NCBI GenBank assembly: GCA_027484985.1
Contig: JAIXRW010000025.1
Span: forward strand, 62,001 to 126,000
Length of the DNA stretch: 64,000 bases
Origin: Rhodobacter sp.
GTDB taxonomy: Bacteria > Pseudomonadota > Alphaproteobacteria > Rhodobacterales > Rhodobacteraceae
Direction of reading: 5' to 3'
In this document: positions 1 through 64,000 of the stretch, piece after piece
Layout: each line of letters opens with the position of its first letter
How positions within the stretch are numbered: position 1 is the first letter of the stretch
The notes under the pieces: generated by a model
What the model was told of the DNA's origin: nothing
What the model saw: the letters and a program-made list of their open reading frames with translations, nothing else
Database searches by the model: none
Position numbers and translations under genes: made by a program

Positions 1-45
1 GACGTTGCGGAAGGTGGAATCTGCCCTGAATGGGGGCAAAAGCCG

Positions 46-795
46 CTACGGCGCGACGGGTATGGGGATCGAAAGATAGGCTTCGGCAGGAATTCGCACG
101 ATGCTTTTCAGGCGCAAGGCGGCGCGTTCGGCCGGGTTTAGGCGGTCGATGGCGGCGGCGATGGCATCGAATATCGCGGCTGAATCCGCGCCCCGTGCGG
201 TGATATAGGGCAGGCCGGGTGTCGGGTCGGTCTGGCCGATGACCCGAACGGATGCGGCGGCAGGATCGTGTTCGGACAGAAGCGACCATGTAACGGCGTC
301 AAGCGCGGCAAGATCGGCCTTGCCATGGGCGACCGCGGCAAGCGAGGCGGAATGGGCGCCGGTGGCGGGGCCAGCGCGGAAGGCAAGGCCAAGGGCGGTG
401 GCGTAGTTTTGCGGGGCGGCCCAGCCGGATTGTGACAGCGCATCGTTATAGGCAAGGGTCGCGCCGTCAAATTCGGCAAGGCTGGTGCGCGGGTCGTCCG
501 TGCGGGCGATGAGGACCGAGCGGTAATATCCCGGCGGGCAGCCGTTCACGCCAAAATCGGGGGTGCCGACCAGTGCGACCTGACCGTGCAGACGTGCGCG
601 GAAGGGAAAGCCGCAGGTTTGCGACAGAAGAAGGTCGGGCGATGTCCATTGCGGCATCAGTTCGGCATCGCCACGGCGCAGGGTTTCGGGCGCCGGAATG
701 CCGCGGGTGGCAAGGCCTTGGCGGATCAGTTGCCAGTAACGGTCTGTCACCGCACGGATTTCCGGGCGGTCATACATAGGAAGGGCGGCGATCAT
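46..795 (-). CDS. PhnD-like phosphate/phosphonate ABC transporter substrate-binding protein
   Basis: About 249 residues from the ATG at 795. The protein reads like the PhnD/PBP2 family: an early ALPMYDRPEIRAVTD segment, a mid-protein GYYRSVLIARTD stretch and AVAHGKADLAALDAVTW, the usual ligand-lobe pattern of these binding proteins. The longer ORF to 921 adds Arg/Pro-rich, non-conserved residues, so I prefer 795. This start overlaps the stop of the upstream terB-like gene as ATGA, which suggests translational coupling. No clear signal peptide is visible from this start, which is odd for a periplasmic binding protein; it could be a cytoplasmic homologue. The ligand is not determinable from sequence. 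Confidence 0.75.
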   Translation of the reverse strand: MIAALPMYDRPEIRAVTDRYWQLIRQGLATRGIPAPETLRRGDAELMPQWTSPDLLLSQTCGFPFRARLHGQVALVGTPDFGVNGCPPGYYRSVLIARTDDPRTSLAEFDGATLAYNDALSQSGWAAPQNYATALGLAFRAGPATGAHSASLAAVAHGKADLAALDAVTWSLLSEHDPAAASVRVIGQTDPTPGLPYITARGADSAAIFDAIAAAIDRLNPAERAALRLKSIVRIPAEAYLSIPIPVAP

Positions 796-1229
796 TGGGT
801 GTCGGCCCTTTGGCGGGCGAGGTTCGATTCCACATCCGTCAGGCCCAGCAGCGAGGCGACCATACGGAGCAGGCGGTCTTCCTCGGCGTCGCGCAGGCCG
901 TCGGACAGGGCGACGGACCACATGGCCTGCATCAGGGCGGCGCGGTCTTCGGGGGCGGTGGCGGATTTCAGGGCGCGGGTGAAGCGGACGGTATCGGGGG
1001 CGGCGGTTTCCAGCTCTTCGGCCTCTGCCCGCAGGCGGGCGGCTTCGAAGGGGCCAAGCCCATGACGTTGCATCACAATCCGGTCGATGCGTTCCACCTC
1101 TTCGGCGGAATAAAGGCCATCGGTGCGGGCGATGCGGACCAGAAGCGCGGCAAGGGCAAGCCGCGCATCGGGTTCGGGCAGGCGGGTCGGGGCGGGGGCC
1201 AGAAGGCTGCGGAGAAGGTTCTCGAACAT
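792..1229 (-). CDS. TerB-family protein (tellurite resistance TerB-like)
   Basis: About 145 residues from ATG at 1229; a GTG two codons upstream is possible. The all-helical protein carries the TerB pattern: LAALLVRIARTDGLYSAEE near the N-terminus (acidic, metal-binding type helix) and MWSVALSDGLRDAEEDRLLR in the second half. TerB domains are linked to metal or membrane-stress responses, but most bacterial members have no proven role in tellurite resistance. It lies in a two-gene operon with the PhnD-like gene (4-nt overlap). A TerC-family gene lies about 1 kb away on the other strand, but the two are not in one operon. Confidence 0.75.
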   Translation of the reverse strand: MFENLLRSLLAPAPTRLPEPDARLALAALLVRIARTDGLYSAEEVERIDRIVMQRHGLGPFEAARLRAEAEELETAAPDTVRFTRALKSATAPEDRAALMQAMWSVALSDGLRDAEEDRLLRMVASLLGLTDVESNLARQRADTQ

Positions 1230-1289
1230 CACCACAGGATAATGCCGCGCGCCAAGGCGCGCAAGGCGCGGCGGGTCACGGCTGCGGGA

Positions 1290-2066
1290 TCACAGGTTTC
1301 TGTAAAGCAGATCAAGGCCTTGGGCTTCGGCTTCAATCCCGTAGGGCGGGTTCAGAAACCACATGCCGGTTCCGATCATCTTGTGGCCGTCGCGGACGGG
1401 GGGGAAGCGAAGTTCGTGGCGGAAGCTGTCGGGGAAGGTTTCGGTCAGGCTTCGCAGCATGGGGGCGTGGGGGCCGTCGATCAGGACGGGATACCAAAGC
1501 GCGATGGTGCCCACGTTCCATTTGCGGGCGATCTGGGCTATCACCTTGGGAATACTGGCATAATCCGACTTCACCTCGTAGCTGGGGTCGATCAGCATGA
1601 CGCCGCGGCGCGGGGTGGGGGGTGTCAGGGCGAGGGCCATTTCAAAGCCGTCGCGCTTTTGGATATCGAGCCCCCAGCGGCCCATGTTGGCGACAAGGGC
1701 CGTGTGTTCCTGGGGGTGCAGTTCGGCAAGGTGCAGCCTGTCGGTATCGCGCAGCGACAGGGCGGCGACCAGCGGCGAGCCGGGATAGGCGCGGGGGCCG
1801 AACAGGGCGCGGGTTTCGGCAAGCCGCCGCCGATAGGGATGGTCGGGCGGAAAGCCTTGTTCCAGAAGGGAAATTCCTGCCGCAGCTTCGCCGGTTTTGG
1901 CGGCTTCGGGGGCGTCGAGATCGTAAACCCCGCGGCCGGCATGGGTTTCGATATAGGTCAGCGGCTTGTCCTTGCGAGTCATGTATTCCAGCGCAAAGGC
2001 CAGAAGCGCGTGCTTTTGGACATCGGCCAGATTTCCGGCGTGGTAGATGTGTTGATAGGACAGCAT
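1290..2066 (-). CDS. rlmJ: 23S rRNA (adenine-2030 N6)-methyltransferase RlmJ
   Basis: 258 residues, the usual length of RlmJ. N-terminal MLSYQHIYHAGNLADVQKH is the family signature, followed by the SAM-binding YIETHAGRGVYDL and the catalytic N6-adenine methyltransferase motif IV, here LIDPSYEVKSDY. The enzyme methylates A2030 of 23S rRNA. The ATG at 2066 opens directly on the conserved N-terminus, so the start is secure. It is divergent from terC across a 240-bp intergenic region in which I see no clear structured leader. A short gap separates it from the terB-like gene downstream, so co-transcription is possible. Confidence 0.92.
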   Translation of the reverse strand: MLSYQHIYHAGNLADVQKHALLAFALEYMTRKDKPLTYIETHAGRGVYDLDAPEAAKTGEAAAGISLLEQGFPPDHPYRRRLAETRALFGPRAYPGSPLVAALSLRDTDRLHLAELHPQEHTALVANMGRWGLDIQKRDGFEMALALTPPTPRRGVMLIDPSYEVKSDYASIPKVIAQIARKWNVGTIALWYPVLIDGPHAPMLRSLTETFPDSFRHELRFPPVRDGHKMIGTGMWFLNPPYGIEAEAQGLDLLYRNL

Positions 2067-2306
2067 GGGCTTTGGCTACCCTTTCGGGGCAGGCGGATCA
2101 AGGCAAAGCGGGTGCTTGGGCAATGCACACCGGATGCACGGTTTTGCCAAAGCCGACCCGTGGCGCGGGGGCGAAGCCTTGCCGCAAACGGGCCGCGTGG
2201 CGGAACCGGACGGCATGCACAACCGATGCAGACAGAGTTCGCGCCGCATTGCCGAAATTTTAACACCAGAGTAGGCAGGGCACCGGATACGAGGGTTGGA
2301 GTCGTT

Positions 2307-2966
2307 ATGGAAATCTTTACCGCCGCCGGACTGACCGCGCTGATGCAGGTCATCGCCATCGATCTTGTGTTGGCGGGGGACAATGCGATTGTCATCGGGC
2401 TGGCGGCAGCGGGCCTGCCGCGCGAGTTGCGGACCCGCGCCATTCTGGTGGGGATCATCGCGGCGACGGTGCTTCGGATCATCTTTGCCACCGCGACGAC
2501 CTATCTGATGGCGCTGACCGGCCTGTTGCTGGCGGGGGGCATCCTGCTGCTGTGGGTGTGCTGGAAGATGTGGCGCGAGTTGCGCGAGGGGCATGGCGAC
2601 GACAACCGCGCCGAAGAGGCGCTGACCGATAGCGACCTGAATGCCGATGGCACGGTTGCGGGGGGCGGGGCGAAGAAAACCTTCCGTCAGGCGGCGATGC
2701 AGATCGTGATCGCGGATGTGTCGATGAGTCTGGACAATGTGCTGGCCGTGGCGGGGGCGGCGCGGGAACATCCCACGGTGCTGGTGGTGGGGCTGGTGCT
2801 GTCGATCGCGCTGATGGGGCTGGCGGCGAGTTTCGTGGCGCGGCTTTTGAACCGCCATCGCTGGATTGCCTATATCGGGCTTGCCATTATCGTCTATGTC
2901 GCCTTGAAGATGATCTGGGAAGGCTGGCATCAGGTGCAGCCCGCGCTGATGGCGGCGCTGGGCTAG
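2307..2966 (+). CDS. TerC-family integral membrane protein (YjbE type)
   Basis: 219 residues from the ATG at 2307, preceded by TTGGAG. The ORF track extends it far upstream to 795, but that part is antisense to terB and rlmJ. Two acidic membrane motifs, LVLAGDNAIVIGLAAAGLP near residue 20 and DVSMSLDNVLAVAGAA in the middle, define the TerC fold, with about six or seven hydrophobic segments. TerC proteins are implicated in metal-ion (often Mn) export linked to metalation of secreted proteins. Many TerC genes have a yybP-ykoY riboswitch; I looked at the 240-bp leader and could not recognise one. Confidence 0.88.
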   Translation: MEIFTAAGLTALMQVIAIDLVLAGDNAIVIGLAAAGLPRELRTRAILVGIIAATVLRIIFATATTYLMALTGLLLAGGILLLWVCWKMWRELREGHGDDNRAEEALTDSDLNADGTVAGGGAKKTFRQAAMQIVIADVSMSLDNVLAVAGAAREHPTVLVVGLVLSIALMGLAASFVARLLNRHRWIAYIGLAIIVYVALKMIWEGWHQVQPALMAALG

Positions 2967-3004
2967 GTGGTGCGGCGGGACTGTGTGACTGGTAAGGATA
3001 TGTG

Positions 3005-3316
3005 ATGGTAACGGGTGTGAAACGGGTTCTGGTGGCGGCGCTGGCGGGCGCGGGTGTGGTTGTTGCGGGCGCCGGTTTGGTGCGGGCCGAGGCGCTGGAC
3101 CTTGGCGCGATGACCTGTGGCGAGGCGGCGGCGCTGGACGGCGAGACGCTGTCGGGCGTTCTGGTCTGGATGGACGGATTTACCGGCGGGCTGATGGGTG
3201 ATTCGACCTTTGACGCCGCGCGTCTGGCGGCAGATGTGGAAGCGGCGCGGGCGGCCTGTGCCGAGAACCCCGACAGGTCGCTGCTGGACGCGATGAAAGC
3301 GGCGCTGGGCGGGTGA
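3005..3316 (+). CDS. HdeA-like small periplasmic protein, copy 1
   Basis: About 103 residues. An N-terminal hydrophobic segment ending VRAEA looks like a cleavable signal peptide. The mature part has a pair of cysteines, MTCGEAAAL and ARAACAENP, and the motif VLVWMDGFTGGLMGDSTFD, matching HdeA-type acid-stress chaperones, which are small, secreted and held by one disulfide. AAGGA precedes the ATG at 3005; a GTG one codon upstream is possible. A paralogue follows about 160 bp downstream in the same direction. Acid-chaperone activity is family knowledge and not shown here; the Rhodobacteraceae branch may have another role. Confidence 0.72.
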   Translation: MVTGVKRVLVAALAGAGVVVAGAGLVRAEALDLGAMTCGEAAALDGETLSGVLVWMDGFTGGLMGDSTFDAARLAADVEAARAACAENPDRSLLDAMKAALGG

Positions 3317-3476
3317 AAACCGCTTGGGATGAAGGGAAACAGTCCTTTTCCACCGGCGGTCGCGTGAATTGAAAATCTGCGACGAATTGGGCTTGCCCGA
3401 CTGCGACCCACGCGGCACAACAGCGCCGCATCAGCCTGCGCAGGGCGGGCTGTTCAATCTTTCGTATGGAGTAATG

Positions 3477-3770
3477 ATGACCAAGTTTGCCAAGATCGCG
3501 CTTTGCGCCATGACGATGGGCTTTGCCGCACCCGCCTTTGCCGAGGCGATCGATATCGCCAATATCACCTGCACCTCGTTCGCGGAACTGGATGCGGATA
3601 CCAAGGGCGCGCTGATCATGTGGATGGACGGCTATACCGGTGGCGTGAACGCCGATAGCAGCTTTGATCTGGAGCGCCTGAAGGTGAATGCGGCCGATGC
3701 CGATGCGGCCTGCACCGCCGACCCGTCGCGGTCGCTGCTGGAAGTGATGAACGAAGTCGTCGCGCAGTAA
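3477..3770 (+). CDS. HdeA-like small periplasmic protein, copy 2
   Basis: 97 residues. The signal peptide is clear (KIALCAMTMGFAAPAFAEA). The mature chain shares with copy 1 the order Cys, WMDGYTGGVNADSSFDLERL, Cys, DPSRSLLEVM, so the two are tandem paralogues. Two ATGs are adjacent (3474 and 3477); GGAG at 3468-3471 is better spaced for 3477. The 160-bp gap from copy 1 may hold its own promoter, but I see no strong one. It is followed by a good intrinsic terminator with a UUCG loop, so it ends a transcription unit. Confidence 0.75.
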   Translation: MTKFAKIALCAMTMGFAAPAFAEAIDIANITCTSFAELDADTKGALIMWMDGYTGGVNADSSFDLERLKVNAADADAACTADPSRSLLEVMNEVVAQ

Positions 3771-3810
3771 TTCCGGCGTGACGGTGCGCCCGCGGGGCGC
3801 ATCCGGTAGG

Positions 3811-3835
3811 GGGCGGTCTTCGGGCCGCCCTTTTT
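3811..3835 (+). terminator. Intrinsic terminator after the HdeA-like pair
   Basis: GGGCGGTC-TTCG-GGCCGCCC followed by TTTTT: an 8-bp stem (one G-T pair) closed by C-G on a UUCG tetraloop, then a U tract. It lies about 40 bp downstream of the second HdeA-like stop codon. Confidence 0.85.
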
Positions 3836-3876
3836 CTTTACGCAGCGTTAACCGGAAGGGGGGAATGTCGGGGGGC

Positions 3877-3904
3877 TTGATCGGTATAGCGTGTAGGGTA
3901 TATA
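3877..3904 (+). promoter_or_regulatory. Candidate promoter of the toxin-antitoxin module
   Basis: TTGATC, a 16-nt spacer, and TATATA, ending 6 nt before the toxin ATG at 3911. A transcription start at the usual distance would fall on the ATG, giving a leaderless toxin mRNA. A 7-bp direct repeat TATAGCG (3885-3891 and 3901-3907) spans the -10 region and is a candidate operator for autoregulation by the HTH antitoxin. The match is by eye. Confidence 0.5.
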
Positions 3905-3910
3905 GCGGAT

Positions 3911-4239
3911 ATGCAATGGCGGGTGGAAACGCTTGACGCGCGTGTGGATCGCGAGATCGCGGCGCTGTCCGATGGACTGAGGGCGCGGATCATCCGGTTG
4001 CTGGAACTGGTGGCCGAGCGGGGGCCGCAGGCGCTGCACGAGCCGCATGCGAGCCATCTGGAGGGACCGCCTTGGGAATTGCGCGGTCCAAGGCGCAGGG
4101 GGGCATCGCGCGGGGAATTTATGTTGCGGTCAGGGGGCGGCGTGTGGTTGTCCCGCACGCCTTGGTGAAGAAGACACAAAAGACACCGGGGCGGGCGCTG
4201 GCCATCGCACGTGAGCGAATGGAGGAGGTGGAAGGGTGA
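3911..4239 (+). pseudogene. HigB/RelE-type (phage Gp49-like) toxin, frameshifted
   Basis: The ATG frame gives a HigB-like N-terminal half (MQWRVETLDARVDREI, then HLEGPPWELR) and then loses similarity near 4085. The next frame, from about 4087, continues the family: SKAQGGIARGIYVAVRGRRV then HALVKKTQKTPGRALAIA and a TGA at 4237-4239. Joining the frames restores a full-length Gp49-like RelE-fold mRNA interferase. Two extra bases (GG at 4085-4086) or one lost base would explain the shift. I see no classical slippery heptamer, so mutation or sequencing error is likelier than programmed frameshifting. The restored stop overlaps the antitoxin start as TGATG, as expected for a coupled module. Confidence 0.78.
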
Positions 4240-4508
4240 TGGAACTTTCGGAGCTGAAACGCCAACTCATGGCTGATCCGGCCTTTGTCGCCGCCTATGA
4301 CGAGGCAGTGGAGGAATATGCGGCGCTGGAGGCGATGATAAAGGCGCGGGCGGGGGCGGGGGTGACGCAGGCCGAACTGGCCGAGCGGATGGGGACCACG
4401 CAATCGGCCATCGCGCGGCTGGAGAGCGGGCGGGTTTCGCCTTCGGTCGCGACCTTGCAGAAATATGCGCGGGCGCTGGGCAAGCGGTTGAAGATCGAGA
4501 TGGTGTGA
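4239..4508 (+). CDS. XRE-family HTH antitoxin (HigA-like)
   Basis: 89 residues with a Cro/C1-type helix-turn-helix in the C-terminal half: VTQAELAERMGTTQSAIARL then RVSPSVATLQKYARALGKRL. The N-terminal acidic helix region (DPAFVAAYDEAVEEY) is typical of HigA-type antitoxins paired with Gp49-like toxins. The ATG at 4239 is chosen over the GTG at 4236 because it forms the TGATG junction with the toxin's restored reading frame. The antitoxin frame is intact although the toxin is broken. It would be expected to bind the toxin and repress the promoter upstream. Confidence 0.82.
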   Translation: MELSELKRQLMADPAFVAAYDEAVEEYAALEAMIKARAGAGVTQAELAERMGTTQSAIARLESGRVSPSVATLQKYARALGKRLKIEMV

Positions 4509-4544
4509 GGGCGGGTGCCGCGCGGCGCGCCACGTCTTGGCACG

Positions 4545-4657
4545 ACGATTTCTGACGCAGAAATCGTGGCGGAATTTGACGCAAATTCCGCCTGCCTCGA
4601 CGGACGGGCACCGTTTCCTGCGTCAGGAAACGGCGCGAAATCTGCGCCAGATTTCGC
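4545..4657. repeat. Array of four small hairpins with a GACGC/GCGTC loop (array 1)
   Basis: Four perfect inverted repeats, each with a 5-nt loop. 4545-4567: ACGATTTCT/AGAAATCGT, loop GACGC. 4568-4592: GGCGGAATTT/AAATTCCGCC, loop GACGC. 4611-4633: CCGTTTCCT/AGGAAACGG, loop GCGTC. 4635-4657: GCGAAATCT/AGATTTCGC, loop GCGCC. Stem sequences differ but every stem closes with T-A on the loop, and loop orientation flips halfway. The array fills the gap between the antitoxin and the pyrG stop, which are convergent. A second array lies at 48731-48891. Small ORFs called here are translations of the repeats. Confidence 0.85.
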
Positions 4658-4658
4658 T

Positions 4659-6302
4659 TCAGACCAGACGGCTGACATCAACCGCCGCACGCACGAAATC
4701 GGCAAAAAGCGGGTGGGGGGCGAAGGGTTTCGATTTCAGTTCGGGGTGGAACTGGACGCCGATGAACCACGGGTGATCCTTGACCTCGACGATCTCGGGC
4801 AGGCGGCCATCGGGGGACATGCCCGAGAAGATGAGGCCGCATTTTTCAAGGCGGTCGCGGTATTTGATGTCCACCTCGTAGCGGTGGCGGTGGCGTTCCT
4901 CGATGGTGGTGGTGCCGTAAACCGCGGCCACTTTGGAGCCTTGGGCGAGGCTGGCGGTATAGGCGCCGAGGCGCATGGTGCCGCCCTTGTCATCGGTCAG
5001 TTTGCGGGCGACGACATGGTTGCCCTGCACCCATTCCTTGAGGTGGTAAACCACGGGCGTGAAACGCTTTTCGCCGGCTTCCACATCAAATTCCTCGGAG
5101 CCTGCGTTCTGCATGCCCACAAGGTTGCGGGCGCTTTCGATGACGGCCATCTGCATGCCGAGGCAGATGCCCAAATAGGGGATTTTCTTTTCGCGGGCGA
5201 ATTGCGCGGCCTTGATCTTGCCTTCGGTGCCGCGTTCGCCAAAGCCGCCGGGGACGAGGATGGCGTGGAAGTTTTCAAGGTAGGGGGCGGGGTCTTCGCG
5301 TTCGAAGATTTCAGCGTCGATCCATTCGGCGCGGACGCGGGTGCGGTTGGCCATGCCGCCATGGGTGAGCGCCTCGGCGATGGATTTATAGGCGTCTTCC
5401 AGTTGGGTGTATTTGCCGACGATGGCCACGCGCACCTCGCCCTCGGCATGGACCAGACGGTCCATCACATCTTCCCAGCGGGTGAGGTTGGGTTTGGGGG
5501 CGGGGGTGATGCCGAAGGCATCGAGCACGGCCTGGTCGAGGCCTGCGCGATGATAGGCGAGGGGGGCTTCGTAGATGGTTTTCAGGTCATAGGCGGGGAT
5601 GACGCTGTCTTTGCGGACGTTGCAGAAGAGGGCGATCTTTTCCCGTTCGCGGTCGGGGATCGGGTGTTCGCTGCGGCAGACCAGCACATCGGGGGCGAGG
5701 CCGATGGATTGCAGTTCCTTGACGCTGTGCTGGGTGGGTTTGGTTTTCAACTCGCCGCTGGCCGAAAGGTAGGGCAGGAGCGTGAGGTGCATCAGGATGC
5801 TTTGCCCGCGCGGGCGTTCGTGGATGAACTGGCGGATGGCTTCAAAGAAGGGCAGGCCTTCGATATCGCCCACGGTGCCGCCGATTTCGCACAGCATGAA
5901 ATCAACCTCGGAATCGCCGATGCGGAGGAAGTCTTTGATTTCATTGGTGACGTGGGGAATGACCTGAATGGTCTTGCCGAGGTAGTCGCCGCGGCGTTCC
6001 TTTTCCAGCACGTTGGAATAGATGCGGCCGGACGAGATGCTGTCGGTGGTGCGGGCCGAAACCCCCGTGAAGCGTTCGTAATGGCCAAGGTCGAGGTCGG
6101 TTTCGGCGCCGTCATCGGTGACGAACACCTCGCCATGTTCGAAGGGCGACATCGTGCCGGGATCGACGTTGAGATAGGGATCAAGCTTGCGCAGGCGGAC
6201 GGTGTAGCCGCGCGCCTGTAGCAGGGCGCCCAAGGCCGCCGAGGCAAGGCCCTTGCCCAGCGAGGACACCACGCCGCCTGTGATGAAGATGTAGCGTGCC
6301 AT
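4659..6302 (-). CDS. pyrG: CTP synthase
   Basis: 547 residues, normal length. The N-terminal synthetase domain opens with [20 protein letters not shown] (P-loop) and contains [20 protein letters not shown]. The C-terminal class-I glutamine amidotransferase domain has the nucleophile elbow [12 protein letters not shown] and the [12 protein letters not shown] end with the catalytic His and Glu. It makes CTP from UTP, ATP and glutamine in the cytoplasm. The ATG at 6302 has GGGAG upstream. secG lies upstream on the same strand with a 161-bp gap. The 3' end abuts the hairpin array. Confidence 0.98.
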
Positions 6303-6463
6303 GTGGTGCTCCCGTGGGTCAGGTCAATCGGTGCGATCGAGCGGCGATTCGGGCATGGGGAATCGCATCATCACGGGAATTAAGCTGTAACGCAGCTTTG
6401 GGCCGCGCGCAACCGGACCGCTAGATGCTGTCTGTGCCTTGAAGCCGCGCTCAAGCAGTGGTG

Positions 6464-6841
6464 TCAGTTATTGGTGGCCGGCGGCGGCGCAAGCGGGGCG
6501 TCGGCGGGTTGGGGCGGAAGAAGATCGCTGCCCTTGGGGGCATCGGCGGGCGCATCGGCCGGGGCGTCGGAGGCGGGGGCGCCGATCTGGTCGATCACCG
6601 AGGAGGAGCCTGCCTTTTGCGCGGCGAGCACGGTCAGCGTGATCGAGGTGCCGATGAAGCAGACCGCAAAAATCCATGTCAGTTTGGCCAGCGCCGTAGC
6701 CGCGCCGCGCCCGGTCATCACCGAATTGCCACCGCCGCCGCCGCCCATGCCCAGACCGCCACCTTCGGACCGCTGGAGCAGCACCACGCCCACGAGAAGC
6801 AGGGCGAGGATCAGGTGGATGGTGAGGATGACGTTTTCCAT
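6464..6841 (-). CDS. secG: Preprotein translocase subunit SecG
   Basis: 125 residues. Two transmembrane helices (about residues 3-21 and 51-73) flank the Gly-rich cytoplasmic loop LQRSEGGGLGMGGGGG, the SecG signature. The C-terminal tail is Pro/Ala-rich and longer than in E. coli, as is common in alphaproteobacteria. It is part of SecYEG in the inner membrane. It lies upstream of pyrG, an arrangement I recall from other Rhodobacteraceae. Confidence 0.95.
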   Translation of the reverse strand: MENVILTIHLILALLLVGVVLLQRSEGGGLGMGGGGGGNSVMTGRGAATALAKLTWIFAVCFIGTSITLTVLAAQKAGSSSVIDQIGAPASDAPADAPADAPKGSDLLPPQPADAPLAPPPATNN

Positions 6842-7000
6842 AGGCGCGCTTTTATCGGGAACTGACGCGCCTATCTAGGCGCAAGGCTTGGGCCGCGCAA
6901 GGGCTAAGGCGGGGGTCGGGGTGCGGCGGCGCTTGACGCGCGGGGGGGCGGGCTGGCACGCTTTGTGCGGTTTCGGAGTAATTGGTGGAAAGGTATCGGC

Positions 7001-7984
7001 ATGACGGACACAACCGCGCGGCGCAGGCCGATTTCCTTTGGCCAGTTTGGCGAGAACTTCATCGACCTTGTGCTGAACGGCGAGGTGCTGGAGCGCGCGC
7101 TGGCGGCGAAGATTCCCCCCTCGATCGCGTGGAAGGGCAAGCTGGGCGCGACGGATGGCGAGGCCGAGGTCAAGATTGTCGTCGGTGACATCAAGCATGT
7201 CGGCGGCAAGGCGGGGGATCACAAGATATTCGAATGTCCCATCGAGCTTGGTCTTGTGGCTGTCGGAAAGGTCTGGACGTTGCCGGTGGGCGGGGCCATC
7301 GGCCATATCTCGGTCAAGTTGCGGTTGACGGGCTATTGCATCGCGCCGCTGGGCGTGAAGATCGATATCGGCAAATTCGACAAAAGCGATGTCACCGTGG
7401 TGTTGCAGGGCGAAGGCGTGCTTGGCCCCATCGTGCAGGCGGTGTTGGGCCTGTCGGTTGCCGCTTTCAAGGAGCGGGCGATCAGCTGGGTAGACGAGGC
7501 TTTCCGTGGCGCCCAGAACCGGGAGCTGTATTTCGATCTGGAAGATCAGGTGAAGGCTGCGGTTGCGGCGGCGACCACGGGCGCAGGCGGCGGCGCGGCG
7601 CCCGAGCCCGATGCCAAGGGCGGGGTTCCGATGACCTTTGGCGGAAGCGAGATCGCGGCGACGTTGAAGCCGGGGCAAAGCCTGCTGGGCAAATTGCCGC
7701 CCGATTGTGACGAGGTTTACCGGCTGATCGTTCTGGCCCGTCTGGATACCGGTGTCGCGGGCGAGGTGACCTTGATCGTGCGGGCCATCGACGAGGATGA
7801 TTCTTTGCGCGCGGAATACGAGTTGAGTTGTGACAGCACGGAAAGCTGGACCCGTCTGGACCAGTCTTTCTATTCCGAAACGGCCGGGGCCAAGCAGATC
7901 AGGTTCCAGGTGCTGTATCCGCCCGCCGATGCGGGGGCCGCGGGTGGCATGGTCGATACCAAGATGAAGATCGAACTGGTCTGA
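7001..7984 (+). CDS. Uncharacterised two-part protein, upstream partner of a cysteine hydrolase-like gene
   Basis: 327 residues from ATG 7001, with GGAAAGG upstream. I do not recognise the family. The N-terminal 185 residues are a mixed region rich in Val and Gly (FGQFGENFIDLVLNGEVL, VGGAIGHISVKLRLTGYCIA) without transmembrane helices. A Gly/Ala linker (AAATTGAGGGAAPEP) leads to a C-terminal beta-rich domain of about 120 residues (GSEIAATLKPGQSLLGKLPP) that resembles a jelly-roll or C2-like adhesion domain. No signal peptide. The next gene begins 15 bp downstream, so the two are probably one operon. The function cannot be stated. Confidence 0.75.
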   Translation: MTDTTARRRPISFGQFGENFIDLVLNGEVLERALAAKIPPSIAWKGKLGATDGEAEVKIVVGDIKHVGGKAGDHKIFECPIELGLVAVGKVWTLPVGGAIGHISVKLRLTGYCIAPLGVKIDIGKFDKSDVTVVLQGEGVLGPIVQAVLGLSVAAFKERAISWVDEAFRGAQNRELYFDLEDQVKAAVAAATTGAGGGAAPEPDAKGGVPMTFGGSEIAATLKPGQSLLGKLPPDCDEVYRLIVLARLDTGVAGEVTLIVRAIDEDDSLRAEYELSCDSTESWTRLDQSFYSETAGAKQIRFQVLYPPADAGAAGGMVDTKMKIELV

Positions 7985-7999
7985 GCGGGGGGCGGCGTT

Positions 8000-8464
8000 A
8001 TGGGCACGGGCTTTGTGTTTTTGCGGATTGACGGCGCGCCTGCGCCGGTGGGCAACCCCGGTTCGGCGCATTTTGGCCATGTGGGATGGGGGTTCGAACT
8101 GCTGGGCGGGCGCTGCGGGTTCGGTGCGACCGAGAATGGCAGCGGATCGGGTTTCGTGCCGCCGGGGGGCGACAACGGCGCTTGGTCGGACCAAGGCGAT
8201 GCCGCCGCGATGTATGCCGCGATGCGGGCGCGCGGCTATGATCTGGTGAAGGTCGTGCCGGTCGCGCGCCCCAACCCGGTGGCCGCGCTGGAAAAGGGCG
8301 AAGAGATGAAGCGGCTGGGATACCGGTTCATCGGATCGAACTGCGCGGATCACACCTATTGGGTGCTGGAGGCCTATGGCGCGCAGGGTTTGCCGCTGTT
8401 GCAGATGCACCCCGCCCCGAATGACTGGTTTGGCGAGGTGAACGGCGAGGCGCGCAGATTGTAG
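8000..8464 (+). CDS. Probable permuted NlpC/P60-like (papain-fold) cysteine hydrolase
   Basis: 154 residues. His24 and His27 lie in AHFGHVGWGFEL near the N-terminus and Cys115 in GSNCADHTYWVLEAYG near the C-terminus. This His-before-Cys order, with an Asn-Cys helix start, is the pattern of circularly permuted papain-fold enzymes (LRAT, YiiX, PPPDE-like). Such enzymes act as amidases, acyltransferases or peptidases; the substrate is unknown here. No signal peptide is visible. It is the second gene of a pair with the unknown 327-residue protein. The fold call is from motif order only. Confidence 0.55.
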   Translation: MGTGFVFLRIDGAPAPVGNPGSAHFGHVGWGFELLGGRCGFGATENGSGSGFVPPGGDNGAWSDQGDAAAMYAAMRARGYDLVKVVPVARPNPVAALEKGEEMKRLGYRFIGSNCADHTYWVLEAYGAQGLPLLQMHPAPNDWFGEVNGEARRL

Positions 8465-8559
8465 GGGGCGGGTGCTGCCGCAGGTGCAATTACCGGTTTC
8501 GTCCGGAGTTGCGCACCGCTATAGAGCGTGCGGTTTCCCGGACCTGAAAGGACTCTGTC

Positions 8560-9852
8560 ATGGCCAATGTCGTCGTCGTGGGCGCCCAGTGGGGCGACGA
8601 GGGGAAGGGCAAGATCGTTGATTGGCTGTCGGAACGCGCCGATGTGATCGCGCGGTTTCAGGGCGGGCACAATGCGGGCCATACGCTGGTGATCGACGGG
8701 AATGTGTACAAGCTGTCGCTGTTGCCTTCGGGCATCGTGCGGGGCGGCAAGCTGAGCGTGATCGGCAACGGGGTGGTGCTGGACCCGTGGGCGCTGCTGG
8801 CCGAGATTGAAAAGCTGCGCGGGCAGGGGGTGACGGTTGATCCCGACAACCTGATGATCGCGGAAAACACGCCGCTGATCCTGCCTGTGCATGGCGAATT
8901 GGACCGTGCCCGCGAGGGGCAGGTGGGCGTGGCCAAGATCGGCACCACCGGGCGCGGCATCGGGCCGGCCTATGAGGACAAGGTGGGGCGGCGCACGGTG
9001 CGGGTGGCGGATCTTGCCGACGAGGCGACGCTGGATCTGCGGATCGGGCGGCTTTTGGGCCATCACAACGCGCTGCGGGCGGGGCTGGGGCTGGGGCCGG
9101 TCGATCCGGTCGCGCTGAAGGCGCAGTTGATGGAGGTGGCGCCGAAGATTTTGCCCTATGCCAAACCGGTCTGGAAGGTGATGCATGACGCCCGCCGCGC
9201 GGGAAAGCGCATCCTGTTCGAGGGGGCGCAGGGGTCGCTGCTGGATGTGGATTTCGGGACCTATCCCTATGTGACCAGTTCCAACACGCTGGCGGGGATG
9301 GCGGCCACCGGCACGGGGCTGGGGCCGACGGCGGTGGATTTCGTGCTGGGCATCGTGAAGGCCTATACCACCCGTGTGGGCGAGGGGCCGTTCCCGACCG
9401 AATTGTTCGACGCCGATGGCGAGCGGCTGGGGACGCGGGGGCATGAATTCGGCACGGTGACGGGGCGCAAGCGGCGCTGCGGCTGGTTCGACGCGGTGCT
9501 GGTGCGCCAGACCTGCGCGACAAGCGGGGTGTCGGGGATCGCCTTGACCAAGCTGGATGTGCTGGACGGGTTCGAGACGCTGAAAATCTGCGTGGGCTAT
9601 GAACTGGACGGGCAGAAGCTGGATTACCTGCCGACGGCGGCCAATTTGCAGGCGCGGGTCGTGCCGATCTATGAGGAAATGCCCGGTTGGTCGGAATCGA
9701 CCGCAGGGGCGCGGTCTTGGGCCGAATTGCCGGGCGCGGCGATCAAATATGTGCGCCGGATCGAAGAACTGATCCAGTGCCCCGTGGCCATGCTTTCGAC
9801 CAGCCCCGAGCGGGATGACACGATCCTTGTGACCGATCCTTTCGCGGATTGA
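8560..9852 (+). CDS. purA: Adenylosuccinate synthetase
   Basis: 430 residues, full length. The N-terminus [20 protein letters not shown] carries the GTP-binding P-loop and catalytic Asp, followed by [13 protein letters not shown]. Further family motifs are [38 protein letters not shown] and the C-terminal [12 protein letters not shown]. It converts IMP and aspartate to adenylosuccinate in AMP synthesis. A GAAAGGA ribosome-binding site precedes the ATG. A TATAGA hexamer at 8520 could be a -10 element but has no good -35. The DUF2842 gene follows in the same direction. Confidence 0.98.
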
Positions 9853-9902
9853 TCGGGGCGCGCGGCGGGCTAGATGGCGGCGGGCAGGAACGGGGGCAGA
9901 TC

Positions 9903-10124
9903 ATGGCTTTGGAATACAAGACACGCAAGCGGCTGGCGCTGTTGATCCTGCTGGTGGGGCTGCCGCTTTACATCGTGGTGGCGCTGACCGTGGTGGGCTG
10001 GTTCGAACGGCCGTCGATGCTGGTTGAGCTGATGGTCTATGTGGGTTTGGGCATCATCTGGGCGCTGCCGTTCCGCTTTGTGTTTCGCGGGATCGGGCAG
10101 CCCGATCCGGACGCGGGCGAGTGA
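9903..10124 (+). CDS. DUF2842 small membrane protein
   Basis: 73 residues from ATG 9903; the longer call from 9849 overlaps purA and adds residues that look non-coding. It opens MALEYKTRKRLALLILLVG and has two transmembrane helices, with the short cytoplasmic end FRFVFRGIGQPDPD. This matches the alphaproteobacterial DUF2842 family, which has no known function. It lies 50 bp after purA and before a strong terminator, so it is probably co-transcribed with purA. Confidence 0.8.
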   Translation: MALEYKTRKRLALLILLVGLPLYIVVALTVVGWFERPSMLVELMVYVGLGIIWALPFRFVFRGIGQPDPDAGE

Positions 10125-10130
10125 ATTGGA

Positions 10131-10159
10131 AAAGGCGGACAGGAAGCCTGTCCGCCTTT
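10131..10159. terminator. Bidirectional intrinsic terminator between purA-DUF2842 and the 10185 gene
   Basis: A 13-bp perfect stem AAAGGCGGACAGG/CCTGTCCGCCTTT with a 3-nt loop AAG. The A run on the left arm and T run on the right allow termination on both strands between two convergent genes. Confidence 0.85.
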
Positions 10160-10184
10160 CCGTTTCGGGCGTGAGTGGCAGCTC

Positions 10185-12359
10185 TCAGCCCGGATGGCGT
10201 GCGGCGCCCGTGTGATAGGGGGAGCGTTCGGTCAGCGTGAACAGGCCGCGCCGCACCTTGGCGATATGGCCGTCGCGCAACAGCGTGCCGAAGATGCGAA
10301 GCCCGTCTTCGCGCAGCGCATCGGTCGGCGGGATGACGATGGCGACATGGCGCATCAGTTGCGGGCGGGTGAAATGGGCGCGGCCCTGATCGCAGGTGAG
10401 CCATGCTGCGGCGGCCTCGATCATGTCGCGCAGGGATGAGGCGCCGAGGCTGTCGGCATAATCGCGAAAGCGCGTATCGGTGAGCGGCAGGTCGGCTTCG
10501 GATTCCGATTCGGGCGGGTCGGCGGCGAGATCGTCGTCATCTGCCAGCGCTTCGGCAAGCGAGCGGTCAATCTCGTCAAGCTCGGATTCTTCGGGGGCGA
10601 AGGCGGGGGTGGACTGCATGGCAAGACCGCCCTGACCGGCGGCGGTGACGCGGCGCGGGCGGAGCGGGGCTGCGGCGGCGCTGGCCGGAATGGGGCCGCC
10701 GAGTGCGGCGGTTTGCGCGGCGGCAGGGGGCGCGGTTGGCGGGGCGGGGCGTGACGGCCGGTCGATGCGCTGTTCCGACACAAGGACAAGGGGCGCGGGG
10801 CGGTCGGCCGGGGGCCGGGCGGCGGCGCCGGGAATGGCGGCGCGCACGACCATGGCAAGATCGTTGCGGTAGCGGGCGATGCGCGAGGGCTGGACGTCGG
10901 GCTTGGCTTCGCCCGCGCGGCGTTCAGCCTCGGTCTGGGCGACGGCGGCCTTGAGATGGGCGATGGCCGATTGGCGGCGCTTGGTTTCTTCGCCTTCCAT
11001 TTCGGAATCGGCCTGCGCCATGAGGCGGCTGACGGCATCTTCGGCCGAGGGATCGTCAACAAAGGGATGGGGCGCGGTGCGAAGCGGGGGCGCGGCGGCG
11101 GGTTCGGGTTGCGCTTCGGTTGCGGCGCCGGCTTCGGGTGCGGCGCCGTCGCTGCGGCGGATGCGGAAAACACGGGCGCGGGCGCGTTGCAGCTTTTCGG
11201 CGGCATCGGGGCGCAGTTCGGCAAGGGGTTCGGGCGGCAGATCGCCCATTTCGCCGAAAATCGTGTCGAGGCCGGAGACGGGGTCATCTTCGGGCGCGGG
11301 CTGGTCGAGCCCTTGGGTCAGGGCTTCGGTCAGGTCATCATCGCCGTCAAAGCCGGTATCGGACGCGGTGTCATCGTCGGAATCGGCCAGGGCGAGGTCG
11401 AGCGGATCGGGCTGGCGCGGTGGGCGCGACGGGGCGGGGGCTGCGGCGGGCAGGTCGGATTCGGCCAGTGCGGCGCGCAGGGTATCGGAGAATTGACCGG
11501 ATTCGGGCCGCGCTGCGGGGGCCGGACCCGGCAGGTCGTCGGCCAGCGCGGCGGGGGCGGGGTCGTCAAGCGGGTCGGCCAGCGCGGGGGCGGTGGTGAG
11601 CGGATCGGGCCAGTGGTCGGCCGCGAGGTCGTCAAGCGGGTCGGCCAAGGCGGGGGTGGCGGGCTGGTCAAGAGGGGCGGCCAGCGTATCGGCCAGCGCG
11701 GCCGGAATGGCGGCTGCTGCGGCATCTGCCGTGGCGGGCCGGTCATGGGGTTCGGCATCTTGCGGCAGGGGGGGCGCGATGTCGGTCGCAGGCGGGGCTG
11801 CGGTTTCCGGCGCGGGTGTCGCGGCGGGGGCGGGCGCAACGGGGGCTGCGGGGGCTGCGGCGCGCGGATCGGGCAGATCCTCGACATACCCGTCAAGCGG
11901 CAGGGTGACGGTGGGGGCGGTGTCGCTGCGGGTGGCGGCGGGCGCGGGTTGCGACTGGGCCGCAACTTCGGACCGGATGCGCAGAAGGCGTTCGGCAATG
12001 GTTTCGGCCGGATCGGCGGCAGCAGAGGCGACGGGGGCCAAAGCGGGGGCCATGGCGGGCGCAACGGCCGGGGCCACGGCAACCGGACCTTCGGGCGTGG
12101 CCACATCGGTGGCGCGCAGGTGGATGCCGTTGTCCTGCACCTTGGCATCGACGCGGCGCTGCACCTCGCGCTCGGCGATGCGGTGGAGCATGGCGGCATC
12201 GGGGGTGGGCGGTTCGGCGCCGAAGTAGCGGTCATCCGCGGCAAGGTCGCGGAAATATTCGGCAATGGCGCGCATGGTGTTGAAAGGGTCGTCAAACCCT
12301 TCCAGCGTACAAGAGAAGGTCCCGTAGGAGACCGTCAGGATCTTACTCGCACCGGTCAT
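10185..12359 (-). CDS. Large disordered conserved protein (Ala/Pro/Asp-rich), function unknown
   Basis: About 724 residues from ATG 12359; the track start at 12389 adds ten residues. The N-terminus (ILTVSYGTFSCTLEGFDDPF, then AEYFRDLAADDRYFGAEPPT) and the C-terminus (RFRDYADSLGASSLRDMIEA, then FTRPQLMRHVAIVIPPTDAL) look like short folded segments. Between them lie about 450 residues of Ala/Pro/Asp-rich, low-complexity, probably disordered sequence. I recall homologues in Rhodobacteraceae labelled as chemotaxis protein CheA, but no CheA H-box, dimerisation or ATPase motif is present, so that label should not be used. It is divergent from thiN. No membrane segment or signal peptide. Confidence 0.75.
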   Translation of the reverse strand: MTGASKILTVSYGTFSCTLEGFDDPFNTMRAIAEYFRDLAADDRYFGAEPPTPDAAMLHRIAEREVQRRVDAKVQDNGIHLRATDVATPEGPVAVAPAVAPAMAPALAPVASAAADPAETIAERLLRIRSEVAAQSQPAPAATRSDTAPTVTLPLDGYVEDLPDPRAAAPAAPVAPAPAATPAPETAAPPATDIAPPLPQDAEPHDRPATADAAAAAIPAALADTLAAPLDQPATPALADPLDDLAADHWPDPLTTAPALADPLDDPAPAALADDLPGPAPAARPESGQFSDTLRAALAESDLPAAAPAPSRPPRQPDPLDLALADSDDDTASDTGFDGDDDLTEALTQGLDQPAPEDDPVSGLDTIFGEMGDLPPEPLAELRPDAAEKLQRARARVFRIRRSDGAAPEAGAATEAQPEPAAAPPLRTAPHPFVDDPSAEDAVSRLMAQADSEMEGEETKRRQSAIAHLKAAVAQTEAERRAGEAKPDVQPSRIARYRNDLAMVVRAAIPGAAARPPADRPAPLVLVSEQRIDRPSRPAPPTAPPAAAQTAALGGPIPASAAAAPLRPRRVTAAGQGGLAMQSTPAFAPEESELDEIDRSLAEALADDDDLAADPPESESEADLPLTDTRFRDYADSLGASSLRDMIEAAAAWLTCDQGRAHFTRPQLMRHVAIVIPPTDALREDGLRIFGTLLRDGHIAKVRRGLFTLTERSPYHTGAARHPG

Positions 12360-12498
12360 CGGATGCTTGCCTTTTGCCAAAGTCCGCACTCTGTATCGTC
12401 GGGGGGTCGTTCCTTTTCATGGACAGACTGGGGTGATTTGAAGGATTGATTATGGCCCTGCCTGCCGGACCCTGCCGCAATTGGACATCAGTATCGAC

Positions 12499-13182
12499 AT
12501 GAATCGCCCCCTTGTCCAATCCCCTGACGGTGTGACTTTGGTCGGTGGAGGGCCGGTTTCAAGGGCGGAACTGGCGCTGTGCCTGCGATATGCGCCTAAG
12601 ATTTTAGCGGCCGATGGCGGGGCAGACCGTGTGCTGGCGGCAGGGCATTGCCCCGAGGCGGTGGTGGGCGATTTCGATTCGATCAGTGCGGCGGCGCGGG
12701 CGGCTATTCCGGTCGGGCGGCAATTCGTGATCGCCGAGCAGGCGACGACCGATTTCGACAAGGCGCTGCGGTCGGTTGAGGCGCCTTTCGTGCTGGCGGC
12801 GGGGTTCACGGGGGCGCGGGTCGATCACGGTCTGGCGGTGCTGAATGCGCTGGTGCGGCATGCCGACCGGTGCTGTGTGCTGGTGGGGGCGCGGGATGTG
12901 GTGTTCCACGCGCCCGCGCGGCTGGACCTTTCGTTGCGGGCGGGGGACCGGCTGTCGCTGTTTCCGATGGCGCCGGTGACGGGGCAAAGCGAGGGGCTGG
13001 AATGGCCGATCGGCGGCATCGGCTTTGCGCCGGACGGGATGATCGGCACCTCGAACCGCGTGGTGGCAGGGCGGGTGGTGCTGGCGATGGACGGGCCGGG
13101 GATGCTGGTGATCCTGCCGCGCGGGCGGCTGGCGGCGGCGATCAGGGCACTTCGACCGGAATGGCGGGGGCCTGCCGGTTGA
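12499..13182 (+). CDS. thiN: Thiamine diphosphokinase
   Basis: 227 residues from ATG 12499; the track starts at a TTG six codons earlier. The catalytic-domain motifs are in order: ILAADGGADRVL, VVGDFDSI, TTDFDKALR and GARVDHGLAVLNAL, followed by a beta-rich thiamine-binding C-terminus (IGTSNRVVAGRVVL). The enzyme makes thiamine diphosphate from thiamine and ATP. The 3' end overlaps the convergent transporter gene by 41 bp. It is divergent from the large disordered-protein gene. Confidence 0.9.
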   Translation: MNRPLVQSPDGVTLVGGGPVSRAELALCLRYAPKILAADGGADRVLAAGHCPEAVVGDFDSISAAARAAIPVGRQFVIAEQATTDFDKALRSVEAPFVLAAGFTGARVDHGLAVLNALVRHADRCCVLVGARDVVFHAPARLDLSLRAGDRLSLFPMAPVTGQSEGLEWPIGGIGFAPDGMIGTSNRVVAGRVVLAMDGPGMLVILPRGRLAAAIRALRPEWRGPAG

Positions 13183-14098
13183 TCCGGGCCCTGAGCCTTT
13201 CGCGGTAGATGATGTAAAGCCCCGACCCCGATATGGTGGCGATGCCCGCCCAGGTAAGCAGGTTCGGAAAATCGCCGAACACCAGATAGCCCAGGGCGAC
13301 GGCGGCGATGATCTCGGAATAATGCAGCGGGGCGAGCGTGGCCGAGGGGGCGAATTTCAGCGCATAGGTCATGCACATATGCGACAGGCAGGCCCAGAAG
13401 CCCACGCCGAACAGCCACAGCCAGTTCAGCCCCGAGGGCAGGACGGGATCAAGCGCCGCCAGCCCCGATCCGTCGAAGGCCAGCATCAGCGGCAGGCATA
13501 TGGCCATGCCGGCAAGCGAGGTGTGCAGCTGCATGGTCACGGGATGGATCAGCGGGGCCATGGCGCGGGTGACCAGCATGTAGAAGGCAAAGAAGAAGGC
13601 CGTGCCCAGCGGCCACAGCGCCACGGGGCCAAAGGCGGCAAGCGAGGGCTGGATCACCATCAGCGCGCCCAGAAAGCCCACCGCGCAAGCGGCGATGCGG
13701 CGGGGGCCAACCTCGTCCCCGAAGATCAGGCTGCCGAGGATGAGCAGCACGAAGGGTTCGACAAAGGCGATGGCAAGGGCATCGGCCACCGGCATGACGG
13801 CAATGCCCGAGACGAAGGAAAAGGTGGACAGGATCAGGAACACCGCCCTGAGCAGCAGCAGACCCGCCACATGGCGCGACACACGCCACGGCAGGCCCAT
13901 GATCCACAGCACCGGCAGCATCAGCGCGCCCTGCACCACGAAGCGGGCCGTGGTGATCTGGCCCACCGGAATGCCGCCCTGCGCGGCCAGTTTCGAGGCC
14001 ACATCCAGCAACGGGGCCAGCACGCAAAAGGCGAGCATGAGGGTGACACCGGGAAGGATGCGGTCACTGCTGCGGGCGGGGGCGGAAAGCGCTGTCAT
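13142..14098 (-). CDS. EamA/DMT-superfamily transporter
   Basis: 318 residues from ATG 14098; the track uses a TTG two codons upstream. About ten hydrophobic helices in two halves, each an EamA repeat, with typical segments such as FVEPFVLLILGSLIFGDEVG and PLHYSEIIAAVALGYLVFGD. DMT permeases export metabolites such as amino acids or nucleosides; the substrate cannot be read from sequence. The 3' end runs 41 bp into the convergent thiN gene. Confidence 0.88.
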   Translation of the reverse strand: MTALSAPARSSDRILPGVTLMLAFCVLAPLLDVASKLAAQGGIPVGQITTARFVVQGALMLPVLWIMGLPWRVSRHVAGLLLLRAVFLILSTFSFVSGIAVMPVADALAIAFVEPFVLLILGSLIFGDEVGPRRIAACAVGFLGALMVIQPSLAAFGPVALWPLGTAFFFAFYMLVTRAMAPLIHPVTMQLHTSLAGMAICLPLMLAFDGSGLAALDPVLPSGLNWLWLFGVGFWACLSHMCMTYALKFAPSATLAPLHYSEIIAAVALGYLVFGDFPNLLTWAGIATISGSGLYIIYRERLRARINRQAPAIPVEVP

Positions 14099-14232
14099 GC
14101 CCAAGGGCTATCGGGGCGGCGCGGCGGCGTCCATTCCGAAAACGACAGGCAAAGGCGGGCTTTCCGCAGCGGGCGCTTTTCAAGCGGGCAAGGGGCCCCT
14201 AGATTTGGGCTGTGCAAGTGAAAGGGTCTGGC

Positions 14233-14862
14233 GTGCTGGTGATCGAGGCGTCGCGTCTGGTGTTTCTGGCCAATCCGAAAACGGCGACGCAATCGGTGCG
14301 GGCAATGCTGCGCAAACATGCGATGGCGGGGCCGTGGCAAGAGGATGGCGCAACCCGCCATGCCGGGATCGGCCCGTTCAACCGCAAGTGGCGCGCCGTG
14401 GTCGAGGACCGCGTGGGCGGGCGGGTCGAGGTGTTTGCCGTGGTGCGCGACCCGCTTGCGCGGCTGGACAGCTGGTATCGCTATCGCCAGAAGAACCCTG
14501 CGGGCGACAGCAAAAGCACCCAGGGGCTGGATTTCGCGGCCTTCGTCGCGGCGGTGCTGCGCGACGATCCGCCCGATTACGCCCGTGTGGGCGCGCAGGA
14601 CCGCTTTACCGGCTGGACCGGTGCGCGGGCGGGGATCGATGTGCTGTTCGACTATGCGCGGCTGGACCTGATGCGCGATTTTCTGGCCGACCGGCTGGGC
14701 CAGCGATTGTTCCTGCCGGTCAAGAATGTCTCGTCGGTGCCGGCATCGGGGGTGCCGGTCTTGCCGGATGAGCTGATGGCGGACCTGCGCGAAAAGCTGG
14801 CAGGCGATTTCGCGCTGCATCGGGCGGTGGCGGAAACCGGCGTGCTTTTCGCCGACGACTGA
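14233..14862 (+). CDS. Sulfotransferase-family protein
   Basis: 209 residues from GTG 14233, chosen because AAAGGG lies 6 nt upstream; an earlier GTG at 14212 has no good site. The N-terminus RLVFLANPKTATQSVRAML contains the PAPS 5'-phosphosulfate loop (PKTATQS), and VFAVVRDPLARLDSWYRYR is the 3'-phosphate-binding segment of sulfotransferases. The acceptor is unknown; relatives act on sugars, lipids or polysaccharides. I recall some homologues misnamed gamma-glutamyl kinase; nothing here supports that. It is a single gene between the divergent transporter and the convergent sdaA. Confidence 0.75.
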   Translation: MLVIEASRLVFLANPKTATQSVRAMLRKHAMAGPWQEDGATRHAGIGPFNRKWRAVVEDRVGGRVEVFAVVRDPLARLDSWYRYRQKNPAGDSKSTQGLDFAAFVAAVLRDDPPDYARVGAQDRFTGWTGARAGIDVLFDYARLDLMRDFLADRLGQRLFLPVKNVSSVPASGVPVLPDELMADLREKLAGDFALHRAVAETGVLFADD

Positions 14863-14876
14863 CCCGCCTTCCCCTG

Positions 14877-14922
14877 TTCATCCTTGTCCAAATACTCCGG
14901 GGTCCGGGGCAGGGCCCCGGGG
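14877..14922 (-). repeat. Dispersed gene-end element, AGTATTTGG type, with GC hairpin
   Basis: TTCATCCTTGTCCAAATACTCC is the reverse orientation of the AGTATTTGGGCAAAGGTGAAG family seen at about eleven sites in this window. It is followed by a C/G-only hairpin (CCGGGGC/GCCCCGG). It fills the gap between the convergent sulfotransferase-like and sdaA genes. Confidence 0.7.
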
Positions 14923-14941
14923 GGCTGCGTCTGACCCGCCG

Positions 14942-16321
14942 TCAGCAGTTGGGCACGTTCACCGCCAGCCCGCCAAGCGAGGTTTCCTTGTATTTTTCAT
15001 GCATGTCGCGGCCGGTCTGGCGCATGGTCTCGATGCAGACATCCAATGACACAAGGTGGATGCCATCACCGCGCAGGGCAAGGGATGCCGCCGAGACGGC
15101 CTTGATGGCACCAAGGCCGTTCCTTTCGATGCAGGGCACCTGAACAAGGCCCTTGACGGGGTCGCAGGTCATGCCGAGGTGATGTTCCAGGGCGATTTCG
15201 GCGGCGTTTTCCACCTGTTCGGGCGTGCCGCCGAGCACGGCGGCAAGGCCTGCGGCGGCCATGGCGGCGGCGCTGCCCACCTCGGCCTGACAGCCACATT
15301 CCGCGCCCGAGATGCTCGCATTGTGTTTCACCAGCCCGCCGATGGCGGCGGCGGTCAGCATGAATTCGCCCACGCGGCTGGCCGAGGCGCCGGGGACATG
15401 GTCAAGCCAGTAGCGGATAACGGCGGGCACCACCCCTGCCGCGCCGTTGGTGGGGGCGGTGACGACCTGCCCGCCTGCGGCGTTTTCCTCGTTCACGGCC
15501 ATGGCGTAAAGCGACATCCAGTCGTTGATCGTATGCGGCGCGGTCATGTTCAGCCCGCGTTCGGCGATCAGCGCGTCATGGATGCCCTTGGCGCGGCGGC
15601 GCACTTTCAGCCCGCCGGGAAGGATGCCGGTTCCGGCCATGCCGCGGGTGATGCAGTCGTTCATCACCTGCCATATCCGGTCGATCCCGCGGTCGAGGTC
15701 GGCGGCGCTGCGGAATTTCAACTCGTTTGCGCGTTTCATCTGGGCGATGGTCAGGCCCGACGCCTTGGCCATGGCAAGCATTTCATCGGCTTTTTCAAAG
15801 GGATAGGGCACATCGGCGCGGGCCTTGGCCTTTTTGCTGCCAGCTTCGGCCAGTTCGGCTTCGGTCAGCACGAAGCCGCCGCCGATGGAGTAATAGGTTT
15901 CCTGCAAGATCACATCGCCCTGCGCGTCGGTGGCTTTCAGGATCATGCCATTGGCATGGCCTGCAAGGGCGGGGCCGTAATCGAACAGCAGGTCGGCCGA
16001 GGGGTCGAAGCGCAGTTCGGGCAGACCCGGGGGGGTGATGGTCTTTGTGGCGCGGATGGCGGCAAGGGTGGTTTCGGCCTTTTCGGCATCATAGGTGGCG
16101 GGTTCGAACCCCGCGAGGCCAAGGATGGTGGCACGGTCGGTCGCATGGCCCACGCCGGTAAAGGCAAGCGAGCCGTGCAGCGAGGCGCGCAGCCCGTGGA
16201 AATGGAAGGGCGAGGCGCGCATGAGGTCAAGGAAGCGGGCCGCCGCGACCATGGGGCCCATGGTGTGGCTGGACGAGGGGCCGACGCCCACCTTGAACAT
16301 GTCAAAGACCGAAAGGAACAT
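14942..16321 (-). CDS. sdaA: L-serine ammonia-lyase (iron-sulfur, single chain)
   Basis: 459 residues from ATG 16321, with GGGGGAG just upstream; the ORF track adds 38 non-conserved residues. The N-terminus [20 protein letters not shown] is the SdaA beta-domain signature. The alpha domain carries the Cys residues that hold the [4Fe-4S] cluster ([39 protein letters not shown]). It deaminates L-serine to pyruvate and ammonia. It is transcribed divergently from the EF-hand gene. Confidence 0.96.
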
Positions 16322-16494
16322 GGACCACTCCCCCAAACCGCCCCAGCGTGCGTTGGTGACAAGGTGGCGATGTGCCGCGGCAGGACAAGGGCGAAAAGCG
16401 ACGCGATCGGTGCGGAATATGTCACGGGGGCGCATTTACCGGCCGTTAACCCTGATCATGGCAGGCTGGGGCGCGGATTTTCGGAGGATGCGGG

Positions 16495-17079
16495 ATGGTG
16501 TGTCGGGGTTTGATGGCCGTGATGGTGGCGGCGGGGCTGGCGGGCGTGGCACTGGCGCCCGCGCGGGCCGAGGACGGGGCGGCGGCGGACGGGGCGGCGG
16601 CAGCGGCGCTGGCCGGCCTGCCCGAGGCGCAGGCCAAGCGGTTGCGCGCCGATCCCGACCGGTTCGCCGAGGCGGGGTTGCGGCTGGTCTATGGCCACGG
16701 TCAGGACGGGGCGGTCACGCGCGCGGCGGTAGAGGCGGCGGGACGGATCGAGATGGCCGAGCGGCGGGTGCGGGCCTTGCGGCCGTTTCTGGAAAGCGAT
16801 CTCGACAATGACGGGGCGGTGACGATGGCCGAGGCGGAAACGCGGGGCGCGACGCTGTCGGCCGAGGCGCGGGCGCGGCTGATGCTGGCCTTTGCCGAGG
16901 CCGATGCCGATGCCGACGGGGCGGTGACGGCTGCCGAATTGCGCGCCATGGCCGAGCGGCAGGCCGCGCTGCGCGGCAGGCCGGGGCCGGAGGTGCTGTT
17001 CGCCTTTGACACCGATGCGGACGGGCGGCTGACGCTGGCCGAGATCGAGGCGGCGCGGGCGGCCTTGGCCGGTCCGTGA
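16495..17079 (+). CDS. Exported EF-hand calcium-binding protein
   Basis: 194 residues. An N-terminal signal peptide ends at about APARAED. At least three EF-hand loops are visible: DLDNDGAVTMAE, DADADGAVTAAE and DTDADGRLTLAE, with acidic residues at positions 1, 3, 5 and 12. This points to a periplasmic or secreted Ca2+-binding protein (calmodulin-like). An Ala/Gly-rich region precedes the first loop. The ATG at 16495 gives the signal peptide directly. No enzymatic domain is visible. Confidence 0.82.
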   Translation: MVCRGLMAVMVAAGLAGVALAPARAEDGAAADGAAAAALAGLPEAQAKRLRADPDRFAEAGLRLVYGHGQDGAVTRAAVEAAGRIEMAERRVRALRPFLESDLDNDGAVTMAEAETRGATLSAEARARLMLAFAEADADADGAVTAAELRAMAERQAALRGRPGPEVLFAFDTDADGRLTLAEIEAARAALAGP

Positions 17080-17134
17080 CGGCCTTTGGGCATGGAAAAC
17101 CGGTTGCCGTTGGGCCGCAGGCGGGCGTGCGGTT

Positions 17135-17160
17135 GAGTATTTGGGCAAGGGTGAAGGGGG
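17135..17160 (+). repeat. Dispersed gene-end element, AGTATTTGG type
   Basis: GAGTATTTGGGCAAGGGTGAAGGGGG, one mismatch from the consensus seen at other gene ends. It sits in the 251-bp gap between the EF-hand gene and rpiA. Apart from this and the rpiA promoter I see nothing else in that gap. Confidence 0.7.
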
Positions 17161-17275
17161 GGCTTTTCGGGTTTGGACGGGTTTTAGGTTGGATTTGTGG
17201 CGCGGGGTTGGCCGGGGGTGGTGAAAGGGCTGGGCGGGGTGGGCTGACAGGCGGGCGGTCGGGGGCAATTCCTGC

Positions 17276-17304
17276 TTACACCCTGCTGCGGCTTTGCCTA
17301 TAAG
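17276..17304 (+). promoter_or_regulatory. Candidate sigma-70 promoter of rpiA-gor
   Basis: TTACAC, a 17-nt spacer, and TATAAG. The predicted start at about 17311 would give a 20-nt leader containing AAGGAG, 5 nt before the rpiA ATG. One of the best housekeeping-type promoters visible in the window. Confidence 0.6.
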
Positions 17305-17330
17305 GGGGCAGCACCGATGAAGGAGCCGCC

Positions 17331-18116
17331 ATGCCCGCCGATCTGAACCCCATCGACAAGGCCAAGTTCGTGGCCGCCAAGCGCGCGACCGAGTTCGTCG
17401 AGACCGGCATGAAGGTGGGGCTGGGCACGGGATCGACCGCCGCATGGATGGTGCGCTGTCTGGGCGAGCGCATCCGCGACGAGGGGCTGCGCGTGGTGGG
17501 GGTGCCGACATCGACCCGCACGGCCGAGCTTGCGCGGCAGGTGGGGGTGCCGATCACCAGTCTGGATGATGCCAAATGGCTGGACCTGACGATTGACGGC
17601 GCGGACGAGTTCGACCCCAACCTTGCGCTGATCAAGGGGGGCGGGGCGGCGCTGTTGCAGGAAAAGATCGTGGCGACGGCAAGTGACCAGATGATCGTGA
17701 TTGCGGATGCGGCCAAGGAAGTGGCGCAACTGGGTGCCTTTCCGCTGCCGGTCGAGGTTATTCCCTTTGGCTGGCAGACGACCAAGGCGCTGATCGAGGA
17801 AACGCTGGTCAGTCTGGATGTGCTGAACCGCGACTGTTCGCTGCGGATGAATGGCGCCAAGCCGTTGATGACGGATGAAAGCAATTACATCATCGACCTG
17901 CATCTGAAGCGGATCGGCAATCCGCGGCAATTGGCGCTGGTGCTGAACCAGATTCCGGGTGTGGTCGAGAACGGGCTGTTCATCGACATCTGCGACATCG
18001 TGGTGATCGGGCATGGCGACGGGCGGGTGACGGTGCGCGACATCAACAACGGGTCGGAATCGGACGATTTCGTCGAGTTCAAGCCCAGCGACAACATCTT
18101 TGCGGATATGGAATGA
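17331..18116 (+). CDS. rpiA: Ribose-5-phosphate isomerase A
   Basis: 261 residues, slightly longer than E. coli RpiA. Signature motifs: VGLGTGSTAAWMVRCLG (phosphate loop), LDLTIDGADEFDPNLALIKG (catalytic Asp residues) and KGGGAALLQEKIVATAS (catalytic Glu). It interconverts ribose-5-P and ribulose-5-P in the pentose phosphate pathway. AAGGAG precedes the ATG. The stop overlaps the gor start by 4 nt (ATGA), so the two are translationally coupled. Pairing with glutathione reductase links pentose phosphate flux (NADPH) with its consumer. Confidence 0.97.
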   Translation: MPADLNPIDKAKFVAAKRATEFVETGMKVGLGTGSTAAWMVRCLGERIRDEGLRVVGVPTSTRTAELARQVGVPITSLDDAKWLDLTIDGADEFDPNLALIKGGGAALLQEKIVATASDQMIVIADAAKEVAQLGAFPLPVEVIPFGWQTTKALIEETLVSLDVLNRDCSLRMNGAKPLMTDESNYIIDLHLKRIGNPRQLALVLNQIPGVVENGLFIDICDIVVIGHGDGRVTVRDINNGSESDDFVEFKPSDNIFADME

Positions 18117-19471
18117 GCTTCGATTACGATCTTTTCGTCATTGGTGGCGGGTCGGGCGGGGTTCGGGCGGCGCGCGTGGCCAGTGGCGACTGGGGGGCGC
18201 GGGTCGGGCTGGCTGAGGAAAGCCGCATGGGCGGCACCTGTGTGATCCGGGGCTGCGTGCCCAAGAAGCTGATGGTCTTTGCCAGCGGCTTTCCCGAAGC
18301 GATCGAGGATGCCCGCGCCTATGGCTGGGATGTGCAGGCGGGGCAGTTCGACTGGGGGCGGTTCCGCGCGTCTTTGGCGAAAGAATTGGACCGGCTGGAA
18401 GGGGCCTATCGCAACACGCTGAAGAATGCGGGTGTGGTGGTGCATGATGCCCGCGCGCGGGTGGTGGATGCGCATACGCTCGAGCTGGCGGACGGGACGC
18501 GGTTTTCTGCCAAGCATATCCTGATTGCCACGGGGGGATGGCCTTTCGTTCCCGATATTCCGGGGCGGGAACTGGCGATCACCTCGAACGAGATGTTCGA
18601 CCTGCCCGCGTTGCCCAAGCGGGCGCTGGTGGTGGGGGGCGGGTATATCGCATCCGAATTCGCCTGCATCTTGCACGGGCTGGGGGTGCAGGTTTCGCAA
18701 TATTACCGTGGCGCGCAGATCTTGCGCGGGTTCGATGACGAGGCGCGGGGGCATGTGGCCAATGCCATGCAGGCGCGGGGCATCGCGGTGCATTGCGGGA
18801 CCGATGTGATCGGGCTGGAGAAAAGCGCGGGCGGGATCGTTGCCGTGGCGACCGATGGCAGCGAGGCCGAGTTCGATCTGGTGCTGTATGCCACGGGGCG
18901 CAGGCCCAATGCGGCGGGCTTGGGCCTTGAGGCGTTGGGCGTGGCCTTCGGGCGGCAGGGCGAGATTGTGGTGGATGAGTGGTCGCAGACGGCGGTGCCG
19001 TCGATCTTTGCCGTGGGCGATGTGACCAACCGCGTGAACCTGACGCCGGTCGCCATTCGCGAGGGGCATGCCTTTGCCGATACGGTGTTTGGCGGGCGGG
19101 CGACGCGGTTTGACCATGACATGGTGCCTTCGGCGGTGTTCACGCAGCCCGAACTGGGTTCGGTGGGGCTGGGCGAGGAAGCGGCGCGGGCGCAGGAACC
19201 CATCGAGGTTTACGCAACCGCCTTTCGCCCGATGAAAAGCCTGTTTGCCGGACGGCAGGACCGCGTGATGATGAAGCTGGTGGTCAGTCAGGCCACGCGG
19301 CGGGTGCTTGGTTGTCATATCGTCGCACCCGAGGCGGGCGAGTTGATCCAGCTGGCGGCGATTGCGGTGCGGATGGGCGCCACGAAAGAGGATTTCGACC
19401 GCACGGTGGCGGTGCATCCGACCATGGCGGAAGAATTGGTGACGATGCGAAAGCCCGTGCGGCAGGCATGA
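18113..19471 (+). CDS. gor: Glutathione-disulfide reductase
   Basis: 452 residues. FAD-binding DLFVIGGGSGGVRAARVAS, redox-active disulfide MGGTCVIRGCVPKKLM, NADPH-binding LVVGGGYIASEFACILHGL, and the C-terminal HPTMAEELVTMR with the catalytic His-Glu pair. It reduces GSSG with NADPH in the cytoplasm. The GGTCVIRGC active site and overall length fit the Gor rather than lipoamide dehydrogenase branch. Coupled to rpiA by an ATGA overlap. Confidence 0.95.
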   Translation: MSFDYDLFVIGGGSGGVRAARVASGDWGARVGLAEESRMGGTCVIRGCVPKKLMVFASGFPEAIEDARAYGWDVQAGQFDWGRFRASLAKELDRLEGAYRNTLKNAGVVVHDARARVVDAHTLELADGTRFSAKHILIATGGWPFVPDIPGRELAITSNEMFDLPALPKRALVVGGGYIASEFACILHGLGVQVSQYYRGAQILRGFDDEARGHVANAMQARGIAVHCGTDVIGLEKSAGGIVAVATDGSEAEFDLVLYATGRRPNAAGLGLEALGVAFGRQGEIVVDEWSQTAVPSIFAVGDVTNRVNLTPVAIREGHAFADTVFGGRATRFDHDMVPSAVFTQPELGSVGLGEEAARAQEPIEVYATAFRPMKSLFAGRQDRVMMKLVVSQATRRVLGCHIVAPEAGELIQLAAIAVRMGATKEDFDRTVAVHPTMAEELVTMRKPVRQA

Positions 19472-19543
19472 CGCCACAGGCTTCTTGAATTTCGGGCGGG
19501 CATGACCAGTTTAATCCCGACGACAGAAAAAGGGTAAAGATCG

Positions 19544-20746
19544 ATGGCAGGTAGCGGAGGCCCCTGGGGCGGCGGTGGCGGCCCGGGTGACGACGATCGG
19601 AACGGGGACCGGAATGGCGGGCGCGGGGATGATCGCAGGAATGGCGGTCGCCGGCCCGAGGGCGGACCGCAGATACCCGAAATCGAAGACATCATGAAAA
19701 AGGGGCAGGAGCAGCTGCGCGTGCTGATGGGCGGGCGTGGCCGTGGCGGCTTTGGCGGTGGTGGCGGGCGCGGGCCTGTCGGCGGCGGGCCGCTGGTTTC
19801 GCGGCAGGGCGTGGCGCTGGGTGTGCTGGGTGCTGCGGTGCTTTGGGCGTTCATGTCGTTCTACACGGTCAAGCCCGAAGAACGGTCGGTCGAGCTGTTC
19901 CTTGGCAAGTTTTCGGGGATCGGAGAGTCGGGGCTGAACTTTGCGCCCTGGCCTTTCGTGACGGCCGAAATCGTGCAGGTCACGGGCGAGCGGCAGACGG
20001 AAGTGGGCACGGGGGCGGCGGATGCCCAAGCGTCGGGGCTGATGCTGACGCGGGACCAGAATATCGTCGATATCGGGTTTCAGGTGGTGTGGAACATTTC
20101 GGACCCCTCGGCCTATCTGTTCAACCTTGCCGATCCGGATGACACGATCAGGGCGGTGTCGGAATCGGCCATGCGCGATATCATCGCGCGGTCGGAACTG
20201 TCGCCCATTCTGAACCGCGACCGCGGCGCGATTGCCGCCGATCTGCGGCAGGCGGTGCAAAAGACGCTAGACAGCTATGACGCGGGCATCAACGTGATCC
20301 GCGTGAACTTGCAGCAAGCGGCCCCGCCGGGCGAGGTGATCGACGCCTTCCGCGCCGTGCAGGCGGCCCAGCAGGAACGCGACCGGCTGGAGAAAGAGGC
20401 CGATGCCTATGCCAACAAGGTGACGGCGGGCGCGCGCGGCGAGGCGGCGCGGCTGGTCGAAAACTCGGAAGCTTACCGCGCCGAGGTGGTGAACAACGCG
20501 CAGGGTGAGGCGAGCCGGTTCACGTCGGTCTATGACGAATATGTCAAGGCGCCCGAGGTGACGCGCAAGCGCATGTATCTGGAAACGATGGAAAAGGTGC
20601 TGGGCGGCATGAACAAGGTGATCCTTGACGGGGTCGGTTCGGGCGAGGCGGGCGGAAATGGCGTGGTGCCCTTCCTGCCGTTGAACGAATTGAACCGTCC
20701 GGCGGGCCCGCCCGCTGCGGCTGTGAACAGCACGGGGAGCAACTGA
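19544..20746 (+). CDS. hflK: FtsH protease modulator subunit HflK
   Basis: 400 residues. A long Gly/Asp/Arg-rich cytoplasmic N-terminus precedes one transmembrane helix (about residues 88-106) and an SPFH/prohibitin domain (YTVKPEERSVELFLGKFSGI; AMRDIIARSELSPILNRDRG). The C-terminal coiled coil has YRAEVVNNAQGEASRF. HflK and HflC form a large periplasm-facing assembly that modulates FtsH at the inner membrane. The hflC ATG overlaps its stop by one base. The 72-bp upstream gap contains CTTGAA at about 19484 but no convincing -10. Confidence 0.95.
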   Translation: MAGSGGPWGGGGGPGDDDRNGDRNGGRGDDRRNGGRRPEGGPQIPEIEDIMKKGQEQLRVLMGGRGRGGFGGGGGRGPVGGGPLVSRQGVALGVLGAAVLWAFMSFYTVKPEERSVELFLGKFSGIGESGLNFAPWPFVTAEIVQVTGERQTEVGTGAADAQASGLMLTRDQNIVDIGFQVVWNISDPSAYLFNLADPDDTIRAVSESAMRDIIARSELSPILNRDRGAIAADLRQAVQKTLDSYDAGINVIRVNLQQAAPPGEVIDAFRAVQAAQQERDRLEKEADAYANKVTAGARGEAARLVENSEAYRAEVVNNAQGEASRFTSVYDEYVKAPEVTRKRMYLETMEKVLGGMNKVILDGVGSGEAGGNGVVPFLPLNELNRPAGPPAAAVNSTGSN

Positions 20747-21645
20747 TGAAAGCTGCATTCATTCTTCCGGGGGTGGCGATTGTCGCGGCCTTGGCGCTGT
20801 CGTCGGTGTTTATCGTGGACGAGCGCGAAAAGGTGCTGGTGCTGCAATTCGGGCAGGTCAAGCAGGTGCGGGACGAACCGGGCGTGGGGTTCAAGCTGCC
20901 GCTCATTCAGGACGTGGTGCGCTATGACGACCGCATCCTTTCCCTGCCGACGCGGCCCATCGAAGTGACGATGAGCGATGACCGCCGCCTGGTGGTTGAT
21001 GCCTTTGCCCGCTGGCGGGTGACCGACCCCGTGCGCTTCCGCGAAGCGGTGGGGCCGAATGGCGTGGCGCAGGCGATGAGCCGGCTTGAGGGTATTCTGA
21101 ACGACGCGATCCCGCAGGTTCTGGGTTCGGTCGATTCGGGGCGCGTGCTGTCGGAGGACCGCAATTCGCTGATGAACCAGATCCGCGATATCGCGCGGCG
21201 CGAGGGGGCCTCGCTCGGGATCGATGTGGTCGATGTGCGGCTGACGCGCACCGACCTGCCCGAACAGAACCTTGAGGCGACCTTTGCCCGTATGCGGGCC
21301 GAGCGCGAACGCGAGGCGGCGGACGAGATCGCGCGCGGCGGCGAAGCGGCGAGCCGTGTGCGGGCGGCGGCGGACCGGACGGTGGTCGAGCTGACCTCGG
21401 ACGCGCGGCGGCAGGCGGAAGTCGTGCGCGGCGAGGCGGATGCCGAAAGGAACCGTATCTATGCCGAGGCTTTCGGAAAAGACCCCGAATTCTTTGCCTT
21501 TACCCGGTCGCTGACCAGCTATGAGCGGGCCTTGCAGGCAAGCAATTCGTCGATCGTGATGAGCCCGGATAGCGAGTTCTTCGATTATCTGCGGTCTGAC
21601 AAGGGGCGCGTTTTGCCCCCCGCAGACGCGGCGCAAGGGCAATGA
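20746..21645 (+). CDS. hflC: FtsH protease modulator subunit HflC
   Basis: 299 residues. An N-terminal membrane anchor (VAIVAALALSSVFIVDEREK) is followed by an SPFH domain with the HflC-typical VLQFGQVKQVRDEPGVGFKL and a helical C-terminus (AEAFGKDPEFFAFTRSLTSY). Partner of HflK in the FtsH regulatory complex. TGATG junction with hflK upstream and 4-nt overlap with the DUF2065 gene downstream show a tight operon. Confidence 0.96.
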   Translation: MKAAFILPGVAIVAALALSSVFIVDEREKVLVLQFGQVKQVRDEPGVGFKLPLIQDVVRYDDRILSLPTRPIEVTMSDDRRLVVDAFARWRVTDPVRFREAVGPNGVAQAMSRLEGILNDAIPQVLGSVDSGRVLSEDRNSLMNQIRDIARREGASLGIDVVDVRLTRTDLPEQNLEATFARMRAEREREAADEIARGGEAASRVRAAADRTVVELTSDARRQAEVVRGEADAERNRIYAEAFGKDPEFFAFTRSLTSYERALQASNSSIVMSPDSEFFDYLRSDKGRVLPPADAAQGQ

Positions 21646-21833
21646 ACACGGTTCTGCACGGTTTGGGGATCGTGCTTGCGGTAGAGGGGCTGGCCATCGC
21701 GCTGGCCCCTTTGCGACTGGAACAGGCGTTGCAGGCGCTGGCCGGGCTGTCGCGCGACGGGCGGCGGGCGCTGGGGCTGGCGGTGCTGGCGGCCGGGGTG
21801 GCGGTGATCTGGGCCGCGGGGCGGATGGGCTAA
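21642..21833 (+). CDS. DUF2065 (YjeT-like) small membrane protein
   Basis: 63 residues with two hydrophobic helices and a short loop, LEQALQALAGLSRDGRRALG, matching the DUF2065 family that usually follows hflC. Its function is unknown; the conserved position suggests a link to the HflKC-FtsH complex. The ATG overlaps the hflC stop. Confidence 0.82.
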   Translation: MNTVLHGLGIVLAVEGLAIALAPLRLEQALQALAGLSRDGRRALGLAVLAAGVAVIWAAGRMG

Positions 21834-21993
21834 GCCTGCGCGGTTGTAACAATCGGCGCAAAACCATCACAGGGCTTTGACGGGGCGCGATTGGGTTTGC
21901 ATTGCCTTTGCCGGTGCAAGGCGGATGATCAGGGCCATGCAGGACGCCGCCACGTTCGGTTCGCGGCGTCATCGAAACGAGAAGGAGTTCGAG

Positions 21994-23496
21994 GTGCAGT
22001 CTCTGGCCAAATCAAGTTTCCACGGGGCACAGGGTGCCCGCGCCCTGACGCAGGGCCTGTCGCGCGTTGCGCTTGCGGCGGCCTTGGGGCTTTCGCTCGG
22101 CCTTGGGCAGGTCGGGCCGGCAGCGGCGCGGGGGGCGCCGGAAAGCTTTGCCGATCTTGCCGAGCAGATCAGCCCCTCGGTGGTGAACATCACCACCATG
22201 TCCACGGTCGCGGCCCCCGCCGAGGACGGGCCGATGGTGCCCGAAGGATCGCCCTTCGAGGACTTTTTCAAGGAATTCCAGGACCGCAATGGCGGTGGTG
22301 GTGCGCCGGAACCGCGCCGTTCCGAGGCGCTGGGGTCGGGTTTCGTGATTTCCGAGGACGGCTATATCGTCACCAACAACCATGTGATCGAAGGGGCTGA
22401 CGACATCTCGATCGAGTTCTTTTCGGGCGAGAAGCTAAAGGCCGAGCTGGTGGGCACCGACCCCAAGACCGATATCGCGCTGCTGAAGGTCAAGGCCGAC
22501 AAGCCGCTGCCTTTCGTGCAGTTCGGCAACAGCGACCTTATGCGCGTGGGCGATTGGGTCGTGGCGATGGGCAACCCGCTGGGGCAGGGTTTCTCGGTTT
22601 CGGCAGGGATCGTGTCGGCGCGCAACCGCGAGCTTTCGGGGACCTATGACGATTACATCCAGACCGATGCGGCGATCAACCGTGGCAATTCGGGCGGGCC
22701 GTTGTTCAACATGGACGGGCAGGTGATCGGGGTGAACACCGCGATCCTGTCGCCCAATGGCGGGTCGATCGGGATCGGGTTTTCGATGGCGTCGAATGTG
22801 GTGGATAAGGTGGTGGCGCAGCTCAAGCAATTCGGGGAAACCCGGCGCGGCTGGCTGGGCGTGCGGATCCAGGACGTGACGCCCGACGTGGCCGAGGCCA
22901 TGGGGCTGGCGGCATCGAAAGGGGCCCTGGTCACGGATGTGCCCGATGGTCCGGCCAAGGACGCGGGGCTGAAGGCGGGGGATGTGATCACCACCTTCGA
23001 CGGCAAGGAGATCGGCACGGTGCGTGACCTGACGCGGCAGGTGGCCGACAGCCCCGTAGGGTCGGCAGTGCCGGTGGTGGTGATGCGCGACGGCAAGACC
23101 GAGACGCTGTCGGTCACGCTGGGCCGCCGCGAAGAGGCCGAGAAGGAAGAAACCGTGCCCGCCGCCGCGCAAAAGCCCGCAGCGCCCGAACAGGCCGAAG
23201 TGCTGGGCCTGACGCTTGAGCCGGTGACGCAGGACATGATCGACCAGTTGAACCTGCCTGCCGGGACCGAAGGGTTGATCGTGGCCAAGGTGGACGAGGA
23301 GTCGGAAGCCTTTACCAAGGGGTTGCGGCAGGGCGATGTGATCACCGAAGCCGGACAGCAAAAGGTGACGCGGCTGGAAGACCTGCAAGACCGGCTAAAG
23401 GAAGCCAAGGATGCGGGGCGCAAGTCGCTGCTGTTGCTGGTGCGGCGTGGCGGTGATCCGCGCTTTGTGGCGCTGGCCGTGGACGAGACGAAATAA
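21994..23496 (+). CDS. degP: Do-family periplasmic serine protease (DegP/MucD type)
   Basis: 500 residues from GTG 21994, with AGGAG 6 nt upstream; the track start at 21877 adds a poor 39-residue extension. A signal peptide ends at about GPAAARGAPE. The trypsin-like domain has the triad His (IVTNNHVIEGADD), Asp (TDPKTDIALLKVK) and Ser (INRGNSGGPLFNMDG). Two PDZ domains follow (VRIQDVTPDVAEAMGL and EQAEVLGLTLEPVTQDM onward). It degrades or refolds damaged envelope proteins. It lies after hflK-hflC-DUF2065 across a 160-bp gap that probably holds its own promoter. A terminator follows. Confidence 0.96.
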   Translation: MQSLAKSSFHGAQGARALTQGLSRVALAAALGLSLGLGQVGPAAARGAPESFADLAEQISPSVVNITTMSTVAAPAEDGPMVPEGSPFEDFFKEFQDRNGGGGAPEPRRSEALGSGFVISEDGYIVTNNHVIEGADDISIEFFSGEKLKAELVGTDPKTDIALLKVKADKPLPFVQFGNSDLMRVGDWVVAMGNPLGQGFSVSAGIVSARNRELSGTYDDYIQTDAAINRGNSGGPLFNMDGQVIGVNTAILSPNGGSIGIGFSMASNVVDKVVAQLKQFGETRRGWLGVRIQDVTPDVAEAMGLAASKGALVTDVPDGPAKDAGLKAGDVITTFDGKEIGTVRDLTRQVADSPVGSAVPVVVMRDGKTETLSVTLGRREEAEKEETVPAAAQKPAAPEQAEVLGLTLEPVTQDMIDQLNLPAGTEGLIVAKVDEESEAFTKGLRQGDVITEAGQQKVTRLEDLQDRLKEAKDAGRKSLLLLVRRGGDPRFVALAVDETK

Positions 23497-23516
23497 GGCT
23501 TGGGCATTAATCAAAC

Positions 23517-23545
23517 GGGGCGGCGGGGAAACCTGCCGCCCCTTT
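23517..23545 (+). terminator. Intrinsic terminator after degP
   Basis: GGGGCGGC...GCCGCCCC, an 8-bp perfect outer stem extended by GGG/CCT across a GAAA-type loop, followed by TTT. It begins 20 bp after the degP stop codon. Confidence 0.75.
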
Positions 23546-23595
23546 GCCATGCGCTTCCGTCAGACGGGCGCGCAGGGTGCGGATGGGGGAAAGAC

Positions 23596-23660
23596 GAGTA
23601 TTTGGGCAAAGGTGAAGGGGATCGGTCATGCCTTTCACCTTTGCCCAAATACTCCGGGGG
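23596..23660. repeat. Inverted pair of AGTATTTGGGCAAAGGTGAAG elements forming a long hairpin
   Basis: AGTATTTGGGCAAAGGTGAA at 23597-23616 is perfectly complementary to TTCACCTTTGCCCAAATACT at 23634-23653, a 20-bp stem with a 17-nt loop. The two arms are the same dispersed element in opposite orientation. It sits between convergent degP and the HD-domain gene, 50 bp past the degP terminator. G/C-rich sequence follows to 23731, with a CGGCCCTTGGGCCG palindrome. Confidence 0.85.
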
Positions 23661-23731
23661 AATCGGCCCTTGGGCCGATGGGGGCTGGCCCCCCCCTTTG
23701 TTGCCGGTGCGGGATGGTTCCGGCAAAAATC

Positions 23732-24373
23732 CTAGCCGATTTCGGACAGAAGCCGCGTGCGGAAGCTTTCCATCCATTCCAGCCGTTCGGCCGCCATGGC
23801 GCGGCCGGTGGCGGTTTGCATCCTGTCTGCGATGCGGACGAGTTTGACCTGGATATGGTCGAGCGCGAAGCGGCGGTCGTCGAGCGGGCGGCCGAGCGCC
23901 ATGGGATCGGCGGCATCGAACAGGCTGCCGCCCATCTGGCCCGCGATCAGGAACATCCGCGCGATGCCGATGGCGCCGAGGGCTTCGAGCCGGTCGGCAT
24001 CTTGCAGGATGCGGGCTTCGGGGGTTTCGGGGGCGATGCCTGCGGAAAAGCTGTGGGCAAGGATGGCGTGGTGCAGGGCGGGCCGTTTTTCGGGCGGATA
24101 GCCCATCGCGGCCAGTTCTGCGATGGCCAGATCGGCGCTGCGGCGCGAGGCTTGGGCGCGGTCGGGCGCATCTTTCGGCAGGTTCACGGCATCGTGGAAA
24201 TAGGCGGCGGGGCCAAGGATGGCCGGATCGGCGGGTTCGTCCATCGCGATCAGGCGGCAGGATTTCCAGACGCGGTCAAGATGGCCCAGATCATGCGCGC
24301 CATCGGTGGCATCGGCCCAAAGGGCTGCGATGCGGGCGCGGGCGCGGGCGGTCCAGTCGGGCGCGGCGGTCAT
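23732..24373 (-). CDS. HD-domain phosphohydrolase
   Basis: 213 residues with the HD-superfamily metal ligands in order: His in GAHDLGHLDRVWKSC, His-Asp in AAYFHDAVNLPKD, His in ALHHAILAHSFSAG and Asp in RILQDADRLEALGAIGIAR. These enzymes cleave phosphomonoesters or phosphodiesters, including nucleotides; the substrate is not evident. The LQDADRLEALGAIG motif resembles YedJ/YpgQ-like small HD hydrolases. The ATG overlaps the stop of the upstream lipoprotein gene by 4 nt (ATGA). Confidence 0.85.
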   Translation of the reverse strand: MTAAPDWTARARARIAALWADATDGAHDLGHLDRVWKSCRLIAMDEPADPAILGPAAYFHDAVNLPKDAPDRAQASRRSADLAIAELAAMGYPPEKRPALHHAILAHSFSAGIAPETPEARILQDADRLEALGAIGIARMFLIAGQMGGSLFDAADPMALGRPLDDRRFALDHIQVKLVRIADRMQTATGRAMAAERLEWMESFRTRLLSEIG

Positions 24374-24909
24374 AGCGCGGAAAGGTCGGTTGCGACGAGG
24401 CCGAGGTCGCGGGCCGCGCCGAGGGAAAGCTGGCGGCTGTCAAGGCCGCGTTCGGTCTGGTAGCGGCGCAGGGCATCGGTGGTGGCGGCGTCCATCTGGC
24501 CGGTGAGCGGGGCGAGGAAATAGCCACGCGCCTTGAGCGCCCGTTGCAGGCTGGCGATGAAGTCGGGGGTCATCTCGGCCGGGCAGGGGGCGCGGAACCA
24601 TACGGTTTCGCGGTCGCGCACCATGCGGGTGGCGGTTTTGGTGCGGTAGGTGGCGGGGTTGACAAGGGTGCCGTCGGGGCTGCGGGTTTCGGGGGTGATC
24701 TGCACCTGTTCGGTGACGGTTTCGATCACGGCGGGGCTGGAATCTTGCGCCCAGCAGGCGCCTTCGGGGCCCTTTGGCGGTTCATCGCCCCGGCTGCGGA
24801 GGATTTCGGCGCCTAGATCGGCCTGTGCGGGCACGGCGGGCAGCGGGACCGACGGGGTGCAGGCGGCCAGAAGCAATGCTGTGGCAAGCCATGCGTGTTG
24901 TGCGGTCAT
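24370..24909 (-). CDS. Lipoprotein with C-terminal peptidoglycan-binding domain
   Basis: 179 residues. The N-terminus ends in the lipobox LLLAAC (Cys17), so it is probably lipidated. A middle region with two cysteines and repeated Thr/Val (IETVTEQVQITPETRSPDGT) leads to a C-terminal PG_binding_1 fold: DFIASLQRALKARGYFLAP then MDAATTDALRRYQTERGL. It likely sits in the envelope bound to peptidoglycan. It is the first gene of a pair with the HD hydrolase. Confidence 0.8.
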   Translation of the reverse strand: MTAQHAWLATALLLAACTPSVPLPAVPAQADLGAEILRSRGDEPPKGPEGACWAQDSSPAVIETVTEQVQITPETRSPDGTLVNPATYRTKTATRMVRDRETVWFRAPCPAEMTPDFIASLQRALKARGYFLAPLTGQMDAATTDALRRYQTERGLDSRQLSLGAARDLGLVATDLSAL

Positions 24910-24992
24910 CTGCGATCCCTGCCTGTCTTGCCCTTTGGCGGGCTTGGGGCCGAGGATAGCCGCAAGTGGCGGCTTTCGCCAGAGCGGGGCGT

Positions 24993-25427
24993 TCAGGGCT
25001 GGTCGCCCGCCCGCGTGCCGTCATGGCGGAAGTCGGGGCGCAGGAGGGCGTCGAGCATGTGCGAGATATCCTCGATCCGTTCGGCGACGATATGGACCAC
25101 CCCTGCCTCGCGCTGCAAACGTCCGGTGACGCGCAGCATGCGGCCGGCGATGACGGCGCGGCGGTTGGCTTCGTAAAGCTTGGCCCAGACCACCACGTTG
25201 CAGGTGCCGGTTTCATCTTCGAGCGTAAGGAAGATCACGCCCTTGGCGGTGCCGGGGCGCTGGCGGACAAGGACAAGCCCCGCCACGCAGACCCGCGCGC
25301 CCACGGGCGGTTCATCCAGCCGTTCGGCCACAAGGGCGGCGGGCGGGCGCGGCCATGTGCCGGGCGGCGGCGTGGGCGTGGACCAGATTTCGGTGACGCT
25401 GCGGAAGCGGGGGGCGATGTCGGGCAT
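24993..25427 (-). CDS. Stand-alone OB-fold protein related to the DnaE2 C-terminal domain, SOS-controlled
   Basis: 144 residues from ATG 25427. Residues of about 45-125 match the OB-fold (tRNA_anti) domain at the C-terminus of the error-prone polymerase DnaE2: GLVLVRQRPGTAKGVIFLTL, then DETGTCNVVVWAKLYEANRR and GVVHIVAERIEDIS. No polymerase, PHP or helix-hairpin-helix domain is present. A perfect LexA box lies 3 nt upstream, so this start is supported and the longer track ORF (to 25676) is not. The N-terminal 45 residues (SVTEIWSTPTPPPGTW) are Pro-rich and not recognisable. It may be a remnant of a deleted imuA-imuB-dnaE2 cassette or a small ssDNA-binding SOS protein. Confidence 0.75.
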   Translation of the reverse strand: MPDIAPRFRSVTEIWSTPTPPPGTWPRPPAALVAERLDEPPVGARVCVAGLVLVRQRPGTAKGVIFLTLEDETGTCNVVVWAKLYEANRRAVIAGRMLRVTGRLQREAGVVHIVAERIEDISHMLDALLRPDFRHDGTRAGDQP

Positions 25428-25429
25428 GG

Positions 25430-25444
25430 GAACGAATGTAGAAC
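25430..25444 (-). promoter_or_regulatory. LexA (SOS) box, GTTC-N7-GTTC
   Basis: On the minus strand GTTCTACATTCGTTC is an exact match to the alphaproteobacterial LexA consensus GTTC-N7-GTTC. TTGCGC, a 16-nt spacer and TACATT place a possible -10 inside the box and the transcription start near the ATG at 25427, suggesting a leaderless, LexA-repressed mRNA. Confidence 0.82.
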
Positions 25445-25531
25445 ATTTGCGGCGCAGCGCAAGTTTTTCCGACATGGGGGAAGGGTGCGGCAAGCTGCCC
25501 GTCAGGAGCCTGCGGCTTTCCTGCGCCATAA

Positions 25532-26646
<1,115 letters not shown>

Positions 26647-26781
26647 CTGGTCACCTGTTCTACCGGGGGCTGCCGATAGAGACAGGAATCACCCGCAAAG
26701 GTGGCGGGATTGGGGCGGTGCCGTATCAATCTTGCGTTGAATGGTTAACGGATTGCGGCAATCGGGGGGCAGTTCGCGGGG

Positions 26782-27231
26782 CTAGTTCGTGCGGCGGGCG
26801 GGCAGAAAGGGCAGCGGGGCCACGGGCACGCCGTCATCCAGCAGCTTCCGCGCTTCGTCGATGCGGGCTTCGCCATAGATGGCGCGTTCGGGGGCTTGGC
26901 CTTCGTGGATGCGGCGGGCTTCGGTCACGAAATCGAGCCCGACATATTCGGAATTTTCTTCGACCTTGCGGCGCAGTTCGGCGATGGCCCGCTCCACATC
27001 GGAGGCCGGTGCGGCAAGGTCGGGGCGGGGTGGTTGCAGCGCGGGCGGCGGGGTGGCCGCATCGCGGGCGGGGCGCACGCTGGGGGCCATGAGCGATTTC
27101 TCGACCCCGGTATCGCCGCAGACGGGGCAGGCGACATGGCCCGCCGCCGACAGGCTATCGAAGGCGGCACCGGACTGGAACCAGCTGTCGAAGGCATGGT
27201 CGGCGCGGCATTTGAGCGAGAAACGGATCAT
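26782..27231 (-). CDS. DUF1178 protein
   Basis: 149 residues from ATG 27231, chosen because DUF1178 starts MIRFSLKCRADHAFDSWFQS. A CxxC pair (HVACPVCGDTGVEKSLMAP) probably binds zinc. A variable Pro-rich linker leads to the conserved NSEYVGLDFVTEARRIHEG. The family is widespread in alpha- and betaproteobacteria, with unknown function. The downstream Hint gene is on the same strand after a 135-bp gap; the upstream Nudix gene is 57 bp away. Confidence 0.88.
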   Translation of the reverse strand: MIRFSLKCRADHAFDSWFQSGAAFDSLSAAGHVACPVCGDTGVEKSLMAPSVRPARDAATPPPALQPPRPDLAAPASDVERAIAELRRKVEENSEYVGLDFVTEARRIHEGQAPERAIYGEARIDEARKLLDDGVPVAPLPFLPARRTN

Positions 27232-27288
27232 GGGTTGGAACCGTCGGGACATGGGGTCTGCACTGAGCTAGGCAGAATGGCGGCAAAT

Positions 27289-27810
27289 TCAATCGGGGGC
27301 AACAGGCGCACCCAATCTGTCGGGCGCTTCGGCGAGCGACTGGAACAGGGCGCGCAGGTCGGGTTCGGCCACCTTGCGCGAGGCTTTGGCGGCGCTGAAC
27401 CATTTGCGGCGCCGTTGCTTGCGTTCGGGGAATTTGGGGGCAAGTTCGGCCACGCGCAGCGCATAGACCGATACCGCGCAGGGCACCGAGGCCGTGGGGC
27501 CAAGCGCCTTGTCATAACCGTAAAGGCCGATCGGGTCGGCCAGAAGATGGCCGCGCACGCCTGCTTCTTCCCATGCCTCGCGTTCGGCCGAGGCGGCGAG
27601 GTCGAGACCGTCGATGGGCCAGCCCTTGGGAATGACCCAGCGGCCGGTATCGCGGCTGGTGATCAGCAGCACCTCGATATGGCCGCGATGCATGCGCCAG
27701 CAAACCGCGCCGCATTGGGTGCGGGCAGGCGCGGTGGCCACAAGGAAATCTGCGCTGTCCATCCGTTTCATCGGCCCCGTTCCGGTCTTTTGACCTGTTG
27801 CAAAGGGCAT
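27289..27810 (-). CDS. Nudix hydrolase (diadenosine/inositol polyphosphate type)
   Basis: 173 residues. The Nudix box is a variant: GWPIDGLDLAASAEREAWEE followed by AGV, with the metal-binding REAWEEAG core kept. CGAVCWRMHRGHIEVLLITS and RWVIPKGWPIDG are typical of the DIPP-like branch acting on Ap(n)A or polyphosphates. It is transcribed with the DUF1178 gene and diverges from gpx across 218 bp. ATG 27810 has only a weak ribosome-binding site; Met14 or Met17 are alternatives. Confidence 0.82.
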   Translation of the reverse strand: MPFATGQKTGTGPMKRMDSADFLVATAPARTQCGAVCWRMHRGHIEVLLITSRDTGRWVIPKGWPIDGLDLAASAEREAWEEAGVRGHLLADPIGLYGYDKALGPTASVPCAVSVYALRVAELAPKFPERKQRRRKWFSAAKASRKVAEPDLRALFQSLAEAPDRLGAPVAPD

Positions 27811-27972
27811 GCCTGCTCTGCCCGTCTATCATGCGCGAAAGTCGGGGCGAATGACCAGACGCTATACGTTCCGGGGCGCGGTTTATTGCCGCACTGCGCC
27901 CCGTTTCAGCCGGATGCGGCACAAAGCGCCGTCTTTTGCGGCACTGTGCGCTTGGCTGGCGGGTGGCGCGGT

Positions 27973-28000
27973 TTGACGGCGCGACCTTGCGGGCTAGGTT
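27973..28000 (+). promoter_or_regulatory. Candidate promoter of the glutathione peroxidase gene
   Basis: TTGACG, 16-nt spacer, TAGGTT. The -35 matches the housekeeping consensus at five of six positions. The predicted start near 28007 gives a leader of about 22 nt including CGGAG before the ATG. Confidence 0.5.
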
Positions 28001-28028
28001 ACAGCCTGAAGTTTAACGGAGAATTTTC

Positions 28029-28550
28029 ATGCACCGCTTCTTTCGCCTTGTGCTGGTCGGCGCGGCAAGCCTGCTTCCGGTTCCGGCCTTTGCCGGGTTT
28101 TCCTTTGCCTCGATCGATGGCGGGACGATCGACCTTGATGCGTTCAAGGGCAAGCCCGTGCTGGTGGTGAATACCGCGTCGCTGTGCGGGTTCGCGTCGC
28201 AGTTCAAGGATTTGCAAAGCTTGCAGGACGAATATGGCCCCAAGGGGCTGGTCGTGCTGGCGGTGCCGTCGAACGATTTCGACCAAGAGCTTGAGGACGG
28301 CAAGAAGGTGAAGGATTATTGCACCGCCAATTTCGACATTTCCTTGCCGATGACCGATATAACCCATGTGGTCGGGCCCGAGGCGCATCCGTTCTATGCC
28401 ATGCTGAAGGCGGATTACGGGTTTGAGCCGGGATGGAACTTCAACAAGGTGCTGCTGGACGGGCAGGGCGATGTGGTGGCGACATGGGGCAGCCTGACGG
28501 TGCCGACGGCGGGCGCGGTGACGAAGAAGATCGAGGCGCTGCTGCCCTGA
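28029..28550 (+). CDS. Exported glutathione peroxidase (Cys type)
   Basis: 173 residues. A signal peptide ends at PAFAG, so the enzyme is periplasmic, which is less usual than the cytoplasmic BtuE-like type. The peroxidatic Cys53 is in VVNTASLCGFASQF; SNDFDQELED and PGWNFNKVLLDGQG hold the other active-site residues. It reduces peroxides with thiol donors (often thioredoxin rather than glutathione in Cys types). The HDAC-like gene follows almost at once. Confidence 0.9.
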   Translation: MHRFFRLVLVGAASLLPVPAFAGFSFASIDGGTIDLDAFKGKPVLVVNTASLCGFASQFKDLQSLQDEYGPKGLVVLAVPSNDFDQELEDGKKVKDYCTANFDISLPMTDITHVVGPEAHPFYAMLKADYGFEPGWNFNKVLLDGQGDVVATWGSLTVPTAGAVTKKIEALLP

Positions 28551-28555
28551 CGGGG

Positions 28556-29677
28556 TTGGCTGACGGGGCGGCTGCGGGGGCGGTTTTCATCGGGTCGCGG
28601 GTTTATCGCGGGTCGTCCTATGGTGCGGGGCATCCGTTGCGGATACCGCGTGTGCCGGTGGTGACGGACCTGTGCGCGGCGCTGGGCTGGCTGGAGGGGC
28701 GGTTCGTGACCAGCCCCAAGGCCAAGCCCGCCGCGCTGACGGGGTTCCATACGGTGGACTATATCGACGCGCTGCGGCGGGCCGAAGAGACGGGGACGGT
28801 GGATGCGGAAACGCGGGCGCGTCACCAGATCGGGACGCTGTCGAACCCGGTTTTTCCGCAGATCTATTCGCGGCCTGCCACGGGGGCGGGGGGCGTGATG
28901 CTGGCGGCCGAGATGCTGGCGAACGGGGCGGGGCGGGTCTATGTGCCCGGCGGGGGCACGCATCACGGCATGCCCGACCGCGCCAACGGTTTCTGCTATC
29001 TGAACGATCCGGTTCTGGCGATACAGGCCTTGCGGCGGGCGGGCTTTGGCCGTGTGGCCTATGTCGATATCGACGCGCATCATTGCGACGGGGTCGAGGC
29101 GGCTTTTGCCGGTGAGGCGGGCGTGCGGATGATTTCGGTGCATGAAGAGGGGCGCTGGCCGTTCACGGGCGGCTTGGGCGATGATGCGGGGGGCGCGGCG
29201 TTCAACCTGCCGGTGCCGCGCGGGTTCAATGATACCGAGATGCGGGCGGTGGTGGCGCGGTTGATCGTGCCGCGTGTGGCCGCGTTTGCGCCCGATGTGA
29301 TCGTGTTGCAGGCGGGGGCGGATAGCCTGACCGAAGACCCGCTGTCGCGGTTGTGCCTGTCGAACCGGGCTTATGTGGAGTGCCTGCGGGCGCTGTTGCC
29401 GCTGGCGGACAGGTTTTTGCTTTTGGGCGGGGGTGGCTATAACCCGTGGTCGGTGGGGCGCTGCTGGGCGGCGCTGTGGGCGGCGTTTGCGGGTTTTGCG
29501 GTGCCCGAGCGGTTGCCGGCGGCGGCCGAGGCGGTGTTGCGGGCGTTGGATTGGGGCGGGGGCGGGCGGCCCTTGCCCGAGGAGGCGATGATGGTGACGC
29601 TGCTCGATGCGTCGCGCGAGGGGCCGGTGCGGGCCGAGGTGTCGGAGCGGTTGGCGGTGCTGGAGGCGCGGGGATGA
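28556..29677 (+). CDS. HDAC-family (AcuC/AphA-like) deacetylase
   Basis: About 373 residues. Zn-dependent deacetylase motifs: VPGGGTHHGMPDRANGFCYL (catalytic His pair), VAYVDIDAHHCDGVEAAF (Asp/His zinc ligands), VLQAGADSLTEDPLSRL and FLLLGGGGYNPWS. The start is uncertain: the frame has no ATG after the gpx stop, so I propose TTG 28556, six bases past it. ATG 28484 would lie inside gpx. The substrate may be acetyl-lysine, an acetylpolyamine or another amide. The stop overlaps thpR by ATGA. Confidence 0.85.
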   Translation: MADGAAAGAVFIGSRVYRGSSYGAGHPLRIPRVPVVTDLCAALGWLEGRFVTSPKAKPAALTGFHTVDYIDALRRAEETGTVDAETRARHQIGTLSNPVFPQIYSRPATGAGGVMLAAEMLANGAGRVYVPGGGTHHGMPDRANGFCYLNDPVLAIQALRRAGFGRVAYVDIDAHHCDGVEAAFAGEAGVRMISVHEEGRWPFTGGLGDDAGGAAFNLPVPRGFNDTEMRAVVARLIVPRVAAFAPDVIVLQAGADSLTEDPLSRLCLSNRAYVECLRALLPLADRFLLLGGGGYNPWSVGRCWAALWAAFAGFAVPERLPAAAEAVLRALDWGGGGRPLPEEAMMVTLLDASREGPVRAEVSERLAVLEARG

Positions 29678-30213
29678 GGCGGGTGTTTCTGGCGCTGCCC
29701 TTGCCCGAGGGGGTGATGTCATCCTTGCGGGTGCAGCAGTTTCTGCTGCCGTTGCCGAAGGCCGTGGAGCCGGAGAACTTCCACCTGACGTTGGTGTTTC
29801 TGGGCGAGGTGCAGGACTGGGTGCTTGAGGCCGCGCATGAGCGGTTTCTTGACGTGCGGGTTGCGCCCTTTGATCTGGGTTTGCAGGGAATGGGGATGTT
29901 TGGCGGGGCCAAGCCGAGGGCGGTTTGGGCGGGGGTCGCGCCGTCGGAACCCTTGGCGCGGTTGCAGGGCAAGCTTGCCCATGCGGCGCGGGCTGCGGGG
30001 ATTGCGGTCGAGGGGCGGAAGTTCCAGCCGCATGTGACGCTGGGCATGTTCCACCCCCCCGCGCCAGAGGAAGCGATGCGGATCGAGCGGGCCGTGGCGC
30101 AGGGCGCGGGTTTCGCGGCGGGGCCTTGGGAGGTGGACCACTTCTGCCTGTACGAATCGCATCTGTCGCCCAAGGGGGCGCGGTATGATGAGTTGTTCCG
30201 CTACGACCTATAG
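29674..30213 (+). CDS. thpR: RNA 2',3'-cyclic phosphodiesterase (2H family)
   Basis: 179 residues. Two HxTx motifs mark the 2H phosphoesterase active site: NFHLTLVFLGEV and QPHVTLGMFHPP. The N-terminal RRVFLALPLPEGV and C-terminal LYESHLSPKGARYDEL are typical of ThpR/LigT. It opens 2',3'-cyclic phosphate RNA ends in vitro. The ATG is part of an ATGA overlap with the deacetylase stop. The 3' end overlaps the convergent amidase by 6 bp. Confidence 0.9.
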   Translation: MRRVFLALPLPEGVMSSLRVQQFLLPLPKAVEPENFHLTLVFLGEVQDWVLEAAHERFLDVRVAPFDLGLQGMGMFGGAKPRAVWAGVAPSEPLARLQGKLAHAARAAGIAVEGRKFQPHVTLGMFHPPAPEEAMRIERAVAQGAGFAAGPWEVDHFCLYESHLSPKGARYDELFRYDL

Positions 30214-31617
30214 CGGTGGTGGGCGTTTGGCGGGCCAGTCGGTCGCCAAGTGGTATTGCTGGCCGAGGGCAAGGCAGGCCGCATCGGTGCCGAAGCGGGT
30301 GACAAGTTGCATGCCCATCGGCAGGCCGTTCGGGCCGAAGCCTGCGGGGATGTTCAGCGCGGGCAGGCCGATCAGGCTGACGGGGACCACGATTTCCATC
30401 CAGCGGTGATAGGTGTCCATCGGGTGGCCGTTGATCGCCTGTGGCCAGCGCCATTCGGTCGGGAAGGGCCAGACCTGGGCCGAGGGAAGGATCAGCGCGT
30501 CATATTGGTCGAACAGTCGGGCGGCGCGGGCATACCAGCGCGAGCGGATTTCGGATGCGGCATAGACGGCATCGGCGGAGAGGGTCAGGCCCTGTTCGAT
30601 TTCCCATACGGTTTCGGGTTTGAGTTGGGCGCGCTTGGTTGGGTCGTCATAAACGCCGCGTTTGGCGTTGGAATTGAGCATGGCGCGCAGGGTCGTCCAT
30701 GACTGCCAAAGCTGTTCGGCGGGGAAGGGCGGGGGCAGCGCCTCGACCGTGGCGCCGAGGTCGGTGAAGGTTTGCAGGGCGGTTTCGCAGGTGGAAAGGA
30801 TGCCCGCCTCGGTGGGGTAGGCACCGCCCCAATCGGCCAGCCAGCCGATGCGCTTGCCGCGCAGGTCGGTGGTCAGGCGATCCGCGAAGGGTTCGGAGGG
30901 GCGGCCAAAGGGGGTCGCGGGGTTTTCGCCCGCCTGAACGGTGAGGAGGTTGGCGATATCCTCGACCGTGCGGGACATGGGGCCTTCGGTGGCGAGGGTG
31001 GCGAGGAAGGCATCGCCCACGGCATCGGACGGGACGAGGCCGAAGCTGGGGCGGAAGCCATAGACATTGCAAAAGGCGGCGGGGTTGCGGAGCGAACCCA
31101 TCATGTCGGAGCCGTCGGCCACGGCCACCATGCGGGCGGCAAGGGCTGCTGCCGCCCCGCCCGACGATCCGCCCGCCGTGCGGTTGGGGTCATACGGGTT
31201 GCGCGTGACGCCGAAGACGGGGTTGAAGCTGTGCGAGCCGTGGCCCCATTCGGGGGTGTTGGTCTTGCCGATGAAGATCGCCCCTGCGGCGCGCATGCGG
31301 GCGGCGAGGAGGTCGTCTTTGGCGGGCATGTGGTTTGCGTAGAGGGGTGAGCCCCATGTGGTGCGGATGCCTGCGGTGGCGACGAGGTCTTTGACCGCAA
31401 GGGGGATGCCGTGCAGCCAGCCCTTGCGCGGGGCATCGTCGGCGGCGCGGGCGGCCTGCATCAGCCTATCGGGATCGGGCATCGAGACCACGGCGTTGAG
31501 CGCGGGGTTGAGGCGTTCGATGCGGGCCAGCGTTTCGGCCATGAGGTCGGAGGGCGCGAGTTTGCGGGCGGCGATGGCGCGCGAGAGGTCGGAGGCGGAA
31601 AGGTCGGTGAGCGCCAT
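30208..31617 (-). CDS. Amidase-signature hydrolase, downstream copy
   Basis: 469 residues from ATG 31617; the longer track start overlaps the preceding gene. Amidase-signature Ser-Ser-Lys triad: Lys in IPLAVKDLVATAGI, and the Gly/Ser-rich TAGGSSGGAAAALAARM with GSDMMGSLRNPAAF. ANHMPAKDDLLAARMRAAGA and IGKTNTPEWG are also conserved. The substrate is unknown; such enzymes hydrolyse aliphatic or aryl amides. The start lies 2 nt after the stop of the upstream amidase paralogue, so this is a two-gene operon. I see no GatB or GatC, so it is not GatA. Confidence 0.9.
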   Translation of the reverse strand: MALTDLSASDLSRAIAARKLAPSDLMAETLARIERLNPALNAVVSMPDPDRLMQAARAADDAPRKGWLHGIPLAVKDLVATAGIRTTWGSPLYANHMPAKDDLLAARMRAAGAIFIGKTNTPEWGHGSHSFNPVFGVTRNPYDPNRTAGGSSGGAAAALAARMVAVADGSDMMGSLRNPAAFCNVYGFRPSFGLVPSDAVGDAFLATLATEGPMSRTVEDIANLLTVQAGENPATPFGRPSEPFADRLTTDLRGKRIGWLADWGGAYPTEAGILSTCETALQTFTDLGATVEALPPPFPAEQLWQSWTTLRAMLNSNAKRGVYDDPTKRAQLKPETVWEIEQGLTLSADAVYAASEIRSRWYARAARLFDQYDALILPSAQVWPFPTEWRWPQAINGHPMDTYHRWMEIVVPVSLIGLPALNIPAGFGPNGLPMGMQLVTRFGTDAACLALGQQYHLATDWPAKRPPPL

Positions 31618-31619
31618 GG

Positions 31620-33056
31620 TCAGCCTGCCATCGGGGCGCGGCGGGCGGCCCATGGGGCGGCGCGTTCCAGTTCGGCGCAGAGGGAGATCAGGGTTTCATC
31701 GGCCCCGAAGGGGGCGGCGAGGTGGATGCCGATGGGCAGGCCGGTGGAGGATTGGCCCAAGGGAACCGAGGCTGCGGGTTGGCCGCTGGCGTTGAATACG
31801 GCGCAGAAGGGGGAATAGGGGAACACGCCTTCGGGGCCCATGCGGTAGGCGAGGTAATCTTCGGTCGTATGGGCGAAGCGGCCGACAAGGGCGGGGGGTT
31901 CGGCCAAGGTGGCCGACAGGATGATATCGGTTCCGGTATCTTCGAAGGCATGGGCCATCTGGCGGCCGAAGGCATGGATTTCGCCCACGGCTTCAAGATA
32001 GCGGGTGGGGTGCAGGGTTTCGGCATAGGCCATGGCCCCGCGAGAGACGCCCTCGACCAGGGTTTCGGGGTCGCGGCCTTTCAGCGCCGAGCGGACCGAC
32101 AGGGCGGTGCCGATGCCGACGATATCGGTCCATGCGCGCATCATCATGGGCACATCGGCCTTTGGGCAGCCGGTTGTGACGTGGTGGCCGAGGGATTCGA
32201 GCAATTGGCCCGCATCGCGCACGGCGGCGGCGACCTCGGGGTCAATCGGGGTGCCGGTGAAGGTGGTGTCGCAAAGCATGACGCGCAGGCGGCGGGGCGG
32301 GCGGCTGATGGCGTCGGCGTGTGAGCGGTGAAGGGGCGGGGCGACATAGGGCGCGCCAAGGTCGGGGCCCATGCAGGCGTCGAGCATGGTGGCGGTGTCG
32401 CGGACCGAACGGGTGAGGAAGCCGTCGATCGCCATGCCGGCCCAGCCTTCGCCGGCATAGGGGCCATCGGGCAGGCGGGCGCGGGTGGGTTTGAAGCCGA
32501 AGAGCCCGCAGCTTGAGGCGGGGATGCGGACCGAGCCGCCGCCATCGGAGCCATGGGCGAAGGCGACGATGCCCGCCGCCACCGCTGCCCCCGCGCCGCC
32601 GGATGAGCCGCCCGAGGTGTGGTCGAGATTCCACGGGTTGCGGGTGGGGCCGCCATAGACGGCGGATTCGGTTGCGGCGCCGATGCCGCCTTCGGGGCTG
32701 GTCGTGCGGCCGAAGGTGACGACTCCGGTCGCGGCGATGCGGTCGAAGATGGCCGAGTTCTGCTTGTAGCGCGTGTTGGCGAAAAGGCGCGAGCCGTTGT
32801 GGCTGGGAAAGTCGATCGCCTCGGCCCCGAGGTCTTTCAGAAGGAAGGGCAGGCCACGGAAGGGGCCATGGGGCAGGCCGCGTTCGATGGCGCGGCGGGC
32901 GGCCTCTTCCTGCACCAGCACCAGGGCGTTGAGGGCGGGGTTGCGTTTGGCCACCGCGGCAAGGGCGGCGTCGAGCAGTTCGGTGGGGGTGATATCGCCC
33001 CGTGCGACCCATTGGGCCAGTTCGGTTGCGTCTTCCGCGCCAAGGTCGCCGATCAT
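31620..33056 (-). CDS. Amidase-signature hydrolase, upstream copy
   Basis: 478 residues from ATG 33056; the track ORF to 33266 includes translated intergenic repeat. Triad: Lys in [17 protein letters not shown], Ser motifs in [19 protein letters not shown] and [16 protein letters not shown]. Related to but clearly different from the second copy, so this is an old duplication or two recruited members. Its own promoter should lie in the 220-bp gap upstream, which mainly holds an AGTATTTGG element. Confidence 0.9.
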
Positions 33057-33187
33057 GGGATGCTCCTGTCTTTGGGGCAGGGTGGCGGGGGAATGCGGGG
33101 CGGGCATGCCCCCGCGCGGCGCGGGGTGTCGGTTTTGGGCCTTGCCGTCGGACCGGGGGGCGTGCGCCGCCCCCCGGCCCCCCCTGC

Positions 33188-33214
33188 GGAGTATTTGGGC
33201 AAAGGTGAAGGGGG
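33188..33214 (+). repeat. Dispersed gene-end element, AGTATTTGG type
   Basis: GGAGTATTTGGGCAAAGGTGAAGGGGG, an exact consensus copy between the amidase start and the DUF6476 gene. Here it lies upstream of one gene and downstream of the other (both on the minus strand). Flanking sequence is C/G-rich with CCCCGGCCCCCC. Confidence 0.75.
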
Positions 33215-33279
33215 AAGGGCCATCGCGGATGGGGCGCGGCCACCCCTGGTGGCGGGCGCGGGGCAATCATTGCTTTGGC

Positions 33280-33576
33280 TTAGTCGAGCCGCATGTCCTT
33301 GCGGAAGGTGCCGTCGCGGGAAAAGACGAGGATGCGGCGGTCGGTGGTGGTGATGACGATGTAATCGGGGCCGAGGGTGAAGGACTGGGCCACGGCGCCA
33401 TCGGGCAGGGTCAGGTTTTCGGGCAGGGGAATGGCGTTGCCATCGGGCATGCGGGTGACAATCACCGCCACGATGGTTATGACGGCGGCGATCATCGTGA
33501 CCAGAAGCACGATCACGAGAGTTTTGAGCAATTTCAGACCCGGCGGCAGTGCCTGGGGTTCGGGAGCGTCGTCCAT
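33280..33576 (-). CDS. DUF6476-type single-pass membrane protein
   Basis: 98 residues from ATG 33576. One transmembrane helix (LVIVLLVTMIAAVITIVAVI) after a short Pro-rich cytoplasmic start, then a small beta-rich periplasmic part (AQSFTLGPDYIVITTTDRRI). I recognise it as the small protein that commonly lies head-to-head with an RluA-type gene in Rhodobacteraceae. Its start codon shares CATG with that gene's start on the opposite strand. Function unknown. Confidence 0.75.
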   Translation of the reverse strand: MDDAPEPQALPPGLKLLKTLVIVLLVTMIAAVITIVAVIVTRMPDGNAIPLPENLTLPDGAVAQSFTLGPDYIVITTTDRRILVFSRDGTFRKDMRLD

Positions 33577-34633
33577 GCCAGCCCTTTCCGAGACGGATGC
33601 CCTGCTGACCGTGGTGATCGGGCAGGATCCGCCTGACCGGCTTGATAAGGCCTTGGCGCGCGAGGTGCCAGAGGAAGCGGCGCTGTCCCGGTCGCGGTTG
33701 ATGAAGATGATCGCGGAAGGCGACGTGCTGCGGGACGGGGTGGCGGTGACGGACCCCAAGACCCGGGTGGCCGAGGGCGAGGTTTACGCGCTGGTTCTGG
33801 CACCGGCCGAGGATTATGACGCCCGTCCGCAGGATATTCCGCTGGTCGTGGTTTACGAGGATGACGCGCTGATCGTGATCGACAAGCCTGCGGGGATGGT
33901 GGTGCATCCCGCCCCCGGCACGCCGGAGGGCACGCTGGTGAATGCGCTGCTGCATCATTGCGGTGATACGCTGTCGGGGATCGGCGGGGAAAAGCGCCCC
34001 GGGATCGTGCACCGGATCGACAAGGATACGACGGGGCTTCTGGTCGTGGCCAAGACCGACCGCGCCCATCACGGGCTGGCGGCGCAGTTCGAGGCGCATA
34101 CGGTCAACCGCCATTACATCGCCCTTGTCCATGGCACGCCCGATGCCGCCGATCCGCGCCTGCGCGGGATGAAGGGGGTGAGCTTCGAGGCGGGCGGGAT
34201 CGTCAAGATCGTCACCGGCCTTGCGCGGCACAAGACCGACCGGCAGCGGCAGGCGGTGGTGTGGGATGGCGCGGGGCGGCATGCGGTGACGCGGGCGCGG
34301 GTCTTGGAAAGCTATGGTGGCGGGCAGGCAGCGGGCGGGGCCGCGCTGGTGGAATGCTGGCTGGAAACCGGGCGGACGCACCAGATACGGGTGCATATGG
34401 CCCATGCGGGGCACGGGCTGCTGGGTGATCAGACCTATGGCGGCAAGCGGCGGCTGTCGCCGAAAGTGGTGGGTGACGGGGCGGCGGCTTTGGGCAACGG
34501 CTTTGCCCGGCAGGCGCTGCATGCGGCCTCGCTTGGGTTCGTGCATCCGGTGACGGGGGAAGAGATGCTGTTCGAGGCGGAATTGCCGCCCGACATGGCC
34601 GCGCTGATTGCTGCTTTGCAGGCGGGGGCCTGA
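33575..34633 (+). CDS. RluA/RluD-family 23S rRNA pseudouridine synthase
   Basis: 352 residues. An N-terminal S4 domain (PPDRLDKALAREVPEEAALS, LMKMIAEGDV) is followed by the catalytic motif GIVHRIDKDTTGLLVVAKT with the essential Asp, and by ETGRTHQIRVHMAHAGHGLL. Length and S4 domain suggest RluD (helix 69 of 23S rRNA), but RluC-type specificity cannot be excluded. The ATG at 33575 overlaps the divergent DUF6476 start; a GTG about 18 nt downstream is an alternative. Confidence 0.9.
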   Translation: MPALSETDALLTVVIGQDPPDRLDKALAREVPEEAALSRSRLMKMIAEGDVLRDGVAVTDPKTRVAEGEVYALVLAPAEDYDARPQDIPLVVVYEDDALIVIDKPAGMVVHPAPGTPEGTLVNALLHHCGDTLSGIGGEKRPGIVHRIDKDTTGLLVVAKTDRAHHGLAAQFEAHTVNRHYIALVHGTPDAADPRLRGMKGVSFEAGGIVKIVTGLARHKTDRQRQAVVWDGAGRHAVTRARVLESYGGGQAAGGAALVECWLETGRTHQIRVHMAHAGHGLLGDQTYGGKRRLSPKVVGDGAAALGNGFARQALHAASLGFVHPVTGEEMLFEAELPPDMAALIAALQAGA

Positions 34634-34805
34634 CGGGGCGTTCGGGGAACGGCACGGGGGCGGGCGCGTTCTGGCGGAGTATTGGGCGGGCTTTGGGGCG
34701 CCGGACGCGGTGAAACAATGGCTGACATCTGCGTGAGCGCAGCCAAGCGGTCCTTGGGCAGCAACGGAATCGTAACCATGTGACGTTAAAGGTATGAGGC
34801 GGCGG

Positions 34806-34830
34806 GTTGAAAGCGCAGCCGACCATATCT
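34806..34830 (+). promoter_or_regulatory. Possible heat-shock (RpoH-type) promoter of rpoH
   Basis: GTTGAAA followed after 10 nt by CCATATCT resembles the sigma-32 pattern (CTTGAAA...CCCCATNT), though the spacing is short. It is about 55 bp upstream of the rpoH ATG. The rest of the 253-bp gap holds a weak AGTATTGGGC element (about 34676-34692). By-eye match only. Confidence 0.3.
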
Positions 34831-34886
34831 AGATTTGCCGATCCTGCCGGGGCTGCAACCAGACCGGAGGAGAGAGAGGGGGCGAG

Positions 34887-35783
34887 ATGAGCACCTATAC
34901 CAACCTTCCCGCGCCAAGCCCGGAACAGGGCTTGAACCGGTATCTTCAGGAAATCCGAAAGTTCCCGCTGCTGGAACCCGAGGAAGAATACATGCTGGCC
35001 AAACGCTGGGTGGACCACGAGGATGCGGGGGCCGCGCACCAGTTGGTCACCAGCCATCTGCGGTTGGCGGCCAAGATCGCCATGGGATATCGCGGCTATG
35101 GCCTGCCGCAGGCCGAGGTGATTTCCGAGGCGAATGTGGGCCTGATGCAGGCCGTGAAGCGGTTCGATCCCGAAAAGGGGTTCCGCCTTGCGACCTATGC
35201 GATGTGGTGGATCAGGGCGTCGATCCAGGAATATATCCTGCGGTCGTGGTCGCTGGTGAAGCTGGGCACCACCAGCGCGCAGAAGAAGCTGTTCTTCAAC
35301 CTGCGCAAGGCCAAGGCCAAGCTGGGCGCGCTGGAAGAGGGCGACCTGCGCCCCGAGAATGTGGCCCAGATCGCCAAAGACCTGTCGGTGACGGAAGAAG
35401 AAGTCATCGACATGAACCGCCGCATGTCGGGGGCGGACGCGTCGCTGAACGCCACGGTGGGCGGCGACGGCGAGGGGGCCACCCAATGGCAGGACTGGCT
35501 TGAGGACGAGGACAGCGATCAGGCCGGCGCCTATGCCGAACGCGACGAGCTGGAATTGCGGCGTGGGCTGCTGGCACAGGCCATGGCGGTGCTGAACGAG
35601 CGTGAGCGCGATATCCTGATGCAGCGCCGGTTGGCCGAAACGCCGGTGACGCTGGAAGAACTGTCGGAAAGCTATGGCGTCAGCCGGGAACGTATCCGCC
35701 AGATCGAGGTGCGCGCCTTTGAAAAGTTGCAGGCGCGGATGCGCGATCTGGCCAAGGTCAAGGGCATGGTCGTACCGGCCTGA
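34887..35783 (+). CDS. rpoH: Heat-shock sigma factor RpoH (sigma-32)
   Basis: 298 residues. Region 2 (VTSHLRLAAKIAMGYRGYGL, RLATYAMWWIRASIQEYIL), the RpoH box QKKLFFNLRKAKAKLG that distinguishes sigma-32 from other group members, and region 4 with the HTH LEELSESYGVSRERIRQIEV. It directs RNA polymerase to heat-shock genes. GGAGGAGAGAG precedes the ATG. No thermosensor-like leader is obvious in the upstream gap. It ends with an intrinsic terminator made from a repeat unit. Rhodobacteraceae often have two RpoH paralogues; which one this is cannot be told. Confidence 0.96.
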   Translation: MSTYTNLPAPSPEQGLNRYLQEIRKFPLLEPEEEYMLAKRWVDHEDAGAAHQLVTSHLRLAAKIAMGYRGYGLPQAEVISEANVGLMQAVKRFDPEKGFRLATYAMWWIRASIQEYILRSWSLVKLGTTSAQKKLFFNLRKAKAKLGALEEGDLRPENVAQIAKDLSVTEEEVIDMNRRMSGADASLNATVGGDGEGATQWQDWLEDEDSDQAGAYAERDELELRRGLLAQAMAVLNERERDILMQRRLAETPVTLEELSESYGVSRERIRQIEVRAFEKLQARMRDLAKVKGMVVPA

Positions 35784-35879
35784 TTGGCGCGCGGCACGGG
35801 CATTCCTGCGCAAGCGGGGTGCCCGGCTGCTGCGGGCGGGCGAGGCGGTTCCGGGCTTTGCTTGGCTGGATTTCATCGG

Positions 35880-36215
35880 GCTGTCACCTCCGCGAAAGCG
35901 GGGGTTTTTTCTTGCTGTCATGGCCGCGAAAGCGGTGATCTTTGTCGGTTAGCGTTCTGCGCGCTTAGCGGCTGGGGTTGGTGACGGGTTGTGCTGTGGG
36001 AGATCCCCGCTTGCGCGGGGATGACAGGGGGGTGGGGATTCTGTCCAGCTGTCATCCCCGCGAACGCGGGGATCTTTGTCAGTTTGGGTCATGCGCGCTT
36101 TGCGGCTGGGGGTGTGGCGGGTTGGGCTGTGGGAGATCCCCGCTTGCGCTGGGATGGCAGGGGGGCGTGGTCTTTCGGCGCGGGTATTGTCGGGCTGTCA
36201 TCCCGGCGCAGGGGG
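35880..36215. repeat. Degenerate tandem repeat (about 134 bp unit) with ATCCCCGCGNNNGCGGGGAT hairpins
   Basis: Within the 600-bp rpoH-psd gap, GCTGTCA followed by a CGCGAAAGCGG-like hairpin occurs at about 35880, 35914, 36048 and 36194. GATCCCCGCTTGCGCGGGGAT-type hairpins in the opposite orientation lie at about 36001 and 36135. The stretch GCGCGCTTAGCGGCTGGGG...GGGAGATCCCCGC at about 35960-36010 is repeated at about 36095-36145, giving a unit of about 134 bp. ORFs called here are not convincing. The remaining 36216-36380 has no gene I can support and should include the psd promoter. Confidence 0.75.
35887..35910 (+). terminator. Intrinsic terminator after rpoH, built from a repeat copy
   Basis: CCTCCGC-GAAA-GCGGGGG followed by six T. 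The GNRA-type loop and U tract make a good terminator. The same CCGCGAAAGCGG core recurs in the repeats downstream, so this terminator is a member of that repeat family. Confidence 0.8.
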
Positions 36216-36380
36216 AGGCGGGACATATCGGCGCGGGAGGGTGGCTGTGGCGAACGGATTGCGGTATCTAGCCTTTCGACCGCGCGGCGCCGTTCCGTGC
36301 CCGAGGCTTTTTGATGATCCGTCTTGGCCGGTTGACCGTTCGGGCCAGCCGCCAGGACGCCCCGACCGGGAGTGCTGCCG

Positions 36381-37073
36381 ATGACGATGCTTGAGACCTT
36401 CCTCAAACCGATGCACCGCGAGGGCTATCCTTTTGTGGCCGCTTTTGCCGTGGCGACGCTGGTGCTGTTCTGGATATGGGAGCCGCTCGGCTGGGCCGGT
36501 GTGGGGCTGACCGTCTGGTGCTATTACTTCTTCCGCGATCCCAAGCGAGCGGTGCCGTTAAATACGGGGCTGATGGTTTCGCCGGCCGACGGGGTGGTTT
36601 CCTTGATCGAACGCGCCGTCCCGCCCGAGGAACTGGGCATGGGCCCGGACGCCCTGATGCGGGTGTCGGTGTTCATGTCGGTCTTCAACTGCCATGTGAA
36701 CCGCGCCCCCATTGCGGGCCGCGTGGCCGAAATCGCCTATCGGCCCGGCAAGTTCTTCAATGCCGCGATGGACAAGGCCTCGATCGACAACGAGCGCAAT
36801 TCGCTGCGGATCGACATGGCCGATGGCCGGTCGATCGCGGTGGTGCAGATCGCGGGGCTGGTGGCGCGGCGGATCGTCTGCTTTGCCGTCAAGGGGCAGG
36901 AACTGCGGACGGGCGAGCGGTTCGGGCTGATCCGCTTTGGATCGCGGCTGGATATCTATCTGCCTGACGGGGTCGAACCGCAGGTGGCGCTGGGGCAGAA
37001 CTGCGTGGCGGGCGAGACGGTGATCGCGGTGCTGGGGCAGGCGGCCCCGCAGCGCATGGCGCGGATGGAGTGA
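36381..37073 (+). CDS. psd: Phosphatidylserine decarboxylase proenzyme
   Basis: 230 residues from ATG 36381, with GGGAG 8 nt upstream; the track uses an earlier GTG. Short-type (PSD-A) enzyme: membrane-embedded N-terminus ([20 protein letters not shown]), [19 protein letters not shown], and the self-cleavage site in [13 protein letters not shown], where the Ser becomes the pyruvoyl group. It makes phosphatidylethanolamine at the inner membrane. The stop is 5 nt before the pssA ATG, so substrate supplier and user are coupled. Confidence 0.96.
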
Positions 37074-37078
37074 CGGGC

Positions 37079-37840
37079 ATGGACGCGCCCCACAACGTGG
37101 CCCCGCCGCCGCGCCGCAAGCTGCATATCCTGCATCTGCTGCCCAACCTCGTCTCGATCCTTGGCTTGTGTTCGGGGCTGACGGCCATCCGCTTTGCAGT
37201 GGACGGGCGCTACGCCACGGCGATTGCGCTGATCGGGCTGGCGGCGGCGCTGGATGCGCTGGACGGGCGGCTGGCGCGGATGCTGAAATCGGAAAGCGCG
37301 ATCGGGGCCGAACTGGACAGTCTGGGTGATTTCGTCAATTTCGGCGTCACGCCCGCGCTGGTGCTGTTCTTCTGGGGGCTTGATGGCGAGGCGTCGCTGG
37401 GCTGGATTGCGGCGTTGATCTATGCGGTGTGCTGCATGTTGCGGCTGGCGCGGTTCAACGTGGGCAACAAGGTGGCGGCGGGGCAGGAACCTGCGGAACG
37501 CACCACCTTTATCGGCGTGCCAAGCCCGGCGGGGGCCATGCTGGTGCTGGCGCCGATGTATCTTTCCTTTTGCTGGCAGGGCGGGTTGAAGGTGCCGGGG
37601 CCGGCCATTGCGCTGTGGATGGTGGCGATGGGCGCGCTGATGATCAGCCGGATCAGGACACCCTCGCTCAAACGGGTGACGGTCTATGCAGAGAATGCCA
37701 AATACATCCTTGTGGGCGGGGCGGCGGTGGTGGCGGCCCTGCTGACCTATCCTTGGGTCACGCTTCTGGGGCTGGTCGGGGCCTATCTGGTGGCGATCCT
37801 GCTGGTGTGGCGACGCGGGGGCGGGGCCGGGCAATCGTGA
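37079..37840 (+). CDS. pssA: CDP-diacylglycerol-serine O-phosphatidyltransferase
   Basis: 253 residues from ATG 37079; the track starts at a GTG three codons earlier. CDP-alcohol phosphatidyltransferase motif D-G-x2-A-R-x8-G-x3-D-x3-D is present in LDGRLARMLKSESAIGAELD with SLGDFVNFGV after it. Several transmembrane helices. It forms phosphatidylserine from CDP-diacylglycerol and serine, feeding Psd. Together they are the whole PE branch from CDP-DAG. Confidence 0.96.
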   Translation: MDAPHNVAPPPRRKLHILHLLPNLVSILGLCSGLTAIRFAVDGRYATAIALIGLAAALDALDGRLARMLKSESAIGAELDSLGDFVNFGVTPALVLFFWGLDGEASLGWIAALIYAVCCMLRLARFNVGNKVAAGQEPAERTTFIGVPSPAGAMLVLAPMYLSFCWQGGLKVPGPAIALWMVAMGALMISRIRTPSLKRVTVYAENAKYILVGGAAVVAALLTYPWVTLLGLVGAYLVAILLVWRRGGGAGQS

Positions 37841-37929
37841 CGCGGGGCGTGATGCGGGGCGTGCCAAGGCTTGCCACCGGGGCGCGGTTTCCCTAGCGTC
37901 GGCGCGGAATGTTCTGAAAGGATACCACG

Positions 37930-38913
37930 ATGAAAACCGTCCGCTGGGGCGTGCTTGGCAATGCCAAATTCGCGCGCGAACAGATGGCCCCCGCCATTCA
38001 CATGGCCGAACATGCCGAGCTGGTCGCGCTGGGCACTTCGGCCCCCGGGGCGGCGACGGGGTGGGATTTCTGCCCGTCGCTGAAACAGGTGAGTTACGAG
38101 GCGCTGCTGGCCGATCCGACGATCGACGCGGTCTATATTCCGCTGCCGAACCATGTGCATGTGGAATGGACACTGAAGGCGGTGGCGGCGGGCAAGCACG
38201 TGCTGACCGAAAAGCCGATTTCGATGACCGCGGCCGAGATCGACACGCTGATCGCGGCGCGCGACAAGGCGGGGCTTCTGGTGGCCGAGGCCTATATGAT
38301 CGTGCACCATCCGCAGTGGATCAGGGCGCGCGAACTGGTGCAGGGCGGGGCCATCGGGCGGCTGCGCCATGTGGATGCGTTTTTCAGCTACAACAACGCG
38401 GATGAACCCGAAAACATCCGCAACCGCCCCGATACGGGCGGCGGCGGTATCCGGGACATCGGGGTTTACACTTATGGCTCGGCGCGGTTCGTGACGGGGG
38501 CCGAGGCGGTGGACCTGTCCTGCCGGATGATCCGCGAGAATGGCGTCGATGTCTGGGCCGAGGTGGATGCCATCCTTGAGGGGCCGCTGGGGCGGGCGAC
38601 CTATACCGCCATGACCTCGATGCGGATGCAGAACCGGCAGGAAGTGACGTTCCACGGCGACAAGGGCTTGCTGAAAGTGGCCAACGGGCCGTTCAACGCC
38701 AACCTGTTTGCCGAGGCGCGGATCGAATTGCATAACGGCCAGACGGTGACGAGCGAGCGTTGGCCGAGCGCGAACCATTACAAGTTGCAGGTCGAGAATT
38801 TCGGGCGCAGCATCCGCACGGGTGCCGCCTATCCCTGCCCGCTGGAGTTTACCCGCGGGACACAGGCGATGATCGACGCGGCCTTTGCCACGGCGCGCGA
38901 GATTTCGCTTTAG
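37930..38913 (+). CDS. Gfo/Idh/MocA-family oxidoreductase
   Basis: 327 residues. The N-terminal Rossmann fold (TVRWGVLGNAKFAREQMAPA) is followed by the dinucleotide/sugar-binding signature GKHVLTEKPISMTAAEID, with the catalytic Lys in EKP, and VAEAYMIVHHPQW. The C-terminal alpha/beta domain has GGGGIRDIGVYTYGSARFV. NAD(P)-dependent dehydrogenase of a sugar, inositol or dihydrodiol type; the substrate is not determined. A single gene with AAAGGA upstream. It ends at a strong repeat/terminator region shared with convergent pepF. Confidence 0.92.
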   Translation: MKTVRWGVLGNAKFAREQMAPAIHMAEHAELVALGTSAPGAATGWDFCPSLKQVSYEALLADPTIDAVYIPLPNHVHVEWTLKAVAAGKHVLTEKPISMTAAEIDTLIAARDKAGLLVAEAYMIVHHPQWIRARELVQGGAIGRLRHVDAFFSYNNADEPENIRNRPDTGGGGIRDIGVYTYGSARFVTGAEAVDLSCRMIRENGVDVWAEVDAILEGPLGRATYTAMTSMRMQNRQEVTFHGDKGLLKVANGPFNANLFAEARIELHNGQTVTSERWPSANHYKLQVENFGRSIRTGAAYPCPLEFTRGTQAMIDAAFATAREISL

Positions 38914-38993
38914 GCGCCATTCCGGCAGGGGTGGTTTTGGCTGAGGCGGCGCGGGGGGCCAGCCCCCCGTCTGCCTGCGGCAGACTCCCCCCG

Positions 38994-39077
38994 GGATATT
39001 TGGGCCAGTGTGAAAGGGAAAGGGCGCGGGGTGAACCCTCTGCGCCCTTTTCACATTCGTTCAAATATCCTCGGGGG
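38994..39077. terminator. Bidirectional terminator flanked by inverted AGTATTTGG-type elements
   Basis: GGATATTTGGGCCAGTGTGAAAGGG (38994 on) and the inverse CCTTTTCACATTCGTTCAAATATCC (to about 39070) enclose AAAGGGCGC/GCGCCCTTT (39019-39050) followed by TTC. The 9-bp stem has A and T runs on both sides and so could terminate both the Gfo-type gene and pepF. Upstream, 38914-38993 holds a GGGGGGCC/GGCCCCCC-type palindrome. Confidence 0.7.
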
Positions 39078-39126
39078 AGGACGCGCCCGAAGGCGCGGCC
39101 CGGGGGGCGAGCCCCCCGCCCTGCGG

Positions 39127-40953
39127 TCAGTCTTCCATCGCTTCAAGCTCGTCGATGAAGCCTGCGATCATCGACAGGCCCTTGTCCCAGAATTTGGGAT
39201 CGGAGGCGTCGAGGCCGAAGGGGGCGAGCAGGTCCTTGTGGTGTTTCGAGCCGCCCGCCTTGAGCATGTCGAAATACTTGGTCTGGAAGTCGGGCAGGCC
39301 GCTTTCATAGGCGGCGTAAAGCGCGTTCACGAGGCCGTCGCCGAAGGCGTAGGCATAGACGTAGAAGGGCGAGTGGACGAAATGGGGGATATAGGCCCAG
39401 AAGGTTTCATACCCGTCCATGAAGTCGAACGCATCGCCCAGCGATTGCGCCTGAACCGACATCCACAGCGCGTTGATGTCGTCGGGGGTCAGTTCCCCTT
39501 CGCGCCGCGCGGCGTGGAGTTTACATTCGAAATCGTAAAAGGCGATCTGGCGGACGACCGTGTTGATCATATCCTCGACCTTGCCGGCGAGCAGGGTCTT
39601 TCGTTCGGCCTTGGTCTTGGCGCCGTCGAGCAGTTTGCGGAAGGTGAGCATCTCGCCAAAGACGCTGGCGGTTTCGGCGAGGGTGAGGGGGGTGGAGGAG
39701 AGAAGCTCGCCCTGGCCTGCGGCCAGCACCTGATGGACGCCGTGGCCGAGTTCATGGGCCAGCGTCATCACATCGCGCGGTTTGCCAAGGTAGTTGAGCA
39801 TGACGTAAGGATGCACGGTGGTGACGGTGGGGTGGGCAAAGGCGCCCGGCGCCTTGCCGGGTTTGACGTCTGCGTCGATCCAGCCCTTTTCGAAGAAGGG
39901 TTTGGCAAGGTTGGCCATTTCGGGGGCAAAGGCGCCATAGGCATCCATCACCATGGCCTTGGCGCTGTCCCAATCGACGGTCTTGGGGGTGTCGATCGGC
40001 AGGGGGGCGTTGCGGTCCCAGATTTGCAGTTTTTCCAGCCCCATCCATTTGGCTTTCAGCCGGTAGTAGCGGTGCGACAGCTTGGGGTAGGCCGCGACCA
40101 CGGCGTTGCGCAGCGCCTCGACCACTTCGGGTTCGACATGGTTTGACAGGTGCCGCCCCGTCTGGGGGGTAGGCATCTTGCGCCAGCGGTCCTCGATTTC
40201 CTTTTCCTTGGCCAGCGTGTTGTGGACGCGGGCGAAGAGTTTGATGTTCTTGTCGAAAACGGCGGCCAGCGCGCGGGCGGCGGCTTCGCGTTTCGTGCGG
40301 TCAGCATCGGTAAGCAGGTTGAGCGTGGCCTCGAGGTTCAGGTCATCTTCTTCGCCTGCGACCTTGAACATCAGGCCGGCCATGGTTTCGTCGAACAGGC
40401 GGTTCCATGCGGCGCTGCCCACCGAGGACTGGTCGTGCAGGAATTTTTCCAGCTCGTCCGAAAGCTGGTAGGGGCGCATGGCGCGCATGCGGTCGAAGAC
40501 GGGTTTGTAACGGGCAAGGGCGGCGTTCTGGGCGAGGAGGTTTGCGAGGTGGGTTTCATCCAGGCGGTTGAATTCGAGGGTGAAGAACACGAGCGGCGTG
40601 GTGAAGGTGGTGATGCTGTCCTGCGCGTCGGCCATGAACTTGGCGCGGTCGCTGTCCATCGTGTTCTGGTAATAGCGCAGGCCCGCATAGGACATGATGC
40701 GCCCCGCGATCACGTCGATCTGTTCGTATTGCTGCACGCAGGCCAGCAGGGCGCTTGCATCAAGACTGCCGAGTTTGCCTTCGTAGGTGGTGGCAAAGGT
40801 GGCGCAGGCGGTTTCGAGCCATGCCATATCGCGGGTGAATTCGGGCGCATCGGGGGCGGGGTAAAGGTCGGTCAGGTCCCAGTCGGGCAGGTTGCCGAAA
40901 GCGCCCGAGGTGGCGTTGGCGTCGAAGACGGGACGGGGCAGCGGGAGCGTCAT
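39127..40953 (-). CDS. pepF: Oligoendopeptidase F (M3B metallopeptidase)
   Basis: 608 residues from ATG 40953; the track ORF start adds 34 poor residues. Zinc site MTLAHELGHGVHQVLA (HExxH) with the downstream Glu in TPLTLAETASVFGEML. The N-terminal helical domain opens with LPDWDLTDLYPAPDAPEFTR, typical of the PepF/M3B family. It degrades oligopeptides in the cytoplasm. The start has GGGTATC upstream, a weak ribosome-binding site. Confidence 0.95.
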   Translation of the reverse strand: MTLPLPRPVFDANATSGAFGNLPDWDLTDLYPAPDAPEFTRDMAWLETACATFATTYEGKLGSLDASALLACVQQYEQIDVIAGRIMSYAGLRYYQNTMDSDRAKFMADAQDSITTFTTPLVFFTLEFNRLDETHLANLLAQNAALARYKPVFDRMRAMRPYQLSDELEKFLHDQSSVGSAAWNRLFDETMAGLMFKVAGEEDDLNLEATLNLLTDADRTKREAAARALAAVFDKNIKLFARVHNTLAKEKEIEDRWRKMPTPQTGRHLSNHVEPEVVEALRNAVVAAYPKLSHRYYRLKAKWMGLEKLQIWDRNAPLPIDTPKTVDWDSAKAMVMDAYGAFAPEMANLAKPFFEKGWIDADVKPGKAPGAFAHPTVTTVHPYVMLNYLGKPRDVMTLAHELGHGVHQVLAAGQGELLSSTPLTLAETASVFGEMLTFRKLLDGAKTKAERKTLLAGKVEDMINTVVRQIAFYDFECKLHAARREGELTPDDINALWMSVQAQSLGDAFDFMDGYETFWAYIPHFVHSPFYVYAYAFGDGLVNALYAAYESGLPDFQTKYFDMLKAGGSKHHKDLLAPFGLDASDPKFWDKGLSMIAGFIDELEAMED

Positions 40954-41050
40954 GGGATACCCTTCATACGGTTGGTTGGCATCATCTAGGGCTGCGGGGG
41001 GGATGGGTGCAAGGTGGGGCCACGGACAAGGCGGTAAACTTCCTGCGGCT

Positions 41051-41079
41051 TTCATGCTCGTACAAATATCCCACGGGGG
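41051..41079 (-). repeat. Dispersed gene-end element, degenerate AGTATTTGG type
   Basis: TTCATGCTCGTACAAATATCCCACGGGGG is a degenerate reverse-orientation copy between pepF and the DNA ligase gene (both minus strand). The surrounding 161-bp gap has no other feature I can name. Confidence 0.5.
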
Positions 41080-41114
41080 GTGCGGGGGGTGTGAAACCCC
41101 CCGCTTGCAGCGGG

Positions 41115-42710
41115 TCAGCCCTGCGCCGCGTTTAAGAGGGCGCGGAGGGTTTCGATCGTGTCGATTTCGTCCACCCCCTTGTCACGCCGCCAGCGGGCCA
41201 TGCGGGGGAAGCGCAGCGCCAGCCCCGATTTGTGGCGGGGGCTGGGCTGGATGCCTTCGAAGGCGATTTCGAACACCAGATCGGGCACCACGCGGCGGAC
41301 GGGGCCGAAGCGTTCGAGCGTGTGTTTGCCGACCCAGCGGGTGATTTCGGCGAATTCGGCGTCGGTCAGGCCGGAATAGGCCTTGGTGAAGGGGACAAGG
41401 TCGTTGCCGTCCCTGACCGCGAAGGTGAAGTCGGTGAACAGGTTGGCGCGGCGGCCGTGGCCGGATTGGGCATAGATCATCACCGCGTCGATGGACCACG
41501 GGTCGAGCTTCCATTTCCACCAGTCGCCGCGTTTACGGCCGACATGATAGGGCGATGACCCGCGTTTGAGCATCAGCCCTTCGGCCATTTCGGCGCGGGC
41601 GGTGGCGCGGGTGGCGGTGATGTCTGCCCATGAGGCGAAGGGAAGGGTGGGAGAGATTGCAAGCGGAAGATCGGGCGGAAGGCTGGCGAGAAGGGCCGCA
41701 AGGCGGGCGCGGCGGGTATCATAGGGTTGGGCGCGCAGGTCTTGGCCGTTTTCCTCCAAGAGGTCATAGGCCAGCAGGCGCGCGGGGGATTGGGCCAGCA
41801 GTTTCTTTGGCACGGTCTTGCGGTTGATGCGGCCTTGCAGCGCGGCGAAGGGCTGCGGGCGGTCCGCGCCCCATGCCACGACCTCGGCGTCGATCACGGT
41901 GCCTTGGGGCAGGAAATCGGCCAAGGGGGCAAATTCGGGGAAGCGGTCGGTTACCAGTTCCTCGCCCCGCGACCAGAGGGCGAAGATGCCCGCACGGTGG
42001 ATCAGTTGGCCGCGGATGCCGTCCCATTTCCATTCGGCGCGCCAGTCGGCGGGGTCGCCAAGGCTTTCGGGACCGCCTTCCAGCTGGGCGGCAAGGGCGA
42101 AGGGGTAGGGGCGAGAGCCGGGGCCATCGTGATCGGTGCCGCCGGTCAGCGCCTCGAAGCTGGTTGTCTGGGGGGACCAGTCGCCCATCAGGCGGTGGGC
42201 GAGGGTGGCTTCGTCCTGCCCTGTTGCCGTGGCCAGCGCGCGGGTCATCAGGCCTTGGCTCACACCCATGCGGAAGCCGCCGGTGATGAGCTTGTTGAAC
42301 AGGAAGCGCTGGTCGGCGGGCAGTTCGTCCCAGAGGGCGAGGATCGCCGCCTTGCGGGTTTCGGGCGGGCGGCCCGTCAGGGCCATCAGGGTGGCGATTG
42401 TGTCGGTGAGGCTGCGGTCGGTCGTGCCGCTGGCGGGGGGCAGGATCAGGGCGATGGTTTCGGCAAGGTCGCCGACGATGGCGTAGGAGTCCTCGAAGAG
42501 CCAGAGGGGAAGGCCTGCCGCCTCGGCCGCCCATTCGCGCAGTTCGGTCGCGGTCACGCTGCGTTTGGGGCGGCGGCCCGAGAGGAGGGCGATGGTCCAG
42601 AGGCGGTCAGGTTCTGGCGCGGTCTGGAAATACTGGGTCAGGGCCGCGAGTTTGGCGGTGGTTTTCGTCGTGCCGTCGAGGGCGGCGAAGAGGGTGGCGA
42701 AGGCTTTCAT
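41115..42710 (-). CDS. ATP-dependent DNA ligase (ligase-exonuclease system type)
   Basis: 531 residues from ATG 42710; the track ORF extends upstream through intergenic DNA. An N-terminal helical DNA-binding domain (MKAFATLFAALDGTTKTTAK) is followed by the nucleotidyltransferase motif I EWKWDGIRGQLIHRAG (adenylated Lys), motif III-like LLAYDLLEENGQDLR, motif IV EGLMLKRGSSPYHVGRKRG and motif V WWKWKLDPWSIDAVMIYA, then an OB domain. The next gene upstream encodes the ligase-associated exonuclease, as in the Lhr-Core DNA repair set. No helicase or phosphoesterase partner is in the window. Confidence 0.93.
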   Translation of the reverse strand: MKAFATLFAALDGTTKTTAKLAALTQYFQTAPEPDRLWTIALLSGRRPKRSVTATELREWAAEAAGLPLWLFEDSYAIVGDLAETIALILPPASGTTDRSLTDTIATLMALTGRPPETRKAAILALWDELPADQRFLFNKLITGGFRMGVSQGLMTRALATATGQDEATLAHRLMGDWSPQTTSFEALTGGTDHDGPGSRPYPFALAAQLEGGPESLGDPADWRAEWKWDGIRGQLIHRAGIFALWSRGEELVTDRFPEFAPLADFLPQGTVIDAEVVAWGADRPQPFAALQGRINRKTVPKKLLAQSPARLLAYDLLEENGQDLRAQPYDTRRARLAALLASLPPDLPLAISPTLPFASWADITATRATARAEMAEGLMLKRGSSPYHVGRKRGDWWKWKLDPWSIDAVMIYAQSGHGRRANLFTDFTFAVRDGNDLVPFTKAYSGLTDAEFAEITRWVGKHTLERFGPVRRVVPDLVFEIAFEGIQPSPRHKSGLALRFPRMARWRRDKGVDEIDTIETLRALLNAAQG

Positions 42711-42731
42711 GGGGCGCGCCTGTGGCTGGCG

Positions 42732-42796
42732 CCGGGGAGGGCTGTCTGCCCTCCCCGGACCCCACCCGAGGATATTTGGGGGCAGAAAATGGGGGG
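42732..42796. repeat. GC hairpin plus dispersed AGTATTTGG-type element
   Basis: CCGGGGAGGGC/GCCCTCCCCGG, an 11-bp perfect stem with loop TGTCT (42732-42758), followed by GAGGATATTTGGGGGCAGAAAATGGGG (42769-42795), a variant element. It occupies the 133-bp gap between the exonuclease and ligase genes. Confidence 0.65.
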
Positions 42797-42843
42797 ACGG
42801 GCAGGGCGGGCCGTTGAGCGGCGGAAGGCGGGGTGGGGGTGGG

Positions 42844-43875
42844 TCATGGGGTGGCCACCTGTCCGGCGGTTTCGGTCGTGTCTTCGTCGTCGTCTTGCCC
42901 ATAGGCGGTTTCGACGATGCCTGCGTCATAGCCTTGGCTTTCGAGCCAGCGGCGGAAGGGGGCGGTGTAGCCGTGAGTGACAAAAACCCGTTCGCAGCCC
43001 GTGGCGCGGATGGCGGTGTTGAGGCCGTCCCAATCGGCATGGTCGGACAGCACGAAGCCGGTGCCGAGCGCGCGGCGGCGGCGGATGCCGCGGACGGCCA
43101 TCCAGCCCGAGGCGAAGGCTTCCTCTGCCGCGGTGAAGCGGCGGGCCCAGGGGGTGCCGAGGGCGGAAGGGGGCGCGATGACGAGGGCGGTGGGGTGGGA
43201 TTTGGCGTCGATGCCTGCGGTGACGCGGGTGGTTTCGGGCAGGGGGTAGCCCTGGTCGCGCAGGATGCGCGTGACCTCTTCCACCGCGCCATGGGTCAGG
43301 ATGGGGCCCGAGGGGGTGATGCCCGCCATGAGGCGCTGGGCCTTGCCGAAGCTGTAGGCGCCGATGATCGAGGGGCGGCCGAGGGCGGCGTTGCGCGCCC
43401 ACCATGCCGAGATGTCGGCCATGGTTTCGGGCTGGGGGCGCCAGCGGAACACGGGCAGGCCGAAGGTACATTCGGTGATGAAGGCGTGGCAGGGGACGGG
43501 GGCGAAGGCTTCGGCCAATCCGTCGGGTTCGGTCTTGTAATCGCCCGAGACGACCCAGACCTCGCCCCCCCGTTCGACGCGGATCTGGGCCGAGCCCGGC
43601 ACATGGCCTGCGGGGTAGAAGGAGACGGTGACGGCACCGATGCGGAGCGGTTCGCCATAGGCGATGCCGGTGGCGGTGATGTCGCCCAGGCGGTGGCGGA
43701 TGACGGGCAGGGCCTGACGGGTGCAGAGGTATTCGCCGTGGCCCCAGCGGGCATGGTCGGAATGGCCGTGGGTGATGAGGGCGCGGGGGACGGGGCGCCA
43801 AGGGTCGATGTGGAAATCGCCCTCGGGGCAGTAGATGCCGTAGTCGGTGAAGGTGAGAAGATCGGTGCGCGCCAT
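42844..43875 (-). CDS. Ligase-associated DNA exonuclease (metallo-beta-lactamase/beta-CASP fold)
   Basis: 343 residues. MBL motifs ALITHGHSDHARWGHGEY (HxHxDH) and GEVWVVSGDYKTEPDGLAEA, with FVLSDHADWDGLNTAIRATG and VFVTHGYTAPFRRWLE as beta-CASP motifs. It opens DLLTFTDYGIYCPEGDFHID, the signature of the ligase-associated exonuclease family. It processes 3' ends in DNA repair with the ATP-dependent ligase encoded next. Start ATG 43875. The C-terminus is acidic (YGQDDDEDTTETAG). Confidence 0.92.
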   Translation of the reverse strand: MARTDLLTFTDYGIYCPEGDFHIDPWRPVPRALITHGHSDHARWGHGEYLCTRQALPVIRHRLGDITATGIAYGEPLRIGAVTVSFYPAGHVPGSAQIRVERGGEVWVVSGDYKTEPDGLAEAFAPVPCHAFITECTFGLPVFRWRPQPETMADISAWWARNAALGRPSIIGAYSFGKAQRLMAGITPSGPILTHGAVEEVTRILRDQGYPLPETTRVTAGIDAKSHPTALVIAPPSALGTPWARRFTAAEEAFASGWMAVRGIRRRRALGTGFVLSDHADWDGLNTAIRATGCERVFVTHGYTAPFRRWLESQGYDAGIVETAYGQDDDEDTTETAGQVATP

Positions 43876-43980
43876 GGGTGGAGTATAGGGCGCGGTGCGG
43901 GTTTGGCCAAACGCAGCGGGCTGAAGTTTGGAGGGCGTTTTGGCGGCTGGCGTGGCAGCGGGGGCCAGCCCCCGCGCCCC

Positions 43981-44008
43981 CGGAGTATTTATCGCAAAGA
44001 TGAAGGGG
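43981..44008 (+). repeat. Dispersed gene-end element in the 43876-44181 gap
   Basis: CGGAGTATTTATCGCAAAGATGAAGGGG, a divergent copy. The 306-bp gap around it, between the divergent exonuclease and Nudix genes, also holds a GGGGCCAGCCCC palindrome at about 43960. From 44040 to 44180 base composition is less GC-rich and I see no convincing gene or promoter. Confidence 0.55.
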
Positions 44009-44181
44009 TGGGGTTCGGGGAGGGTGGGCAGGCATGGGGGTTGCTGCGGGCATCCTGTTTCGGGTCGCAGTCAGAGATCAGGGTGCGGATGGGCTTTTTC
44101 GGTGGAGGGCGTTTCCCCTCGACAGGAATGTTGTCGTAGCGTTGGTTTGTGGGAGACTTACCTTTTGGGGAGGCTTTTGCT

Positions 44182-44631
44182 GTGTTGCGGCCACCGGCTC
44201 GGGTTGTTGTTAGGGCATTGGGTCCTTGCCGTAGGGATGGGTGTTTGTTGGTCGTTCCGGTTCCGGACGACACGGGAGGCGTGGTTGGGGTGCGCCCGCC
44301 CGGCGGTGAGGTGGAGTTCGGCGAGCGGGCGGAAGATGCCGTGCGGCGGGAGTTCCGCGAAGAACTGGGCGCGGATGTTTCGGTACTGGGTCAGATTGGC
44401 GTCATGGAAAACCTTTTCCTCCATGAGGGCGCGCGCGGGCATGAGGTGGTGTTCCTGTTCCTTGTCGCTTTGCCGGACGGTTACGGTCCGTGCTTCGGGC
44501 CGGTGCCGGTGCGAGAGGAAGGAGTGGTGTTAGGGGGGGAGTGGGTTGCATTGGAGGGTGTGGGGCGCAGCGGTGGGCCGGTGTTGTTGCCCGAGGGGCT
44601 GGCCGGTTTTTTGACGGGGTCGCTGGAGTGA
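44182..44631 (+). CDS. Nudix hydrolase
   Basis: 149 residues from GTG 44182, preferred because GGGGAGG lies 8 nt upstream; a GTG at 44149 is also open. Canonical Nudix box GGEVEFGERAEDAVRREFRE followed by ELG (G-x5-E-x7-REUxEExGU). The following ENLFLHEGARGHEVVFLFLV resembles the MutT/ADP-ribose pyrophosphatase-like group with a conserved HE motif. Substrate unknown. Codon use is more T-rich at third positions than neighbours (GTT, TTG, TTT), a possible sign of recent arrival. Confidence 0.82.
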   Translation: MLRPPARVVVRALGPCRRDGCLLVVPVPDDTGGVVGVRPPGGEVEFGERAEDAVRREFREELGADVSVLGQIGVMENLFLHEGARGHEVVFLFLVALPDGYGPCFGPVPVREEGVVLGGEWVALEGVGRSGGPVLLPEGLAGFLTGSLE

Positions 44632-44791
44632 TCCGGACGGATTGCTGTTTGGTGGCGCGGTCGGGGTGGATGGGTGGTTGCACAAAAAACGGGCATTTGA
44701 CGCCAGCGCAGCGGAACGTGACCGTCTGGCGCTTCCCACTGGCGTGGCGCGCTGATTAGATCGGGGTCAGGCGTGGCGCGGGGGCTGGCGG

Positions 44792-46204
44792 GTGACGGAT
44801 TATTTCAACGAGATGTATCACGGCGGGGCTGTACGTGCGCCCTATGCGCGGCTTGAGGATTGGATGCGGGCGATGCCCGCCGAGCTTCGCAGCCTGAAAC
44901 AGGCCGAGGCCGAGCAGTTGTTCCGCAGGATCGGCATCACATTTGCCGTCTATGGCGAGGGGGGCGACCCGGACAGGCTGATTCCGTTCGACATGTTTCC
45001 GCGCGTGTTCACCGCCGCCGAATGGGCCAGGCTGGAGAAAGGCATCAAGCAGCGGGCGCGGGCGCTGAACGCCTTTCTGGTCGATGTCTATGGGCGGGGC
45101 GAGATCGTGCGGGCGGGGCGGATGCCGTCGAAGCTGGTCTATCAGAACGAGGCCTATGAAAAGGCGGTGGCGGGGATCAAGCCGCCGAAGGGGGTTTATT
45201 CCCATATCGTCGGCGTCGATCTGGTGCGGACGGGGCCGGACGAGTTTTTCGTGCTGGAGGACAATTGCCGGACGCCGAGCGGGGTTTCCTACATGCTGGA
45301 AAACCGCGAGATCATGATGCGGATGTTCCCCGATTTGTTCCGCGAGAACCGGATCGAACCCGTGGATGGCTACCCCGCGCTGCTGCGGCGCACGCTGGCG
45401 AGTGTCGCGCCCGAGAAATGCGCGGGCGAGCCGACCGTGGTGTTGCTGACGCCCGGGCATTTCAACAGCGCCTATTACGAACATTCCTTTCTGGCCGATC
45501 TGATGGGGATCGAACTGGTCGAGGGGCAGGACCTGTTTGTGGAAGGGGCGTTTCTTTACATGCGCACGACCGAGGGGCCGCGGCGGGTGGATGTGGTTTA
45601 CCGCCGCATCGACGATGCCTTTATCGACCCGTTGTGTTTCAGGCCGGACAGTATGCTGGGCGTGCCGGGGTTGATGGATGTCTATCGTTCGGGAGGGGTC
45701 AGCATCTGTTCCGCGCCGGGGGCGGGGGTGGCCGATGACAAGGCGGTTTACACCTTTGTGCCCGAGATGATCCGGTTCTATCTGGGCGAGGAGCCTTTGC
45801 TGAACAACGTGCCCACATGGCAATGCGGGCGCGAGGATGACCTGAAATACGTGCTGGCTAACCTTGGTGATCTTGTCGTCAAGGAGGTGCACGGGTCGGG
45901 CGGATACGGGATGCTGGTGGGGCCCAAATCGAGCAAGGAGCAGATCGAGAATTTCCGTCACCGCATCGTGGCGGACCCAGGCAATTACATTGCCCAGCCG
46001 ACGCTGGCGCTTTCGACCACGCCGACCTTTGTGGCCGAGGGGGTTGCCCCGCGGCATGTGGATTTGCGGCCCTATTGTCTGGTGGGCGAGCGGATCGAAC
46101 TGGTGCCCGGCGGGCTGACGCGGGTGGCGTTGAAGGAGGGGTCTTTGGTGGTGAACTCGTCACAGGGCGGGGGCGTCAAGGACACATGGGTGCTGGCGGA
46201 GTGA
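44792..46204 (+). CDS. Circularly permuted ATP-grasp protein (DUF404/DUF407), Anbu operon gene 1
   Basis: 470 residues from GTG 44792. Motifs of the type-2 permuted ATP-grasp amidoligases: RIGITFAVYGEGGDPDRLIP, VLEDNCRTPSGVSYMLENRE, VYRRIDDAFIDPLCFRPDS and the nucleotide-binding DLVVKEVHGSGGYGMLVGP. Known family context: a peptide ligase acting with an alpha-E protein and a transglutaminase-like peptidase beside Anbu. It probably forms amide bonds using ATP; substrates are unknown. A 4-nt gap separates it from the alpha-E gene. TTGACG lies at about 44697 but I see no matching -10. Confidence 0.92.
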   Translation: MTDYFNEMYHGGAVRAPYARLEDWMRAMPAELRSLKQAEAEQLFRRIGITFAVYGEGGDPDRLIPFDMFPRVFTAAEWARLEKGIKQRARALNAFLVDVYGRGEIVRAGRMPSKLVYQNEAYEKAVAGIKPPKGVYSHIVGVDLVRTGPDEFFVLEDNCRTPSGVSYMLENREIMMRMFPDLFRENRIEPVDGYPALLRRTLASVAPEKCAGEPTVVLLTPGHFNSAYYEHSFLADLMGIELVEGQDLFVEGAFLYMRTTEGPRRVDVVYRRIDDAFIDPLCFRPDSMLGVPGLMDVYRSGGVSICSAPGAGVADDKAVYTFVPEMIRFYLGEEPLLNNVPTWQCGREDDLKYVLANLGDLVVKEVHGSGGYGMLVGPKSSKEQIENFRHRIVADPGNYIAQPTLALSTTPTFVAEGVAPRHVDLRPYCLVGERIELVPGGLTRVALKEGSLVVNSSQGGGVKDTWVLAE

Positions 46205-46208
46205 TGCG

Positions 46209-47159
46209 ATGCTGAGCCGGACCGCTGACAACCTGTATTGGATCGCCCGTTCGATGGAGCGGGCGGAAACCGCCGCGCGGCTTTTGGAGGTGGGGGCGCG
46301 GATCGCGCTGCTGCCATCGGCGGCCGGATACCGCAACGAATGGGACAGCCTGCTGCGGGCGGGCGGTAATGCCGATGCCTTTGCCCTGAAATATGGCGAG
46401 GCGGTGCAGAGGAATATCGAAAGCTTCCTGTTTTTTGACCAGGACAACCCGTCTTCGGTGGCGTCCTGCATCACGCAGGCGCGGGAAAACGGGCGTATCG
46501 TGCGCACCGCGCTGACCGCGCAGGTCTGGGACGCGCTGAACACCGCGTTTCAGGAATTGCGCCAGTTGGAGCGCACGCCGCGCAGCGAATTGGAGTTGAG
46601 CCGCCTGACCGAATGGACCATGCGTCATGCGGCCATGGTGCGGGGGGCTATTGACGCCACGCTGCTGCGCAATGACGGGTGGGATTTCCTGAATATCGGC
46701 TACCATCTGGAACGGGCCGACAACACGGCGCGGCTGATGGATGTGAAGTATTATGTGCTGCTGCCGCGGGTCGATTTCGTGGGATCGGGGTTCGACAATT
46801 ACCAGTGGAGCACGCTGTTGCGCGCCATGTCGGCGCATCGGGCGTTCCACTGGGCCTATGGCGGCGAGGTGACGGCGGCGAAGATCGCGGATTTCCTGAT
46901 CCTCAACACGCAATGCCCGCGGTCGCTGATGACCTGCGCCGAGGGTATGGCCGCGCATCTGGACCGGGTGGCCAAGCTTTATGGCAGCGTGACCGGGGCG
47001 CAGGTGCAGGCGCGCGCCATCGTGGCGGAATTGGCGGTGACGAAGGTGGATGATATCTTTGACGAGGGGCTGCACGATTTCCTGTCGCGTTTCATCCGGC
47101 GGACGGCCGAGCTGGGATCGGTGATCCACGAGACCTATCTGAGCGGGGATATGCGCTGA
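46209..47159 (+). CDS. Alpha-E domain protein (DUF403), Anbu operon gene 2
   Basis: 316 residues, all-helical. It opens LSRTADNLYWIARSMERAET, the alpha-E signature, and has NIGYHLERADNTARLMDVKY. Alpha-E proteins accompany permuted ATP-grasp ligases and are thought to form a complex with them; the biochemical role is unknown. Its TGA overlaps the transglutaminase ATG by one base. Confidence 0.92.
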   Translation: MLSRTADNLYWIARSMERAETAARLLEVGARIALLPSAAGYRNEWDSLLRAGGNADAFALKYGEAVQRNIESFLFFDQDNPSSVASCITQARENGRIVRTALTAQVWDALNTAFQELRQLERTPRSELELSRLTEWTMRHAAMVRGAIDATLLRNDGWDFLNIGYHLERADNTARLMDVKYYVLLPRVDFVGSGFDNYQWSTLLRAMSAHRAFHWAYGGEVTAAKIADFLILNTQCPRSLMTCAEGMAAHLDRVAKLYGSVTGAQVQARAIVAELAVTKVDDIFDEGLHDFLSRFIRRTAELGSVIHETYLSGDMR

Positions 47160-47965
47160 TGCTGCTGTCGGTCGATCATGTGACGCGATACATCTATGAC
47201 CGCCCCGTGCGCGGCGTGGTGCAGAGCCACCGGCTTTCGCCTTCGGTGTTTGACGGGCAGGCCGTGCGGGACTGGACGGTCGAGGTGAGCGATGGCATCG
47301 CGGGCGGCATGTTCCGCGACGGCGCGGGAGACCGCGTGCAGGGCTGGACCGTGAAGGGGCCGGTGCGCGAGATCGAGGTCAGGGTGACGGGCACGGTCGA
47401 GACGGTCGATCTGGCGGGCGTGCTGCGCGGGCACCGCGAAACCGTGCCGGCCGAGGTGTATCTGTGCGAGACGGCGGCGACGCGGGCCGATGCGGCGCTG
47501 GCAACGCTGGCCGATGCCGCGCGCGAGGCGGACGGGCCGCTTGCGATGGCGCACCGGCTGTCGGCGCTGGTGTCAGAGGCGATTGCCTATCGTCCGGGGA
47601 CGACCACGGCGCGCACCACCGCGGCCGAGGCGTTGGCCCAGGGCCAAGGGGTGTGTCAGGATCAGGCGCAGGCGCTGATTGCCTGTGCGCGCCATGTGGG
47701 GATGCCCGCGCGCTATGTGTCGGGCTATCTGTTCGCCAGCGATGGCGATGCCCCCGAGGCGGCCCATGCCTGGGCCGAGCTGTGGGTGGCGGGCTTGGGC
47801 TGGGTGGGGTTCGATGCCGCCAACCGCTGTTGCCCCGATGACCGTTACATCCGGCTTGGATCGGGGTTTGATGCGGTGGATGCAGCCCCCATCCGGGGCA
47901 CGGCGCGCGGAAACGGGCAGGAACGGCTGGATGTGGCGGTTGCGGTCCGGCAGGTGCAGCAATAG
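47159..47965 (+). CDS. Transglutaminase-like cysteine protease, Anbu operon gene 3
   Basis: 268 residues. An N-terminal beta domain (DHVTRYIYDRPVRGVVQSHR) is followed by the catalytic core: Cys in AQGQGVCQDQAQALIACARH, His in APEAAHAWAELWVAGLGWVG and Asp in GFDAANRC. Family members in this context are expected to cleave or transfer amide bonds made by the ATP-grasp ligase. TGATG coupling with the alpha-E gene. Anbu follows after 33 nt. Confidence 0.92.
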   Translation: MLLSVDHVTRYIYDRPVRGVVQSHRLSPSVFDGQAVRDWTVEVSDGIAGGMFRDGAGDRVQGWTVKGPVREIEVRVTGTVETVDLAGVLRGHRETVPAEVYLCETAATRADAALATLADAAREADGPLAMAHRLSALVSEAIAYRPGTTTARTTAAEALAQGQGVCQDQAQALIACARHVGMPARYVSGYLFASDGDAPEAAHAWAELWVAGLGWVGFDAANRCCPDDRYIRLGSGFDAVDAAPIRGTARGNGQERLDVAVAVRQVQQ

Positions 47966-47998
47966 GGTCGGGCTCGGCTGAGTGGGGAAGGGACGGGG

Positions 47999-48724
47999 AT
48001 GACCTATTGCGTGGGGCTTTTGTTGAACGAGGGCATGGTGCTGTTGTCGGATACGCGCACCAATGCGGGGCTCGACAATATCTCGACCTATCGCAAGATG
48101 TTCACCTTTGAAGACCCGGGCGAGCGGGTGATCGCCATCATGACGGCGGGCAGCCTTTCGGTGACGCAGACCACCATCGCGCGGCTGCGCGAGGCGGTCG
48201 ATGACCCCGAGGCGAGCGAGGAAAGTTCGATCCTGAAGGCGCCGACAATGCTGAAAGTGGCCGATATGGTGGGCAACATGCTGTCGAAGGTGCGCGGCGA
48301 GATCGACACCAAGCTTGCGGCGATGGAACAGGGCGCGTCGGCATCGATGATCGTGGCGGGGCAGCGGCGGGGCGGCGCGATGCGGCTGTTCCTGATCTAC
48401 CCCGAGGGGAATTTCATCGAGGCGACCGAGGACACGCCGTTCTTGCAGATTGGCGAGCATAAATACGGCAAGCCGATTCTGGACCGTGTGGTGAAGCCCA
48501 CGACCAGTCTGGCAGACGCGCAGAAGGCGGTGCTGTTGTCGATGGATTCGACGCTGCGGTCGAACCTGTCGGTGGGTATGCCGCTGGATCTGGCGGTGAT
48601 CGAGCGCGATGCGCTGAAAGTTGGCGTCAAGCGGCGGATCGAGGCGGGGGACGCGCAGTTCCGCGCCATGTCGGAGGCGTGGTCAAAGGCGCTGCGCGAC
48701 GGGTTCCAGCAGATCAACATCTGA
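47999..48724 (+). CDS. Anbu (ancestral beta-subunit) proteasome-type peptidase
   Basis: 241 residues. After Met removal the chain starts with Thr1 (TYCVGLLLNEG), with Asp17 in LLSDTRTNAG and Lys32 in STYRKMF, the N-terminal-nucleophile triad of proteasome beta subunits. AIMTAGSLSVTQTTIARLRE and GKPILDRVVKPTTSLADAQK are family-conserved. Anbu forms open helical ring-like assemblies rather than closed barrels in studied bacteria. No proteasome ATPase or pupylation gene is present; the operon partners suggest it acts on peptides made by the ATP-grasp ligase. Confidence 0.93.
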   Translation: MTYCVGLLLNEGMVLLSDTRTNAGLDNISTYRKMFTFEDPGERVIAIMTAGSLSVTQTTIARLREAVDDPEASEESSILKAPTMLKVADMVGNMLSKVRGEIDTKLAAMEQGASASMIVAGQRRGGAMRLFLIYPEGNFIEATEDTPFLQIGEHKYGKPILDRVVKPTTSLADAQKAVLLSMDSTLRSNLSVGMPLDLAVIERDALKVGVKRRIEAGDAQFRAMSEAWSKALRDGFQQINI

Positions 48725-48730
48725 GGGCGG

Positions 48731-48891
48731 CGAAAGATCTTTTGAAGATTTTTCGCAAATTCCTCTTGAAGGAATTTGGGAGCGAAATCTGACGCAGATT
48801 TCGCGCCGGAATTTGACGCAAATTCCGGGGGCTGGCTGCGGGGTACGGAATTTGCGTCAAATTCCGTTGCGTTTTCTGCGTCAGAAAACGC
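48731..48891. repeat. Array of six small hairpins with GACGC/GCGTC (or TTGA) loops (array 2)
   Basis: Six consecutive inverted repeats with 5-nt loops. 48731-48755 CGAAAGATCT, loop TTTGA. 48756-48778 CAAATTCCT, loop CTTGA. 48782-48804 GCGAAATCT, loop GACGC. 48806-48828 CCGGAATTT, loop GACGC. 48845-48867 ACGGAATTT, loop GCGTC. 48869-48891 GCGTTTTCT, loop GCGTC. Stems are 9-10 bp and perfect apart from one G-T pair in the first. The array ends one base before the stop codon of the convergent hydrolase. It is the same family as 4545-4657, with GCGAAATCT and GGAATTT stems shared. Confidence 0.88.
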
Positions 48892-48892
48892 C

Positions 48893-49858
48893 CTAGCGAT
48901 GCGCGTCGAACAGCGTGGCCGCCGAGTCGAAGAAGCGGCGGCGGTGGGCTGCGGTTTCCATCATGATCTCGTGCTCGGCCCCTTGGTACAGGTCGAGGCG
49001 GCCGGTTTTCCAGCCTGCCATGCGCAGGTGGATCGGAATGGTATCGACCACCTTTTCGGCGGTGCCGAGGGCGGTCAGGCAGGGTGTGTCGGGGGCGGGA
49101 AGGGTTGACAGCGCGCCGCATTCGTTCAGGGCCGCCTTGACCCAGCCAAGGCTGGGGCCGCCAAGGCAGAGGTCGCGATGGGCGGCGACCTGGCGGCGCA
49201 TGTAGTCCCAGACCGTGTGATCGGTGGTCAGCACATTGCCCTGCGCGGGGCTGGTCAGCACATAGCTTTGTCCCGTTGTGCCGGGCGCATAGCGGAAGGT
49301 CTGGCGCAGGGGGCCGATCAGCGCCCCCATCGCGCCGGTGAAGGGGCGCAGCCAAGGCGCGAGGTGGATGCCCCACATCGGGGCCGAGAAGGCCACCGCC
49401 TTGACCGGAAAGCCGCGCATGAGGGCGCGCAAGCCGATGGCGCCGCCCATCGAATGGCACAAAAGGTAAAGCGGACGCGGCAGGTCGCTGTTTTCGGCCA
49501 CCGACACAAGGGCGGCAAGGTCGCGCTGGTATTCGTCGAAATGGCCGACATGGCCGATCATGCGGTCGGGATGGGCGCGCGCGGCGAGGCCCTGACCGCG
49601 AAAGTCGATGGCAAGGGTTGCATAGCCGCGCGCGCCCAATTCGGCGGCGGCGCGGCCGTATTTCTCGATATATTCGGTGCGGCCGGGAAGCAGCAGGACG
49701 GTGCCCTTGCTGCCTTGCGGCCAAAGGCCGATGCGGACCTGCACGCCGTCGGAGGTGGTGGCCCAGACCGCATGGCCCCCTGCCGGACCTTCGGCCACTT
49801 CGGCAAAGAAGGGCGCGGGTGGCAGGGCGGCGGTTGCGGTGCGGGCGGTCGCGGTCAT
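48893..49858 (-). CDS. Alpha/beta hydrolase (lysophospholipase/monoacylglycerol lipase type)
   Basis: 321 residues. Nucleophile elbow YLLCHSMGGAIGLRALM (GHSMG-like, here CHSMG), with IDFRGQGLAARAHPDRMIGH and the HFDEYQRDLAALV lid-side motif typical of the PldB/monoglyceride lipase group. The terminal EHEIMMETAAHRRRF supplies the His. Probably cytoplasmic; no signal peptide. Four-nt overlap with the upstream SCP2-like gene, so the two form an operon that may act on lipids. Confidence 0.88.
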   Translation of the reverse strand: MTATARTATAALPPAPFFAEVAEGPAGGHAVWATTSDGVQVRIGLWPQGSKGTVLLLPGRTEYIEKYGRAAAELGARGYATLAIDFRGQGLAARAHPDRMIGHVGHFDEYQRDLAALVSVAENSDLPRPLYLLCHSMGGAIGLRALMRGFPVKAVAFSAPMWGIHLAPWLRPFTGAMGALIGPLRQTFRYAPGTTGQSYVLTSPAQGNVLTTDHTVWDYMRRQVAAHRDLCLGGPSLGWVKAALNECGALSTLPAPDTPCLTALGTAEKVVDTIPIHLRMAGWKTGRLDLYQGAEHEIMMETAAHRRRFFDSAATLFDAHR

Positions 49859-50142
49859 CCGAGGACGGAGCCGAGTTTCATGGCCAGCCCCATGCTGCCA
49901 TCGACCGACAGCCTGCCGGTCATGAAGGCAGTGGTGGGGTTCAGATCGCCGTCGAGGATGGCGCGGAAGGTTTCGGTATTGGCGGTCAGCGTCACATCGG
50001 CGGGGTCATCGCCCGCGCGGACGGTTTCGCCGTCGATCATCACGGCGCCTTCGCCTTCGATCACGAATTTCGCCACCCCGCCCAGAGGGCCGGTCAGCTT
50101 GGCGGCAAGGGCCGCGACGGCTGCGTCTATCACCTGGCTCAT
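49855..50142 (-). CDS. SCP2 sterol-transfer-like protein
   Basis: 95 residues. GGVAKFVIEGEGAVMIDGET, DPADVTLTANTETFRAILDG and NPTTAFMTGRLSVDGSMGLA are the SCP2 lipid-binding fold motifs. It probably binds a lipid or fatty acyl ligand and passes it to the coupled hydrolase; that is inference. The start is 72 bp from the divergent TPR gene. Confidence 0.9.
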   Translation of the reverse strand: MSQVIDAAVAALAAKLTGPLGGVAKFVIEGEGAVMIDGETVRAGDDPADVTLTANTETFRAILDGDLNPTTAFMTGRLSVDGSMGLAMKLGSVLG

Positions 50143-50214
50143 GGTTTTGTCCTTATCGCTATGTCGTGACCCGAGACCGCTGGCGTTTCACGGCGGTTGC
50201 GTTACCTTTCCCTT

Positions 50215-50775
50215 ATGAAACCGCGCTTGCCATTTCACAATCATGTCGTTGCGGCATTTGTCGCGCTTTTTGCCTGTCTTGCGCCCGCATGGGCCGACGG
50301 GGCCAAGCTGGACGCGCTGTTTGACGAGTTGAAGGCGGCCGATGCGGCGGGGTCGCAGCGGATCGAGCAGGAAATCTGGAACGAATGGTCCAAATCGGGG
50401 TCGGCGGCGATGGACCTGCTTTTGGAGCGCGGGCGCGCGGCGATGGAGGCGGGGGATTATGCGGCGGCGGTCGAACACCTGACCGCGCTGACCGACCATG
50501 CGCCGGATTTTGCCGAAGGCTGGAATGCGCGGGCGACGGCCTATTTCCAGATGGGCGAATTGGGGCCTGCGGTGCAGGATATTGCCCATGTGCTGACGCT
50601 GAACCCGCGCCATTTCGGGGCTTTGGCAGGGCTGGGCATGATTTTCGAGCAGCTGGACCAGCCGGACAAGGCGCTTGAGGTGTATAAGGCGGCCTTGGCT
50701 ATACATCCCCACATGACTGAGGTATTGGCCTCGGTCGAGCGGCTGACCAAGGCGACGGCCGGTCAAGACCTTTGA
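50215..50775 (+). CDS. Exported tetratricopeptide-repeat protein
   Basis: 186 residues from ATG 50215; the track start adds six residues. The signal peptide ends at about LAPAWADG. Two to three TPR units follow (LERGRAAMEAGDYAAAVEHL, WNARATAYFQMGELGPAVQD, GLGMIFEQLDQPDKALEVYK). Predicted periplasmic scaffold with unknown partner. It ends 12 nt before the helicase gene, so co-transcription is likely. Confidence 0.85.
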   Translation: MKPRLPFHNHVVAAFVALFACLAPAWADGAKLDALFDELKAADAAGSQRIEQEIWNEWSKSGSAAMDLLLERGRAAMEAGDYAAAVEHLTALTDHAPDFAEGWNARATAYFQMGELGPAVQDIAHVLTLNPRHFGALAGLGMIFEQLDQPDKALEVYKAALAIHPHMTEVLASVERLTKATAGQDL

Positions 50776-50787
50776 CAGTGGGTGGAC

Positions 50788-53691
50788 ATGACGACTGCAA
50801 GGGTCACGGCGGTCCTCGGGCCGACCAATACCGGCAAGACGCATTATGCGATCGAGCGGATGCTGGCGCATCGGACGGGGGTGATCGGCCTGCCGCTGCG
50901 GCTGCTTGCGCGCGAGGTCTATGACCGCTGCGTGGCGCAGCGCGGGCCTTCGGTCGTGGCGCTGGTGACGGGCGAAGAGCGGATCGTGCCGGAACGGACG
51001 CAATACTGGGTCTGCACGGTCGAGGCGATGCCCTTGGAGATCGGCGCCGATTTCGTGGCGGTGGACGAGATCCAGCTCTGCGCCGACCCCGAGCGGGGGC
51101 ATGTGTTCACCGACCGTCTGCTGCGCGCGCGGGGGCTGCACGAGACGCTGTTCATGGGGTCCGACACGATGCGGCAGGCAATTGCCGCACTGGTGCCCGG
51201 CGTGCAGTTCATGAAGCGCGAGCGGTTTTCGACGCTGACCTATACGGGGTCGAAAAAGATCAGCCGGATGCCGCCGCGCAGTGCCATCGTCGGGTTCTCG
51301 GTCGAGAATGTCTATGCGATTGCCGAATTGATCCGGCGGCAAAAGGGCGGTTGCGCCGTGGTGATGGGGGCGCTGAGCCCCCGCACGCGGAACGCGCAGG
51401 TGGCGCTTTATCAGAATGGCGATGTGGATTATCTGGTGGCGACCGATGCCATCGGGATGGGGTTGAACCTTGATATCCGGCATGTGGCCTTTTCCAGCAC
51501 AGCGAAGTTCGACGGGCGGCGGATGCGGGCGCTTTATCCGCAGGAACTGGCGCAGATCGCGGGGCGGGCGGGGCGCCATACCGAGAACGGCACCTTTGGC
51601 GTGACGGGCGAGGCGCGGCCATTGGATGACGAGTTGATCGAGGCGATCGAAAACCACCGTTTCCAGCCGGTGAAAAAGCTGCATTGGCGCAATGAGCGGC
51701 TGGAATTCGGCACGGTCGAGCGGCTGATCCGGTCGCTGGAGGAGCCGACGAACAACGAATGGCTGACGCGGGCGCGGGATTCGGACGACCTGACCGCGCT
51801 GAAGGTGCTGGCCGAGATGCCCGAGGTGCGCGACCGCTTGCGTTCCCCAGCCGATGTGCGGCTGCTTTGGGATGTGTGCCGCGTGCCCGATTTCCGGTCA
51901 TCTTCGGGGATGGAACATGCCAGCCTGTTGCAACGCTTGTTCGAGTTCCTCAAGACCGGACGGGTGCCGAGCGATTGGCTTGCCAAGGCCGTCGAACGCA
52001 TCGACAAGACGGAAGGCGATATCGACGCCATCTCGAAACGGTTGGCGTATATCCGCACCTGGACCTATGTGGCGCAGCGCAAAGGATGGGTGGATGACGA
52101 AATACATTGGCGCGAGGAGACGCGCGCTGTAGAAGACCGCCTGTCAGATGCGCTGCATGCGCGGCTGACGCAAAGATTTGTTGATCGGCGCACGAGTGTA
52201 TTGATGCGGCGGTTGAAGCAGAAGGAGACCCTCGTGGCCGAGGTGAATGACAAGGGTGAAGTGACGGTGGAAGGCGAATTCGTCGGCCGTCTGGACGGGT
52301 TCCGCTTCCATCAGGATGCGTCCTCGTCGCCCGATGAAGCCCGCACGCTGCGGCAGGCGGCAGTGCAGGCGCTGCGCCCCGAGTTCCATCTGCGCGCGGA
52401 CCGCTTCTATAACGCGCCCGATACCGAGATGGATTTCACCGAGCAGGGCGGGCTGATGTGGGGAACCACGGCTGTCGGCAAGCTGGTGAAGGGCCCCGAG
52501 GTGCTGCGCGCCAGTGTCGAGGCCTTTGTCGATGACGAGGCGGGGCCGGATGTGGCCGAAAAGGTCAAGCGCCGCTTGCAGCATTTCATCGACCGCAAGA
52601 CGGCCGCGCTGTTCGAGCCCTTGGCCGCGATGGCCCGCGACGAGGCGCTGACGGGGCTGGCGCGGGGCTTTGCCTTCCGTCTGGTCGAGGCGCTGGGGGT
52701 TCTGCCGCGCGATGCGGTGAACGAGGAAGTCAAACAGCTGGATCAGGATGCCCGCGGCGCGCTGCGCAAGCATGGCGTGCGGTTCGGCCAGTTCACGGTG
52801 TTTCTGCCCGCGCTGCTGAAGCCCGCGCCGACACGGTTGCGGCTGGTCCTTTGGTCGCTGTGGAACGGGCTGGACGAGTTTCCCGAAAGCCCGCCGCCCG
52901 GTCTGGTGACGATTCCGAACATTTCCGAGGTGCCAAAGCAGCATTACACGCTGTCGGGCTATCACCCTGCGGGAACGCGTGCGATCCGCATCGACATGCT
53001 GGAACGGCTGGCCGATCTGCTGCGCGCGAAAGACAGCCGCGCGGGGTTCGAGGCCGCGCCCGAGATGCTGTCGATCACCGGCATGACGCTGGAGCAGTTC
53101 GCGGACCTGATGGCAGGGCTTGGCTACAAGGGCGAAAAGGGCGAGCGGCCCAAGGCCAAGGTGGTCGAACCGCCAAAGCCCGCCGAGCCGCAATCGACCG
53201 CGCCCATTCCGGAAGAGGTTTCGGTGCTGGCCCCGCCGCCCGAACCCGAGCCTGAACCCGCGCCCGAGGGCGAGGCGGCGCCAGTCGAGATGGAGGCGTT
53301 CTATACCTTTACCTGGGCGCCCAAGCCGCGCTTCCAGCGGCCCGAACGCGGCCCCCGCCCCGAACGGGGTGCGCCGCGGGGCGAGCGTGCGCCAAAGCCC
53401 GAAGGGCAGCCTGCCGAGGCGGGGGCCGCCACGGGCGAGCGCCCGCAGGGCGAGCGCCGCGACCGGGGCGAAAAGGGTGGCTACAAGGGCAACCGCGATG
53501 CGAACAAGGGCGGCAAGGGCGGCAAGCCCGAGCGGCGCGAGGATCGCGGGGGCGAGCGGGGCGACAGGGGAGAGCGGGGCGGCAAGCCGCAGGGGGCCAA
53601 AACCTTCGAGGCCCGTCCGCCGCGCGCTGAAAAGCCCATCGATCCCGATAACCCCTTTGCCGTGCTGGCGGCGCTGAAGAACCGGACCTGA
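50788..53691 (+). CDS. SUV3-like DExH RNA helicase
   Basis: 967 residues from ATG 50788; GTG 50782 is an alternative. Motif I VLGPTNTGKTHYAIERM, motif II VAVDEIQLCADPERGHVF, motif III LFMGSDTM, motif V VATDAIGMGLNLDIRHVA and motif VI QIAGRAGRHTENGTFG match the SUV3/mitochondrial-type helicases found in alphaproteobacteria. The C-terminal 200 residues are low-complexity: Pro/Glu-rich, then Arg/Gly-rich (PERGPRPERGAPRGERAPK), probably RNA-binding. Likely role in RNA turnover. The S4-domain gene begins 2 nt after the stop. Confidence 0.92.
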   Translation: MTTARVTAVLGPTNTGKTHYAIERMLAHRTGVIGLPLRLLAREVYDRCVAQRGPSVVALVTGEERIVPERTQYWVCTVEAMPLEIGADFVAVDEIQLCADPERGHVFTDRLLRARGLHETLFMGSDTMRQAIAALVPGVQFMKRERFSTLTYTGSKKISRMPPRSAIVGFSVENVYAIAELIRRQKGGCAVVMGALSPRTRNAQVALYQNGDVDYLVATDAIGMGLNLDIRHVAFSSTAKFDGRRMRALYPQELAQIAGRAGRHTENGTFGVTGEARPLDDELIEAIENHRFQPVKKLHWRNERLEFGTVERLIRSLEEPTNNEWLTRARDSDDLTALKVLAEMPEVRDRLRSPADVRLLWDVCRVPDFRSSSGMEHASLLQRLFEFLKTGRVPSDWLAKAVERIDKTEGDIDAISKRLAYIRTWTYVAQRKGWVDDEIHWREETRAVEDRLSDALHARLTQRFVDRRTSVLMRRLKQKETLVAEVNDKGEVTVEGEFVGRLDGFRFHQDASSSPDEARTLRQAAVQALRPEFHLRADRFYNAPDTEMDFTEQGGLMWGTTAVGKLVKGPEVLRASVEAFVDDEAGPDVAEKVKRRLQHFIDRKTAALFEPLAAMARDEALTGLARGFAFRLVEALGVLPRDAVNEEVKQLDQDARGALRKHGVRFGQFTVFLPALLKPAPTRLRLVLWSLWNGLDEFPESPPPGLVTIPNISEVPKQHYTLSGYHPAGTRAIRIDMLERLADLLRAKDSRAGFEAAPEMLSITGMTLEQFADLMAGLGYKGEKGERPKAKVVEPPKPAEPQSTAPIPEEVSVLAPPPEPEPEPAPEGEAAPVEMEAFYTFTWAPKPRFQRPERGPRPERGAPRGERAPKPEGQPAEAGAATGERPQGERRDRGEKGGYKGNRDANKGGKGGKPERREDRGGERGDRGERGGKPQGAKTFEARPPRAEKPIDPDNPFAVLAALKNRT

Positions 53692-53692
53692 T

Positions 53693-54025
53693 TTGGCGGG
53701 GCCGTCCGGAAAATCCGGAACGGTTCAGCGCCCGACCTTGCGTCTGGACAAATGGCTTTGGCAGGCGCGGTTCTTGAAAAGCCGCGCCCTTGCTGCCGAA
53801 CTTGCCGCAGACGGGCATCTGCGGATCAACGGCCAGCCCACGCGCAAGCCGGGCCATGCGGTGGGGGTGGGCGATGTGCTGACCTTTCCGCTGGGCGGCG
53901 CGATCCGGGTGGTGCGGATCGTGGCGCTGGGCTACCGGCGCGGGCCAGCGAGCGAGGCGGAACTGCTTTATGACGATCTTGACGCAGCCGATCGGACGCA
54001 AAGGCGCATCCCGCCGCTTGAATGA
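53693..54025 (+). CDS. S4-domain RNA-binding protein (Hsp15/HslR type)
   Basis: 110 residues. The S4 domain opens LRLDKWLWQARFLKSRALAA and continues HLRINGQPTRKPGHAVGVGD, as in HslR, which binds stalled 50S subunits carrying nascent chains. The only start in frame after the helicase stop is TTG 53693, a rare initiator. It follows the helicase with a gap of one base, so reinitiation or coupling is likely. Precedes fdxA by 48 bp. Confidence 0.88.
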   Translation: MAGPSGKSGTVQRPTLRLDKWLWQARFLKSRALAAELAADGHLRINGQPTRKPGHAVGVGDVLTFPLGGAIRVVRIVALGYRRGPASEAELLYDDLDAADRTQRRIPPLE

Positions 54026-54073
54026 TCCGGCAAAGCGGCTTAGTCAGACCACCGATATTCTAGGGAGACCCCG

Positions 54074-54412
54074 ATGACCTATGTCGTGATCGACAATTGC
54101 ATCGCCTGCAAATACACCGATTGCGTGGAAGTGTGTCCGGTGGACTGCTTTTACGAAGGCGAGAACATGCTGGTCATCCATCCGGATGAATGCATCGATT
54201 GCGGCGTGTGCGAACCGGAATGCCCCGCTGATGCGATCCGCCCCGATACCGAACCGGATATGGATGCATGGGTCGCGTTCAACCGCAAATATTCGGAAAT
54301 GTGGCCGGTGATCACGGTCAAGAAAGACCCCCTGCCCGAGGCGACCGAGCGGGATGGCGAAACCGGCAAGCTGGCGAAATACTTCTCGGAAGCGCCGGGC
54401 GAAGGGAACTGA
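54074..54412 (+). CDS. fdxA: Seven-iron ferredoxin FdxA
   Basis: 112 residues. Cluster ligands [18 protein letters not shown] (3Fe-4S side) and [18 protein letters not shown] (4Fe-4S side) define the FdxA type; the C-terminus is an acidic helical extension ending [14 protein letters not shown]. Electron carrier in the cytoplasm. GGGAG lies 6 nt before the ATG. It lies between hslR and carD, an order I recall as common in Rhodobacteraceae. Confidence 0.95.
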
Positions 54413-54436
54413 TCCCGTCTGTCGGGGGTTCTTCTG

Positions 54437-54463
54437 TGCCGAATCGCGTTAACTGATTCGGCA
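54437..54463. terminator. Inverted repeat after fdxA
   Basis: TGCCGAATC/GATTCGGCA, a 9-bp stem with a 9-nt loop, 24 bp after the fdxA stop. There is no T tract after it, so it is a weak or factor-dependent terminator at best, or an RNA-stabilising 3' hairpin. Confidence 0.5.
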
Positions 54464-54545
54464 AAGCTGCCATGTTTCTGTGACATGACTGGGGATAAGT
54501 GTTCAAAATCAAGGCATCCGGCACGGGGCGCCCGTGTCGGCATGG

Positions 54546-54574
54546 TTGGAATCACGACGTTTTTGTGATATGAC
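54546..54574 (+). promoter_or_regulatory. Candidate promoter upstream of carD
   Basis: TTGGAA, 17-nt spacer, TATGAC. The spacer holds an inverted repeat ATCAC-N9-GTGAT (54551-54569) which could be an operator. Predicted start near 54581, giving a leader of about 147 nt before carD. It is in the 315-bp fdxA-carD gap. Confidence 0.5.
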
Positions 54575-54583
54575 TTGCCATAC

Positions 54584-54646
54584 ATGAAAGCACGGAAGCC
54601 CGATGCCTGTCTCAGCGCTGCTCGCCTGGGTGGGTTCTTCTTGTGA
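54584..54646 (+). CDS. Possible leader ORF of carD (20 codons)
   Basis: ATG at 54584, TGA at 54644-54646, encoding MKARKPDACLSAARLGGFFL. The ATG lies only a few bases after the transcription start predicted from TTGGAA-N17-TATGAC, so it would be read leaderless. No ribosome-binding site. It could be chance; it is listed because of its position in the long leader of a global regulator gene. Confidence 0.25.
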   Translation: MKARKPDACLSAARLGGFFL

Positions 54647-54727
54647 CAATAAGGCCTGCATGACGTGTCCCTTGGGGTGCGCGTGGTTTTGTTGTTGCGG
54701 GGCGGGTGTCCCTTCGAGGAACGTTGA

Positions 54728-55237
54728 ATGACCAAGACCAAGAAGCCCGATTTTCGTCCCAACGAGTTCGTCGTTTACCCCGCCCATGGTGTGGGGCGGA
54801 TCATCTCGATTGAAGAACAAGAGATTGCGGGGCTGCATCTCGAGCTGTTCGTGATTTCGTTCGAGAAGGACAAGATGACGCTGCGGGTTCCCACCCACAA
54901 GGCGACCGAAATCGGGATGCGCCAGCTTTCGACGCCCGATGTGGTGACCAAGGCGCTGGACACGCTGAAGGGCAAGGCGCGGGTCAAGCGGGCGATGTGG
55001 TCGCGCCGCGCGCAGGAATATGAACAGAAGATCAACTCGGGCGATTTGCTGTCGATTGCCGAAGTGGTGCGCGACCTGCACCGCACCGACGACCAGCGCG
55101 AGCAAAGCTATTCCGAGCGGCAGCTTTACGAAGCCGCGCTTGAGCGTCTGACCCGCGAGGTTGCCGCCGTTTCGGGTGTGGACGAAGCGGGCGCGCAAAA
55201 GACCGTGGGGTCGGTGCTGACGGGCCGCGCGGCCTGA
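54728..55237 (+). CDS. carD: CarD-family transcription factor (CdnL)
   Basis: 169 residues. The N-terminal RNA polymerase beta-binding domain is FRPNEFVVYPAHGVGRIISI, and the C-terminal helical DNA-contacting part is VVTKALDTLKGKARVKRAMW with WSRRAQEYEQKINSGDLLSI. CarD binds RNA polymerase and stabilises open complexes at many promoters, including rRNA. GAGGAACG precedes the ATG. The C-terminal 30 residues (VSGVDEAGAQKTVGSVLTGR) are variable. Confidence 0.96.
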   Translation: MTKTKKPDFRPNEFVVYPAHGVGRIISIEEQEIAGLHLELFVISFEKDKMTLRVPTHKATEIGMRQLSTPDVVTKALDTLKGKARVKRAMWSRRAQEYEQKINSGDLLSIAEVVRDLHRTDDQREQSYSERQLYEAALERLTREVAAVSGVDEAGAQKTVGSVLTGRAA

Positions 55238-55356
55238 TACAGGCGCATAACGGATTGCAAGGGGCTGCGGGGGCGATCCTGTGGCCCTTTTCATTTCGGG
55301 GGGCGGCGAAAAGGGGGGCCGTCTGCCCCCCTTGGCGCGTGCCGCGCCTTACCCCC

Positions 55357-55383
55357 CGAGAGTATTTTCGCCAAGGTGAAGCA
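55357..55383 (+). repeat. Dispersed gene-end element, AGTATTTTCGCCAAGGTGAAG variant
   Basis: CGAGAGTATTTTCGCCAAGGTGAAGCA between the convergent carD and cobS genes, abutting the cobS stop. Same core (AGTATTT...AAGGTGAAG) with a changed middle. The 150-bp gap also holds GGGGGGCGGCGAAAAGGGGGGCC-type G runs. Confidence 0.6.
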
Positions 55384-55385
55384 GA

Positions 55386-56159
55386 TCAGGCAAGCAGCGC
55401 CGCCGCCGCTGCCAGGGCTGCGGTTTCGGCCAAGGCTTGGCTTGCGCCGAGGATGTCGCCGGTCTGGCCGCCGATGCGGGCGCGGGCCAGCAGGGCCACG
55501 CCAAGGGCAGCGATTGCGGCCAGCGGAACAAGGGCAAGGGTGGCGGCGCCCGTGCTGAAAAAGGCCAGAAGGGCGGCGATCACGCAGGCGGCGGCGGCGC
55601 GGCGGGCATCGGGGCGGCCGACCGATCTGGACAGGCCGCCGTCGCGGGCATTGGGCAGGGCAAAGATCGTCACGGCCATGGCGGCGCGTCCGGTGGCGGC
55701 GGCGGCGACAAGGGCGGCCCAATGGGCGCCCGTGGCCATCAGCGCGGCAAGGGCAGACCAGCGGGCCAGCGTGGTGAAGACAAGCGCCAGCGTGCCATAG
55801 CTGCCGATGGCGCTGTCTTTCATGATTTCGAGCCTGCGTTCCCTGGTCCAGCCGCCGAACAGGCCATCGGCGGTGTCGGCAAGGCCGTCTTCGTGCATGG
55901 CGCCCGTGACCATGGCGAGGGTTGCCAGCGTGACGGCGGCCGCCACGCCCGCGGGCATGCCGATGGCAAGGGCGAGCGATCCGGTGGCTGCCCCGATCAG
56001 GGCCACGACCAGACCGATGATCGGCCAGGCCCAGGCCGAGGCGGCGCCGCGCATCGGCCAGCCCTGCGGCACGGGCAGGCGGGTGAGCAGGCCGAAGGCC
56101 GAGACGATATCGGCAAGGGCTATTCCTGCGGGGTCATTCTGTGTGTCGGTGGGTCGCAT
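55386..56159 (-). CDS. cobS: Adenosylcobinamide-GDP ribazoletransferase
   Basis: 257 residues, multi-pass membrane enzyme. Conserved metal-binding segment GAMHEDGLADTADGLFGG with GGWTRERRLEIMKDSAIGSY, and the N-terminal SAFGLLTRLPVP, are CobS/CobV signatures. It joins adenosylcobinamide-GDP with alpha-ribazole to complete the cobalamin nucleotide loop. Divergent from cobT with 83 bp between. No cobalamin riboswitch element is evident in that short gap. Confidence 0.95.
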   Translation of the reverse strand: MRPTDTQNDPAGIALADIVSAFGLLTRLPVPQGWPMRGAASAWAWPIIGLVVALIGAATGSLALAIGMPAGVAAAVTLATLAMVTGAMHEDGLADTADGLFGGWTRERRLEIMKDSAIGSYGTLALVFTTLARWSALAALMATGAHWAALVAAAATGRAAMAVTIFALPNARDGGLSRSVGRPDARRAAAACVIAALLAFFSTGAATLALVPLAAIAALGVALLARARIGGQTGDILGASQALAETAALAAAAALLA

Positions 56160-56242
56160 GGAAGTGTCCTTTCCCGACTGGCCTTTGCGGATGCTTCTAG
56201 GTAGCGAAGGGCAGGCCTTGCTTCAATGAAAGAGATCGTCCC

Positions 56243-57262
56243 ATGACTGCTGCGCCCTTTGCCTCGCTTTCCGAATTTGCCGCGCTGCTGGGCGCGATGC
56301 CTGCGGCGGATGCGGGCGCGGTTCAGGCGGCAGGCGCGCGAAACGGGCAGTTGACCAAGCCGCCGGGCGCTTTGGGGCGGCTGGAGGATGTGGCGATCTG
56401 GGTTGCGGGCTGGCAGGGGACGGAAAAGCCCCATTGTGACCGGCCGCAGGTGATTGTCTTTGCGGGCAATCACGGGGTGGTGGCGCAGGGGGTTTCGGCC
56501 TTTCCGCCGGAAGTGACGGTGCAGATGGTGGGCAATTTCCGCGCGGGCGGGGCGGCGATCAACCAACTGGCCAAGGCCTTTGGTGCCACGATGTCGGTCC
56601 ATGCGCTGGAACTGGACCGGCCCACGGCGGATTTCACCCAAGCCCCCGCGATGAGCGAGGCCGAGGTTGTGGCCGCATTGGCCACGGGCTGGAACGCGGT
56701 GGATGCGGGGGCGGATCTGCTGGTGGTGGGCGAGATGGGGATCGGCAACACCACGCCTGCCGCGGCGCTGGCGGCGGCATTGTTCGGCGGCACGGGGGCC
56801 GACTGGGTGGGGCGCGGCACGGGCGTGGATGATGCGGGGCTGGCGCGCAAGGCGCGGGCGGTCGATGCGGGGTTCGCGCTGCATGCGGACCGCTTGGGCG
56901 ATGCCTTGCAGGTGTTGCGCTGCCTTGGCGGGCGTGAATTGGCGGCGATGGCCGGGGCTATCGCACGGGCGCGGGCCTTGCGCGTACCGGTCATTCTGGA
57001 CGGGTTCATCTGCACCGCTTCGGCGGCGGTGCTGGAAAAGGCGGTGGCGGGGTCGCTTGACCATTGCATCGCGGGCCATGTGAGCGCCGAGGGCGCGCAT
57101 GGCAAGCTGCTGGCGGCGCTGGGCAAGGCGCCTTTGCTGAACCTTGGGCTGCGGCTGGGCGAGGGGTCGGGGGCGGCGCTGGCCATCGGCATCGTGAAGG
57201 GGGCTTTGGCCTGCCATTCGGGCATGGCCACATTTGCCGAAGCGGGCGTGTCAGGCGCCTGA
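56243..57262 (+). CDS. cobT: Nicotinate-nucleotide-dimethylbenzimidazole phosphoribosyltransferase
   Basis: 339 residues. Family motifs: [58 protein letters not shown] and the catalytic-Glu region [20 protein letters not shown] with APLLNL before it. It makes alpha-ribazole-5'-phosphate for the lower ligand of cobalamin and pairs functionally with cobS. The last 12 bp overlap the convergent antiporter gene. Confidence 0.96.
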
Positions 57263-59212
57263 GGCGGGCGGGGCCTTCGTTTCCGGGGATGGGGCGGTTT
57301 CGTCGGCAGGGTCGGCCCGCATGGGGTTGACCTCGTAGAGTTGGTCGATGAGGGCGGTTTCCAGATCGCGGTCAAGCTGCTTGGCGCGTTCGATATAGGC
57401 CGCGTTCAGGTGGACGGGTTGGCCGGGCACCCAGACCTCGGCAAGATCGCGCATGGCGGCGCGGTCAACGCGGAAATAGGTTTGCGACAGGGTGGCGGCT
57501 TCGTATTCGGTAAAGCCCATGTTTTCGAGCACATAGCGGCCTGCGCGGATCGAGCTGTCGAAGGTTTCGCGCACGATGTCGGAGGCGCCGGCCTGATAGA
57601 GTTCATAGACATGCACGCGGTCGCGCGCGCGGGCGACGATGTGCAGGTCGGGGCGCTGGCTGCGGGCGAAGCGGACGATCTTGGTTGCGTTTTCCTTGTC
57701 ATCCACCGCGACGACAAGCACCGATGCCGTGGCAAGGCCTGCCGCTTCGAGCAGTTCGGGGCGGGTGGGATCACCGAAGAAGCCCTTGACGCCGAAGCGG
57801 CGCATCGTCTCGATCGTGCCTGCATCGGCGTCAAGGACCACGGTGGACAGGCCCGACATGCGGACAATGCGGTTGACCACCTGTCCGAAGCGGCCGATGC
57901 CTGCGATGATGACGCGGCCCTTTTCGTCGATCTCATCGGGTTGTTGTTCGGGGATGCGGGCGCGCAGGCGGCGTGACAGCTGGTCGTATCCAAGGAACAG
58001 AAGCGGCGTGAGCAGCATCGACAGGCTGATGACCAGAAGGGCAAGTTCGCCCTTGCTGGCCGACAGGATGCCCTGCTGGCGGGCGAAAGAGACGAGGACG
58101 AAGCCGAATTCCCCCGCCTGCGCAAGGCCGAGGGTGAACAGGATGCGGTCTTGCCCGCGCAGGCGGAACACCAGCGCCAGCCCGAACAGCACCAAGGCCT
58201 TGACCGCGATCAGCCCCAAGGTCAGGCCCAGCACGGTGACGGGTTCGCCCAGCAGGGTGCGCGTGTCGATGCCGATGCCGACGGTCATGAAGAACAGGCC
58301 CAGAAGCAGGCCCTTGAAGGGTTTGATGTCGGCCTCGATCTGGTGGCGGAATTCCGAGTTGGCCAGAACGACGCCCGCGACAAAGGTTCCCAGCGCCGGG
58401 GACAGGCCGACCAGCATCATTGAAAAGGCGATGCCAAAGACCAGCAGCAGCGAGATGAAGGTGGACATCTCGGGCAGGCGCGAGGCGTGGACGAAGCGGA
58501 ATACGGGGCGCGTCAGGAAATGGCCGGCCAGCACGATGCCCGCGACGATGGCAAGGGTCAGGCCGGTTGCGGCCCAGTTTGGCAGTTGGTCCACCAGCGT
58601 GAGCAGCGGTTCGGCGGCGTTTTCGGGCGCCTTGGTGGCGGCATCGGCGGCGTTGGTGACGCCGAACTGCGCGGCGGTGGGGCCGGTGGTGACGATGGCG
58701 GGCAGGGCCAGCAGCGGCAGGAAGGCCAGCATCGGCACCACCGCGATATCCTGCGTCAGCAAAACGGAAAACGATGACCGGCCGCCCGCTGTACGCATCA
58801 GGCTCTTTTCCGTCAGGGTTTGCAGCACGATGGCGGTCGAGGATAGCGACATGATCAGGCCCAGCGTCAGCGCCACCTGCCAGACCTGACCCGCCATGAC
58901 CAGAAGCCCCGCGATGGCCAATGTGGTCAGCCCCACCTGCGCCCCGCCAAGGCCAAGCAGGCGGTGGCGCATGTCCCACAGGGTTTTGGGTTCAAGTTCG
59001 AGCCCGATCAGGAACAGCATCAAGACCACGCCGAATTCGGCAAAATGCTGGAGGTCTTTCGTTTCGGCCCCGGCAAGGCCAAGAACGGGGCCGACAAGGA
59101 TGCCCGCCGCCAGATAGCCGAGGACCGAGCCGAGGCCGAAGCGCACCGCCAGCGGCACGATCAGGACGGCGGCCCCGAGATACATGCTGGCTTGAAGCAG
59201 AAGGCCTTCCAT
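57251..59212 (-). CDS. CPA2-family monovalent cation:proton antiporter with TrkA-N domain (Kef type)
   Basis: 653 residues. About twelve transmembrane helices ([38 protein letters not shown]) followed by an NAD-binding RCK domain [20 protein letters not shown] with [20 protein letters not shown]. This is the KefB/KefC architecture. No KefF/KefG-type ancillary flavoprotein gene is next to it, so glutathione gating is not certain. An insert ([20 protein letters not shown]) in the membrane domain is unusual. The 3' end overlaps cobT by 12 bp. Confidence 0.92.
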
Positions 59213-59291
59213 TCACCCTATCCGGTCAGACATCGTTACTGTGGCGCCCGATGGGGCGGGTCTTTGCGCCACCGCGGCGGGCGGGGGCGGA

Positions 59292-62192
59292 TCAGCCGCG
59301 CGGCATGGCCAGAACGACCAGCTTGCCCCGCTTTTCGTAGCGCACTTCATCATCCGTCACGGCGGCGACGCGGCCCCCGTCAAGCGTGTCGCCGGTGCTG
59401 ACGCGGACGATGCGGCCATTGGGTTGGCGCACAAGGGCGTAACGGTTCGATTGCGTGCCATAGACGCCGATCAGGTTGATCTTGCCAAGGTTGATCACGT
59501 TCTTGACCGTGGCTTCCTTGGCCACATTGGCACGGGTGGGAACCGCGGGGGCGACAAAGCTGGAATCGGGTTCGATTTCGGTTTCGGGGGTGACGTTGCC
59601 GTCATCGATGACAGCCGCTTCGGGGGCCGCTTCGGGGGCCGCTTCGGGGGCCGGTTCGGCCGGGGCATCGGGCAGGCGGGCGGCTGCGGCAACGGCAGCC
59701 TCGACCGCGCTGGCCAGAACGGTGGGGCGGGCAACGGGGCGGGGCGACAGGGCAAGCCCCCCCAGGGCCGCCGTGCCGCCATCGGGTTGCAGCAGTGCGA
59801 GCGAGGTGTCAGGCGCAGCATCGGCGGGGGCGATCGAGCCGGGGCGCGGCAGCGGGCGGATCGCGGCAAGGCGGCTGTCGGCGGCGGGGGCGAGGCTGGC
59901 TTCGTCCGTGGCGGTGGGCGGGGCAGGTTCGGCGGCGGCAAGGGCGGCGGGGCGGGGCGCGGGGCGCTTGCCCCGCAGGGCCGGATCGGCGGGGAAGGCC
60001 TGCGTCTGGTCGGCCGGATCGGCGCCCGGTGCGGGTGCTTCGGGCGTGGCCGGAGCGGGCGGGGCAAGGGCGGCGGGGCGTTCGGGCGGCCGGACGGGCG
60101 GTTTGCCCGCGATCAGGCGGATGCCTTCGGGGGTGACGATGCCTTCGGGCGTGGGGATGATCCGTCCTTGGGCGTCGAATTTATACACCGTGCCGAAGGC
60201 GGGGGGCGGCAGCGGCGCGCCGGGCGGCGGGTCGCCGCGCGCATCGGGCAGCGGCAGGGCCGCGGCATCAACCGCTTGCGGCGCGGTATCGGGGGCGGGC
60301 AGGTAGATTTCGTCGCCCCGTGCGGCCTCGGCCTGAATGGCGGGGGCCGAGGTGCTGGCATCGGGGGCGGGGCCTGCCGGTGGTTCGGCTGCCGGTGCGG
60401 GGGCTGCGGTGGCCTGGGGCGCGGTGCTGTCGGGGGCGGGGTCGGGAACATCTTGCCCGTCTGCCAGCATTTCATCGGTGACGCTGGGCAAGTCGCCGGT
60501 CGTGGCTGTTTGCGCGTCAGCTGCGGCGGGAACCGTGGCGGCATCGGGGGCGTTGGCCGTTTCGCTGGGGGCAGGATCGGCGGCAGGATCGGGGGTTGCG
60601 GCGATGGCCGTGGGTTCGGGGCTGTCGGTCTGGACCGAATAGTATTGCGACAGGGCCGCCGCCGCCGCGAGGGCGACGAGCAAAAGCCCCGTCAGGATCA
60701 GGCCGATATAGCGCGGCTTGCCCCCGACCGGACGCTGCGCGGCGGCAAGGCCGCGCGGGGGCCGTGGCGTGCCTGCCGTGGCGGGGCGCGACGGGCGCGC
60801 CGTGGCAGGTGCGGCGGTTGCGGGTGGTTTTGGCGGCGGTGTGGCGGCCAAGGCGGGGCCGGGCACGCCGGGTTCGGGGGCGGCTGTCGCTGCAACGGGT
60901 GGTGGTGCCGCGTTGGGTTTCGGTGCAGCGGGGACGGCCAGCACGGGTTCGCGGCGCGGCGGGGGCGGCGCGGCGGGTAGGGTCGGCGTCAGGCGCGGGG
61001 TCGCGCCAAGGCGGCGGATCATGCTTTGCGCGGCGGCAGCGGTGGCGCCCGCCAATGCCGGAGCGCGGCGGCTGCTGAAGGCGGGGAGCGCGCTGTCATC
61101 GGGCGCAAGGGCGAGCGTGGGTTCGGTCACGCCGATAGCGGGCGAGGCGGCATCCGCTGCCTTGGGCGGCAGGCTTGCGGGGGGCGGTGGGTCAAGACTG
61201 TCGGGGTCTTCGACATCAAGGGCGATGGGGGCTTCGTCAGGTTCGGCCAATTCGGACGGTGCCGGAGTGGCGGGCAGGGGGGCCTGTGGCTGCGCCATCG
61301 TCACCGGTTCGTCTATGGGATCGAAGCCCGGAAACGGCACGGGTTCGTCGGGCCCTTCGGGCGGGTCTGGGGGCGTTTGGGGCTGCGGGATGGGCAGCGG
61401 TTCCGGCGTGGGCTGTTCCGGCGCGGGCTGTTCCGGCGCGGGCGGCGGATCGTCGGCGGGAACCGGCGGCGGAACCGGTTCGGGTTCGGGCGCGGGCAGC
61501 GGATCGGGCGCGGGGGCTGGCGGCGGGACCGGTTCGGGTTGCGGGGCAGGCTGGGCCGCTGCGGGTTGCGCGGCCACGGGTTGGGGGGCGGCTTCGGGCA
61601 AGGGAAGCGCCGCCTGCGCGGCCGCCTCGCGCCGGGCAAGGCGGCGGGTCAGGATCGTGATCGCCTCGCCGTCGCGTTCCACCGTTTGCTCTCCGCCGGG
61701 AAGGGCGGCCGCGTGCCCCGTGGGTCCAAACCACGGCTCGCCGGCAAAGGTTCCGTCAGGCGGCGCAAGGGCCACGAACGAGACGGGGTTGAAGCGATGT
61801 TCCAGGGCGAAGGCCTCGGCCTCGGCCAGGGTTTCGCGGGCGACGACGGCGACAGTCACGACCGGACCATCCCCCGACCAGTCGAAGGCCAGTTCATCGA
61901 CCCGATAGGCGGTGCGGCCCTCCAGTTCGGCGGCGATCTGGGCGCGGCGGTCGGCATCGGACGGGCCGGGTGCCGCGATCTGGAAATAGCGCATCTGCGA
62001 GGCCGGAATGACGAGTTTCGTCGTCACGCCCTGCGGCGACAGGGCCAGCGCGGTGGTGCGCAGATAGGCCATCGCATCGGCAAGGTCAGGTCTGTCATAG
62101 GCGCTGCGCCCGACCTCGAGCCAGCCGCGCTTTGCCCTGTGAAGAAGCGAGACGCTGTCATCGGTGAAGTTCAGGGCAAAGCTGGGTTTCAT
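59292..62192 (-). CDS. Large Pro/Ala-rich membrane protein with GspL-like N-terminus and GspC/PilP-like C-terminus
   Basis: 966 residues. The N-terminal 180 residues (LNFTDDSVSLLHRAKRGWLE, AQIAAELEGRTAYRVDELAF) look like an actin-like/GspL or PilM-type domain. A long Pro/Ala-rich stretch to about residue 490 precedes one transmembrane helix (YIGLILTGLLLVALAAAAAL), then another disordered region of about 360 residues. The last 80 residues (NLIGVYGTQSNRYALVRQPN, VSTGDTLDGGRVAAVTDDEV) resemble the GspC/PilP HR domain. No secretion or pilus gene is nearby. Domain calls are by pattern recall only. Confidence 0.75.
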   Translation of the reverse strand: MKPSFALNFTDDSVSLLHRAKRGWLEVGRSAYDRPDLADAMAYLRTTALALSPQGVTTKLVIPASQMRYFQIAAPGPSDADRRAQIAAELEGRTAYRVDELAFDWSGDGPVVTVAVVARETLAEAEAFALEHRFNPVSFVALAPPDGTFAGEPWFGPTGHAAALPGGEQTVERDGEAITILTRRLARREAAAQAALPLPEAAPQPVAAQPAAAQPAPQPEPVPPPAPAPDPLPAPEPEPVPPPVPADDPPPAPEQPAPEQPTPEPLPIPQPQTPPDPPEGPDEPVPFPGFDPIDEPVTMAQPQAPLPATPAPSELAEPDEAPIALDVEDPDSLDPPPPASLPPKAADAASPAIGVTEPTLALAPDDSALPAFSSRRAPALAGATAAAAQSMIRRLGATPRLTPTLPAAPPPPRREPVLAVPAAPKPNAAPPPVAATAAPEPGVPGPALAATPPPKPPATAAPATARPSRPATAGTPRPPRGLAAAQRPVGGKPRYIGLILTGLLLVALAAAAALSQYYSVQTDSPEPTAIAATPDPAADPAPSETANAPDAATVPAAADAQTATTGDLPSVTDEMLADGQDVPDPAPDSTAPQATAAPAPAAEPPAGPAPDASTSAPAIQAEAARGDEIYLPAPDTAPQAVDAAALPLPDARGDPPPGAPLPPPAFGTVYKFDAQGRIIPTPEGIVTPEGIRLIAGKPPVRPPERPAALAPPAPATPEAPAPGADPADQTQAFPADPALRGKRPAPRPAALAAAEPAPPTATDEASLAPAADSRLAAIRPLPRPGSIAPADAAPDTSLALLQPDGGTAALGGLALSPRPVARPTVLASAVEAAVAAAARLPDAPAEPAPEAAPEAAPEAAVIDDGNVTPETEIEPDSSFVAPAVPTRANVAKEATVKNVINLGKINLIGVYGTQSNRYALVRQPNGRIVRVSTGDTLDGGRVAAVTDDEVRYEKRGKLVVLAMPRG

Positions 62193-62352
62193 TCTATGGA
62201 TCTAGCACATGAGGCAAAGCTGCGGAAACGGACCACAGATGGTGTTCAACCTGTTACAGCAGCTTTTCGCCTAAGGGAAGGAAAAGGCGGCTGTCCGGCT
62301 TGCTTGCGGTTGTCGGCTGACCCTTTATGGGCAAAGCAGAGGAGTATCCGGA

Positions 62353-63066
62353 ATGCGTGATCTGTCCCGACGTATCGGCCTTTTGGCCCTGTCTTTCGCG
62401 CTGGCCGTGGCGGCGCCGGTTCTGGCCGCAGATGGCCCCGCCGCCACGATTACCGTAACGGGGGAAGGGCATGTCGAAGCGGCGCCCGATCTGGCCACGC
62501 TGTCGCTGGGCGTGACCACGCAGGGCGAGACGGCAAGTGCCGCGATGGAGGCCAATTCGGCCGCGCTGGCCACGGTGGTGGCGCGGATGAAGGCGGCAGG
62601 AATTGCCGACCGCGACGTGCAGACTTCCAACCTGTCGCTGAACCCGAACTGGCAGCAGGCGGAAGGGTCGGACACGCCCAAGATCGTGGGATATGTGGCC
62701 ACGAATGTGCTGACGGTGCGGGTGCGCAAGCTGGCCACGATCGGATCGGTGCTGGATGCGGCGATCACTGACGGGGCCAATACGCTGAACGGGATAAGCT
62801 TCGGGCTGGATGATCCCGAACCCGCGCTGGACAAGGCGCGGGTGGCGGCGGTCAAGGCGGCGCGGGCGCGGGCCGAGATGCTGGTGACGGCGGCGGGCGG
62901 CACGCTTGGGCGGATCGTGTCGATCAACGAAAGCGGCAGCACGATGCCGCCGATGCCGATGCCGATGTACCGGATGGAGGCGGCGATGGCCGATGCCGTG
63001 CCGGTCGAAGGCGGCGAGGTGGGCATGACGGCCAGCGTAACCATCGTGTTCGAGATCGAACAGTAG
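62353..63066 (+). CDS. SIMPL-domain (DUF541) periplasmic protein
   Basis: 237 residues. The signal peptide ends at AAPVLAADG. The mature part starts ATITVTGEGHVEAAPDLATL and contains TSNLSLNPNWQQ and AARARAEMLVTAAGGTLGRI, the SIMPL (BP26/OMP28-like) pattern. Family members form channel-like periplasmic oligomers and have been linked to oxidative stress, with no agreed function. AGAGGAG lies 8 nt before the ATG. It is divergent from the large gene on the other strand. Confidence 0.9.
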   Translation: MRDLSRRIGLLALSFALAVAAPVLAADGPAATITVTGEGHVEAAPDLATLSLGVTTQGETASAAMEANSAALATVVARMKAAGIADRDVQTSNLSLNPNWQQAEGSDTPKIVGYVATNVLTVRVRKLATIGSVLDAAITDGANTLNGISFGLDDPEPALDKARVAAVKAARARAEMLVTAAGGTLGRIVSINESGSTMPPMPMPMYRMEAAMADAVPVEGGEVGMTASVTIVFEIEQ

Positions 63067-63181
63067 CGGCCCGCCAAAGGCAGGGGGGCGACCTGCCCCC
63101 CCCCCGATGGCCTTGCAAGGCATCTTGCAAAAGTGCCCCCTGCCCCGGGCCGCAACCGCCGCGCGGGGCAGGGGCGGGCTG

Positions 63182-64000
63182 TCAGACCTGTGCCAAAGCC
63201 TGTTCAAGATCGGCGATGATGTCGGCCACATCCTCGATCCCGATCGAGACGCGGACCACATCGGGGGCGGCGCCAGCCTTGATCTGCTGGTCCGGCGTCA
63301 GCTGGCGGTGGGTGGTCGAGGCCGAGTGGATGACAAGGCTGCGCGTATCGCCAAGGTTTGCCACATGGCTGAACAGTTTCAGGCTGTCGATCAGCTTGAC
63401 GCAGGCATCATACCCGCCCTTGAGCGCAAAGGTGAACAGCGCCCCCGCCCCCTTGGGCGTGATGCGCGGCACGCGGTCGGCATAGGGCGATGAGGGCAGA
63501 CCCGCATAGGTGACGGCCGCCACCTTGGGGTGTTTTTCCAGCCATTCCGCGACCTTGCCCGCATTTTCCACATGGCGCTGCATCCGCAGGCCTAGGGTTT
63601 CGATCCCCATCAACGTGTAATGCGCGCCTTGGGGGTTCATGGTCATGCCAAGGTCGCGCAGGCCGATGGCGATGGAGTGGAAGGTAAAGGCCATTCCGCC
63701 CAGCGTGGGGTGGAAGGTCAGTCCGTGATAGGCGGGTTCGGGCTGGCTGAGCGAAGGGAACTTGTCCGAGGCGGACCAGTCGAAGGTGCCGCTATCGACC
63801 ACCACACCGCCCGTTACCGTGCCGTTGCCGGTAAGGTATTTGGTCGCGGAATGGACGACGAGGGTCGCGCCATGCTCGATCGGGCGGCAGAGGTAGGGGG
63901 TGGCGGTGGTGTTATCGACGATCAGCGGGATGCCCGCCTTGTCGGCCACCTTGGCCACGGCGTCGAGATCGGTGATGTAGCCGCCCGGATTGGCGATGGT
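63182..64000 (-). CDS. O-acetylhomoserine sulfhydrylase-type enzyme (metY-like), 5' end beyond the window
   Basis: The frame stays open to the window edge (TIANPGGYITDLDAVAKVAD), so the track start at 63958 is internal. At least 272 C-terminal residues of a Cys/Met-metabolism PLP enzyme are visible, with the PLP-lysine motif VVHSATKYLTGNGTVTGG and C-terminal VVRVSIGIEDVADIIADLEQ. Length of the visible insert (GTFDWSASDKFPSLSQPEPA) fits MetY (O-acetylhomoserine aminocarboxypropyltransferase) better than MetB/MetC. Convergent with the SIMPL gene across a 115-bp gap holding a GGGGGGCGACCTGCCCCCC hairpin. Confidence 0.88.
   Translation of the reverse strand, partial: TIANPGGYITDLDAVAKVADKAGIPLIVDNTTATPYLCRPIEHGATLVVHSATKYLTGNGTVTGGVVVDSGTFDWSASDKFPSLSQPEPAYHGLTFHPTLGGMAFTFHSIAIGLRDLGMTMNPQGAHYTLMGIETLGLRMQRHVENAGKVAEWLEKHPKVAAVTYAGLPSSPYADRVPRITPKGAGALFTFALKGGYDACVKLIDSLKLFSHVANLGDTRSLVIHSASTTHRQLTPDQQIKAGAAPDVVRVSIGIEDVADIIADLEQALAQV

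Follow-up and report, generated by a model that had tools for sequence, protein, structure and literature searches.

Intergenic stem-loops of bacteria in general are known to cluster at the 3' ends of genes (PMC1590033). Amongst the closest described elements are the CGTC REPs of alphaproteobacteria, which carry a terminal CGTC tag, a stem of 8-9 bp, a loop of 4-5 nt and a CCA tail, and which often occur as inverted dimers, lie for the most part between convergent or unidirectional genes and are often less than 20 bp from gene 3' ends (PMC3733652). The four-hairpin unit reported here shares with them the inverted arrangement of short alphaproteobacterial palindromes near gene 3' ends and the lack of a dedicated transposase; however, its CGTC spans the triloop of a perfect 10-bp stem instead of marking an end, there is no tag and no CCA tail, the loop is mostly of 3 nt, and each half contains two hairpins at a period of 24 nt. 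GTAG REPs, REPINs and BIMEs, which are linked to RAYT, are likewise multi-copy, dispersed and inverted extragenic palindromes whose ends sometimes provide a stop codon, but the unit has neither GTAG tag nor RAYT, consists of four hairpins and keeps its loop constant while its stems vary.

Two kinds of terminator are also comparable. Bidirectional intrinsic terminators of convergent genes similarly offer hairpins common to two facing genes; the unit, in contrast, lacks a U-tract on both strands and presents two hairpins per direction. Hairpin-cluster terminators are adjacent hairpins directly behind a stop codon, argued to terminate jointly (PMC8355165), and in M. smegmatis tandem hairpins can out-terminate single ones (PMC8355165). 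The unit resembles them in its adjacent hairpins close behind the stop codon, whereas those clusters are defined by prediction and have no common sequence, and the loop, period and inverted layout of the unit are fixed. Its REP-like placement is thus already known elsewhere, and the unit is a variant that differs in its tag-free, four-hairpin inverted layout. At the gathering threshold Rfam gave no match in the window (the whole stretch of 64,000 nucleotides that was analysed), and at relaxed thresholds nothing relevant, sub-threshold matches to microRNA families only. No description of the unit, of Tabrizicola repeats or of the core hairpin strings was found in the open-licence literature, and the unit may have been described before.

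A six-hairpin array between two convergent genes

The features of the array and its surroundings, in coordinates of the window, are as follows.

47999..48724, + strand: gene for an Anbu-type proteasome-like protein of 241 aa (Pfam Proteasome PF00227, E 8.8e-9), left convergent neighbour
48730..48756, + strand: hairpin 1, older class, loop TTG within CTTTTGAAG, 12 bp including one G.T
48756..48778, + strand: hairpin 2, older class, 9 bp, loop CTTGA
48782..48804, + strand: hairpin 3, GCGAAATC-TGACGCA-GATTTCGC, 10 bp, triloop ACG
48806..48828, + strand: hairpin 4, CCGGAATT-TGACGCA-AATTCCGG, 10 bp, triloop ACG
48829..48844, no strand: spacer of 16 nt without a T-run
48845..48867, - strand: hairpin 5, inverted form of the hairpin 3/4 design, ACGGAATTTGCGTCAAATTCCGT on the + strand, loop TGCGTCA
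48869..48891, - strand: hairpin 6, inverted form of the hairpin 3/4 design, GCGTTTTCTGCGTCAGAAAACGC on the + strand, loop TGCGTCA
48893..49858, - strand: alpha/beta hydrolase gene, 321 aa (Pfam Hydrolase_4, E 2.4e-34), right convergent neighbour
4546..4657, no strand: array 1, second copy of the four-hairpin unit in the window (covariance model R1)

All six hairpins proposed in the first-pass annotation are present, the array starting at 48730 and not at 48731. Its location between convergent genes also holds: the Anbu stop is at 48724, and a single base separates the hydrolase stop (48893) from the end of the four-hairpin unit (48891). The array at 48730-48891 is confirmed to be far beyond chance expectation. 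Adjacent perfect hairpin pairs number five in the window and none in five shuffles of it or after one shuffling of 515 kb from related loci, and the fold of the array region has a z of -11.9 as RNA and -11.7 as DNA. Array 1 is flanked by a + strand gene on one side and CTP synthase (4659-6302, - strand) on the other. The name Anbu comes from the first-pass annotation; no Anbu-specific model matched the product of 47999..48724, its Pfam match being Proteasome, and the name agrees with the adjoining Alpha-E and transglutaminase genes.

The last four hairpins constitute one unit of 110 bp, in which a hairpin pair is followed by the 16-nt spacer and by a pair of the same design in inverted orientation; hairpins 3 and 4 score 76.1 bits with covariance model R1 and hairpins 5 and 6 score 70.1 bits on the - strand. 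Each half-unit contains two 23-nt hairpins at a period of 24 nt, each with the loop TGACGCA, a 10-bp stem and an ACG triloop. Across 85 units the spacer has a modal length of 16-17 nt, and units both start and finish with the pattern xCG...CGx. Amongst copies the loop, spanned by CGTC, is constant and the stems are variable. Because these four hairpins form a single inverted unit, GACGC and GCGTC, earlier taken for separate loop classes, are one loop seen from opposite strands, and the distinction is given up. The first two hairpins belong to a different class (CTTGA-type) and represent an older element, found alone in relatives.

A few departures from this design were also seen. The loop variant TCACGAA/TTCGTAA, whose closing pair is no longer G-C, recurs (L218, L216, L223, L226, L260; G062) and usually keeps the central ACG/CGT, hinting that the triloop may be the recognised part. 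Expanded units with extra halves, partly tandem repeats, are found at L191 (G000:C28:10035-10367), L228 and L252, suggesting local duplication of half-units.

Copy number, taxonomic range and position relative to genes

Covariance model R1, which describes a single half, detected 57 sense half-units in this draft genome, nearly all of them intergenic and nearly all in pairs of + followed by -, which corresponds to ~28 full units sharing order and spacing. The unit is present in all 19 genomes of the genus, with 1 to 98 halves each. We take the genus as Tabrizicola, as one member (G067) and Tabrizicola sp. TH137 have identical Anbu genes; other members may be named otherwise. Strict matches (E <= 1e-8) occur in 4 of the 297 sampled genera of the family, this genus included, and in a further genus the layout recurs around a different loop. 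Matches in other genera, weaker ones included, show a paired and partly inverted layout with the loops GGCGC, CGACGCG and TGACGCA; in one genome (G009) the GGCGC-loop pattern occurs 223 times against 44 in the reversed control (~5x), and L110 and Pseudogemmobacter have adjacent hairpin pairs with still other loops. The layout is therefore more widely distributed than the loop. A plasmid collection queried with the unit gave no match. In the sister genome G062, all the matches listed with R1 are on the 3.69-Mb main contig and none on the other three contigs, which suggests that the unit is absent from its plasmids.

Placement was examined for 85 complete units from three genomes, those studied in depth, using a self-trained Markov gene caller of our own that was correct at both junctions in the window; the context is ambiguous for nine units. 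The median distance from a unit to the adjacent gene end is 4 nt for 3' ends and 71 nt for 5' ends. Gaps with a unit comprise 34 convergent, 41 tandem and 6 divergent cases, as against 26, 94 and 56 amongst gaps of at least 60 bp without one, so that units are enriched in convergent gaps (P = 5e-6) and depleted in divergent gaps (P = 8e-6). Of the 39 units compared in tandem gaps, 36 are closer to the 3' end of the upstream gene (P = 4e-8), and for ten genes the TGA of the first loop is itself the stop codon. Arrays located inside genes or at random, which would have spoken against a role at gene ends, are thus not what is seen. Of the roles put forward earlier, a block acting in both directions at gene 3' ends agrees with these genome-wide positions.

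Inheritance and stem variation

Units are old, and inheritance at a fixed place is the rule, with gains and losses besides. G062, with a DNA identity of ~82%, carries a unit in the corresponding position for 23 of this genome's 29 loci, and orthologous matches were likewise seen for five or six out of 22 examined G072 loci. Three G062 units were traced in this genome: one corresponds to a partly deleted unit, whose spacer and right half are gone through an internal deletion, and two are without a clean empty site. The proposal that units are copied and shuffled can be retained in part; their places are fixed, and orthologous stems differ by paired substitutions with occasional larger changes.

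At the Anbu/hydrolase junction itself, the four-hairpin unit is carried only by this genome and by G062, the closest relative, and 16 of 18 genus members are without it; hence it is not essential there. Several relatives (L173, L174, L175, L177) carry the older hairpin pair alone, the array being therefore the older pair plus a later 110-bp unit, and some have no hairpins. Hairpin 1 keeps its class and position in relatives without the unit, and counterparts of hairpin 2 are seen in L173-L175 and L177. No clear target-site duplication, a MITE criterion, was found at this junction, the single filled/empty junction compared. The G062 copy of the unit here (L245) is interrupted by ~100 bp similar to part of the Anbu gene's coding sequence, which would seem to have been duplicated locally into the space between the halves. 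The older hairpin class, with CTTNNAAG-type centres (e.g. CAAAAATCTTCGAAGATTTTTGCAAATTTCTTCGAAGAAATTTG), is located at gene 3' ends (window 48730-48778; L173, L174, L175, L177; L262 3966-4013) and apparently extends across several genera.

Amongst 125 distinct halves, standard pairs make up 97% of the pair cells. Stem changes are two-sided in 470 cells, as against a single one-sided change within the nine inner pairs per stem, and between orthologous units 114 inner pairs are compensated and 14 broken, several of the latter belonging to the TCACGAA loop variant. G-U pairs are scarce, which implies either a part for both strands or arms kept matched by hairpin-templated correction.

Candidate roles of the unit

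As pairing is kept while stem letters change, the unit is probably a working two-way end-of-gene signal. Its architecture, copy numbers, position bias, conservation of structure and inheritance in place are strongly established; termination, protection and any factor involved are what we infer. The reading we put first, at a little under an even chance, is a dispersed, mostly vertically inherited, two-way, non-canonical 3'-end module, which would act by Rho-type termination and/or by blocking exonucleases. According to this reading, polymerase coming from either gene would meet two perfect 10-bp ACG-triloop hairpins, usually a few bases past the stop codon, and would next transcribe the T-poor spacer. 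Transcription may then end in or just past the spacer through the hairpin pair together with Rho or another factor, and not through a U-tract, and the pair could subsequently shield the mRNA 3' end against exonucleases. The inverted second half would serve the facing gene likewise, keeping convergent transcripts apart; at the Anbu/hydrolase junction such a unit would have been gained beside an older hairpin pair.

Observations on the sequence behind the hairpins and on the two halves bear on this module. After the second hairpin there is a mean of 1.0 T in 8 nt, with ~70% C at the fourth and eighth bases. Genes ending 16-400 nt from a unit have a T-tailed terminator of their own in 11 of 33 cases against 3 of 33 in the reversed control; for those directly next to a unit the figures are 15 and 18 of 76, without any excess, and this contrast speaks for the module. 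A generic terminator scan gave no more matches than in its shuffles. In tandem gaps the half facing away from gene ends keeps 18.95 of 20 pairs, against 19.21 in the near half and a further comparison value of 19.44, and such near-equal upkeep is not required by a role in RNA for one gene only. Perfect halves number 29 of 39 for away-facing halves in tandem gaps and 65 of 68 in convergent units (P = 0.004), a mild relaxation which fits with some directional use.

An alternative that we regard as possible, if doubtful, is a site acting at the level of DNA, double-stranded or extruded as hairpins, with, for example, a topoisomerase or a nucleoid protein binding to it in convergent gaps. Supercoils gather between convergent genes, and a DNA-level role has been proposed for BIMEs. 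The enrichment in convergent gaps, the symmetric design, the upkeep of both halves regardless of gene direction and, in the inner pairs, the lone one-sided change beside hundreds of two-sided ones, as though each strand counted, are all in keeping with such a site, and the near absence of G-U pairs is also compatible with maintenance at the DNA level. However, binding to double-stranded DNA does not need stem complementarity with freely varying letters, and supercoiling does not explain the 0-12 nt spacing to stop codons in tandem gaps.

Another alternative, to which we give the same somewhat low probability, is a neutral or selfish REP- or MITE-like palindromic repeat with no role for the host, which would survive next to stop codons since insertions elsewhere do harm, and whose arms would be matched by hairpin-templated replication errors. 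It would account for the gain and loss evident from the absence of the unit at the Anbu junction in most relatives, for the ten genes terminating at the loop TGA, for the unit without spacer and right half, and for a placement that REPs of other bacteria share (PMC3733652). Nevertheless, most units are orthologously placed with full structure, which is not obviously expected of a decaying neutral repeat, and the earlier suggestion of a REP mobilised by RAYT fails, as the Y1 transposase (Y1_Tnp, PF01797) exceeds the cut-off in 0 of 19 genus genomes while positive controls were found.

A more specific form of the 3'-end module is unlikely but can be stated: a dedicated termination or 3'-end factor would read the RCG triloop of the paired hairpins as a second, U-tract-free signal, arranged in inverted double pairs, with a loop that drifted between genera. 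Ordinary intrinsic (Rho-independent) terminators agree with the stable hairpins and their location behind stop codons, but they are rejected as highly improbable since the 10 nt that follow the second hairpin contain at least five T in only 2 of 170 halves.

The ending of transcripts without clear U-tracts is poorly mapped in high-GC alphaproteobacteria. With its fixed inverted layout, constant loop and varying yet complementary stems, the unit is a clear, testable candidate for transcript ending, and the ~28 copies permit genome-wide tests. Additionally, because single-sided stem changes are so rare, the unit is a natural test case for whether perfect palindromes persist through selection or through hairpin-templated correction.
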